A stretch of 29,613 bases of DNA from positions 1 through 29,613 of the IMG/VR virus record IMGVR_UViG_3300009433_000032; one strand, given 5' to 3'. This stretch comes from a virus. The translations under genes and the position numbers were made by a program. This document shows positions 1-29,613 of the stretch, piece after piece. Below the pieces are notes generated by a model. The model had not been told where the DNA came from. It worked only from the letters and a program-made list of their open reading frames with translations, and made no database searches. Within the stretch, counting starts at the first letter, position 1. Each line of letters starts with the position of its first letter.

Positions 1-1
1 C

Positions 2-829
2 CGTGTGAGCACTCTTTATGATGAAAGAAAAGGTACCGCCGCAGAAGCTCTTGGTGATCTTGAAAGTACACTTCGTGGACTCATAGACAATATAAGTCCT
101 GATACGCAAGCTGCACGCGCAACGTGGCGACAAATGAATAATGAAGGTGAAGCTTTCGACGTTGGCAAAAGCGTTATGAAAGCAACACCTGAAATAGATG
201 TCGCTCAAATTGAGTGGGAAAAAGCACTTTCTCTTGGTGACGAAACAACAAAGTCATTTCGGCTCGGCGTTATGTCTTCTTTACGAAGAATGCTAGGTGG
301 TGGCACAGCTGCAGGAACAATTAAAAAGTTACTTGACGAAGATAATGCTCAAGGTCAATTGCTTCGTGAAATTTTCCCAGAACAAAATCTTCCAGAAATG
401 TTGCGAAGGCTTTCTGTAGCAAAAGAAGCCAATAATGCTGCAAATGAAATACTTGGACAAAGCCCAACCGCTATTACAGAAGCACTTGTAAAACAGCAAG
501 GTGGTGACATTGATTTGCTCGATTTAGCGGTGGATGGCGCGTCTATGATTGGTGTCGCACGAATGATTGCTCGAATGGTTAAAAAAACACAACCTCAAAT
601 GTCTCCAGCAGAGCGATCTGAGGTTGTTATGCTTCTTATGTCTCAAGACGCTGATCGAATAAAGCAACTTTTGCTTGATGAAGGTGGTCTTGCTAAAGCA
701 CAAGAGCGCGTAAATAAGTTTATTGATTTAACGCGCCGTGGAACGCAAAGAGGTGTTACGCAAATGCAATCACAAGAAGGCCCTCGCATGATGGATATGC
801 TGATGCCTTCGCCTGCCGCGCCGCAATAA
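2..829 (+). CDS. Virion protein, 5' partial (C-terminal part)
   Basis: The frame is open to the left edge of the window. A GTG at 5 could be a start, but there is no room to see a ribosome site, so I treat the gene as truncated upstream. About 275 residues are visible. They are almost wholly helical, rich in Ala, Glu, Arg and Met, with no signal peptide or membrane segment. The end (from about residue 190) is amphipathic, and the last residues are Met/Pro/Ala-rich. I recognise no domain. Its place directly before the portal gene, 15 nt upstream, and its helical composition suggest an internal virion or ejection protein. This is inference from position. Confidence 0.5.
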   Translation, partial: RVSTLYDERKGTAAEALGDLESTLRGLIDNISPDTQAARATWRQMNNEGEAFDVGKSVMKATPEIDVAQIEWEKALSLGDETTKSFRLGVMSSLRRMLGGGTAAGTIKKLLDEDNAQGQLLREIFPEQNLPEMLRRLSVAKEANNAANEILGQSPTAITEALVKQQGGDIDLLDLAVDGASMIGVARMIARMVKKTQPQMSPAERSEVVMLLMSQDADRIKQLLLDEGGLAKAQERVNKFIDLTRRGTQRGVTQMQSQEGPRMMDMLMPSPAAPQ

Positions 830-844
830 TAAAGGAATACTATT

Positions 845-3004
845 ATGCGTATAGAGCCATTAGATCGTGATACAGTGCAGGGCATCATACAAAAAGCTGT
901 GCGTGATGCGGTTGATTTTATTGAAAGCGAAATATCAGAACCAAGGCTTAAATCACAGCGCTACTTTGATGGTGCGGTAGATATAGGTTACGAAACTGGT
1001 AGGTCAAAAGTAGTTGCAACAAAATGTCGTGACGTTGTTCGCGGAATAAAGCCATCTATTCAACGTGTGTTTTTAAGTAACGATAATGCTGTTGAGTTTG
1101 TTCCGCGCATGCCCGAAGACGTGCAAGCTGCAGAGCAAATGACGAAATATGCAAATTATAAATTCATGCAAAATAATGGGTTTCGTTTGCTGAATGACGT
1201 TTTCCAAGACGCTATGGTTAAAAAGTGCGGCGTTGCAAAAGTAATGTTTGAAGATAAATCAGAAACAAAAATATACACGCATACTGGCTTAACTGAAGAA
1301 GAGTTTATTTATTTAGCTGAAAGCGATGATGTTGAAGTTCTTGAGCAAACAATTTCAGTCGAAATTGAAGTTGATGCGCAAGGCGTTGAGATTGAACGTC
1401 CTATTTATGATTGCAAACTAAGTCAAAAAAAAGAAAACGGTGATATTTCTATAGTATCTGTCCCGCCAGAAGAGTTTTTCGTAGACCGCAATGCAAGATC
1501 TGTTGACGATTTTTTTGTAATTGGTCATCGAACAGACTTAACAATTGGCGATTTAATAGCAATGGGATACGAGGAAGATGATTTAACCCGTGTTACAGGA
1601 ACAATGGCAACTATTGAGAGCGAAGCTGAATTTGAGCGTCGAGGCTATTCTGTAGACGAAGATGATGATGAAAGCGTTGACCCTACATCTAAAAAGATTG
1701 TAGTTACAGAGGCATATATGAAGGTTGATATAGAAGGAACTGGTATTCCTCAGCTATATCAATTTATATTAGCTGGTTCGAGTTACAAAATGCTTTCTTA
1801 CGAATTAGCTGATGAGGTTCCGTTTGCCATTTTTGAGGTTGACCCAGAACCACACGCATTCTTCGGTCGCAGTCTTGTAGATTTAGTAATTGATGACCAA
1901 GATGCCGCCACTGCAATGCTTCGTGGCGTACTTGATAACGTAGCCCTTACAAACAATCCCGGTCTTGAAATTGTAGATGGTCAAGTTTCAGTTGATGATT
2001 TATTAAATAATGAGATTGGTAGAATTGTTCGTGTTAAAACAGCGGGTTCTATTCGTGAGCAAGTTGTACCATTTACGGCTGGATCAACACTCCCAGCTTT
2101 GCAATATTTTGATATGCTGGTTGATAACAAAACAGGCGTTTCTAAGGCTGCACAAGGTCTTGATCCTGATACTTTACAAAGTGCAACTGCAACAGCCGTG
2201 GCGGCGACCATGGAAGGTGCCGCTGGTCAAGCAGAAGTTATAGCTCGAAATCTTGCTGAAGGTGGTATGCGGCGACTTTTTAAATTGATTGCTTCTACAA
2301 TTATTAAAAATTCAAAAAGAGAAGAAATTATACGTTTAAACAATGAATTCGTTTCTGTTGATCCAGCGGCATGGAACGCTGATATGGATATGATTGTTAA
2401 TGTCGGAATTGGCACTGGTCGAGAGCAAGAAAAGGCAGCTGTCCTTCGAGAAACGCTTCAGATGCAAATGAGCGTTTGGCAGCAATATGGACCAGAAAAC
2501 GGTTTGGTTACGATGACAAACGTTCGCAATACGCTCGCAGACGTTCTTTCTGCTGTAGGGCTTAAAAATAGTGACCGATACTATTTGCCTGTAACTCCAG
2601 AAAGTGAGCAACAACTTATAGCTCAAAAACAACAAGAAGCTGCGCAGGCACAACAAACGCAACAAGAAGCTGGCATGCCCGCAAGTGATCCCAACCAAGC
2701 ATTTTTAGCAGCGGAGCAAATGAAAGCTCAAAGCAAAATGCAAATTGATATGGCGAAGCTGCAATTAGATGCACAAAAGGCCCAAGCCGACCAGCAATAT
2801 AAAATGCACGAACTTGCAATGAAGGACGATTTGAGTCGTGATAGTATGGTACAAGACCTTGCAGTTGAAGTTGCAAAGATTTTAGGGCAATATGGTAGTC
2901 AAGTTGATGTTGCAGCTATTAAATCGGCGCAAGATGCAACGAGATCGCATAACGAACAAATGATGGGTGGATATGGAGTACAAGAAACGCGCGGCACGAG
3001 CTAG
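845..3004 (+). CDS. Portal protein, P22-type
   Basis: The portal forms the dodecameric ring at the capsid vertex through which DNA is packaged and ejected. The 719-residue length is close to that of P22 gp1 (about 725). Family-like features include an N-terminal segment on preparing the ring (…AVRDAVDFIESEISEPR), a central region with RSLVDLVIDDQDAATAML (about residues 340-357) and the typical clip/stem stretch LVDNKTGVSKAAQGLDPD (about 425-442). The C-terminal 120 residues (from about 595) are Gln/Ala/Met-rich and predicted helical, like the P22 barrel. An AAGGA ribosome site lies about 8 nt before the ATG. The gene is followed by scaffold and capsid, the usual head order. Assignment is by recognition of sequence pattern and context; no search was run. 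Confidence 0.9.
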   Translation: MRIEPLDRDTVQGIIQKAVRDAVDFIESEISEPRLKSQRYFDGAVDIGYETGRSKVVATKCRDVVRGIKPSIQRVFLSNDNAVEFVPRMPEDVQAAEQMTKYANYKFMQNNGFRLLNDVFQDAMVKKCGVAKVMFEDKSETKIYTHTGLTEEEFIYLAESDDVEVLEQTISVEIEVDAQGVEIERPIYDCKLSQKKENGDISIVSVPPEEFFVDRNARSVDDFFVIGHRTDLTIGDLIAMGYEEDDLTRVTGTMATIESEAEFERRGYSVDEDDDESVDPTSKKIVVTEAYMKVDIEGTGIPQLYQFILAGSSYKMLSYELADEVPFAIFEVDPEPHAFFGRSLVDLVIDDQDAATAMLRGVLDNVALTNNPGLEIVDGQVSVDDLLNNEIGRIVRVKTAGSIREQVVPFTAGSTLPALQYFDMLVDNKTGVSKAAQGLDPDTLQSATATAVAATMEGAAGQAEVIARNLAEGGMRRLFKLIASTIIKNSKREEIIRLNNEFVSVDPAAWNADMDMIVNVGIGTGREQEKAAVLRETLQMQMSVWQQYGPENGLVTMTNVRNTLADVLSAVGLKNSDRYYLPVTPESEQQLIAQKQQEAAQAQQTQQEAGMPASDPNQAFLAAEQMKAQSKMQIDMAKLQLDAQKAQADQQYKMHELAMKDDLSRDSMVQDLAVEVAKILGQYGSQVDVAAIKSAQDATRSHNEQMMGGYGVQETRGTS

Positions 3005-3215
3005 AGCTTTATTACGCGATGAAAATTACATATCTGCATTACAGGATTTGCGAGAAAGACAAATGTTAATCTCTGCAAATAGCGCTGCGCAAGATACAGA
3101 GATACGAGAAAGGTGTCACTCTATTATACTTGCGTTAAATGAAATTGGGTATCTTTTGCAAGGTGATATTGATGCAGAGACACTCGTAGACAAGAAAGGA
3201 TCGGCACCGCAATGA
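2967..3215 (+). CDS. Small helical protein between portal and scaffold
   Basis: An 82-residue, Arg/Ala/Glu-rich, mostly helical protein overlaps the portal 3' end by 38 nt and the scaffold start by 4 nt (ATGA). GTG at 2967 and ATG at 2973 are both possible starts; the Shine-Dalgarno signal is weak, so translation is probably coupled to the portal. Charged helices (RARALLRDENYISALQDLRE) run through the first half, and there are no Cys pairs or TM segments. I do not recognise a family. Position inside the head module suggests a role in head assembly, which is inference only. Confidence 0.6.
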   Translation: MDMEYKKRAARARALLRDENYISALQDLRERQMLISANSAAQDTEIRERCHSIILALNEIGYLLQGDIDAETLVDKKGSAPQ

Positions 3216-4231
3216 CGACTGAACCTAATGACGGAAGCATTAGCTCCGTGGCTTCAATGCTTATGGAAAAACCAGAGCAAGAAACGCCAACACAAGAAAA
3301 TCAAAGCGAGGAAGTAGAGGTCACTACAGAGACAACTGATGACGGTCAGATTGATGTAGAGGATTATATTGCTGAGAGCGATGATGACACTGGCTATAAT
3401 AGTGACGAAGAGCTTGAGCTTGATAGTGAAATTGTAGCTGAGGATGAATATGCAACAGAAGCAGCCGTTCCCTTGGAGCTTTCTGATGATCTGCAACTTG
3501 AAGTAAAGTCGGATGGTCGTTTAAAGAAGGTGACCCTAAAGGAGCTAAAGCAAGACTTCGCTGGGCAAGATTACATCCAAAAAGGCATGGAGCAAAATGC
3601 TCAAGTTCGTAAAGAGCTAGAAAATTTGCAACAAGCCATGTTAGCAGAGCGTGGCCAATTGGCGCAACGTATTGCCGACTTTGACAATGGTAACGTCCCG
3701 CAGCGTCCGCAAAGGCCTTCAAAGGAACTCGAAAATAGTGACCCTTTGGCTTATGCAATTCAATTGGGGGAGTATCGTGATGCTGAGCAAGAGTATGTTA
3801 AGTTTCAAAACGAAGCTCAATCTCTTAAACAGCAACAAGCAGAAATGGAGTATAACCAACTACAAGCGTATCGTGCAGAACAAGCCGAAAAAATTAAGGA
3901 AGAAATGCCAGAGTTGCGTGATCCTGAAAAAGGCAAGAAATTGTTATCAGATATTCAGACCATTGCAACTAACCATTATGGCGTTCCTCCTGAAATTTTC
4001 GGTGCATTATCGCATGGTTGGGAATTCAAAATAATGCGCGATGCAGTTGCCTATCGTAAGCTAGTGGAAAAAAGAGGAAAAGTTGAGCAAAAATCTCAAG
4101 GCGCTCGACCTGCTCTTAAGCCCGGTGCAAAACGAACAGAAGACGGTAAAGAAAAAAAGCGTCAACAAACACGGTCTAGGATGAAAAAGCGCGGCGACAT
4201 TTCAAGTGTAGCCGATTTTCTATTGTCATAG
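3212..4231 (+). CDS. Putative capsid scaffold protein
   Basis: 339 residues between portal and major capsid, the standard scaffold slot. The composition fits a scaffold: residues 20-85 are strongly acidic (Glu/Asp runs), residues 130-240 are a long Gln/Glu/Lys coiled coil, and the last 50 residues are very basic (about residues 295-327), the usual capsid-binding end. The start overlaps the preceding stop (ATGA), with AAAGGA about 10 nt upstream. The same short motif, ISSVA followed by hydrophobic residues, occurs near the N-terminus (residues 10-14) and at the extreme C-terminus (about 330-334). No protease domain is visible. Family identity is unproven; the call rests on composition and gene order. 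Confidence 0.75.
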   Translation: MTTEPNDGSISSVASMLMEKPEQETPTQENQSEEVEVTTETTDDGQIDVEDYIAESDDDTGYNSDEELELDSEIVAEDEYATEAAVPLELSDDLQLEVKSDGRLKKVTLKELKQDFAGQDYIQKGMEQNAQVRKELENLQQAMLAERGQLAQRIADFDNGNVPQRPQRPSKELENSDPLAYAIQLGEYRDAEQEYVKFQNEAQSLKQQQAEMEYNQLQAYRAEQAEKIKEEMPELRDPEKGKKLLSDIQTIATNHYGVPPEIFGALSHGWEFKIMRDAVAYRKLVEKRGKVEQKSQGARPALKPGAKRTEDGKEKKRQQTRSRMKKRGDISSVADFLLS

Positions 4232-4246
4232 CGAAAGGAGAACACC

Positions 4247-5215
4247 ATGGGTGTTTCAGCTAATACAAACGAGACGTATGACGTCACGACAATTCGTGAG
4301 GACGTGCAAGACGCACTTGTCTCGATTACGCCAACAGAGACAATTTTCATGTCTACTATCGGCACTCGTACCGCAGAAAATACTTTTTTCGAGTGGGCAG
4401 AAGTTGATCTTGCAGCCGCAAGCACTTCAAACCGCGTCATCGAAGGCGAAGCTGCACCAGCCAATGATGCTGGTACAAATGCAGTTCGCAAAGGAAACTA
4501 TACACAAATTTCAGATAAGGTTGTTGAGGTTTCTTCAACTGCAAATGCTGTAAATGGTGTTGGTGACGCACAAACTGTTGCAGAACAAGTTGCATTTAAG
4601 CTTAAAGAGTTGAAACGTGATATGGAAGCAATGCTTCTTTCAAACGTTGCAGCTTCTGCAGGTGCTTCTGGCACAGCGCGTCAAACAGCTGGCTTACCAG
4701 CTTTTATTACCACAAACACATCGTTTGGTACTGGTGGCGCAGCTGGTACAACATCTGGTACAGGCGAAGCTGGCTATCCAGATGCCGCAGCAACAGATGG
4801 TACGCAACGCGCGCTTACAGAAACAATCCTGAAAGACGTAATTGCTTCGTGCTGGGATGCAGGCGCAGAGCCTTCTGTTGTTCTTTGTGGTTCGTTTAAT
4901 AAGCAAGCTATTTCTGGCTTCACAGGTAACGCAACTCGTTATAAAGAGGCAGAAGACAGCAAGCTTAATGCAGCAATTGATGTGTACATCAGTGATTTTG
5001 GTGAGCTTCAAATCGTTCCATCTCGTCATATCCGCGCTCGTGATGCGTTTGTTCTTGATCCAAACTATGCAGAAGTCGCGTATTTGCAGACTGCCAAGCA
5101 AGAGCCATTGGCCAAAACAGGCCACTCTGAGCGCCGATTAATTTCGGTCGAATATGGCTTGCAAGTGACTTCGCAAAAAGCACACGGATTTATTGCGGAC
5201 TGCACAACTACATAA
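4247..5215 (+). CDS. Major capsid protein, DUF5309/SU10 type
   Basis: 322 residues, HK97-fold capsid subunit of the DUF5309 (SU10 major capsid) family. Recognisable pattern: TPTETIFMSTIGTRTAENTFFEW near residues 29-51, the RKGNYTQISDKVVEVSSTA block near 82-100, and the C-terminal DAFVLDPNYAEVAYL and SERRLISVEYGL blocks near 264-302. An Ala/Gly/Ser/Thr-rich segment (about 138-180) probably forms a surface loop. A strong AAGGAG precedes the ATG by 7 nt. The gene is followed 8 nt after the stop by a hairpin terminator, consistent with a highly expressed late gene closing a head operon. Confidence 0.9.
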   Translation: MGVSANTNETYDVTTIREDVQDALVSITPTETIFMSTIGTRTAENTFFEWAEVDLAAASTSNRVIEGEAAPANDAGTNAVRKGNYTQISDKVVEVSSTANAVNGVGDAQTVAEQVAFKLKELKRDMEAMLLSNVAASAGASGTARQTAGLPAFITTNTSFGTGGAAGTTSGTGEAGYPDAAATDGTQRALTETILKDVIASCWDAGAEPSVVLCGSFNKQAISGFTGNATRYKEAEDSKLNAAIDVYISDFGELQIVPSRHIRARDAFVLDPNYAEVAYLQTAKQEPLAKTGHSERRLISVEYGLQVTSQKAHGFIADCTTT

Positions 5216-5223
5216 ATAAGATT

Positions 5224-5244
5224 GGGGGCTGAAAAGCCCCCTTT
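5224..5244 (+). terminator. Rho-independent terminator after the capsid gene
   Basis: Perfect 7-bp stem GGGGGCT / AGCCCCC with a GAAA tetraloop, followed by TTT and a pyrimidine-rich tract. It sits 8 nt after the capsid stop codon. It probably attenuates rather than fully stops transcription, because the next gene has a strong ribosome site and no clear promoter of its own. Confidence 0.75.
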
Positions 5245-5262
5245 CCCTTAAAGGAGGTGGGT

Positions 5263-5502
5263 ATGCAAAAAGTAAAAATAACGATAGATCGTACATGGGT
5301 TCACGGCTCTCGCGCTGTAAAAGGCCAGACCTATGATGTTAATGACGAAGAGGCCAAAATTTTAATTGGAAATGGCTTTGCGGAAACTGTTGAAGTTAAA
5401 CGCGCTCGAAACAAAAAAGGTCAGTTGCAGTCGGATGATCACAGCACTCCTGATGTAAATGAAGCATGGGTTGGCGGCAAAGCTCCGAGGAAGAAGAAAT
5501 GA
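5263..5502 (+). CDS. Small hypothetical protein
   Basis: 79 residues starting at ATG 5263, chosen because GGAGG ends 5 nt upstream; an in-frame GTG at 5257 overlaps that ribosome site. The N-terminal half reads as a small beta domain (KVKITIDRTWVHGSRAVKGQTYDV, then a short helix and IGNGFAETVEV). The tail is basic and ends in PRKKK. This resembles small phage head-region proteins with a DUF7302-like beta fold, but I cannot confirm a family. The stop overlaps the next start (ATGA). Confidence 0.72.
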   Translation: MQKVKITIDRTWVHGSRAVKGQTYDVNDEEAKILIGNGFAETVEVKRARNKKGQLQSDDHSTPDVNEAWVGGKAPRKKK

Positions 5503-5780
5503 CTGAACATGTAAAAACTAAAATTAAACAAGAAGACAACAAAGTTGTTGTTTCTCGGTTTCAAGATATTCAATCTATTTTGGATTTTAATAAAGAAAAG
5601 CAAATCAATGGACACAACCGAAAATCAGACTTTCGCCATGTTTGTCACATACCATTTGTTGAGCTTGAAAAATGGCTTCATGAAAGTGGTTTACGGTTAG
5701 GCTCACAAGAGTTTGCGGAATATATTAAAAAGAAAATTATAAGCGGAGAATATTCGAAGTTTATAGTTCATGGGTATTGA
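5499..5780 (+). CDS. Small hypothetical protein
   Basis: 93 residues from ATG 5499, overlapping the previous stop by 4 nt. The sequence is mixed alpha/beta with many charged residues. A central block HVCHIPFVELEKWLHESG (about residues 47-64) and a C-terminal helix EFAEYIKKKII are the most conserved-looking parts. No TM segment and no recognised motif. It is cotranscribed with the preceding small gene and lies just before the lysis cassette. Function unknown. Confidence 0.72.
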   Translation: MTEHVKTKIKQEDNKVVVSRFQDIQSILDFNKEKQINGHNRKSDFRHVCHIPFVELEKWLHESGLRLGSQEFAEYIKKKIISGEYSKFIVHGY

Positions 5781-5790
5781 GGGCATCGTT

Positions 5791-5988
5791 ATGAGTAATA
5801 GAAGTACAGTCGCATCTGCGCATGAACGGATTGATGGTATCGAGCCGCGTATCACCAAGCTGGAAACTACCGTGCATTTGCAGTTCAAAGAGGTTTTTGC
5901 CCGTGTGAAGCGGCTAGAGGCAATTTTAATCGCCACTGCTGGAACTACCATCGCCATGCTAGTTGCTGTGCTGACTAAGATGGGCTGA
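5791..5988 (+). CDS. XhlA-like membrane protein, possible holin accessory
   Basis: 65 residues from ATG 5791; an in-frame ATG at 5770 lies within the previous gene and lacks a better ribosome site (GAGGG lies about 8 nt before 5791). An amphipathic coiled-coil part (HERIDGIEPRITKLETTVHL) is followed by one C-terminal TM helix (AILIATAGTTIAMLVAVLT). This coil-then-TM layout and the length match the XhlA haemolysin/holin-like family. It opens a run of membrane proteins ending with an endolysin, which supports a lysis role. Assignment by architecture only. Confidence 0.6.
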   Translation: MSNRSTVASAHERIDGIEPRITKLETTVHLQFKEVFARVKRLEAILIATAGTTIAMLVAVLTKMG

Positions 5989-5992
5989 CAAA

Positions 5993-6466
5993 ATGATTGA
6001 CCCGGTAACAGCGGTCGGTCTAGCCACATCGGCTTTTAATATTCTCAAGCAGGGTATTAGTGCTGGTAAAGACATACAGGAAATGAGCGGAACCCTAGCT
6101 AAATGGGGTTCCGCTTTTTCTGATTTTCAGTACGCTGAAGACAAAACAAAGAACCCTCCCTTCTACAAAATGATGTCAGACAATAGCGCAAATGCTATCG
6201 AAATATTCGCTCAGAAAAAGAAGATGGAATCCATGAGAAAGGAAATAAAAGACCACATATCATGGGTTTACGGACCATCAGCTTGGGAGGAAGTGCTCGC
6301 TATCGAGGGCGAGATGCGCCGCATCCGCAAAGAAGAGGCTTACAAAAAGCAAGAGGCGATAGACAACGCTATTAACTTTGTTCTTGGCGCTTTTATATTT
6401 GCCATTGCTGCGGCTGGGATTGTGACAGGCTTCTATTATCTTGGGCGTTATCAGGGGCGTTGGTAG
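5993..6466 (+). CDS. Membrane protein of the lysis region
   Basis: 157 residues. The N-terminal segment (about 1-22) is hydrophobic and begins with PVTAVGLATSAFNILK, then comes a charged helical middle (about 60-125) with RKEIKDHISWVYGPSAWEEVL. One TM helix lies near the C-terminus (AINFVLGAFIFAIAAAGIVTGFYYL, about 125-149), followed by a basic tail. The middle portion resembles a recurrent small protein of marine phages, but I know no function. ATG 5993 lies 4 nt after the preceding stop. The first part repeats hydrophobic and Gly-rich character typical of holin-associated proteins. Confidence 0.7.
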   Translation: MIDPVTAVGLATSAFNILKQGISAGKDIQEMSGTLAKWGSAFSDFQYAEDKTKNPPFYKMMSDNSANAIEIFAQKKKMESMRKEIKDHISWVYGPSAWEEVLAIEGEMRRIRKEEAYKKQEAIDNAINFVLGAFIFAIAAAGIVTGFYYLGRYQGRW

Positions 6467-6631
6467 ATGTGGTTCTTAGTCTGGTTTCAAGTGATGAACA
6501 ATAACATAGAGCATTATCAACTCAATCAGTTCACTACTGAAAACGAGTGTAGAGAAGCTCTTGAAGATGCAAAAGTCTTGATAACAACGAGCCAAACAAC
6601 GGTCTACTGTTTTGAGGTTATACCAGAATAA
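6467..6631 (+). CDS. 54-aa hypothetical protein
   Basis: ATG directly follows the preceding TAG stop. The short ORF encodes an N-terminal hydrophobic stretch (MWFLVWFQVM) followed by a polar alpha/beta segment with FTTENECREALEDAK and ending in CFEVIPE. That end is typical of small phage proteins with one Cys pair (Cys32 and Cys47). It could be a small exported or membrane-anchored peptide. Start spacing relies on translational coupling. No family recognised. Confidence 0.55.
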   Translation: MWFLVWFQVMNNNIEHYQLNQFTTENECREALEDAKVLITTSQTTVYCFEVIPE

Positions 6632-6737
6632 GAAGGGCGATTACGTTATATATGACAGATACGGAAAAGTTGTTATAATAACGCACCACAAGCACCACGC
6701 GGTAGCATATGCTAGGAGTTTAGAATATGCCAAATGA
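6612..6737 (+). CDS. Possible 41-aa ORF with non-ATG start or frameshifted tail
   Basis: An open frame from 6585 to the stop at 6735-6737 has no ATG or GTG start; TTG at 6612 is the only candidate and lacks a ribosome site. The encoded sequence (GDYVIYDRYGKVVIITHHKH, then a short helix) looks protein-like rather than random, and its stop overlaps the start of the next gene. It is one nucleotide out of frame with the 54-aa ORF that ends at 6631. It may be a real gene with an unusual start, a +1 frameshift extension, or a remnant. Confidence 0.3.
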   Translation: MRLYQNKKGDYVIYDRYGKVVIITHHKHHAVAYARSLEYAK

Positions 6738-7056
6738 ATTTGATCTAAACGGCAATGGAAAGATTGATCCAATAGAGCATGACATTATGCTGGAAGACCG
6801 CCGCCGCCGTATGGAAGACTCAGACGCTAAAAGAGACGCACAGAGGCGAATGACATGGTTTTCCTTATCAGGGATGGTTTTATACCCTTTCGTCATTCTA
6901 GCGGCCTCTCTGTGGGGCTTAGAGACCGCTGCGGGTCTATTGGCTGACATAGCAGCGGTTTATGTTATCGGCGCGTCTGGTATCGCTGCTGCTTATTTTG
7001 GGTTTAACGCAATGGAGAGCAAAAATGCTGCAAGCACTGATAGGTCCGGTAGCTGA
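6727..7056 (+). CDS. EF-hand membrane protein of the lysis cassette
   Basis: 109 residues, AGGAG 8 nt before the ATG. The N-terminus carries a complete 12-residue EF-hand loop: D6, N8, N10, G11, I13 and E17 in the canonical calcium positions. A very basic helix follows (DRRRRMEDSDAKRDAQRR), then two TM helices (about 44-64 and 72-95). Topology suggests a cytoplasmic or periplasmic calcium-responsive head on a membrane anchor. It sits between small membrane proteins and the GTA-type holin, overlapping the latter by 32 nt, so a lysis-timing or holin role is plausible but unproven. Confidence 0.72.
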   Translation: MPNEFDLNGNGKIDPIEHDIMLEDRRRRMEDSDAKRDAQRRMTWFSLSGMVLYPFVILAASLWGLETAAGLLADIAAVYVIGASGIAAAYFGFNAMESKNAASTDRSGS

Positions 7057-7417
7057 ACTAGCTGGTGGCTGGTTAAAAGGTAAGGCAAGCGCACAGGCTG
7101 CGTCTGCAAACCTAAAGCTAGTCGAGGCGGAAGCCAAAGCGACCATAATGAAATCGGCTGCTACGTCTGAAGCGGACTGGGAAAAGATTATGGCCGAGGG
7201 TACTCAAAATTCTTGGAAAGACGAGTATCTTGTGCTGCTTTTCTCCATTCCCTTGATACTGAGCTTCCTGCCTTTTAGTTGGGCAAAACAAGCGGTTACA
7301 GACGGTTTTGCTGCGTTGGACACAATGCCGGACTGGTACAGCTACACATTGGGTGTAATTGTTGCCAGTAGCTTCGCGGTGCGGTCAGCGACAAAATTCT
7401 TTGGTGGTAAGAAGTAA
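7025..7417 (+). CDS. Holin of the 3-TM GTA-release type
   Basis: 130 residues from ATG 7025, preferred over an upstream in-frame ATG at 6962 because GGAG lies about 7 nt before it. The N-terminal amphipathic helix (LIGPVAELAGGWLKGKASAQ) and an Ala-rich acidic/basic helix lead to WKDEYLVLLFSIPLILSFLPF and a second TM near GVIVASSFAVRSATKFF. The pattern, with WKDE before the first TM, matches the family named 'holin of 3TMs, for gene-transfer release'. Holins permeabilise the inner membrane so the endolysin reaches peptidoglycan. The stop overlaps the next start (TAATG). Confidence 0.75.
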   Translation: MLQALIGPVAELAGGWLKGKASAQAASANLKLVEAEAKATIMKSAATSEADWEKIMAEGTQNSWKDEYLVLLFSIPLILSFLPFSWAKQAVTDGFAALDTMPDWYSYTLGVIVASSFAVRSATKFFGGKK

Positions 7418-7782
7418 TGGAAAACCTCAAGTTACCTGTGGCCCTTGTGGCGGCGATGGCTGCACAGCTTGCTGCTGGCGTGTGGTGGGTGAGTCAACAG
7501 GCGGCTACGATTGCCAGCCTTGAGGAGACTGTTAGCCAGATCGGTTCCAAGATGGCGATTGAGGACAACGTGAACTTGAAACGGGACGTTCAAGACAACG
7601 CAATGGAATTGGAATATGCTTTCGATGAGATTGAAGAAATTTGGGATGAACTAGCCAACTTAGCTAATTCTATTGGTCAGGTAACGCAGTTGCAGCAACG
7701 GTTGGCTCTGATTGAAAACGATCTTAAATACATAAGCCGTGACCACAACGGAATTTTGGACATGAAAGGTGGAATGAAATGA
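7417..7782 (+). CDS. Spanin-like TM/coiled-coil protein
   Basis: 121 residues. One N-terminal TM helix (PVALVAAMAAQLAAGVWWV, about 7-25) is followed by a long heptad-rich coiled coil (about 28-110) with no further TM. A signal-anchor plus periplasmic coil just upstream of the endolysin is the layout of an inner-membrane spanin (Rz), but no embedded Rz1 lipobox ORF was seen in another frame. It overlaps both neighbours (TAATG upstream, ATGA downstream), so it is translationally coupled to holin and endolysin. Confidence 0.65.
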   Translation: MENLKLPVALVAAMAAQLAAGVWWVSQQAATIASLEETVSQIGSKMAIEDNVNLKRDVQDNAMELEYAFDEIEEIWDELANLANSIGQVTQLQQRLALIENDLKYISRDHNGILDMKGGMK

Positions 7783-8414
7783 GCGATGCAATGCGTGAAC
7801 TGCAATCTAAATGCGGCGTTTCGGCGGATGGTCAATTTGGCCCTAACACTGCCAAAGCGATTGCCAAGTTTTACCAACTATCGCCGGAAGCCGCGTCACA
7901 TTTTTTGGGACAGTGCCACCATGAAAGCGGCGGGTTTAAACGTAAGCCAGAAGAAAACCTAAACTATTCCGCAAAAGGTTTGCGATCAACCTTTGGACGT
8001 TATTTCAAAACTGACGAACAGGCAGAAGAATATGCCCGTAATCCTGAGAAAATTGCCAATTATGTTTATATGGATGAAAACCGAAAATATCCGCTTGGCA
8101 ATACAAAAGAAGGTGACGGGTGGTTGTGGCGAGGGCGCGGATTTATTCAATGCACAGGCCGTTTTAATTATAGGGCTTTTGCCAGCGAAATGCGTTTACC
8201 AGAGGTAATGGAAAACCCAGATTTAGTTGCAACAGAATACGCTATGGAAAGCGCGATTTGGTATTTTGACAAAAACAATATTTGGGTTCACTGCAAGCAC
8301 GTTACGGATGATACCATTAAAACTGTAACTAAAGCAGTTAATGGCGGAAGGCACGGTTTGGACGATAGGATGGAACAGACTTACAAAATTCACAAATGGC
8401 TTGTGTCGGATTAA
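7779..8414 (+). CDS. Endolysin, GH19 chitinase-like muramidase
   Basis: 211 residues. The GH19-type lysozyme pattern is clear: LGQCHHESGGF with the catalytic Glu at 49, ENLNYSAKGL (about 59-68), the signature RGRGFIQCTGRFNY at 118-131, and VTKAVNGG near 188-195. The length is usual for phage GH19 endolysins. A short N-terminal segment (VSADGQFGPNTAKAIAKFY) resembles the numbering motif of a minimal peptidoglycan-binding lead-in. No signal peptide, so export depends on the upstream holin. It is the last gene of the lysis operon and is followed by the candidate RNA and terminator. Confidence 0.87.
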   Translation: MSDAMRELQSKCGVSADGQFGPNTAKAIAKFYQLSPEAASHFLGQCHHESGGFKRKPEENLNYSAKGLRSTFGRYFKTDEQAEEYARNPEKIANYVYMDENRKYPLGNTKEGDGWLWRGRGFIQCTGRFNYRAFASEMRLPEVMENPDLVATEYAMESAIWYFDKNNIWVHCKHVTDDTIKTVTKAVNGGRHGLDDRMEQTYKIHKWLVSD

Positions 8415-8429
8415 CTTCGATTATATAAA
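8401..8429 (+). promoter_or_regulatory. Candidate promoter for the structured RNA
   Basis: TTGTGT at 8401-8406 and TATAAA at 8424-8429 are separated by 17 nt. The -35 box lies inside the end of the endolysin gene. A start 7 nt after the -10 box falls at 8436, the first base of a 9-bp stem. The -10 box is good and the -35 box only half matches. The placement relative to the stem is the main support. Confidence 0.42.
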
Positions 8430-8435
8430 TCTCTA

Positions 8436-8597
8436 GTGGGTGGCTATCATCACAATACAAATCGCTTTGTCCCAACGGGCGGTTGTTTACCTCGGATGAC
8501 GTTCTACAAAAAAAGCGCCAAACTTTTTAATATAACGGCCACCCACACGAACTAATAAGCTTTTAAGCCCTCCGTCCTCCCGCGGGGGGTTTTTTTA
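8436..8597 (+). ncRNA. Candidate structured non-coding RNA
   Basis: About 160 nt between the endolysin and a terminator, with no convincing ORF. By eye, GTGGGTGGC (8436-8444) pairs perfectly with GCCACCCAC (8538-8546). Inside are nested complements: TCATC/GATGA (8447-8451, 8495-8499), ACAA/TTGT (8452-8455, 8483-8486), ACAAA-TCGC-TTTGT (8457-8470), CCC-AAC-GGG (8471-8479) and AAAAAG/CTTTTT (8510-8515, 8523-8528). A Rho-independent terminator ends it. A promoter-like pair starts transcription at the stem base. I recognise no known RNA family. It could instead be an mRNA 3' structure protecting the lysis transcript. Confidence 0.5.
8576..8596 (+). terminator. Rho-independent terminator
   Basis: Stem CCTCC / GGGGG (one T-G pair) around a CGCG loop, followed by seven T residues. 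It ends the lysis operon and the candidate RNA, and separates them from the next promoter. Confidence 0.8.
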
Positions 8598-8600
8598 TTT

Positions 8601-8642
8601 AGGTAAATAAATTGTTGACACAACTAACTCACTTGATAGGAA
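8601..8642 (+). promoter_or_regulatory. Early promoter for the DUF932 operon
   Basis: TTGACA at 8615-8620 is preceded by AGGTAAATAAATTG, so the 19-nt block shared with other promoters here spans 8601-8619. With a 16-nt spacer the -10 box would be TAGGAA (8637-8642), which is weak. An activator or phage-specific factor may be needed. The leader ends in GGAGGTTCAA before the ATG, like the leaders at 9905 and on the - strand at 13984. Confidence 0.55.
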
Positions 8643-8673
8643 GTACTTACAAATTAAGATAACGGAGGTTCAA

Positions 8674-9513
8674 ATGCTTGATTTTACTAAAGAAAATAAC
8701 TGGAACTTTGAAACTATCAAAGAGCCCGTACTTCGCCCTAATGGTCAACAGGTGCCAAATCTTTTCAATTTGGTTCGCACCGATACTGATACGGTTTTAC
8801 ACACTCATCGCGACTCATATACTGTGCTATCGCACGATAATGTGGTCAACGCGACTCATGAAAGCATCAAGGCTGCAAACATTTCAAGCGATTTTGATTT
8901 CAAAGTTGATTGCATTGACAGCGGTAGAAAATTGCAAATTGATGTATTGTTCAACGATGTGGTTACAGAGCCAGCGGTTGGCGATTATGTTAAATTTCGT
9001 ATCCGCGCTTTTAATTCTTATGATGGCTCATGGGCATTTCAAACATCTGCCGATGCAGAAAGACTTTGGTGCTTAAATGGTTGCACTACCGCTGATAGTA
9101 TTTCTAAATTGTGGATGCGCCATACTTCACAAATATCTACAGAAGGCGCCGCTGCAAAGATTGTTAATGGATTAGAAATTTTCCATACGCAAAAAGATTT
9201 ATGGCAGCACTGGATGAAACAAAAAGTCGACCATAACAGTGCAGAGCAATTTTTTAAACGCACATTGGTAAATCATAAAACTAAATCGAGTGAAGAAAAC
9301 TGGAACAAAAAACAACTTGAAAATTTAATGGGCCAACTTGACAGTGAATTTGCCAACCTTGGTAAAAACCAATGGGCTGTTTATAACTGCATGACACATT
9401 GGGCTACTCATACTCAAGGTGCAAAATCCCCACACAATGTTACACGAGATAGAGAACAAAAAGTTGCTTTTGCCTTAAACACACCCACTTGGAAAAATGG
9501 ATCTCTGGCATGA
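8674..9513 (+). CDS. DUF932 phage/plasmid-like protein
   Basis: 279 residues in the DUF932 (phage/plasmid-like TIGR03299) family. Family pattern: an N-terminal ending in HTHRDSYTVLSHDNVVN (about 44-60), the central KFRIRAFNSYDGSWAFQTSADAERLWCLNGC block (about 107-137) with the invariant-looking C-N-G-C, and the C-terminal AVYNCMTHWATHTQ (about 236-249) before the ending. The length is at the short end of the family. Molecular function is not known to me with certainty. First gene after an early promoter with a strong GGAGG site, so it is probably expressed early and abundantly. The stop overlaps a tiny TM ORF. Confidence 0.82.
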   Translation: MLDFTKENNWNFETIKEPVLRPNGQQVPNLFNLVRTDTDTVLHTHRDSYTVLSHDNVVNATHESIKAANISSDFDFKVDCIDSGRKLQIDVLFNDVVTEPAVGDYVKFRIRAFNSYDGSWAFQTSADAERLWCLNGCTTADSISKLWMRHTSQISTEGAAAKIVNGLEIFHTQKDLWQHWMKQKVDHNSAEQFFKRTLVNHKTKSSEENWNKKQLENLMGQLDSEFANLGKNQWAVYNCMTHWATHTQGAKSPHNVTRDREQKVAFALNTPTWKNGSLA

Positions 9514-9599
9514 ACAAGCAAGATACTTTTATAGTCATCATTTATGGTATTGTTCTTGTCATTGCAGGACTCAATATTGATAAATTTATGGTAATGTAA
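9510..9599 (+). CDS. 29-aa single-TM peptide
   Basis: The ATG overlaps the DUF932 stop (ATGA). The product is mostly one TM helix (FIVIIYGIVLVIAGL) flanked by MNKQDT and NIDKFMVM. It lies directly before a terminator. It is too short for ordinary gene callers. Its coupling to the upstream gene and clean TM character make it likely real. Function unknown. Confidence 0.5.
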   Translation: MNKQDTFIVIIYGIVLVIAGLNIDKFMVM

Positions 9600-9603
9600 C
9601 GAG

Positions 9604-9624
9604 AAGGGGCTTCGGCCCCTTTTT
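9604..9624 (+). terminator. Rho-independent terminator
   Basis: Stem AAGGGGC / GCCCCTT with a TTCG tetraloop, then a T run. It sits 5 nt after the 29-aa ORF and closes the DUF932 unit. Confidence 0.88.
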
Positions 9625-9644
9625 CTATTAATGGGAGAAACAAA

Positions 9645-9848
9645 ATGAAAATCACACGTAAAAGCCCTTGGTCAAAAAAAATCAACACAATGGAAATAAA
9701 TGTGACGCAAGATCAAATTAACTCTTGGGAAGATGGCGAGCTTATTCAAAATGCAATGCCTGACTTAGAACCAGCTGAAAGAGAGTTTATTGTAAACGGT
9801 ATTACGCCTGATGACTGGCACGATATTTTTAAAGACGATGTATTGTAA
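9645..9848 (+). CDS. Small acidic hypothetical protein
   Basis: 67 residues with a GGGAG site 8 nt before the ATG. After a basic N-terminus (KITRKSPWSKK) it is acidic and helical, with TQDQINSWEDGELIQNAMPDLEPAEREFIVNGITPDDWHDIF. The pattern of paired helices resembles a small phage protein family found repeatedly near early genes (TPDDWxxIF). No catalytic motif. The stop codon lies inside the next promoter's upstream block. Confidence 0.72.
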   Translation: MKITRKSPWSKKINTMEINVTQDQINSWEDGELIQNAMPDLEPAEREFIVNGITPDDWHDIFKDDVL

Positions 9849-9884
9849 ATAAAATATTGACATATGCGCCATGGTTTATAAAAT
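9843..9884 (+). promoter_or_regulatory. Early promoter for the small-gene/RusA operon
   Basis: TTGACA at 9857-9862, 16-nt spacer, TAAAAT at 9879-9884. The block TTGTAAATAAAATATTGAC at 9843-9861 matches the shared upstream/-35 block of the other early promoters. The downstream leader contains TGGAGGTTCAC immediately before ATG 9915. Confidence 0.7.
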
Positions 9885-9914
9885 CGTAACTGTAACAACA
9901 TACTGGAGGTTCAC

Positions 9915-10172
9915 ATGGGTTACTCAATGCACGGTAGGAAATCAACGCACATTTTTGAAACCATCACACTCAAAGGTGTAGAAATGGAAATAGTTGCTGA
10001 AGGTTCTTTTGACTTTGACGAAAACTATTTCGATGTTGATACTGTTTATTTAAAAGAAACACGCAAAAAAACAAATAGCTTTAAACTTCCCAAGCGGATT
10101 TATAGCTACCTTACTAATATAAATTGTTTACATGCTGAAAATTGGGATGACTTAGCGCGGGAGAATTTTTAA
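9915..10172 (+). CDS. Small hypothetical protein
   Basis: 85 residues behind a strong TGGAGGTTCAC leader. The first half reads as beta strands (HIFETITLKGVEMEIVAEG) with acidic turns (DFDENYFDVDTVYL), the second half as a basic helix and a C-terminal acidic tail. No TM or known motif. First gene of an early operon; its stop overlaps the next start (TAATG). Function unknown. Confidence 0.7.
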   Translation: MGYSMHGRKSTHIFETITLKGVEMEIVAEGSFDFDENYFDVDTVYLKETRKKTNSFKLPKRIYSYLTNINCLHAENWDDLARENF

Positions 10173-10408
10173 TGGAAACGCAAACAAAAATGATTTTGCA
10201 TCATCTTCGTACGCAACGCAGAATAACGCCTATGGACGCACTTGAAAGCTATGGGTGTTTTAGACTTGCCGCGCGTATTCACGATCTTAAAGAAAATGGG
10301 CACCATATTGAAAGGCAAATGGTGGTCTGTGAACGCACTGGATCACGGTTTGCTGAATATAGTCTTTTAAAGGAGGCAACACATGAAATGGCAAAAGCTT
10401 CTGGATGA
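10172..10408 (+). CDS. Winged helix-turn-helix protein (HTH_39-like)
   Basis: 78 residues. TQTKMILHHLRTQRRITPMDALESYGCFRLAARIHDLKENGHHIERQMV matches the small phage helix-turn-helix family in which a bundle with TPxxALxxYGCxRLAARIxDLKxxGxxI is conserved (HTH_39-like). It probably binds DNA as a small regulator or replication accessory. Start overlaps the previous stop. The 3' end overlaps the next gene, with AAAGGAGG inside it serving as that gene's ribosome site. Confidence 0.8.
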   Translation: METQTKMILHHLRTQRRITPMDALESYGCFRLAARIHDLKENGHHIERQMVVCERTGSRFAEYSLLKEATHEMAKASG

Positions 10409-10553
10409 ACAACGAAAAGCAAAAAAAGCTCTCGTTGTTAAAACATTAAAGCAAGCAGGAACACAGTCGGGAGCAGCAAGAATTCTTGGTGTTTCTCGGC
10501 AACAAATGTACGTTCTTTGCAAAACCTATGAGGTCAGCAATGCAAAACAGTAA
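10383..10553 (+). CDS. Fis-type HTH protein, 56 aa
   Basis: ATG 10383 follows AAAGGAGG by 7 nt. After a basic N-terminal helix comes KTLKQAGTQSGAARILGVSRQQMYVLC, a Fis/NtrC-type helix-turn-helix (A-A-R-I-L-G-V-S-R pattern, about residues 31-39). This is a compact DNA-binding protein, perhaps a regulator of the early region. It overlaps the preceding HTH gene by 26 nt and the next gene by 14 nt. Confidence 0.7.
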   Translation: MKWQKLLDEQRKAKKALVVKTLKQAGTQSGAARILGVSRQQMYVLCKTYEVSNAKQ

Positions 10554-10728
10554 TCTTACACCTTTTGAAGAAGGTTTATTGCGTAGCGTTAAACTAAAAG
10601 AACGAAATGCACATAAAGAAATAAACCGTGCTGATGCTATGCCTAATGCAAAAAGAGAACATTTTGAGGCAACACAAGAGTTAAAAAACTTATTGTCGCA
10701 ACTCAGGCAAAATGGCAGAAACGTATAA
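10540..10728 (+). CDS. Small helical hypothetical protein
   Basis: 62 residues from ATG 10540; an upstream in-frame ATG at 10486 lies deep in the previous gene. The sequence is charged and helical (FEEGLLRSVKLKERNAHKEI, then KREHFEATQELKNLLSQLR), probably a short coiled coil. A GAGG site is 7 nt upstream. No family recognised. It precedes rusA in the same operon. Confidence 0.6.
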   Translation: MQNSNLTPFEEGLLRSVKLKERNAHKEINRADAMPNAKREHFEATQELKNLLSQLRQNGRNV

Positions 10729-10744
10729 TCTTAAGGAAAATACT

Positions 10745-11197
10745 ATGCAAAATACTTTAGAGTTTGTTGTTTCTGGAAAGCCAATTGGTAAAGCAAGGCC
10801 ACGATTTACAAAATCTGGTCATATTTATACGCCAAAAGAAACCAAACAATACGAGGACAGAATTAAACAAGCTGCATGGTCAGAAATGAAAAAGGCAAAT
10901 TTAAAGCCAACCGACAAACGTGTCAGTTTTATAATATGTGCTTATTTTGACATTCCCAAATCTTATAACAAACAAAAAACAATGGAGTGCGAGTTTGGCG
11001 TACATATTCCCAAACGACCTGATTTAGACAACATAGTAAAAGCGGTTTTAGATGGTTGCAACGAAGTAGTATATGAGGATGATTGTATGGTGGGAAATAT
11101 ATATGCCAGTAAAAAATACTGTGACCAAGAGCAAATAGCACATCTACATGTAAAAATACATTGGAGTAACTATGAGCGGCCCAATACTAATATTTAA
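10745..11197 (+). CDS. rusA: RusA-like Holliday junction resolvase
   Basis: 150 residues from ATG 10745 (AAGGA 6 nt upstream; GTG-like upstream extension at 10712 overlaps the previous gene). The RusA pattern is clear: SGKPIGKARPRFTKSGHIYTP (about 10-30), KRPDLDNIVKAVLDGCN with Asp93 and Asp95, and VVYEDDCMV with Asp112/113, the metal-binding acidic residues. RusA dimers cut Holliday junctions and can resolve branched replication or packaging intermediates. It converges on the - strand recombination operon, which encodes ERF, SSB and a Ref-like nuclease. Confidence 0.88.
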   Translation: MQNTLEFVVSGKPIGKARPRFTKSGHIYTPKETKQYEDRIKQAAWSEMKKANLKPTDKRVSFIICAYFDIPKSYNKQKTMECEFGVHIPKRPDLDNIVKAVLDGCNEVVYEDDCMVGNIYASKKYCDQEQIAHLHVKIHWSNYERPNTNI

Positions 11198-11230
11198 TAT
11201 AAATAGAACGATTACAATTTTTTGCGTGAA

Positions 11231-11554
11231 TTAAGTTTCCGAGTGTTTTTTAGAATACGAGAAATCAGGCCCGTATAACTCTCGCCATTTTTTCGGCTCT
11301 TTATGAATGGCCACTTTACTTTTATCCCAAAGGCCTTGGTGATGGCCTTCGCACAACGGTATCGCAGTTCTGTCACCTCGCTTCGTACGGCTATAACGAT
11401 CATGTATCGGATGGTGTGCCGTTGTTGGACTTTGCTGGGCTTCTCCAAATCGCTTACAAATACAACACCCCTCCCGCCGCACTTCTTGCAGATAGTTTCC
11501 ATCTTTTTTTCCTTTGTTTTTTTCGGGTAAGACCACAAAGCTATTATTTTTCAT
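11231..11554 (-). CDS. Ref-like RecA-dependent nuclease (HNH-type)
   Basis: 107 residues. The pattern matches the phage P1 Ref-type recombination nuclease family: GCCICKRFG (about 29-37), TTAHHPIHDRYSR with His47/His48, then RTAIPLCEGHHQG with Cys68 and His71/His72, and KKWRELYGPD near the end. Ref cuts DNA at RecA-displaced strands. The order of Cys and His pairs suggests structural zinc plus an HNH-like active site. The start overlaps the previous ORF end by 11 nt. Last gene of the - strand recombination operon. Confidence 0.77.
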   Translation of the reverse strand: MKNNSFVVLPEKNKGKKDGNYLQEVRREGCCICKRFGEAQQSPTTAHHPIHDRYSRTKRGDRTAIPLCEGHHQGLWDKSKVAIHKEPKKWRELYGPDFSYSKKHSET

Positions 11555-11696
11555 GTTGAATTTTTATTCTATTAAGAATTAAGTTAATGTCTTCTAAATC
11601 GCTTACAATTTGTTTATCTTGAGCCAATCTAAGTTCAAGCTTTTCAATTAAGAAAGCGTTTCTTCGTTGAGCCTCTAACACATCTTTCGTTATCAT
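11544..11696 (-). CDS. 50-aa coiled-coil protein
   Basis: ATG 11696 lies behind GGAGG (6-7 nt spacing) that overlaps the upstream gene's stop. The product is one charged helix with heptad spacing of Leu/Ile (EAQRRNAFLIEKLELRLAQ, then VSDLEDINLILNRIK). It overlaps the Ref-like gene start. No family recognised; probably a small accessory protein. Confidence 0.62.
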   Translation of the reverse strand: MITKDVLEAQRRNAFLIEKLELRLAQDKQIVSDLEDINLILNRIKIQHEK

Positions 11697-11700
11697 TTGT

Positions 11701-11925
11701 TTACCTCCACCATAAAGGACTCATTCCGCAATCAATATTTTCGGGATTACGACAACCATCAAAGCAATACTCTGTTTTTCTAATTCTGTTTCGTATCCCT
11801 ATCACAGCATTTTTAGTCATTCCAAATTGACTTCCAGCATCTCTGCAACTCCAGCCTTCGTTTTCTGTAAGGTGTAAAACCATAAGCGTTTTTTCATCTC
11901 TTGCGCGTTCACTACATTCTCTCAT
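11701..11925 (-). CDS. GcrA-like helix-turn-helix protein
   Basis: 74 residues. EGWSCRDAGSQFGMTKNAVIGIRNRIRK (about residues 24-50) resembles the N-terminal DNA-binding helix-turn-helix of the alphaproteobacterial cell-cycle regulator GcrA (A-x-x-x-G-x-T-x-N-A-V-I-G pattern). The tail has two Cys residues (Cys54, Cys58), then PENIDCGMSPLWWR. The long GcrA C-terminal domain is absent. It starts one base after the upstream gene's stop. It may act on host or phage promoters; this is inference from the fold. Confidence 0.65.
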   Translation of the reverse strand: MRECSERARDEKTLMVLHLTENEGWSCRDAGSQFGMTKNAVIGIRNRIRKTEYCFDGCRNPENIDCGMSPLWWR

Positions 11926-12351
11926 TTAATAATCCATCGGATCAAACCCGATAGCCTCTGCTAATTTTTCCATTGCATTTTCAAAGTATTCTTTAAACTC
12001 TGATTGGTTCATTTTGTCGAAAGCGATACTATCTGGTACATAGTACACACCGCCATTGGCTTGATTTATAACCGTACGATAATATCCGCATAGCATCTTT
12101 AAATCGTCATGTAAGTGAGACGTAGTTGCCCAACGTTTAGTTGACTTAACAACATTATTAAGTGCAGACCAATATAGTTTATGGTGCTGCGGCGATCGTT
12201 CGCTTACAGCTTGAATATTAAATAACTGATTATTGCTATACGTTTCTATAATTTCAGCGTCATAACGCGTGACAGGGTATAAGACCCCATCACGCATCAC
12301 AACTTGCAGCATTGGTTTATTAGAACGGGATTTCATCGTCCAAATCGCCAT
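11926..12351 (-). CDS. DUF1367-like protein
   Basis: Up to 141 residues. RSPQHHKLYWSALNNVV (about 52-68) and SIAFDKMNQSEFKEYFENAMEKLAEAIG (about 108-135) resemble DUF1367, a phage early-region family of unknown function that often sits near recombination genes. The start is uncertain: ATG 12351, 12336 and 12312 are in frame and none has a strong ribosome site. The first 13 codons overlap ssb out of frame, so the true start may be 12312, at MLQVV. Translation is probably coupled to ssb. Confidence 0.66.
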   Translation of the reverse strand: MAIWTMKSRSNKPMLQVVMRDGVLYPVTRYDAEIIETYSNNQLFNIQAVSERSPQHHKLYWSALNNVVKSTKRWATTSHLHDDLKMLCGYYRTVINQANGGVYYVPDSIAFDKMNQSEFKEYFENAMEKLAEAIGFDPMDY

Positions 12352-12694
12352 TTATATTAGCATCAGGAGCATTATGTTCAGTTTGAGAAACGTTGCTGGA
12401 GGTTCCCTTTCTCCCACCTACCAATTCTATAGTGCCAACATTGCAAGTTATCTTGGTATTGCCGTTATATTCATCTGTACCAAACTCACCTTGAATATAT
12501 ACTTTTGTACCTGTTTTAAGGTAATCACGCAACGGACCTTCTGCGATCCGCCCCCATAATGAGCATTCAATATAATTTGTGGTATTAGTTCGGCGATTAT
12601 TTACAGCAACAGAAAAATTGACAACTGTAGTGCCTTTATGGTCACCCGACCTACAGTCACGAGTTAGATTTCCGATAAATTGATGTGTATGCAT
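12320..12694 (-). CDS. ssb: Single-stranded DNA-binding protein
   Basis: 124 residues with the SSB OB-fold pattern: FIGNLTRDCRSG, VNFSVAVNN, YIECSLWGRIAE, LKTGTKVYIQGEFGT and TCNVGTIELVGG. It ends in the acidic tip DDEIPF, the usual docking site for partner enzymes, after a short polar linker. The start overlaps the ERF stop (TAATG). It protects single strands during replication and annealing together with the upstream ERF protein. Confidence 0.92.
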   Translation of the reverse strand: MHTHQFIGNLTRDCRSGDHKGTTVVNFSVAVNNRRTNTTNYIECSLWGRIAEGPLRDYLKTGTKVYIQGEFGTDEYNGNTKITCNVGTIELVGGRKGTSSNVSQTEHNAPDANINGDLDDEIPF

Positions 12695-13302
12695 TACATA
12701 ATTCCCAGTTCTGTTTTTTTGGCTTCAAAAGCTAATTCAACCTTTTCAGCAAGTCCTTTGTTTACAAGCTTTATGCCTCGAATAACCTCTTTTGCTTCGT
12801 CTTCTACTGTACGCAATCTTTCTTCTGTAACCATGTCACCTTCTAAGAACTTTAAAAACTTTATGCCTCGGCTTGAAGGTGAAGGTTGCGACATATAAGA
12901 CGAAGCTGAACTATATCGTCCTGTTGCTGCATTACCATCGTCATCTTCAATAGGAACGCCTGATATTGAGGCTAGTCCATATCTACGTGCATAAGTAATG
13001 GCTCCGCCAAGTGACTGCATATCATTTGCTTTGTATTCTAAATAAACCTTGCCAGAATATTTATCTCCTGAGACGTGAGCAAATATAGTTTCTACAAATG
13101 GCCCAAATTCATCTTTACCGGGAGATTGCATTATCGCAAAACCATTGGCGTGAAACGCTGGATAAACCGCATTTTGTATTGCGGTTAGATCAGCATATTT
13201 GGTTTTTAAAAATGGGTTTTCTGCATTTTTAAATGCAGAGCCCATTTGAGCTTGTGCCACAGCAAAAGCTGTTAAGCTGCTTATTGGTAATTTGTCAGTC
13301 AT
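12694..13302 (-). CDS. ERF-family single-strand annealing protein
   Basis: 202 residues. Features of the ERF family are an N-terminal segment NPFLKTKYADLTAIQNAVYPA (about 29-49), a strand with GFAIMQSP (about 54-61), the family signature SLGGAITYARRYGL (about 97-110), and a low-complexity linker of Ser/Pro (about 128-142). A helical C-terminal domain follows. ERF proteins anneal complementary strands and drive phage recombination or genome circularisation. Start overlaps the Gp157-like stop (TAATG), and ssb follows the same way, so the three are a coupled unit. Confidence 0.9.
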   Translation of the reverse strand: MTDKLPISSLTAFAVAQAQMGSAFKNAENPFLKTKYADLTAIQNAVYPAFHANGFAIMQSPGKDEFGPFVETIFAHVSGDKYSGKVYLEYKANDMQSLGGAITYARRYGLASISGVPIEDDDGNAATGRYSSASSYMSQPSPSSRGIKFLKFLEGDMVTEERLRTVEDEAKEVIRGIKLVNKGLAEKVELAFEAKKTELGIM

Positions 13303-13784
13303 TATTTCATCCTTACTGATATAGTTTGAGGTCCAGTTATCAATTCGGCACCGTCAATCTGGACACCCGCTTGAAGTTGTTTTTTTATTTCTGCTTTATC
13401 TGGTGTGACGGTTATTCTACAAAGTTGTGATGGTATCTCCTTTTCGTTGGTTATTGCTACGCTTTCTGTTCCTTTGCGAAGTGAAACTGTCCCCAAGGGA
13501 TGTGGAATTTTTGATTGGTTAGCACAAAGCAAAATAGTTTTAAGCATTTGGTTCAGTCGCACTTTACGAGCATCGTGAAGCGATCTGCGCTCTGAATATC
13601 TTTTAGCCATTTCGTGACACGCAATCATTCCAGCTTCAGCTTCATTGATTTCGGTCAAAACATTAGATACTAGGTCCATTACATCAGTTTCACCATCTAA
13701 TGTATCCCAGAACAAATCTAATTCATCTGCATATGGTGCTAATCTTTCTGCCATGTATGTAAGCATTGACGAATTGAGTTTCAT
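13302..13784 (-). CDS. Gp157-like protein
   Basis: 160 residues matching the siphovirus Gp157 family: a helical N-terminus, a long amphipathic region with ARKVRLNQMLKTILLCANQ (about 91-109), a beta stretch GTVSLRKGTESVAITNEKEIPSQ, and ATVTPDKAEIKK-type VTPDKAEIKKQLQAGVQIDGAELI near the end. Members are commonly next to single-strand annealing proteins; they have been linked to phage resistance and recombination functions but the activity is unclear to me. Start overlaps the preceding stop (ATGA), with GAAGGA about 8 nt upstream. Confidence 0.82.
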   Translation of the reverse strand: MKLNSSMLTYMAERLAPYADELDLFWDTLDGETDVMDLVSNVLTEINEAEAGMIACHEMAKRYSERRSLHDARKVRLNQMLKTILLCANQSKIPHPLGTVSLRKGTESVAITNEKEIPSQLCRITVTPDKAEIKKQLQAGVQIDGAELITGPQTISVRMK

Positions 13785-13984
13785 TTTTTTGATCCTTCAA
13801 AGTCATCAACCGCTTGTGCTATTGCTTTTTCAATAAAAGAAATTGCATCTGCAGGAAATTGATCGGCTAAATATTGCTGGTGAGTTATCTCTCCGGCAGC
13901 AGCTTGCTGAACCAATTTTGTACTACGATTTACAATTTTGTTTGCAATTGTAGCTCTTATAAAGTGAATAGGTGTGTTAGTCAT
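13781..13984 (-). CDS. Small protein opening the recombination operon
   Basis: 67 residues from ATG 13984, chosen because GGAGG ends 5 nt upstream; an in-frame ATG at 14005 would include the ribosome site. The product is mostly helical (FIRATIANKIVNRSTKLVQQ, then ITHQQYLADQFPADAISFIEKAIAQAV), soluble, with no known motif. First gene after a strong early promoter on the - strand. Function unknown. Confidence 0.68.
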   Translation of the reverse strand: MTNTPIHFIRATIANKIVNRSTKLVQQAAAGEITHQQYLADQFPADAISFIEKAIAQAVDDFEGSKK

Positions 13985-14008
13985 GTGAACCTCCAAGTTA
14001 ACCATTTC

Positions 14009-14050
14009 ATAGTATCAACATGGCTTTCTCAGTCAACAAATGTTTTACAA
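14009..14050 (-). promoter_or_regulatory. Early promoter for the recombination operon
   Basis: On the - strand TTGACT (14036-14031), 16-nt spacer, TACTAT (14014-14009). The block TTGTAAAACATTTGTTGAC (14050-14032) is one of the shared early promoter blocks. The leader ends TTGGAGGTTCAC before ATG 13984. It is back to back with the + promoter and shares its outer edge. Confidence 0.75.
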
Positions 14051-14086
14051 AATTTTTAGTGACTTTGTAAATGTTGTGTTTATAAA
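14045..14086 (+). promoter_or_regulatory. Early promoter for the replication/modification operon
   Basis: GTGACT (14059-14064; the preceding TGAC matches the other promoters), 16-nt spacer, TATAAA (14081-14086). The 19-nt block at 14045-14063 is a diverged match to the shared early block (12 of 19 positions by my count against the 17658-17676 copy). It overlaps the upstream end of the - strand promoter by 6 nt, so one factor bound here could control both directions. Confidence 0.55.
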
Positions 14087-14091
14087 GAAAA

Positions 14092-14118
14092 GGGACCACA
14101 CTCGCTAAAGTGTGGCCC
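14092..14118 (+). promoter_or_regulatory. Hairpin at the 5' end of the replication mRNA
   Basis: GGG(A)CCACACT pairs with AGTGTGGCCC around the loop CGCTAA: 10 bp with one bulged A. The first base lies 6 nt after the -10 box, so the transcript would begin with the stem. It could protect the mRNA 5' end. Read on the - strand the same stem is followed by TTTTCTTT, so it could also stop antisense transcription coming from the right. Confidence 0.6.
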
Positions 14119-14155
14119 GATGGGATATGATAACAACACGAATTGGAGGTTCACT

Positions 14156-14218
14156 TTGTTACACACATTTAATAGCACAACTCAAATCACGGAGCAACGC
14201 ATATGTCGCACTATATGA
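14156..14218 (+). CDS. Possible 20-codon leader ORF
   Basis: GGAGG at 14145-14149 is followed, not by the usual ATG of this leader type, but by TTG at 14156. The frame it opens has 20 codons and ends at 14216-14218, overlapping the start of the next gene at 14203. It may be a leader that couples translation to that gene. Alternatively the ribosome site is a vestige of a promoter-leader duplication. Weak evidence. Confidence 0.3.
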   Translation: MLHTFNSTTQITEQRICRTI

Positions 14219-14973
14219 CCGCTCTAGCAATGCAGCAAACTGGTTTAAAACCATCTACTAAAATAGTTCTTTATTGGATAGCAGACCATTACAATCACGA
14301 AACTGGCGCTTGTTTTCCTAGTCATAATAGACTGGCAAAGCTATGCGAGATGACGCGCCAATCTGTAATTACACATATTGGTGTTTTAAAAGATAAAGGG
14401 TTTCTTGGCGCTACAAATAGAACAAGAGATAATGGCTCAAACACAAGCTGCGAGTACCAACTTTTTCTGAAAGGTAGTGATGTAAAAAAAATAGACACCC
14501 CTAGTAAAAATATTTTACATGATGATGTAAACTTATTTAACAACCATAACCTTGGAAATAATAACCTTAGAAAAGATAACATTATAAAAGCTATCAATAA
14601 CAATCCTATCAATGCTAGCTTATCATACAGGAAATATCGTGGTTATACAGAAGATGAAATAGACATTTCATTCGGTTTTTTCTGGGAAAGTTATCCAAAG
14701 AAAACAGGCAAACAAACAGCTAAAAAAGCATTTACTAAGGCAATTAACAAAGAGTGCGGAAGCGTTATAATGTCTGGTTTATATAAATATGTTGAGCTTT
14801 GTGAAAAAGAACAAAGGCCAAAAAAATATATATTAAACCCTTCAACGTGGCTAAATGGTGGGCATTGGGATGACGAAGATGTGAGTTTTAAAGAACAAAA
14901 AGAAACCTCTGCAGAGTATTTGCACAGCCTTTTAAGTGGTGGAATTTTGGGGATTGATAACAATGGACTATGA
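14203..14973 (+). CDS. Replication-initiation-type winged HTH protein
   Basis: 256 residues. The N-terminus (about 8-90) is a winged helix of the HTH_36 type: KIVLYWIADHYNHETGACFPSHNRLAKLCEMTRQSVITHIGVLKDKGFL. An Asn-rich linker (about 108-140) leads to a C-terminal domain with FGFFWESYPKKTGKQTAKKAF and PSTWLNGGHWDDE, a pairing often seen in phage O-like replication proteins. It probably binds the origin or recruits the host helicase. GGAG lies about 8 nt before ATG 14203. No ATPase motif is seen, so a separate or host helicase would be used. The Asn/Ile linker coding region may itself be the origin, as in lambda O; this is speculation. Confidence 0.75.
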   Translation: MSHYMTALAMQQTGLKPSTKIVLYWIADHYNHETGACFPSHNRLAKLCEMTRQSVITHIGVLKDKGFLGATNRTRDNGSNTSCEYQLFLKGSDVKKIDTPSKNILHDDVNLFNNHNLGNNNLRKDNIIKAINNNPINASLSYRKYRGYTEDEIDISFGFFWESYPKKTGKQTAKKAFTKAINKECGSVIMSGLYKYVELCEKEQRPKKYILNPSTWLNGGHWDDEDVSFKEQKETSAEYLHSLLSGGILGIDNNGL

Positions 14974-15424
14974 TGGACGTAAAAGAATTATTGCAAATTG
15001 GCTTCTCGATTTCTTAAAGCGCTATGAAGCGCCAAGTCATCTTGATAAAGACGCTAGCCGTGAAGAAATGTTGCTTATGGTCGAGGATATTAACAGCGAG
15101 TGTCCAGCTGCTAATGAAGGTGGACTTAAGTGGCTTTTAGACGAAGCTGCAAAATATGTTCGTAAAAATCAAGTGAGTCGTAGATGGCCAACTATTAATA
15201 TGTTTGTAAAAGGTATTAAGGAAAACAGAGATAAAATTAAAAAAGATCTTTTAGAAACTTCAGAAGAGTTTTCTCCGCAGCTAAATATTTTTAAAATTAA
15301 TGCTCAAAGGATCAAGAAAAAAGAACCAGTTGATGAAAAATATGTTTCAGGAAAATATGCAGAGCTTTTGATAGAAAAAAACCTAATCTCCGAAACTGAT
15401 TTAGAACCATACAGGAACTCGTAA
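14963..15424 (+). CDS. Hypothetical replication-region protein
   Basis: 153 residues from ATG 14963, overlapping the previous gene by 11 nt; an in-frame upstream ATG at 14936 would add nine residues encoded inside that gene. Mostly helical, with RIIANWLLDFLKRYEAPSHL near the N-terminus, WPTINMFVKGIKENR in the middle and a charged Lys/Glu-rich end. The organisation (helical domain with a W-P-T-x-x-x-F motif) recalls small phage helicase-loader partners, but I cannot assign a family. Position directly after the initiator supports a replication role. Confidence 0.62.
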   Translation: MDYDGRKRIIANWLLDFLKRYEAPSHLDKDASREEMLLMVEDINSECPAANEGGLKWLLDEAAKYVRKNQVSRRWPTINMFVKGIKENRDKIKKDLLETSEEFSPQLNIFKINAQRIKKKEPVDEKYVSGKYAELLIEKNLISETDLEPYRNS

Positions 15425-15425
15425 A

Positions 15426-16091
15426 ATGTCAAACAAAGAAAAAAAATGGCCAGCAACTCAAATAACTATGAAAGATACAAGTAAACTTATTCCTTATGCT
15501 CGTAACAGCAGAGTGCATAGCGAAGAACAAGTTGCTCAGATTGCTGCAAGTATACAGGAATGGGGATTTACAGTTCCAATACTTGTTGACGAAGACAATA
15601 CCTTGATTGCAGGTCATGGTCGCTTAATGGCAGCGCAAAAACTTGAGCTTAAAAAAGTACCTACCATGTTAGCGACAGGATGGTCAGATGCACAAAAGCG
15701 CGCATACGTTATTGCTGATAATAAGCTGACAGAAAACTCATCTTGGGACGAAGAATTACTAAAGGTAGAAATTAAACAGCTTGAGCTTGACCAATTTGAC
15801 ATATTAAAAATTGGTTTTGGTGCGGATGAGTTAGCAGATTTATTTTTAGATAAAGACTTTGGCGAAACAAACGCATTTGACGAATGGCAAGACATGCCAG
15901 AATATGAAAACGAAAACATAAATTATTTTCGTACCATAAAAGTACATTTCGACAATCAAGAGGACGTAGACGAATTTGCTGAAAAGACAGGTTTAAAGCT
16001 CACAGAAAGTACAAAATTCATTCGTTACCCTGAAAATATAAAAGAAGACCTTAATGCTTACCGAGTAAACGGTACGGACGATGCAGCCTAA
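15426..16091 (+). CDS. ParB N-terminal-like protein
   Basis: 221 residues. The ParB/sulfiredoxin-like domain is clear: LIPYARNSRVHSEEQVAQIA (about 20-39), IQEWGFTVPILVDEDNTLIAGHGRLMAAQKL (about 43-73, with the GHGR nucleotide-binding motif) and KVPTML. It lacks the long HTH linker of segregation ParB proteins. The C-terminal 70 residues (YFRTIKVHFDNQEDVDEFAEKTG…) form a small extra domain also seen attached to phage ParB-like proteins. These are known in phages next to DNA-modification genes, where they may act as CTP/ATP-dependent DNA-binding or nuclease-like factors. Ends 11 nt inside the glycosyltransferase gene. Confidence 0.85.
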   Translation: MSNKEKKWPATQITMKDTSKLIPYARNSRVHSEEQVAQIAASIQEWGFTVPILVDEDNTLIAGHGRLMAAQKLELKKVPTMLATGWSDAQKRAYVIADNKLTENSSWDEELLKVEIKQLELDQFDILKIGFGADELADLFLDKDFGETNAFDEWQDMPEYENENINYFRTIKVHFDNQEDVDEFAEKTGLKLTESTKFIRYPENIKEDLNAYRVNGTDDAA

Positions 16092-16995
16092 TTTTTCACT
16101 TTATATCCCAAGCAAAGGTCGCCATGAGTATATGATGACTTCGAAAGCTTTAACTTTGATGAAAGTACCGCATTTCATTGTAGTCGAGCCGCAAGAAGTA
16201 GATTTATACAACAAAGCAGTAAAGCATTGGGATCTATCAACAACTATACTTAAGCTTGATATGTCTTTTAAAGAAAAATACGAGCTTTGTGATGATCTTG
16301 GTATGGAAAAATCTACTGGCCCCGGTCCAGCGCGAAATTTTGCTTGGGAACATTCAAAGCAAAATGGTGAAAACTGGCATTGGGTTATGGATGACAATAT
16401 CCGCTATTTTCACAGATTTAATAAAAATTTACAGATTAAGGTAACTGATGGTACGTGTTTTCGTGTAATGGAAGATTTTGTACAAAGATACACAAATATC
16501 GGTATGGCTGGGCCAAATTACATGATGTTTGCGCCGCGCAAAAAACGATTGCCACCTTTTGTGCTTAATACACGAATTTATAGCTGCAATTTGATCCGAA
16601 ATGAGCTTAAATACAGGTGGCGTGGCCGTTACAATGAGGACACAATTTTATCGCTCGACATACTGAAAGCAGGTTGGTGTACCACGCAGTTCAATGCATT
16701 TCTGCAAGAGAAAACCAATACGCAAGTTATGAAAGGTGGTAACACCGATGAGTTCTACCATGCAGAGGGAAAGGTACAAGACGGTGAAAGATATGCCGAC
16801 ACTGGAACGCTAGAAAAGTCCAAGATGCAGGTTCGCGTGCATCCTGATTGTTCTAGGCTGGTAAAAAAATATGGACGGTGGCATCATCACGTTGACTATA
16901 ATCGCTTCAAGAAACAAAAACTAATTAGAAGACCAGACATTGATTTCAACGGGACGGTGCAAGACTACGGCATGAAAATGGTCAAAGTAAAATGA
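16081..16995 (+). CDS. TET-associated-type glycosyltransferase
   Basis: 304 residues. The segment GPGPARNFAWEHSKQNG (about 80-96) followed by WHWVMDDNIRYF (about 99-110, with the DDN at 104-106 as the likely metal/nucleotide-sugar site) matches the TET/JBP-associated glycosyltransferase family. Further blocks are GMAGPNYMMFAP (near 142-153), NEDTILSLDILKAGW and MKGGNTDEFY. Members are thought to glycosylate oxidised or hydroxylated pyrimidines in phage DNA. No TET dioxygenase or DNA methylase is in this window, so the base it acts on is unknown. It sits between a ParB-like gene and a cytidylyltransferase, with overlaps on both sides. Confidence 0.78.
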   Translation: MQPNFSLYIPSKGRHEYMMTSKALTLMKVPHFIVVEPQEVDLYNKAVKHWDLSTTILKLDMSFKEKYELCDDLGMEKSTGPGPARNFAWEHSKQNGENWHWVMDDNIRYFHRFNKNLQIKVTDGTCFRVMEDFVQRYTNIGMAGPNYMMFAPRKKRLPPFVLNTRIYSCNLIRNELKYRWRGRYNEDTILSLDILKAGWCTTQFNAFLQEKTNTQVMKGGNTDEFYHAEGKVQDGERYADTGTLEKSKMQVRVHPDCSRLVKKYGRWHHHVDYNRFKKQKLIRRPDIDFNGTVQDYGMKMVKVK

Positions 16996-17429
16996 AAACA
17001 GGGTTCACAGCTTCTACGTTTGATCTATTACACGCAGGTCATATTGTGATGCTGCACGAAGCAAAAACTATTTGTGACCATCTTATCGTAGGACTTCATG
17101 TAGACCCATCTACAGAACGCCAATATAAAAATACACCAATACAGACATTGGTGGAGCGATACGCACAGCTCGCGGCAGTAGAGTACGTTGATAAAATAAT
17201 ACCATACGAAACAGAAAACGATCTGCTAGATATTCTAAAAATGTATCCGATTGATGTAAGGGTGATTGGCGAGGAATACCGTGACAAAGATTTCACAGGC
17301 AAAAACCTAGATATGCAAATCCACTATAACAAAAGAAGGCACGATTTTAGTTCGAGCCTCCTTCGTGAGCGAGTAGCGTATGCAGAAAGCATCAAGAAGC
17401 AATCAAACATTACAGATATGAGCGGCTGA
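16992..17429 (+). CDS. Cytidylyltransferase-family nucleotidyltransferase (TagD-like)
   Basis: 145 residues, about the usual length. It has HAGH at 14-17 (the HxGH motif), a Rossmann-type strand DHLIVGLHVDPS (about 29-40), and FSSSLLRERV at 119-128, equivalent to the conserved ISTTxLRxRI motif. This pattern is shared by glycerol-3-phosphate cytidylyltransferases and related enzymes that make CDP- or ADP-activated donors. Start overlaps the glycosyltransferase stop (ATGA). A logical role is to supply the activated substrate for that enzyme, but the substrate is not evident. The 3' end overlaps the antisense 68-aa gene by 27 nt. Confidence 0.85.
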   Translation: MKTGFTASTFDLLHAGHIVMLHEAKTICDHLIVGLHVDPSTERQYKNTPIQTLVERYAQLAAVEYVDKIIPYETENDLLDILKMYPIDVRVIGEEYRDKDFTGKNLDMQIHYNKRRHDFSSSLLRERVAYAESIKKQSNITDMSG

Positions 17430-17609
17430 TCCAAGTTCGTTTACAGCATAAATCATGGTGCGTTTATCAGAATGAGTAGAGCCATATTCTTTAGCTTCGC
17501 TGAATGTATTGCATTCTGTGCGAATTCTATTTGCGCCTTTGCCGCGTACAGCTACAAAGTGAGTTGCTTCGTTAAAGATTTTTTCTTCGTATCCAGTAGT
17601 AAATTGCAT
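17403..17609 (-). CDS. 68-aa protein on the antisense strand
   Basis: ATG 17609 has TGGAGGCTACC directly upstream and a full promoter of the shared early type at 17676-17635. Product: YEEKIFNEATHFVAVRGKGANRIR, then a helix and KRTMIYAVNELGSAAHI, a small alpha/beta domain. It ends within the 3' end of the + strand cytidylyltransferase gene. No domain recognised. With its own promoter and ribosome site it is very likely real. Because no terminator follows, its transcript would run antisense into the modification operon. Confidence 0.7.
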   Translation of the reverse strand: MQFTTGYEEKIFNEATHFVAVRGKGANRIRTECNTFSEAKEYGSTHSDKRTMIYAVNELGSAAHICNV

Positions 17610-17634
17610 GGTAGCCTCCAGTTTCTATATTTAC

Positions 17635-17676
17635 AGAGTAACGATACTACTCATATTGTCAACAAATCATTTACAA
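17635..17676 (-). promoter_or_regulatory. Early promoter for the 68-aa gene
   Basis: On the - strand TTGACA (17662-17657), 16-nt spacer, TACTCT (17640-17635). Upstream block TTGTAAATGATTTGTTGAC at 17676-17658 is the best copy of the shared element and differs from the 14050-14032 copy at only two positions. Confidence 0.72.
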
Positions 17677-17688
17677 ATAAAAGCACTA

Positions 17689-17716
17689 TTGGAACATTCA
17701 GAATTTATGGTATAAA
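17689..17716 (+). promoter_or_regulatory. Candidate late-type promoter for terminase
   Basis: TTGGAA (17689-17694), 16-nt spacer, TATAAA (17711-17716). The -10 is preceded by TTATGG; a similar ATGTGGTATAAA occurs before the virion gene at 29296. It lacks the TTGTAAATnATTTG block of the early promoters. Confidence 0.5.
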
Positions 17717-17748
17717 CAAGATGCTTACACAACATATAGGGATATGTA

Positions 17749-18153
17749 ATGGCAGACACACAAGACGATCAGTCAGAAGGCAAAAAACGTGGGCCAAAGG
17801 GACCATCTAAAGGTTTGAGTGAAAACGATTTTAACCGTTTACTTAACATGGTTAGAATACAATGCACTCAGACAGAAATATGCAGCATTTTAGGTATGTC
17901 TGACACCACACTTAAGCGCAGATTAAAAGAAAGAGGATACGAGAATTTTGTAGACCTCTATAAAAGGCATAACGATGAAGGCAGAATGTCTTTGAGGCGG
18001 ATGCAATGGCAAGCAGCAGAGAATGGTAATCCAACAATGCTTGTTTGGCTTGGAAAGCAATATCTTGGTCAAAAAGATAAGCAAGAACAAACTATTTCTG
18101 GTGAACACGTACATGCTTATAAGTGGATAACTGATGACAGTTCGGACAATTAA
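17749..18153 (+). CDS. terS: Terminase small subunit
   Basis: 134 residues directly before the large subunit and overlapping it by 20 nt. A basic N-terminal tail (KKRGPKGPSKG) precedes a helix-turn-helix (TQTEICSILGMSDTTLKRRLKERG, about 40-63), followed by NGNPTMLVWLGKQYLGQKDK (about 91-110), the typical C-terminal pattern of small terminase subunits. It recognises phage DNA ends or pac sites and delivers them to the large subunit. Upstream lies a promoter-like pair. AGGGA is 8 nt before the ATG. Confidence 0.85.
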   Translation: MADTQDDQSEGKKRGPKGPSKGLSENDFNRLLNMVRIQCTQTEICSILGMSDTTLKRRLKERGYENFVDLYKRHNDEGRMSLRRMQWQAAENGNPTMLVWLGKQYLGQKDKQEQTISGEHVHAYKWITDDSSDN

Positions 18154-19393
18154 TTATCGCCCAAGAAAGTTAATCAAAGCTTTTCACAATAGAACTGAAA
18201 GGTTCGCTGTAATTATTGCTCATCGGCGCTTTGGAAAAACGGTTGCAGCAATTAATGACTTAATCAAAGACGCTCTTACTATTCCATTGCCAAATGTACG
18301 TGTCGCATACATAGCTCCTTACTATAGCCAAGCCAAAGCCATTGCTTGGGATTACCTTCGTGAATATACGCAAGACGTTGAGGGCGTAACTTACAATACT
18401 TCAGAGTTGCGTGTAGATTTTCCCAATGGCGCGCGCATTAGATTGTTTGGTGCAGATAACGCAGACACCCTTCGTGGGCTTTACTTCGATCATGTTGTGC
18501 TTGATGAGCCTGCAGACTTTCCAGCTAGAGCTTGGCCAACCGTTATTCGTCCAGCGCTTGCAGATCGTAAAGGTAAAGCTACATTTATTGGTACGCCGAA
18601 AGGCAAAAATCAGTTTTATGATACTTACATTCAAGGCAAAAATAATCCCAATTGGTTTACTGCAATGTTTAAGTCGTCTGAAACAGGACTTCTTGATCCA
18701 GACGAGCTTGAAGAAGCTAAAAAGGCTATGGGTGAAGACAGATTTGAGCAAGAATTTGAGTGTAGCTTTGAAGCTGCAATTCAAGGCGCTTATTATGCGA
18801 AAGAAATAAAAAATTGTTCGTCTGAAAAAAGAATTTGTGGCGTGCCTTATGATCCATCAGTTGGAGTTGTTACGGCATGGGATCTCGGTTATTCCGACAG
18901 CACAGCAATTTGGTTTGCTCAATATGTTGGTCAAGAAATTCATTTAATTGATTATTACGAAAATAGTGGGGTTGGTTTGGAAAAATACGCAAAAGTATTA
19001 TCTGAAAAAGGTTACCACTACGAAGAGCATATTTTACCGCATGATGTACGCGTTAAAGAGCTAGGAACAGGAAAAAGTCGTCTTGAAACATTAGATGCTT
19101 TAGGAGTACGAAACATTAAAATTGCACCAATGCTTGGAGTTGATGACGGCATTCAAGCAGCAAGGTCTATGCTTAATCGGTGTTGGTTCGATCAAGAAAA
19201 ATGTGAGCGTGGTGTTGAAGCTTTACTTCAATATCGCAGAGAATTTGACGAAAGACTTAAAACTTGGCGCGGCAGACCTTTGCATGATTGGACTTCTCAC
19301 GGGGCAGATGCGTTTAGATATTTGGCTGTTGGTCGTAAAGAGCAAACCGATTGGGGCGCACCAATCAAGCGCGGATTGCGTGGGATAGCATAA
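18134..19393 (+). CDS. terL: Terminase large subunit
   Basis: 419 residues. The ATPase domain shows a Walker A AHRRFGKT at 29-36 and a Walker B HVVLDEPADF with Asp124/Glu125. The nuclease domain has VTAWDLGYSD with Asp250, HDVRVKELGTGKSRLETL (about 302-319), and the closing HGADAFRYLAV with Asp392, the usual RNase H-like acidic triad. The length is normal for this family. It powers DNA packaging through the portal and cuts the concatemer. Its distance from the portal gene, about 15 kb to the left in this window, reflects a circularly permuted opening. Confidence 0.93.
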   Translation: MTVRTINYRPRKLIKAFHNRTERFAVIIAHRRFGKTVAAINDLIKDALTIPLPNVRVAYIAPYYSQAKAIAWDYLREYTQDVEGVTYNTSELRVDFPNGARIRLFGADNADTLRGLYFDHVVLDEPADFPARAWPTVIRPALADRKGKATFIGTPKGKNQFYDTYIQGKNNPNWFTAMFKSSETGLLDPDELEEAKKAMGEDRFEQEFECSFEAAIQGAYYAKEIKNCSSEKRICGVPYDPSVGVVTAWDLGYSDSTAIWFAQYVGQEIHLIDYYENSGVGLEKYAKVLSEKGYHYEEHILPHDVRVKELGTGKSRLETLDALGVRNIKIAPMLGVDDGIQAARSMLNRCWFDQEKCERGVEALLQYRREFDERLKTWRGRPLHDWTSHGADAFRYLAVGRKEQTDWGAPIKRGLRGIA

Positions 19394-19420
19394 TGTGATA
19401 TTATGTGATTATAATTCACA
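19393..19420 (+). promoter_or_regulatory. Operator-like repeats with a -10 box
   Basis: ATGTGAT occurs at 19393-19399 and 19403-19409, exactly 10 bp apart. A TGTGA half-site (19404-19408) faces TCACA (19416-19420) across TATAAT (19410-19415). There is no -35 box at the right distance. The layout suits a factor-dependent promoter for the small genes at 19430 onward. Confidence 0.35.
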
Positions 19421-19429
19421 AGGTGCATC

Positions 19430-19579
19430 ATGGCAAAAATGACTAAAGCACAAATTGCAAGAGCTAAGGCTATGTCTAAGCGCCGGGGTTCTGCATATCC
19501 CAATGCATGGTCAAATTTAAAAGTCATTAAGACGGATGCAAAGAAATCCAAGAAAAAACCAGCAAAGAGGAAAGCATAA
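19430..19579 (+). CDS. 49-aa basic protein
   Basis: Very Lys/Arg/Ala-rich. The middle SKRRGSAYPNAWSNLKVI matches a recurrent small phage motif with RGxxYPNxWxN, and the tail is KKSKKKPAKRKA. A short AAGG site lies upstream. The strongly basic tail suggests nucleic-acid binding, perhaps DNA condensation or packaging. First of four tiny genes between terL and the adaptor; its stop overlaps the next start. Confidence 0.6.
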   Translation: MAKMTKAQIARAKAMSKRRGSAYPNAWSNLKVIKTDAKKSKKKPAKRKA

Positions 19580-19632
19580 TGCGCTATGGCAAAAAGGGCA
19601 TGGGTAAGAAAAAAGGCGGGAAAAAGAAATGA
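19579..19632 (+). CDS. 17-codon Lys/Gly-rich micropeptide
   Basis: The ATG overlaps the preceding TAA and the TGA overlaps the following ATG. The product is MRYGKKGMGKKKGGKKK, in which 9 of 17 residues are Lys and 5 are Gly. Such a composition and tight coupling on both sides argue for translation, but it is too short to prove from sequence alone. Confidence 0.45.
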   Translation: MRYGKKGMGKKKGGKKK

Positions 19633-19733
19633 AGACTGGTAAGTATTCTTCCGCAGCATCTTTCAAGCCATGCAAAGGCTGTCCAACACCCGGTAAATGC
19701 GCAATGGCTGGAAAATGCCTTGCAAAGGGTTAA
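19629..19733 (+). CDS. 34-aa Cys-rich micropeptide
   Basis: Coupled to the previous ORF (ATGA). The sequence has four Cys in the order C-x2-C-x6-C-x6-C within FKPCKGCPTPGKCAMAGKC, surrounded by Lys and Gly. This fits a zinc-binding knuckle. Short ORFs with this PCKGCP pattern have been seen by me in marine phages, but I know no function. Confidence 0.55.
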   Translation: MKTGKYSSAASFKPCKGCPTPGKCAMAGKCLAKG

Positions 19734-19749
19734 AGGTTAAATTTTTCCT

Positions 19750-20022
19750 ATGCGTACAAAAGCTGAAAAGATAGCGGCTGCAAAAAAGCGGCACGGGTTT
19801 ACGGCAGTCAATAAACCGCGCCGTGGTGGTCCTAAGAAGTTTGAAGTATTGGCGGTTGAGGGAAATGAAGTTAAAAAGGTTAACTTTGGCGATCCCAATA
19901 TGTCCATTAAGAAAAGTACCCCAAGTAGAAAAGCATCGTATTGTGCGCGTTCTGGTGGTATAAAGGGCAAGAATAGTAAATTGTCGGCTAACTATTGGTC
20001 GCGTAAAGCATGGGACTGTTAG
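19750..20022 (+). CDS. DUF6321-like basic protein
   Basis: 90 residues. VNKPRRGGPKKFEVLAVEGNEVKKVNFGDPNM (about 20-51) followed by SYCARSGGIKGKNSKLSANYWSRKAW (about 63-88) matches the DUF6321 phage family, with its RARxxx-GK-SAxYWxxKxW ending. It is strongly basic. Its stop is immediately followed by the adaptor ATG. A role in head or DNA packaging is suggested by position only. Confidence 0.7.
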   Translation: MRTKAEKIAAAKKRHGFTAVNKPRRGGPKKFEVLAVEGNEVKKVNFGDPNMSIKKSTPSRKASYCARSGGIKGKNSKLSANYWSRKAWDC

Positions 20023-20646
20023 ATGGCACTTTCAACTTATTCAGAGCTTAAAACCTCAATTTCTAGCTGGTTAAACCGTGAAGACACAGACACCATTGCC
20101 AAAATACCAGATTTCATTGCGCTGGCAGAAACTGATATTAACCGCAAAGTGCGCCATTGGCGAATGGAGCAGCGATCTACAGCGACACTTGATGCTAGAT
20201 ATACACAGCTTCCTCCCGGTTTTATTGAGGCGGTTCGCTTCCATTTAGATGTTGATGAAAGACCAATAGAGTTACTTACGCCTTTAGCATTGCAGCAACG
20301 CCGTTTGAGCAACTCCGACACTCAGGGAAGGCCGCAATTTTATGCTATCATTGCTGGTCAAATAGAAATTTGGCCTACACCAGACGGCGATTATACTGGC
20401 GAGCTTTATTATTATTCTAAAACGGCTCCTCTGAGTGATGTTACTACGACAAACTGGATTTTAGAACATTTCCCAGACGCATACCTTTATGGCTCACTAA
20501 TGCACTCTGCACCTTACTTGGTTGATGATGCAAGAACCACAATATGGGCATCGTTGTATCAAACCGCTATTGATGGTATAAATGCAAACAATGAAAAAGC
20601 TAAATATGGCGGCTCAGGTTTGCGGATGCAAGTAAACACCTACTAG
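20023..20646 (+). CDS. Head-tail adaptor (gp4-like)
   Basis: 207 residues. SELKTSISSWLNREDTDTIAKIPDFIALAETDINRKVRHWRME (about 5-47) is the typical opening of the phage adaptor family that docks under the portal. Then come ARYTQLPPGFIEAVRFHLD (about 54-72), GELYYYSKTAPLSD (about 126-139) and a C-terminal YLYGSLMHSAPYLVDD block with helices. Length and pattern fit the podoviral gp4/adaptor group. It starts the tail module. Confidence 0.85.
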   Translation: MALSTYSELKTSISSWLNREDTDTIAKIPDFIALAETDINRKVRHWRMEQRSTATLDARYTQLPPGFIEAVRFHLDVDERPIELLTPLALQQRRLSNSDTQGRPQFYAIIAGQIEIWPTPDGDYTGELYYYSKTAPLSDVTTTNWILEHFPDAYLYGSLMHSAPYLVDDARTTIWASLYQTAIDGINANNEKAKYGGSGLRMQVNTY

Positions 20647-20655
20647 GAGAATAAG

Positions 20656-21027
20656 ATGGCAAGCATTGCAGATTATGTGTTAGACGCAGCACTGTCCAAG
20701 CTGGACACTGAAGCAAACCGCATCGACATTACCTCTCAGGAGGCTACGTCATATGCGGAGGCGACAAGCACCTACACGCTAGGCAACAGCACCTCAGTAT
20801 CGTTTGGTGCGCCAGAAGATGGTGACGTGTCAGGCCGCAAGACAACCTGCGCAGCGATCTCAGGTGGCTCAGTGACAGGTTCAGGTACTGCAACGCATTA
20901 CTCTATCACCGATACTTCAAACTCGCGTTTGCTCTGCACTGGCTCTTTGACGACATCGCAGTCGGTAGTGTCTGGTAACACATTTACAGTTGCTACGTTT
21001 GACGTAGAAATCCCTGACCCCGCATAG
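20656..21027 (+). CDS. Virion-associated beta protein
   Basis: 123 residues behind AGGAG. A short helix (IADYVLDAALSKLDTEANRIDI) is followed by a Ser/Thr/Gly-rich beta region ending in NTFTVATFDVEIPDP. The helix-plus-beta pattern is common in marine podoviral tail modules directly after the adaptor. Probably a structural tail or decoration protein. No enzymatic motif. Confidence 0.65.
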   Translation: MASIADYVLDAALSKLDTEANRIDITSQEATSYAEATSTYTLGNSTSVSFGAPEDGDVSGRKTTCAAISGGSVTGSGTATHYSITDTSNSRLLCTGSLTTSQSVVSGNTFTVATFDVEIPDPA

Positions 21028-21034
21028 GTGAAAT

Positions 21035-21487
21035 ATGGTTGTTTTAGCCAATCGCGTAAAAGTTGAGACTGCGACCGCAGGGTCAGGAACTGTAACTCTT
21101 GGCGCTGCCTTTAACGGTTATCAGACATTTGGAGATGGAGGTATTATCGACGGCGATACTGTTCGTTATACCATTGAAGATGGAGACGACTTTGAAATAG
21201 GTTCTGGGTTATATACAGCAGTTGGCACGACAATGACCCGAGTATTGATTGAAAGCAGCACGGGCAGCTTACTTAATCTGTCAGGCAGTGCGTCTGTGTT
21301 TATTTCTGCTGGCGTTGAGGAAGTTTATGGCTACGTCACAAGCACACTCAATGCGGACCGCACGTTGGATAGCGGCGTAGAGTTTGACACAGGCAAGGGC
21401 TTTACCATTGCAGACGGTGTTACTCTGATAATCCCAACGGATGCGCAACTTGTGATTAACAATTACACTGAAAAAAGGCCGTTTTAG
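21035..21487 (+). CDS. Tail fibre domain protein
   Basis: 150 residues. [26 protein letters not shown] (about 7-32), [23 protein letters not shown] (about 39-61) and [14 protein letters not shown] form the repeat unit of a common phage fibre domain in which values and errors of a beta sandwich alternate. The end ([25 protein letters not shown]…) is a second beta unit. AGGTG lies about 6 nt upstream. Probably part of the fibre or its collar. Confidence 0.7.
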
Positions 21488-21497
21488 GAGATAGGAA

Positions 21498-21968
21498 ATG
21501 CCCCTTAAAATTAACTCAACGAACGGCTCGGTTACGCTTACCCCACAGGACGGCGTAGGCAACGTGGACATTACGGTTCCGCGTTCACCAGTTGTCGGGC
21601 AAGACCACGCTGGGGAGTTCATAGCTGATAGCTACAACGAGCGCTATGAGGCGGTTACGTCAACATCAAACGCGACAACAGTAAACTGCGAGAATGCAAA
21701 CTCGTTTAGCCATGTTTTGACTGAAAATACGACTTTTACGTTTAGTAACCCGCCAGCATCTGGAACTGCATACACATTTAGTATTGAGATTATACAGGAT
21801 GCGTCTGCGTCTGGCTTCACCGTTACTTGGCCCACATCTGTTGATTGGCCCCGCGCAACTGCTCCAACGCTAACCGACGCCGCTTCTGCAAAAGATTTGT
21901 TTGTGTTTTATAGCCGTGATGGCGGCACAACGTGGTATGGCTTTACTGCTGGTCAGGCATTGGGGTAA
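21498..21968 (+). CDS. Tail fibre protein, paralogue 1
   Basis: 156 residues. The N-terminus MPLKINSTNGSVTLTPQDG and the core TTFTFSNPPASGTAYTF… VTWPTSVDWPR … DGGTTWYGFTAGQALG match the protein at 23699-24241 over nearly the whole length. The terminal DGGTTWYGF block is a typical fibre ending. AGGAG upstream. It sits right before the propeller protein, suggesting a fibre base with an adhesin partner. Confidence 0.72.
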   Translation: MPLKINSTNGSVTLTPQDGVGNVDITVPRSPVVGQDHAGEFIADSYNERYEAVTSTSNATTVNCENANSFSHVLTENTTFTFSNPPASGTAYTFSIEIIQDASASGFTVTWPTSVDWPRATAPTLTDAASAKDLFVFYSRDGGTTWYGFTAGQALG

Positions 21969-21971
21969 GCT

Positions 21972-23216
21972 ATGGCGACTAAGAAAAAGCTGCTGCAAAT
22001 TTCCCCGTCAGGTATAGATGGCTATTTGCTTCACACGCTAGATAATCCTAACCCTTACGGTACAAGTGCAAGCGATAGATTTGGCCTTTCTGTATCAATT
22101 TGTGATGATTACGCTATAGTTGGCGCGTATACTGAAGATGACGCTGGTGGATCAGACAGTGGAAAAGCATACATATTTAACCCGTCAACTGGCGCGTTGC
22201 TTCAAACGCTAGATAATCCCAACGCTTATAGTACAAGTGCAAGCGATTTTTTTGGCTATTCCGTATCAATTTGTAATAATTACGCTATAGCTGGCGCGTA
22301 TGCTGAAGATGACGCTGGTGGAGGGGCCAGTGGTAAGGCATATATATTTAACCCGTCAACAGGTGCGCTGCTTCATACGTTAGATAATCCAAACGCTTAC
22401 GATACAAGTATAAGCGATAGATTTGGCTGGTCCGTAGCAATTTCCAGCAGCCACGCTATAGCTGGCGCGTATGTTGAAGATGACGCTGGTGGGATAAGCA
22501 GTGGTAAGGCATACATATTTAACCCGTCAACTGGCGCGTTGCTTCACACGTTAGATAATCCCAACGCTTACGGTACAGGTCAAAGCGATTATTTTGGCTG
22601 GTCCGTATCAATTTGTGATGATTACGCTATAGTTGGCGCGTTTCTAGAAGATGACGCTGGTGGAACAGACAGTGGAAAAGCATACATATTTAACCCGGTT
22701 ACGGGTGCGTTGCTTCACACGTTAGACAATCCCAACGCTTACGGTACAAGTCAAGCCGATAGATTTGGCTATTCCGTATCAATTTGTGATGATTACGCTA
22801 TAGTTGGCGCGTATTTTGAAGATGAACCTGATGCAATTGGATTAGAAAGTGGAAAAGCATATATATTCAACCCGTCAACTGGCGCGTTGCTTCACACGCT
22901 AGATAACCCCAACGCTTACGGTCAAACTTTCAACGATTATTTTGGCTATTCCGTATCAATTTGTAATAATTACGCTATAGTTAGCGCGTATGCTGAAGAA
23001 GACGCTGGTGGGTCAACCAGTGGAAAAGCATACATATTTAACCCGGTTACGGGTGCGCTTCTTCACACGTTAGACAATCCTAACCCTTACGGTACAAGTG
23101 CAAACGATGTTTTCGGCTCTTCCGTATCAATTTCTAACAGCCACGCTATAGTTAGCGCGTATCAAGAAGATGACGCTGGTGGGTTAAACAGTGGAAAAGT
23201 ATATATATTTGATTGA
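21972..23216 (+). CDS. Seven-repeat FG-GAP-like beta-propeller protein
   Basis: 414 residues, of which about 395 are seven tandem repeats of 57 residues (the fifth has 59). Each contains LLHTLDNPNAY, then F-G-x-S-V, then AIVGAYxEDDAGG, then SGKAYIFNP. The F-G-x-S/V with a following acidic Asp-rich loop matches FG-GAP (integrin-type) blades, whose acidic loops bind calcium. Seven complete units would close a seven-bladed propeller. The last unit lacks its end, and the N-terminus may supply the closing strand. Such propellers often bind surface receptors, so an adhesin role on the tail is likely. No signal peptide. GGGG-type weak ribosome site; coupled to the upstream fibre gene. Confidence 0.83.
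   Translation: MATKKKLLQISPSGIDGYLLHTLDNPNPYGTSASDRFGLSVSICDDYAIVGAYTEDDAGGSDSGKAYIFNPSTGALLQTLDNPNAYSTSASDFFGYSVSICNNYAIAGAYAEDDAGGGASGKAYIFNPSTGALLHTLDNPNAYDTSISDRFGWSVAISSSHAIAGAYVEDDAGGISSGKAYIFNPSTGALLHTLDNPNAYGTGQSDYFGWSVSICDDYAIVGAFLEDDAGGTDSGKAYIFNPVTGALLHTLDNPNAYGTSQADRFGYSVSICDDYAIVGAYFEDEPDAIGLESGKAYIFNPSTGALLHTLDNPNAYGQTFNDYFGYSVSICNNYAIVSAYAEEDAGGSTSGKAYIFNPVTGALLHTLDNPNPYGTSANDVFGSSVSISNSHAIVSAYQEDDAGGLNSGKVYIFD
22026..23216 (+). repeat. 171-bp tandem coding repeat, seven units
   Basis: Unit starts at 22026 and 22197 are 171 bp apart and the pattern continues to the gene end; one unit is 6 bp longer. Units stay close at DNA level, for example the shared stretch with CACGCTATAG- or TACGCTATAG-type sequence and GGCGCGTTGCTTCACACG, indicating recent duplication or gene conversion. 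Recombination between units could change blade number. Confidence 0.85.
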
Positions 23217-23227
23217 AAGGACTGAAG

Positions 23228-23689
23228 ATGTTGTACCTAAGATGCTCTGGAAGCGAAATTTTGGAGTTTCCACTAACGATGGCGGCTCTCAAGTCTGCGC
23301 ATCCCAATACAAGTTTTCCTAAAAGGCTGCCGGATAATGGGTTGCCAGATTTTGGGGTTTACCCTGTAGGTGAAACTGACGCTCCAAGCTATAATGTAAG
23401 GACGCAAAATATTGAGCGTCAATCGCCAAGTATGTCTGGTGGTACTTGGTCAATTGGCTGGTCTATTGTGCAGAAAACTCAAGACCAAATAGATCAGTAC
23501 GATCAACGCATAGCTGGGAAAAACAGGCTTAAACGTAATGAATTATTGCTGCAAACAGACTATTTTGCATTGACTGACGTTACAATGGACGCGGCAATGA
23601 CTAGCTACCGTCAGGCTTTGCGTGATATAACCTCTCATACAAGCTGGCCTCATTTAAGCGACGATGATTGGCCGACAAAGCCAGAATAG
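23228..23689 (+). CDS. Tail fibre assembly chaperone, copy 1
   Basis: 153 residues from ATG 23228 (AAGGA 6 nt upstream); a TTG at 23213 overlaps the previous stop and is less likely. The C-terminus RLKRNELLLQTDYFALTDVTMDAAMTSYRQALRDITSHTSWPHLSDDDWPTKPE is the pattern of phage tail assembly chaperones (RNxLLxxTDxxAL…YRQALRDI…WP). Position after the propeller suggests it folds that fibre or its neighbour. Confidence 0.8.
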   Translation: MLYLRCSGSEILEFPLTMAALKSAHPNTSFPKRLPDNGLPDFGVYPVGETDAPSYNVRTQNIERQSPSMSGGTWSIGWSIVQKTQDQIDQYDQRIAGKNRLKRNELLLQTDYFALTDVTMDAAMTSYRQALRDITSHTSWPHLSDDDWPTKPE

Positions 23690-23698
23690 GGGCGCGAT

Positions 23699-24241
23699 AT
23701 GCCACTCAAATTTGAAACTGCAAACGGATCAATCACTGTGACCGCAGAGGATGGCAGCGGTGACGTAGCGGTTACGTTTCCACGCAGCGCCTTTGTGCAA
23801 GCCGCGCATACTGGAAACGTAAGTATCACTGGCGATTTAACGACTGTTGGAAACGTAAGTGTCACTGGCGATTTAACGACTGTTGGAAGCGCAAGTGCCA
23901 CTGGAGAGTTTATTGCGGGCAGCTACAACGAAACTTACGCAGCCTTGTCTGGCACATCCCCAACGGTCAACTGCCACAATGGCAACGTCTTTGCTCTAAG
24001 CACAACAGCCAATACCACCTTCACATTTACCAATCCCCCTGCATCTGGCACAGCTTTTGGATTTACACTCAAGCTAACTGCTGGTGGAACTCACATAATT
24101 ACTTGGCCCACATCTGTTGATTGGGCTGGCGGTAGTGCGCCTGATGCACCCGCTAGTGGAGAGACTAATGTGCTTGTCTTTATCACCTACGATGGCGGTA
24201 CAACATGGTACGGCTTCCAAGCTGGAGCGGCAATGGCATGA
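23699..24241 (+). CDS. Tail fibre protein, paralogue 2
   Basis: 180 residues, a longer paralogue of the 21498-21968 product: same MPLK…NGSITVTAEDGSGDVAVTFPRS start, same TTFTFTNPPASGTAFGF and ITWPTSVDW core, same DGGTTWYGF end. It has an extra N-terminal insertion with three copies of a 12-residue unit of the form GNVSxTGDLTTV (DNA repeat 23813-23911). Probably a structural tail fibre subunit. The stop overlaps the next start (ATGA). Confidence 0.72.
   Translation: MPLKFETANGSITVTAEDGSGDVAVTFPRSAFVQAAHTGNVSITGDLTTVGNVSVTGDLTTVGSASATGEFIAGSYNETYAALSGTSPTVNCHNGNVFALSTTANTTFTFTNPPASGTAFGFTLKLTAGGTHIITWPTSVDWAGGSAPDAPASGETNVLVFITYDGGTTWYGFQAGAAMA
23813..23911 (+). repeat. 36-bp tandem repeat, nearly three units
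   Basis: Units begin at 23813, 23849 and 23885 and are 36 bp apart; the third diverges and is partial. They encode 12-residue GNVSITGDLTTV-like units in the second fibre paralogue, which lengthen its shaft. In frame, so copy-number change keeps the gene open. Confidence 0.85.
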
Positions 24242-24906
24242 GTTCGACGGCGCGCATAATGCAAATGGCTGCGAGTGCAGGGGGGGCGGCAGAGATAACA
24301 GATTACACTTATGTTACATACACAACTGGCGGCTCAGCACAGGCTATTAATATGTCATCTAGCGCACAAGCTGGAGATATTGCTATCGGTTATACAAGTG
24401 GTGTTGGCGGCAGCTCCACTGCGACTTGGAGTGGCTTTACTCTCATAACAGGCATTTCCAGTACATTTGACGATGTGTTCCAATATAGAATTGTTCAGCC
24501 GGGGGACGCTGGCTCAACATTCACTAACAGCAATTCTACAGGCTACGATGTTTGCGCTTTATTTATAATTAGGCCAAACGTCCCAGCAGGGACAGTAACG
24601 ATTAACGATTTAAATAATAGCGGTCAAACAAGTTCTACTCCAGCAAACCAGCTTCTGGACACGCCGTCCACATTGCCAAGACTTTTGGTAAGTGTTGGGT
24701 CGCAATATGGATATAGTTCCCACACTGTATCTGGCCATGGTTCGCCCAGCTACAGCACTGGCAGCTTTGCTTATGATTATACTTACGCAAGAATGTTGAT
24801 GACGGTTGAAATACAAAATACGACTGCAGGGAGCAGGAGTATATCTATGTCCGACTACGGCAGCTATAACAGGCTAGTTAGCTGCATAATCACAGCGGAG
24901 CCGTAA
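24238..24906 (+). CDS. Tail-associated beta protein
   Basis: 222 residues from ATG 24238, coupled to the upstream stop (ATGA). The sequence is Ser/Gly/Thr/Tyr-rich and mostly beta (ATWSGFTLITGISSTFDDVFQYRIV, then LPRLLVSVGSQYGYSS). A short N-terminal segment is Ala/Gly-rich (AASAGGAAEI). No catalytic motif; no recognised family. It lies between fibre genes and is probably a virion component, perhaps a fibre-tip jelly-roll. Confidence 0.6.
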   Translation: MSSTARIMQMAASAGGAAEITDYTYVTYTTGGSAQAINMSSSAQAGDIAIGYTSGVGGSSTATWSGFTLITGISSTFDDVFQYRIVQPGDAGSTFTNSNSTGYDVCALFIIRPNVPAGTVTINDLNNSGQTSSTPANQLLDTPSTLPRLLVSVGSQYGYSSHTVSGHGSPSYSTGSFAYDYTYARMLMTVEIQNTTAGSRSISMSDYGSYNRLVSCIITAEP

Positions 24907-24907
24907 G

Positions 24908-25528
24908 ATGCTAGGTTTTGACGCACTCTCAAAAAGGCCGCTATCTGACGATGTATCGCAACAGCCAACGCCGGTTGATATTTTCGCTGGCGCGCCTATT
25001 GTTGACGCCCTTCCTTTAACTCAAAATTACGTTTTAGGCGCAGATGGCATTAGTGCGCAGTCAGTAGTTGATGACGCAGCACCGCAATACACAGATGTAC
25101 TTTCTGCCGACGAAATCACGCTTGGTTTGCCCATCGTTGACACTGCACCTGTCTTTGAAAACGAGACCTGTGATGTTGACGATATTGCGTCTGGCGCACC
25201 TGTTGTTGACGCAGCAAGCGTCCAGTATACGGATGTTCTTGCAGCTAATGGCATCACTGCGAGCGCACCGCAAATTGGCACGCCACCGTTCTTCCAAGAA
25301 TACGCGCTGACAATGGTAGAGATCACGGCGGGTGCGCCTACACTTCCCGCCCGGTTCCTCTGGGACTATCAAGAGCCTGAAATCGACAATTGGACAGGTG
25401 AGGCGGAAAATGATAGTGTATGGACAACGAAGGCTTACAGTAGTGACACTTGGGCGGAAGCCGCAGAGCCGACAGATATATGGACTGATTTGACTGACCC
25501 AACAGATGACTGGTTGGCTGCGGCGTAA
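24908..25528 (+). CDS. Repeat-rich structural protein
   Basis: 206 residues. Residues about 20-155 form five to six degenerate repeats of some 24 residues, each with an A-G-A-P-I/V-V-D (or similar) core followed by a hydrophobic x-Y-x-L and A-D-x-I/E-I, for example PIVDALPLTQNYVLGADGI. The C-terminus is Trp- and Thr-rich (SDTWAEAAEPTDIWTDL). Shaft-like repeat with small terminal domain suggests a tail or fibre structural part. No known domain beyond the repeats. Confidence 0.65.
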   Translation: MLGFDALSKRPLSDDVSQQPTPVDIFAGAPIVDALPLTQNYVLGADGISAQSVVDDAAPQYTDVLSADEITLGLPIVDTAPVFENETCDVDDIASGAPVVDAASVQYTDVLAANGITASAPQIGTPPFFQEYALTMVEITAGAPTLPARFLWDYQEPEIDNWTGEAENDSVWTTKAYSSDTWAEAAEPTDIWTDLTDPTDDWLAAA

Positions 25529-25539
25529 AGGAGAGTTAG

Positions 25540-26364
25540 ATGGCAATCACGATTACAAAACCAACAATTGGCGGGTCGGAGGACACTTGGGGTCTGACGA
25601 TCAATACCGCGCTTGATGATGTTGTTGACGCGCTGAACGGCACGGCTGGAACGGTTGCCCCAGACCACACTGTCCTAACGATCAATGGAACAGACGTCAC
25701 CAGCACGGCGGCTGAGTTGAACATACTTGATGGCGTTACGGCGACAACGGCAGAGTTGGATGTACTTGACGGCGATACGTCTGCAACATCCACAACAGTA
25801 ATTGACGCTGACCGCGTTGTATTTAATGACGATGGCACAATGAAGCAGGTAGCCATGAGCGATCTGAAAACGTACATCAATGCCTCTGTTGGTTCTGGGT
25901 CTGTGACAAGCGTTGCTATGACAGTCCCAACAGGTTTGACGATCAGCGGGTCGCCAATCACAACAAGCGGAACACTGGGTCTATCATTCGCGTCTGGCTA
26001 CTCTTTGCTTACGTCCGCTCAGGCGACATCTATTTCGAACATACCCACGACGACAAGCCAGCTGACCAACGACAGCGGCTTCATTACGTCTCAGTACACC
26101 CAGCCCACAACCGCTGGTGCTGTTGGCACTTATGTTTTTGCTTATGATAATGTTCAACGTCAACGTACATTTGGGGGTACTTATGCGGGTAGTGACCTGT
26201 ACCCAGCTTCAGTATTGGCCAGCGGCAATGCTCAAGTATTTACCAACGGCACCATCTACCTGAGTACTGGCAGTGGCACTCTTTCGGGTACTTGGAGGAT
26301 TATGGGCGATCATTATACTGCCTCAACCTGGCAAAACGCAAACCTTTACTTGAGGATTTCATAA
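25540..26364 (+). CDS. Tail fibre protein
   Basis: 274 residues behind AAGGAG. The opening MAITITKPTIGGSEDTWGLTINTALD is the common start of marine phage fibre proteins, followed by repeated STAAELNILDGVTATTAEL units (about 55-80) and a Gly/Ser/Thr-rich shaft (about 115-200). The C-terminal part (YPASVLASGNAQVFTNGTIYLSTGSGTLSGTWRIMG) reads as a receptor-binding or knob domain. The stop overlaps the next start (TAATG). Likely the distal fibre of this virion. Confidence 0.8.
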   Translation: MAITITKPTIGGSEDTWGLTINTALDDVVDALNGTAGTVAPDHTVLTINGTDVTSTAAELNILDGVTATTAELDVLDGDTSATSTTVIDADRVVFNDDGTMKQVAMSDLKTYINASVGSGSVTSVAMTVPTGLTISGSPITTSGTLGLSFASGYSLLTSAQATSISNIPTTTSQLTNDSGFITSQYTQPTTAGAVGTYVFAYDNVQRQRTFGGTYAGSDLYPASVLASGNAQVFTNGTIYLSTGSGTLSGTWRIMGDHYTASTWQNANLYLRIS

Positions 26365-26777
26365 TGAGCATCACAATCACAGAAGTGCGCAATGCAAAGT
26401 CACTACAGTCTGACAACCTCCGTATGGACGTTGAGATCAGCCACCCCGACTACGGGTGGATACCTTACACTGTTGATCCTTCAGACACTGATACCACAGT
26501 TGACAACGCTGCCATCCTAGCTCTCGTTGGTGGTAACTTTAGTGCATATGTTGCTCCAACCCAAGCCGAGCTTGATGCTGCTTTAGCTGCTCAAGTCAGG
26601 GCGCAGAGAGACAGTCTTTTGGTGGTGGTAGATGTAGTCGTGAGCAACCCTCTGCGCTGGGCAGGCCTATCCTCAGATAAGCAAACTGAGTGGACTGTGT
26701 ATCGCCAAGCCCTGCTCGATGTGCCTCAGCAAGCAGGCTTCCCAAACGCCATCAACTGGCCTACTCAGCCAGAGTAA
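26364..26777 (+). CDS. Tail fibre assembly chaperone, copy 2
   Basis: 137 residues from ATG 26364, whose ATG overlaps the previous stop (TAATG); an upstream in-frame ATG at 26292 lies inside the fibre gene. C-terminal pattern RAQRDSLLVVVDVVVSNPLRWAGLSSDKQTEWTVYRQALLDVPQQAGFPNAINWPTQPE is shared with phage tail assembly chaperones (RxxLL…YRQALxD…WPTxPE). It likely folds the fibre encoded just upstream. The 23228-23689 gene encodes a second, more distant member. Confidence 0.78.
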   Translation: MSITITEVRNAKSLQSDNLRMDVEISHPDYGWIPYTVDPSDTDTTVDNAAILALVGGNFSAYVAPTQAELDAALAAQVRAQRDSLLVVVDVVVSNPLRWAGLSSDKQTEWTVYRQALLDVPQQAGFPNAINWPTQPE

Positions 26778-26786
26778 AGGGGTTCC

Positions 26787-28586
26787 ATGACACTTCTACC
26801 TCTCAAAATACCCGCAGGCTTCTACAAAACAGGCACGGACCTTGACGCTGCTGGTCGGTGGGAGGATGGGTCGCTTGTGCGTTGGCGCGATGGTTCCCTC
26901 CGCCCAATCGGCGGCTGGCGTGTTAATGAAAATATTGCCAGCATTACGCAAAATGCGCCAAGAGCCATGCACACTTGGGAGAGCAATAACGGCACACGTT
27001 ATGTCTCTGCGGGGTCATACAGCGAGTTGTTTGCGGTAGTTTCTGGCGGCACAACTTACGACATAACGCCACCGGACCTTACTCCCGGCTCAGAGAGTGC
27101 TGCGGTTAACATTGGCTATGGCTACGGGTTTTATGGCGCTGGCCCATACGGAACGCCGCGCCCGGATACCGGAAATTTAGTTGAGGCAACCACATGGTCC
27201 TTGGACAACTTTGGGGAGTATTTGGTTGCTTGCTCAACATCTGATGGGCGCCTGCTTGAATGGCAGCTTGGTTCTGGCTCAGATGCGGCGGTAATTGCAA
27301 ATGCCCCAACAAACAACGCTGGACTAATAGTTACTGAAGAGCGTTTTATCTTGGCCTTGGGCGCTGGTGGCAATCCTCGCAAAGTCCAATGGTGTGATCG
27401 TGAAAACAACACAAGCTGGACCCCGGCAACCACAAACGAAGCTGGTGACATCGAGCTGCAAACATCTGGGCAGATACAGACCGCAGTCCGCACCAGAGGG
27501 CAAACTCTTGTCATAACTGACATCGACGCTCATGCGGCTCGGTATATCGGGCCTCCGTATGTTTTCGGGTTTGAGCGTATTAGCACAAGCTGTGGAATTA
27601 TATCACGCAAGGCTGCGGCTGACGTTGACATGGGCGTGTTTTGGATGGGCAGAGGTGGGTTTTTCCGCTTTGACGGCAACGTAGTGTCCGAAATACCGTG
27701 CGCGGTTCACGATTATGTTTTTGGCGATATAAACACATCACAAAAGAGTAAGACTTGGGCATTCACCAACGGCCAATATGGCGAGATTTGGTGGTTCTAT
27801 CCATCATCAAATAGCAACGAGGTGGACCGCTATGTTGCGTTTGATTACAAAGAAAATCACTGGATGATTGGCAATCTTTCTCGAACCGCTGGAGCATCGC
27901 GTGGCGTGTTTGAGTACCCAATGCTTATTGCTTCAGATGGTGGAATGTATGACCATGAGGTTGGCTTGTCATATGTAGACACAAACACTCTTTTAGTTAC
28001 TGTGTCTGGCGGTGTGTTTTATGTTGACGGTGCAGCCAAACCAGAGCTTACTTTAAAACGCGGTTACACCTACATATTTGACCAATCAGACAGCACAAAT
28101 TCAAACCACCCGATAGCATTTAAAAATGCTGATAACACAACTTATACTCAAGGCGTAACAAACACAGGAACTCCGGGAAGTTCGGGTGCAAAAACTACGT
28201 TTATCGTTGCCAGTGATGCGCCTAGCAACTTGAAATATTACTGCACTGTGCATGGAAACTCTATGGGCAGCACAATAAGTGTCGGCAATTCTGATGGCGT
28301 ATTTGCTCAAACCGGCCCAATTAGCATTGGCGCTGGCGACAACATCATGCAGGTTACGGATTTGATCCCCGACGAGAAGACGCAGGGCGATGTGAATGTA
28401 ACATTTAAAAGCAGATTTTACCCAAACGATACCGAATACTCGCACGGGCCTTTCACCCCGACAAGCCCGACTTCTGTTCGGTTTTCTGGAAGGCAGATTA
28501 GGATGCGCGTTGAGGGTGACGCGCCATACGCAAGCTGGCGTGTTGGAACTATGCGAATTGATGCAAAGCCGGGTGGGCGTAGGTAA
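26787..28586 (+). CDS. Tail stopper (gp10-like) with inserted cupredoxin-like domain
   Basis: 599 residues behind AAGGGG. The opening IPAGFYKTGTDLDAAGRWEDGSLVRWRDGSLRPIGGW (about 8-44), GAGGNPRKVQWCDRENNTSWTP (about 191-212), ISRKAAADVDMGVFWMGRGGFFRFDG (about 271-296) and the end SVRFSGRQIRMRVEGDAPYASWRVG are characteristic of a gp10-like packaged-DNA-stabilisation/stopper protein. About residues 396-499 form an insertion resembling a cupredoxin: VSGGVFYVDGAAKPELTLKRGYTYIFDQSD, NSNHPIAFK with His441, and YYCTVHGNSMG with Cys486, His489 and Met493 in the ligand order expected of a type 1 copper site. The insertion lies between the YDHEVG and TGPISIG parts of the stopper. Copper binding is inferred and the Met spacing differs from plastocyanin. 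Confidence 0.8.
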   Translation: MTLLPLKIPAGFYKTGTDLDAAGRWEDGSLVRWRDGSLRPIGGWRVNENIASITQNAPRAMHTWESNNGTRYVSAGSYSELFAVVSGGTTYDITPPDLTPGSESAAVNIGYGYGFYGAGPYGTPRPDTGNLVEATTWSLDNFGEYLVACSTSDGRLLEWQLGSGSDAAVIANAPTNNAGLIVTEERFILALGAGGNPRKVQWCDRENNTSWTPATTNEAGDIELQTSGQIQTAVRTRGQTLVITDIDAHAARYIGPPYVFGFERISTSCGIISRKAAADVDMGVFWMGRGGFFRFDGNVVSEIPCAVHDYVFGDINTSQKSKTWAFTNGQYGEIWWFYPSSNSNEVDRYVAFDYKENHWMIGNLSRTAGASRGVFEYPMLIASDGGMYDHEVGLSYVDTNTLLVTVSGGVFYVDGAAKPELTLKRGYTYIFDQSDSTNSNHPIAFKNADNTTYTQGVTNTGTPGSSGAKTTFIVASDAPSNLKYYCTVHGNSMGSTISVGNSDGVFAQTGPISIGAGDNIMQVTDLIPDEKTQGDVNVTFKSRFYPNDTEYSHGPFTPTSPTSVRFSGRQIRMRVEGDAPYASWRVGTMRIDAKPGGRR

Positions 28587-29239
28587 TGGTCGCACCAGTA
28601 TTACCACCAATCGGTGACAACATTAAGGCTTGGGGCAATAACCTCACAGCATATTTGCGCCGACAATTGCCGCGGCTTTACTTTAGAACCACAGATGACA
28701 ACCCATCCGAGAATGGCATCATTCTTTGGGATGACGTTAACGGATACCCGGTCGTCTCAAAGAACGGTGAGTTTCGCCAGATCGTGTTGGAGGATGGCCA
28801 ATATGCTGGCGGCATCACAACAGATCAGACTGCTGCATCTGCAAACACAGCGTACGCCTTGACGTACACATCCAGCATTGCCGATGGCATCACAAACGGC
28901 GCACCAGCCTCGCGCTTGGTGTTTGAGGAAGCTGGACAGTACATGATTGCGTTTTCGGCGCAAATTGCGTCCACATCCAGCTCAACTGTAAACTTCTGGT
29001 TTTGGCCCCGCGTCAACGGCACAGACGTTTCTGGGTCAACGATGAAAAGCGCACTGCATCAAAACGGTTCGGTCCTTGTTGTTAGCAGGTCTGCAATATT
29101 TGACTTTGCTGCCGGAGATTACTTGGAGGCGATGTGGGCTGTTGATAGCACTACTGGGTTTTTGCACTCAACTGCGGCAACGGCGTTTGCACCCGCAGCG
29201 CCGTCCTCAACCATTGCGATAACGAGGCTGCACGGCTAG
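28586..29239 (+). CDS. C1q-like tail protein
   Basis: 217 residues, coupled to the stopper stop (TAATG). The N-terminus IGDNIKAWGNNLTAYLRRQLPRLYFRT is a helical attachment part. The C-terminal half (AGQYMIAFSAQIASTSSSTVNFWFWPRVNGTDVSGS and AAGDYLEAMWAVDST) has the C1q/TNF-like jelly-roll pattern found at fibre or tail tips and thought to form trimers. It may be a tail spike tip or needle accessory. Family assignment by pattern. Confidence 0.7.
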   Translation: MVAPVLPPIGDNIKAWGNNLTAYLRRQLPRLYFRTTDDNPSENGIILWDDVNGYPVVSKNGEFRQIVLEDGQYAGGITTDQTAASANTAYALTYTSSIADGITNGAPASRLVFEEAGQYMIAFSAQIASTSSSTVNFWFWPRVNGTDVSGSTMKSALHQNGSVLVVSRSAIFDFAAGDYLEAMWAVDSTTGFLHSTAATAFAPAAPSSTIAITRLHG

Positions 29240-29242
29240 GGG

Positions 29243-29270
29243 TGTCAATATGCGCAAAATGTGGTATAAA
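29243..29270 (+). promoter_or_regulatory. Candidate promoter for the next virion gene
   Basis: TGTCAA (29243-29248), 16-nt spacer, TATAAA (29265-29270). The sequence just before the -10 (AAATGTGG) resembles that before terminase (ATTTATGG). It lies in the 56-nt gap before ATG 29296. Confidence 0.45.
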
Positions 29271-29295
29271 TGTTTAAACCGTTTGGAGTTATAAG

Positions 29296-29613
29296 ATGGG
29301 CATAATGGATTTTTTGTTTGGTACACCAGACCAAACCGGACAGCTAGATCCGAGGATTGAAGCTGCAAGAAATTTTTTACTTGAACAAGCTATGCAGCAA
29401 TCAAGCGCTGGACCTGTAAATGTCCCTCAATATCAAGCTATTGCCCCAACTGCAATGTATAGTGGAACAAATCAACTCCTAAGTTCTTTAGGTTTAGACA
29501 CAGTCGCCGCACCTTCTATGCCAACGACAAACATAGGCGGTATTGAGGCATACACCAGTCAGCCATTTCAAGAGCAAATGGAAACGTCTTACGCCGAAGC
29601 ATATCCCGGTCAA
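29296..29613 (+). CDS. Virion protein, 3' partial
   Basis: ATG 29296 follows GGAG by 7 nt; the frame is open to the window edge (106 codons). The visible part begins MGIMDFLFGTPDQTGQLDPRIEAARNFLL and is Gln/Ala/Pro-rich afterwards (PVNVPQYQAIAPTAMY). It looks like the start of an internal virion or ejection protein in the tail module. It is not possible to say whether it connects to the truncated gene at the left edge. Confidence 0.6.
   Translation, partial: MGIMDFLFGTPDQTGQLDPRIEAARNFLLEQAMQQSSAGPVNVPQYQAIAPTAMYSGTNQLLSSLGLDTVAAPSMPTTNIGGIEAYTSQPFQEQMETSYAEAYPGQ

What the first reader, a model, noticed from the sequence alone, without database searches (positions are those of the whole stretch)
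8401..8600. Candidate phage small RNA between endolysin and the DUF932 promoter
A TTGTGT/TATAAA promoter pair places a transcription start at 8436, the first base of a perfect 9-bp stem (8436-8444 with 8538-8546). Several nested hairpins fit inside, and a Rho-independent terminator ends the unit at about 8596. No convincing ORF occupies it. This is a complete promoter-structure-terminator unit of about 160 nt that I cannot match to a known family. A lysis-mRNA 3' structure is the main alternative.
Basis: partly seen in the sequence, partly recalled or inferred. Interest (0 to 1): 0.72.

Follow-up and report, generated by a model that had tools for sequence, protein, structure and literature searches.

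The report
Conserved phage noncoding RNA after endolysin
Many unrelated, mostly marine bacterial viruses carry one copy of the same small folded RNA gene, usually right after the gene for their cell-wall-cutting enzyme, and no known RNA family or cultured virus that we searched explains it.

Summary
Window 8436-8550 is one member of a noncoding RNA family found in about 150 distinct uncultured-phage copies. P1 forms in every aligned sequence and covaries. In distant members its arms are unrelated in sequence yet still complementary, around a conserved hairpin (CUACC bulge, RAAUG/CAUUY stem, CGCCA loop). In 37 unrelated upstream flanks a sigma-70 promoter sits where P1's first base would be +1. 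All 20 long records tested carry exactly one copy, and sampled records span five terminase groups. In 55 of 85 flank contexts it lies between a + gene, often an endolysin (at least five unrelated enzyme families), and a convergent gene. Rfam, 50,697 phage records and 385 alphaproteobacterial genomes gave nothing; 369 gammaproteobacterial genomes gave one unconvincing match. The window's terminator is genuine but not a family feature. Best explanation: a phage-specific, separately transcribed RNA acting in trans through the core hairpin. Transcription, 3' end, partner and function are inferred, not shown. Main rivals: a cis structure on late mRNA, and control of convergent transcription.

The parts
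8401..8429 (+). sigma-70 type promoter: -35 TTGTGT 8401-8406, 17-nt spacer, -10 TATAAA 8424-8429; the -35 overlaps the 3' end of the endolysin gene
   Evidence: sequence; conserved at the same distance from P1 in 19, then 37, unrelated upstream flanks
8436..8550 (+). the conserved RNA: first base of P1 (predicted +1) to the conserved ACGA tail
   Evidence: covariance model hit 110.7 bits on +, 21.6 bits on - (this sequence is in the seed); homologues
8436..8444 (+). P1, 5' arm GTGGGTGGC
   Evidence: pairs with 8538-8546; 100% paired with changes on both sides at 4 of 9 pairs
8447..8499 (+). P2 domain: TCATC 8447-8451 with GATGA 8495-8499, enclosing AATCGCT 8460-8466 with GGCGGTT region 8478-8484
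   Evidence: MFE fold; paired 94% and covarying in homologues; much shortened in L018, L100, L106
8500..8537 (+). core arm: P3 CGTT 8500-8503 with AACG 8534-8537; degenerate bulge CTACAA 8504-8509 (CUACC in most members); stem AAAAAG 8510-8515 with CTTTTT 8523-8528; loop CGCCAAA 8516-8522
   Evidence: CUACC-RAAUG-CGCCA-CAUUY core nearly invariant across the wide family; P3 98.5% paired
8538..8550 (+). P1, 3' arm GCCACCCAC 8538-8546 and conserved tail ACGA 8547-8550
   Evidence: the tail is CACCA or other in some members
8565..8597 (+). intrinsic terminator of this window; local, not a family feature
   Evidence: only 5 of 53 distinct downstream flanks have a candidate
7779..8414 (+). endolysin gene (211 aa, GH19 chitinase-like) directly upstream
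   Evidence: Glyco_hydro_19 E = 4e-05, 24 bits, just under the curated cut-off of 25.5
8674..9513 (+). DUF932 gene downstream, same direction in this window
   Evidence: PF06067 E = 6.5e-15; absent from most other contexts

Best explanation
8436-8550 is a single-copy, phage-specific noncoding RNA gene. Supported by comparison: a conserved sigma-70 promoter places +1 at the first base of P1; the + strand folds into P1 enclosing a variable P2 domain and a core arm; P1 and P2 change sequence freely while the CUACC bulge, the RAAUG/CAUUY stem and the CGCCA loop stay nearly fixed; the RNA is shared by phages with unrelated terminases, endolysins and flanking genes. Inferred: it is transcribed by host RNA polymerase as a separate RNA; its 3' end (near CACGA in most members) is made by RNase trimming or Rho, and by an intrinsic terminator in this window; and it acts in trans, the core hairpin being the binding site for a widely conserved partner, more likely a host protein or RNA than a phage mRNA. 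As a decoy or adaptor it would alter host RNA metabolism or lysis timing. The RNA gene itself I hold at about 0.95; the confidence below is for a separately transcribed RNA acting in trans, and the decoy role alone is about 0.3.
For: Promoter anchored at P1 in 37 unrelated flanks. Covariation: 10 of 23 pairs with changes on both sides, 0 of 500 shuffles reach the score, slid controls far lower. P1 arms unrelated in sequence but complementary in distant members: score >= 11 in 27 of 34 core hits with a complete hairpin, against 1 of 19 incomplete core hits and 20 of 488 random positions. G-U pairs on the + strand. Noncoding lengths. One copy in each of 20 of 20 long records. Only 3 of 20 encode a relative of the window's terminase; terminase candidates fall in five groups. 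Same RNA behind different endolysin families. Mosaic flanks with a constant RNA. Not found in 385 alphaproteobacterial genomes.
Against: No transcript has been observed. Most members lack an adjacent intrinsic terminator, so a discrete 3' end is not shown. Its place at the end of a late operon also suits a cis role. The partner is unknown. The window has a degenerate form of the bulge. Many loci were fetched with patterns that fix P1 or the core, so part of the invariance is by selection.
Confidence: 0.55

Rival explanations
1. A cis-acting 3' structure of the late (endolysin) mRNA: it protects the transcript from 3' exonucleases or marks the processing site, the internal promoter being secondary.
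For: The element follows the last late gene, often an endolysin, on the same strand in 65 of 85 distinct flank contexts, with unrelated endolysin families. A processed 3' UTR RNA is known in PhiKZ (PMC8545117).
Against: Its own promoter is conserved with +1 at P1, which a 3' cap does not need. A near-invariant bulge and loop are more than stability needs. In 20 of 85 contexts the nearest upstream ORF is on the other strand (simple ORF calls, so approximate).
Confidence: 0.2
2. A traffic-control element between convergent operons: the promoter fires an RNA against the convergent operon, giving antisense RNA or polymerase collision, and the fold serves this.
For: 55 of 85 contexts are + gene, element, convergent gene; an adjacent terminator is usually missing; the stop codon of the convergent gene often abuts the element.
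Against: A fixed core across unrelated flanks is not needed for interference. In this window the next gene is co-directional and behind a terminator.
Confidence: 0.12
3. A self-cleaving ribozyme of an undescribed class that trims the end of the lysis transcript.
For: Small junction RNA with invariant unpaired bases; hammerhead ribozymes are reported near phage endolysins (own recollection, a lead only); conservation stops abruptly after CACGA.
Against: No Rfam ribozyme matches; no hammerhead core (CUGANGA...GAAA) seen by eye; a promoter that starts exactly at P1 leaves nothing to cleave on the 5' side.
Confidence: 0.05
4. A DNA element (recombination, packaging or replication site) whose palindrome matters as DNA.
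For: One copy per record; flanks reassort at its borders; L122 and L133 carry a second copy of the 3' end beyond an inserted gene.
Against: G-U pairs on one strand only, compensatory changes, and a promoter aligned to the fold. Shuffling at a conserved site is also expected for an RNA gene.
Confidence: 0.04
5. A cis leader, riboswitch or attenuator of the DUF932 gene.
For: In this window promoter, structure, terminator and DUF932 gene follow in order.
Against: Other members precede unrelated or convergent genes.
Confidence: 0.02

Closest known systems
sRNA1 and sRNA2 of Pseudomonas phage PAK_P3 and T4 band C and D RNAs (PMC4933390)
   Same: small intergenic RNAs (about 100 nt in PAK_P3) of virulent phages, function unknown
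   Different: reported there from single phages or one genus, with no conserved core shared between unrelated phages described
PhiKZ 3'UTR-derived ncRNA next to PHIKZ298 (PMC8545117)
   Same: about 100-nt structured RNA at the 3' end of a phage gene
   Different: described as processed from an mRNA with no start site of its own; here a promoter is conserved at the 5' end
PAK_P4as15 (PMC12197685)
   Same: phage RNA tied to the endolysin gene
   Different: an antisense RNA (~550 nt, cis) to the endolysin gene; this one lies downstream, on the same strand
phi29 pRNA (own knowledge)
   Same: small phage RNA whose ends pair to close two hairpin arms
   Different: no Rfam match; the phages sampled encode ordinary large terminases; no interlocking loop pair found
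Endolysin-associated hammerhead ribozymes (own knowledge)
   Same: location next to phage endolysin genes
   Different: no hammerhead match in Rfam and no hammerhead core seen

Membership tests
Any Rfam 15 family | score above the curated threshold | tested here: not met
   window: none at gathering; best permissive hits well below gathering and mostly on the terminator; nine distant members: two unrelated sub-threshold hits away from the element
Hammerhead ribozyme | covariance match and conserved CUGANGA...GAAA core | tested here: not met
   core absent on reading the sequence
Hammerhead ribozyme or other ribozyme | self-cleavage | not testable with these tools
   needs an in-vitro assay
phi29-type packaging RNA | covariance match to the phage pRNA family | tested here: not met
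   no Rfam match
phi29-type packaging RNA | phi29-type packaging system rather than a large terminase | tested here: not met
   window encodes a large terminase related to HTVC010P-type and Venkman terminases; terminase candidates in eight further records
Riboswitch or leader | conserved co-directional downstream gene | tested here: not met
   downstream flanks differ and are mostly convergent
Hfq-dependent sRNA | 3' intrinsic terminator with U tail | tested here: not met
   present in this window, but in only 5 of 53 distinct downstream flanks
Independently transcribed small RNA | own promoter | tested here: met
   comparative evidence in 37 unrelated flanks
Independently transcribed small RNA | observed discrete transcript | not testable with these tools
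   no expression data on hand
Independently transcribed small RNA | noncoding, structure conserved by compensatory change | tested here: met

The most novel reading that the evidence does not exclude
A dedicated RNA effector of phages, passed between unrelated lineages, that binds one universal host component (a core RNA-metabolism, transcription, translation or defence factor) through the CUACC-bulge/CGCCA-loop hairpin: an RNA counterpart of widespread host-takeover or counter-defence proteins.
Probability: 0.3. Interest if true: 0.9.

Novelty: new variant of a known kind. Interest (0 to 1): 0.74.

Why it matters
Few noncoding RNAs of virulent phages are known and their functions are mostly open (PMC4933390). 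This one is conserved across phages that share neither terminase nor endolysin, so selection for it must be strong and its partner is probably widespread. The fixed core on a variable scaffold suits pull-down and mutation experiments, and the covariance model lets it be sought in metatranscriptomes at once.

Tried and rejected
Rfam at gathering and permissive thresholds: nothing. DNA similarity of the window, then of four and of six element forms, to 50,697 phage records: no match or only short chance matches. Relatives cannot be drawn for a virus record. Core-only model R2 on five bacterial genomes: nothing, but its first look was capped, so weak. Cultured phages: Venkman and six regions around endolysin relatives gave no R1 match at E <= 10 and only weak partial R2 matches; in CRP-823 and CRP-831 the unannotated gap after the lysis genes reads as coding sequence, not this RNA. 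A terminator as a defining part: rejected. DUF932 leader: rejected. Pairing of the CGCCA loop with the P2 stem: not consistent between groups, dropped. Complementarity of the core to rRNA: not tested, the rRNA fetch failed; remembered resemblances were not used. Literature: no description found; most subscription journals are not held.

Full report
Observation. From one sequence the evidence is modest (fold z = -3.8 with the terminator, -2.9 without), and a generic promoter scan does not list the promoter. Homologues decide.

Close homologues. The endolysin search brought 49 loci; about 20 carry the element directly behind the endolysin. DNA patterns built on P1 found it in many more viral contigs. 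129 copies with full flanks fall into 19 unrelated upstream and 32 unrelated downstream flank groups, joined in many combinations. Aligning the 19 upstream groups on P1's first base shows TTG at -35..-33 and TATAAA at -12..-7. With the distant members, 37 unrelated flanks give an anchored promoter score of 7.5 against 3.57 +/- 0.55 elsewhere. This is comparative evidence that transcription starts at P1; no transcript has been seen.

Structure. On 37 sequences 91.2% of cells pair, slid controls give 25-57%, and 39 cells carry changes on both sides against 16 in shuffles. On an alignment that includes P1 variants (GTGGGTAGC/GCTACCCAC, GTGAGTGGC/GCCACTCAC, GTGGGTGGT/GACCACCCAC) P1 is paired in every sequence, four of its nine pairs change on both sides, G-U intermediates are present, and no shuffle reaches the covariation score. 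G-U pairs are frequent on the + strand and would be A-C on the other, so the RNA is read from +; consensus folding agrees. Most aligned sequences were selected by P1 patterns, so invariant P1 pairs say little; the varying pairs, and loci found through the core or the endolysin, carry the argument.

Wider family. Scanning by the core instead of P1 uncovered members whose P1 arms are unrelated in sequence (AGCGCGGGCC, ATGCCAGCGCAC, GTGAGCGGCGC, GCGGCGCGCC, TGAGGTCAGC, GCAGGGGCG and others) but still complementary. Control: a P1 helix score of at least 11 is reached by 27 of 34 core matches with a complete hairpin, 1 of 19 with an incomplete one, and 20 of 488 random positions. Random positions reach a score of 9 in 27% of cases, so the 8-9 bp helices of a few members (such as L372 and L381) are not significant alone; model R1, trained only on window-type sequences, nevertheless finds L391, L377, L370, L381 and L372. 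There are about 158 distinct copies with flanks and 146 distinct elements of 72-132 nt, with lengths spread over all values modulo 3, so the element is not coding. The shared core is a CUACC bulge, an RAAUG/CAUUY stem and a CGCCA loop; the window has a degenerate form of the bulge (CUACAA).

Distribution. Exactly one copy in each of 20 long records. Only 3 of 20 encode a detectable relative of the window's terminase; terminase candidates from nine records form five groups with no, or only marginal, similarity between them. Nothing in 50,697 phage records, nothing convincing in the cultured relatives examined, 0 of 385 alphaproteobacterial genomes, and 1 of 369 gammaproteobacterial genomes, unconvincing on reading. 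The genome searches used an exact core pattern and would miss variants, including the window's own core. Hosts are unknown; that most members are marine is my impression from the relatives found, not a tested statement.

Context. In 55 of 85 distinct flank contexts the nearest ORFs are a + gene upstream and a convergent gene downstream (simple ORF calls, so approximate). Upstream enzymes include a GH19-like enzyme, an M15 peptidase, GH108, Amidase_2, Hydrolase_2 and, one small gene away, GH24 phage lysozyme (the GH19 and M15 matches are just below the curated cut-offs). Some contexts have a 127-aa gene of unknown function between endolysin and RNA. An adjacent intrinsic terminator is not a family trait; in the window the next gene runs in the same direction.

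Interpretation. I hold the RNA gene itself at about 0.95. That it acts in trans is an inference from the promoter, the near-invariant bulge and loop on a freely varying scaffold, and its spread among unrelated phages; a cis role at the end of the late operon is the chief rival. How the 3' end forms where no terminator exists is unexplained; AU-rich sequence directly after CACGA would suit RNase E trimming (inference). Known phage RNAs of similar size (PAK_P3 sRNAs and T4 band C/D RNAs, PMC4933390; PhiKZ 3'UTR RNA, PMC8545117) and the endolysin antisense PAK_P4as15 (PMC12197685) are similar in kind only.

Novelty. No Rfam family, no phage among those searched, and no paper found in the library. 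It is a new family within the known kind 'phage noncoding RNA', with unusual breadth across unrelated phages.

Noticed in passing
L122:679-794 and L122:1168-1183 (same in L133): A second, partial copy of the element's 3' end (AAACGGCCACCCACACGATTA) lies about 390 nt downstream, beyond an inserted small gene, as if genes are gained by recombination at the RNA gene.
   Followed up: partly
L001-L086, flanks of the element: The same upstream flank occurs with many downstream flanks and the reverse (19 x 32 groups): the RNA gene is a boundary of module exchange between phages.
   Followed up: partly
L119:842-963: A member with two P1 mismatches (GTTGTTGGC against GCCACCCAC): a decaying copy or a sequencing error.
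   Followed up: no
L361, L362, L370, L402, L403 and G007, next to the element: A small gene of one recognisable type (motif ILxxAxxxIxxxRxxxYGxxxxxFxxIAxxWxxY, DUF6378-like by eye) recurs beside the RNA in otherwise different contexts; no family search was run.
   Followed up: no
window 21972-23216: A 414-aa ORF made of tandem repeats (LDNPNAYGTS...DRFGYSVSICDDYAIVGAY), perhaps a beta-propeller tail or adhesion protein.
   Followed up: no
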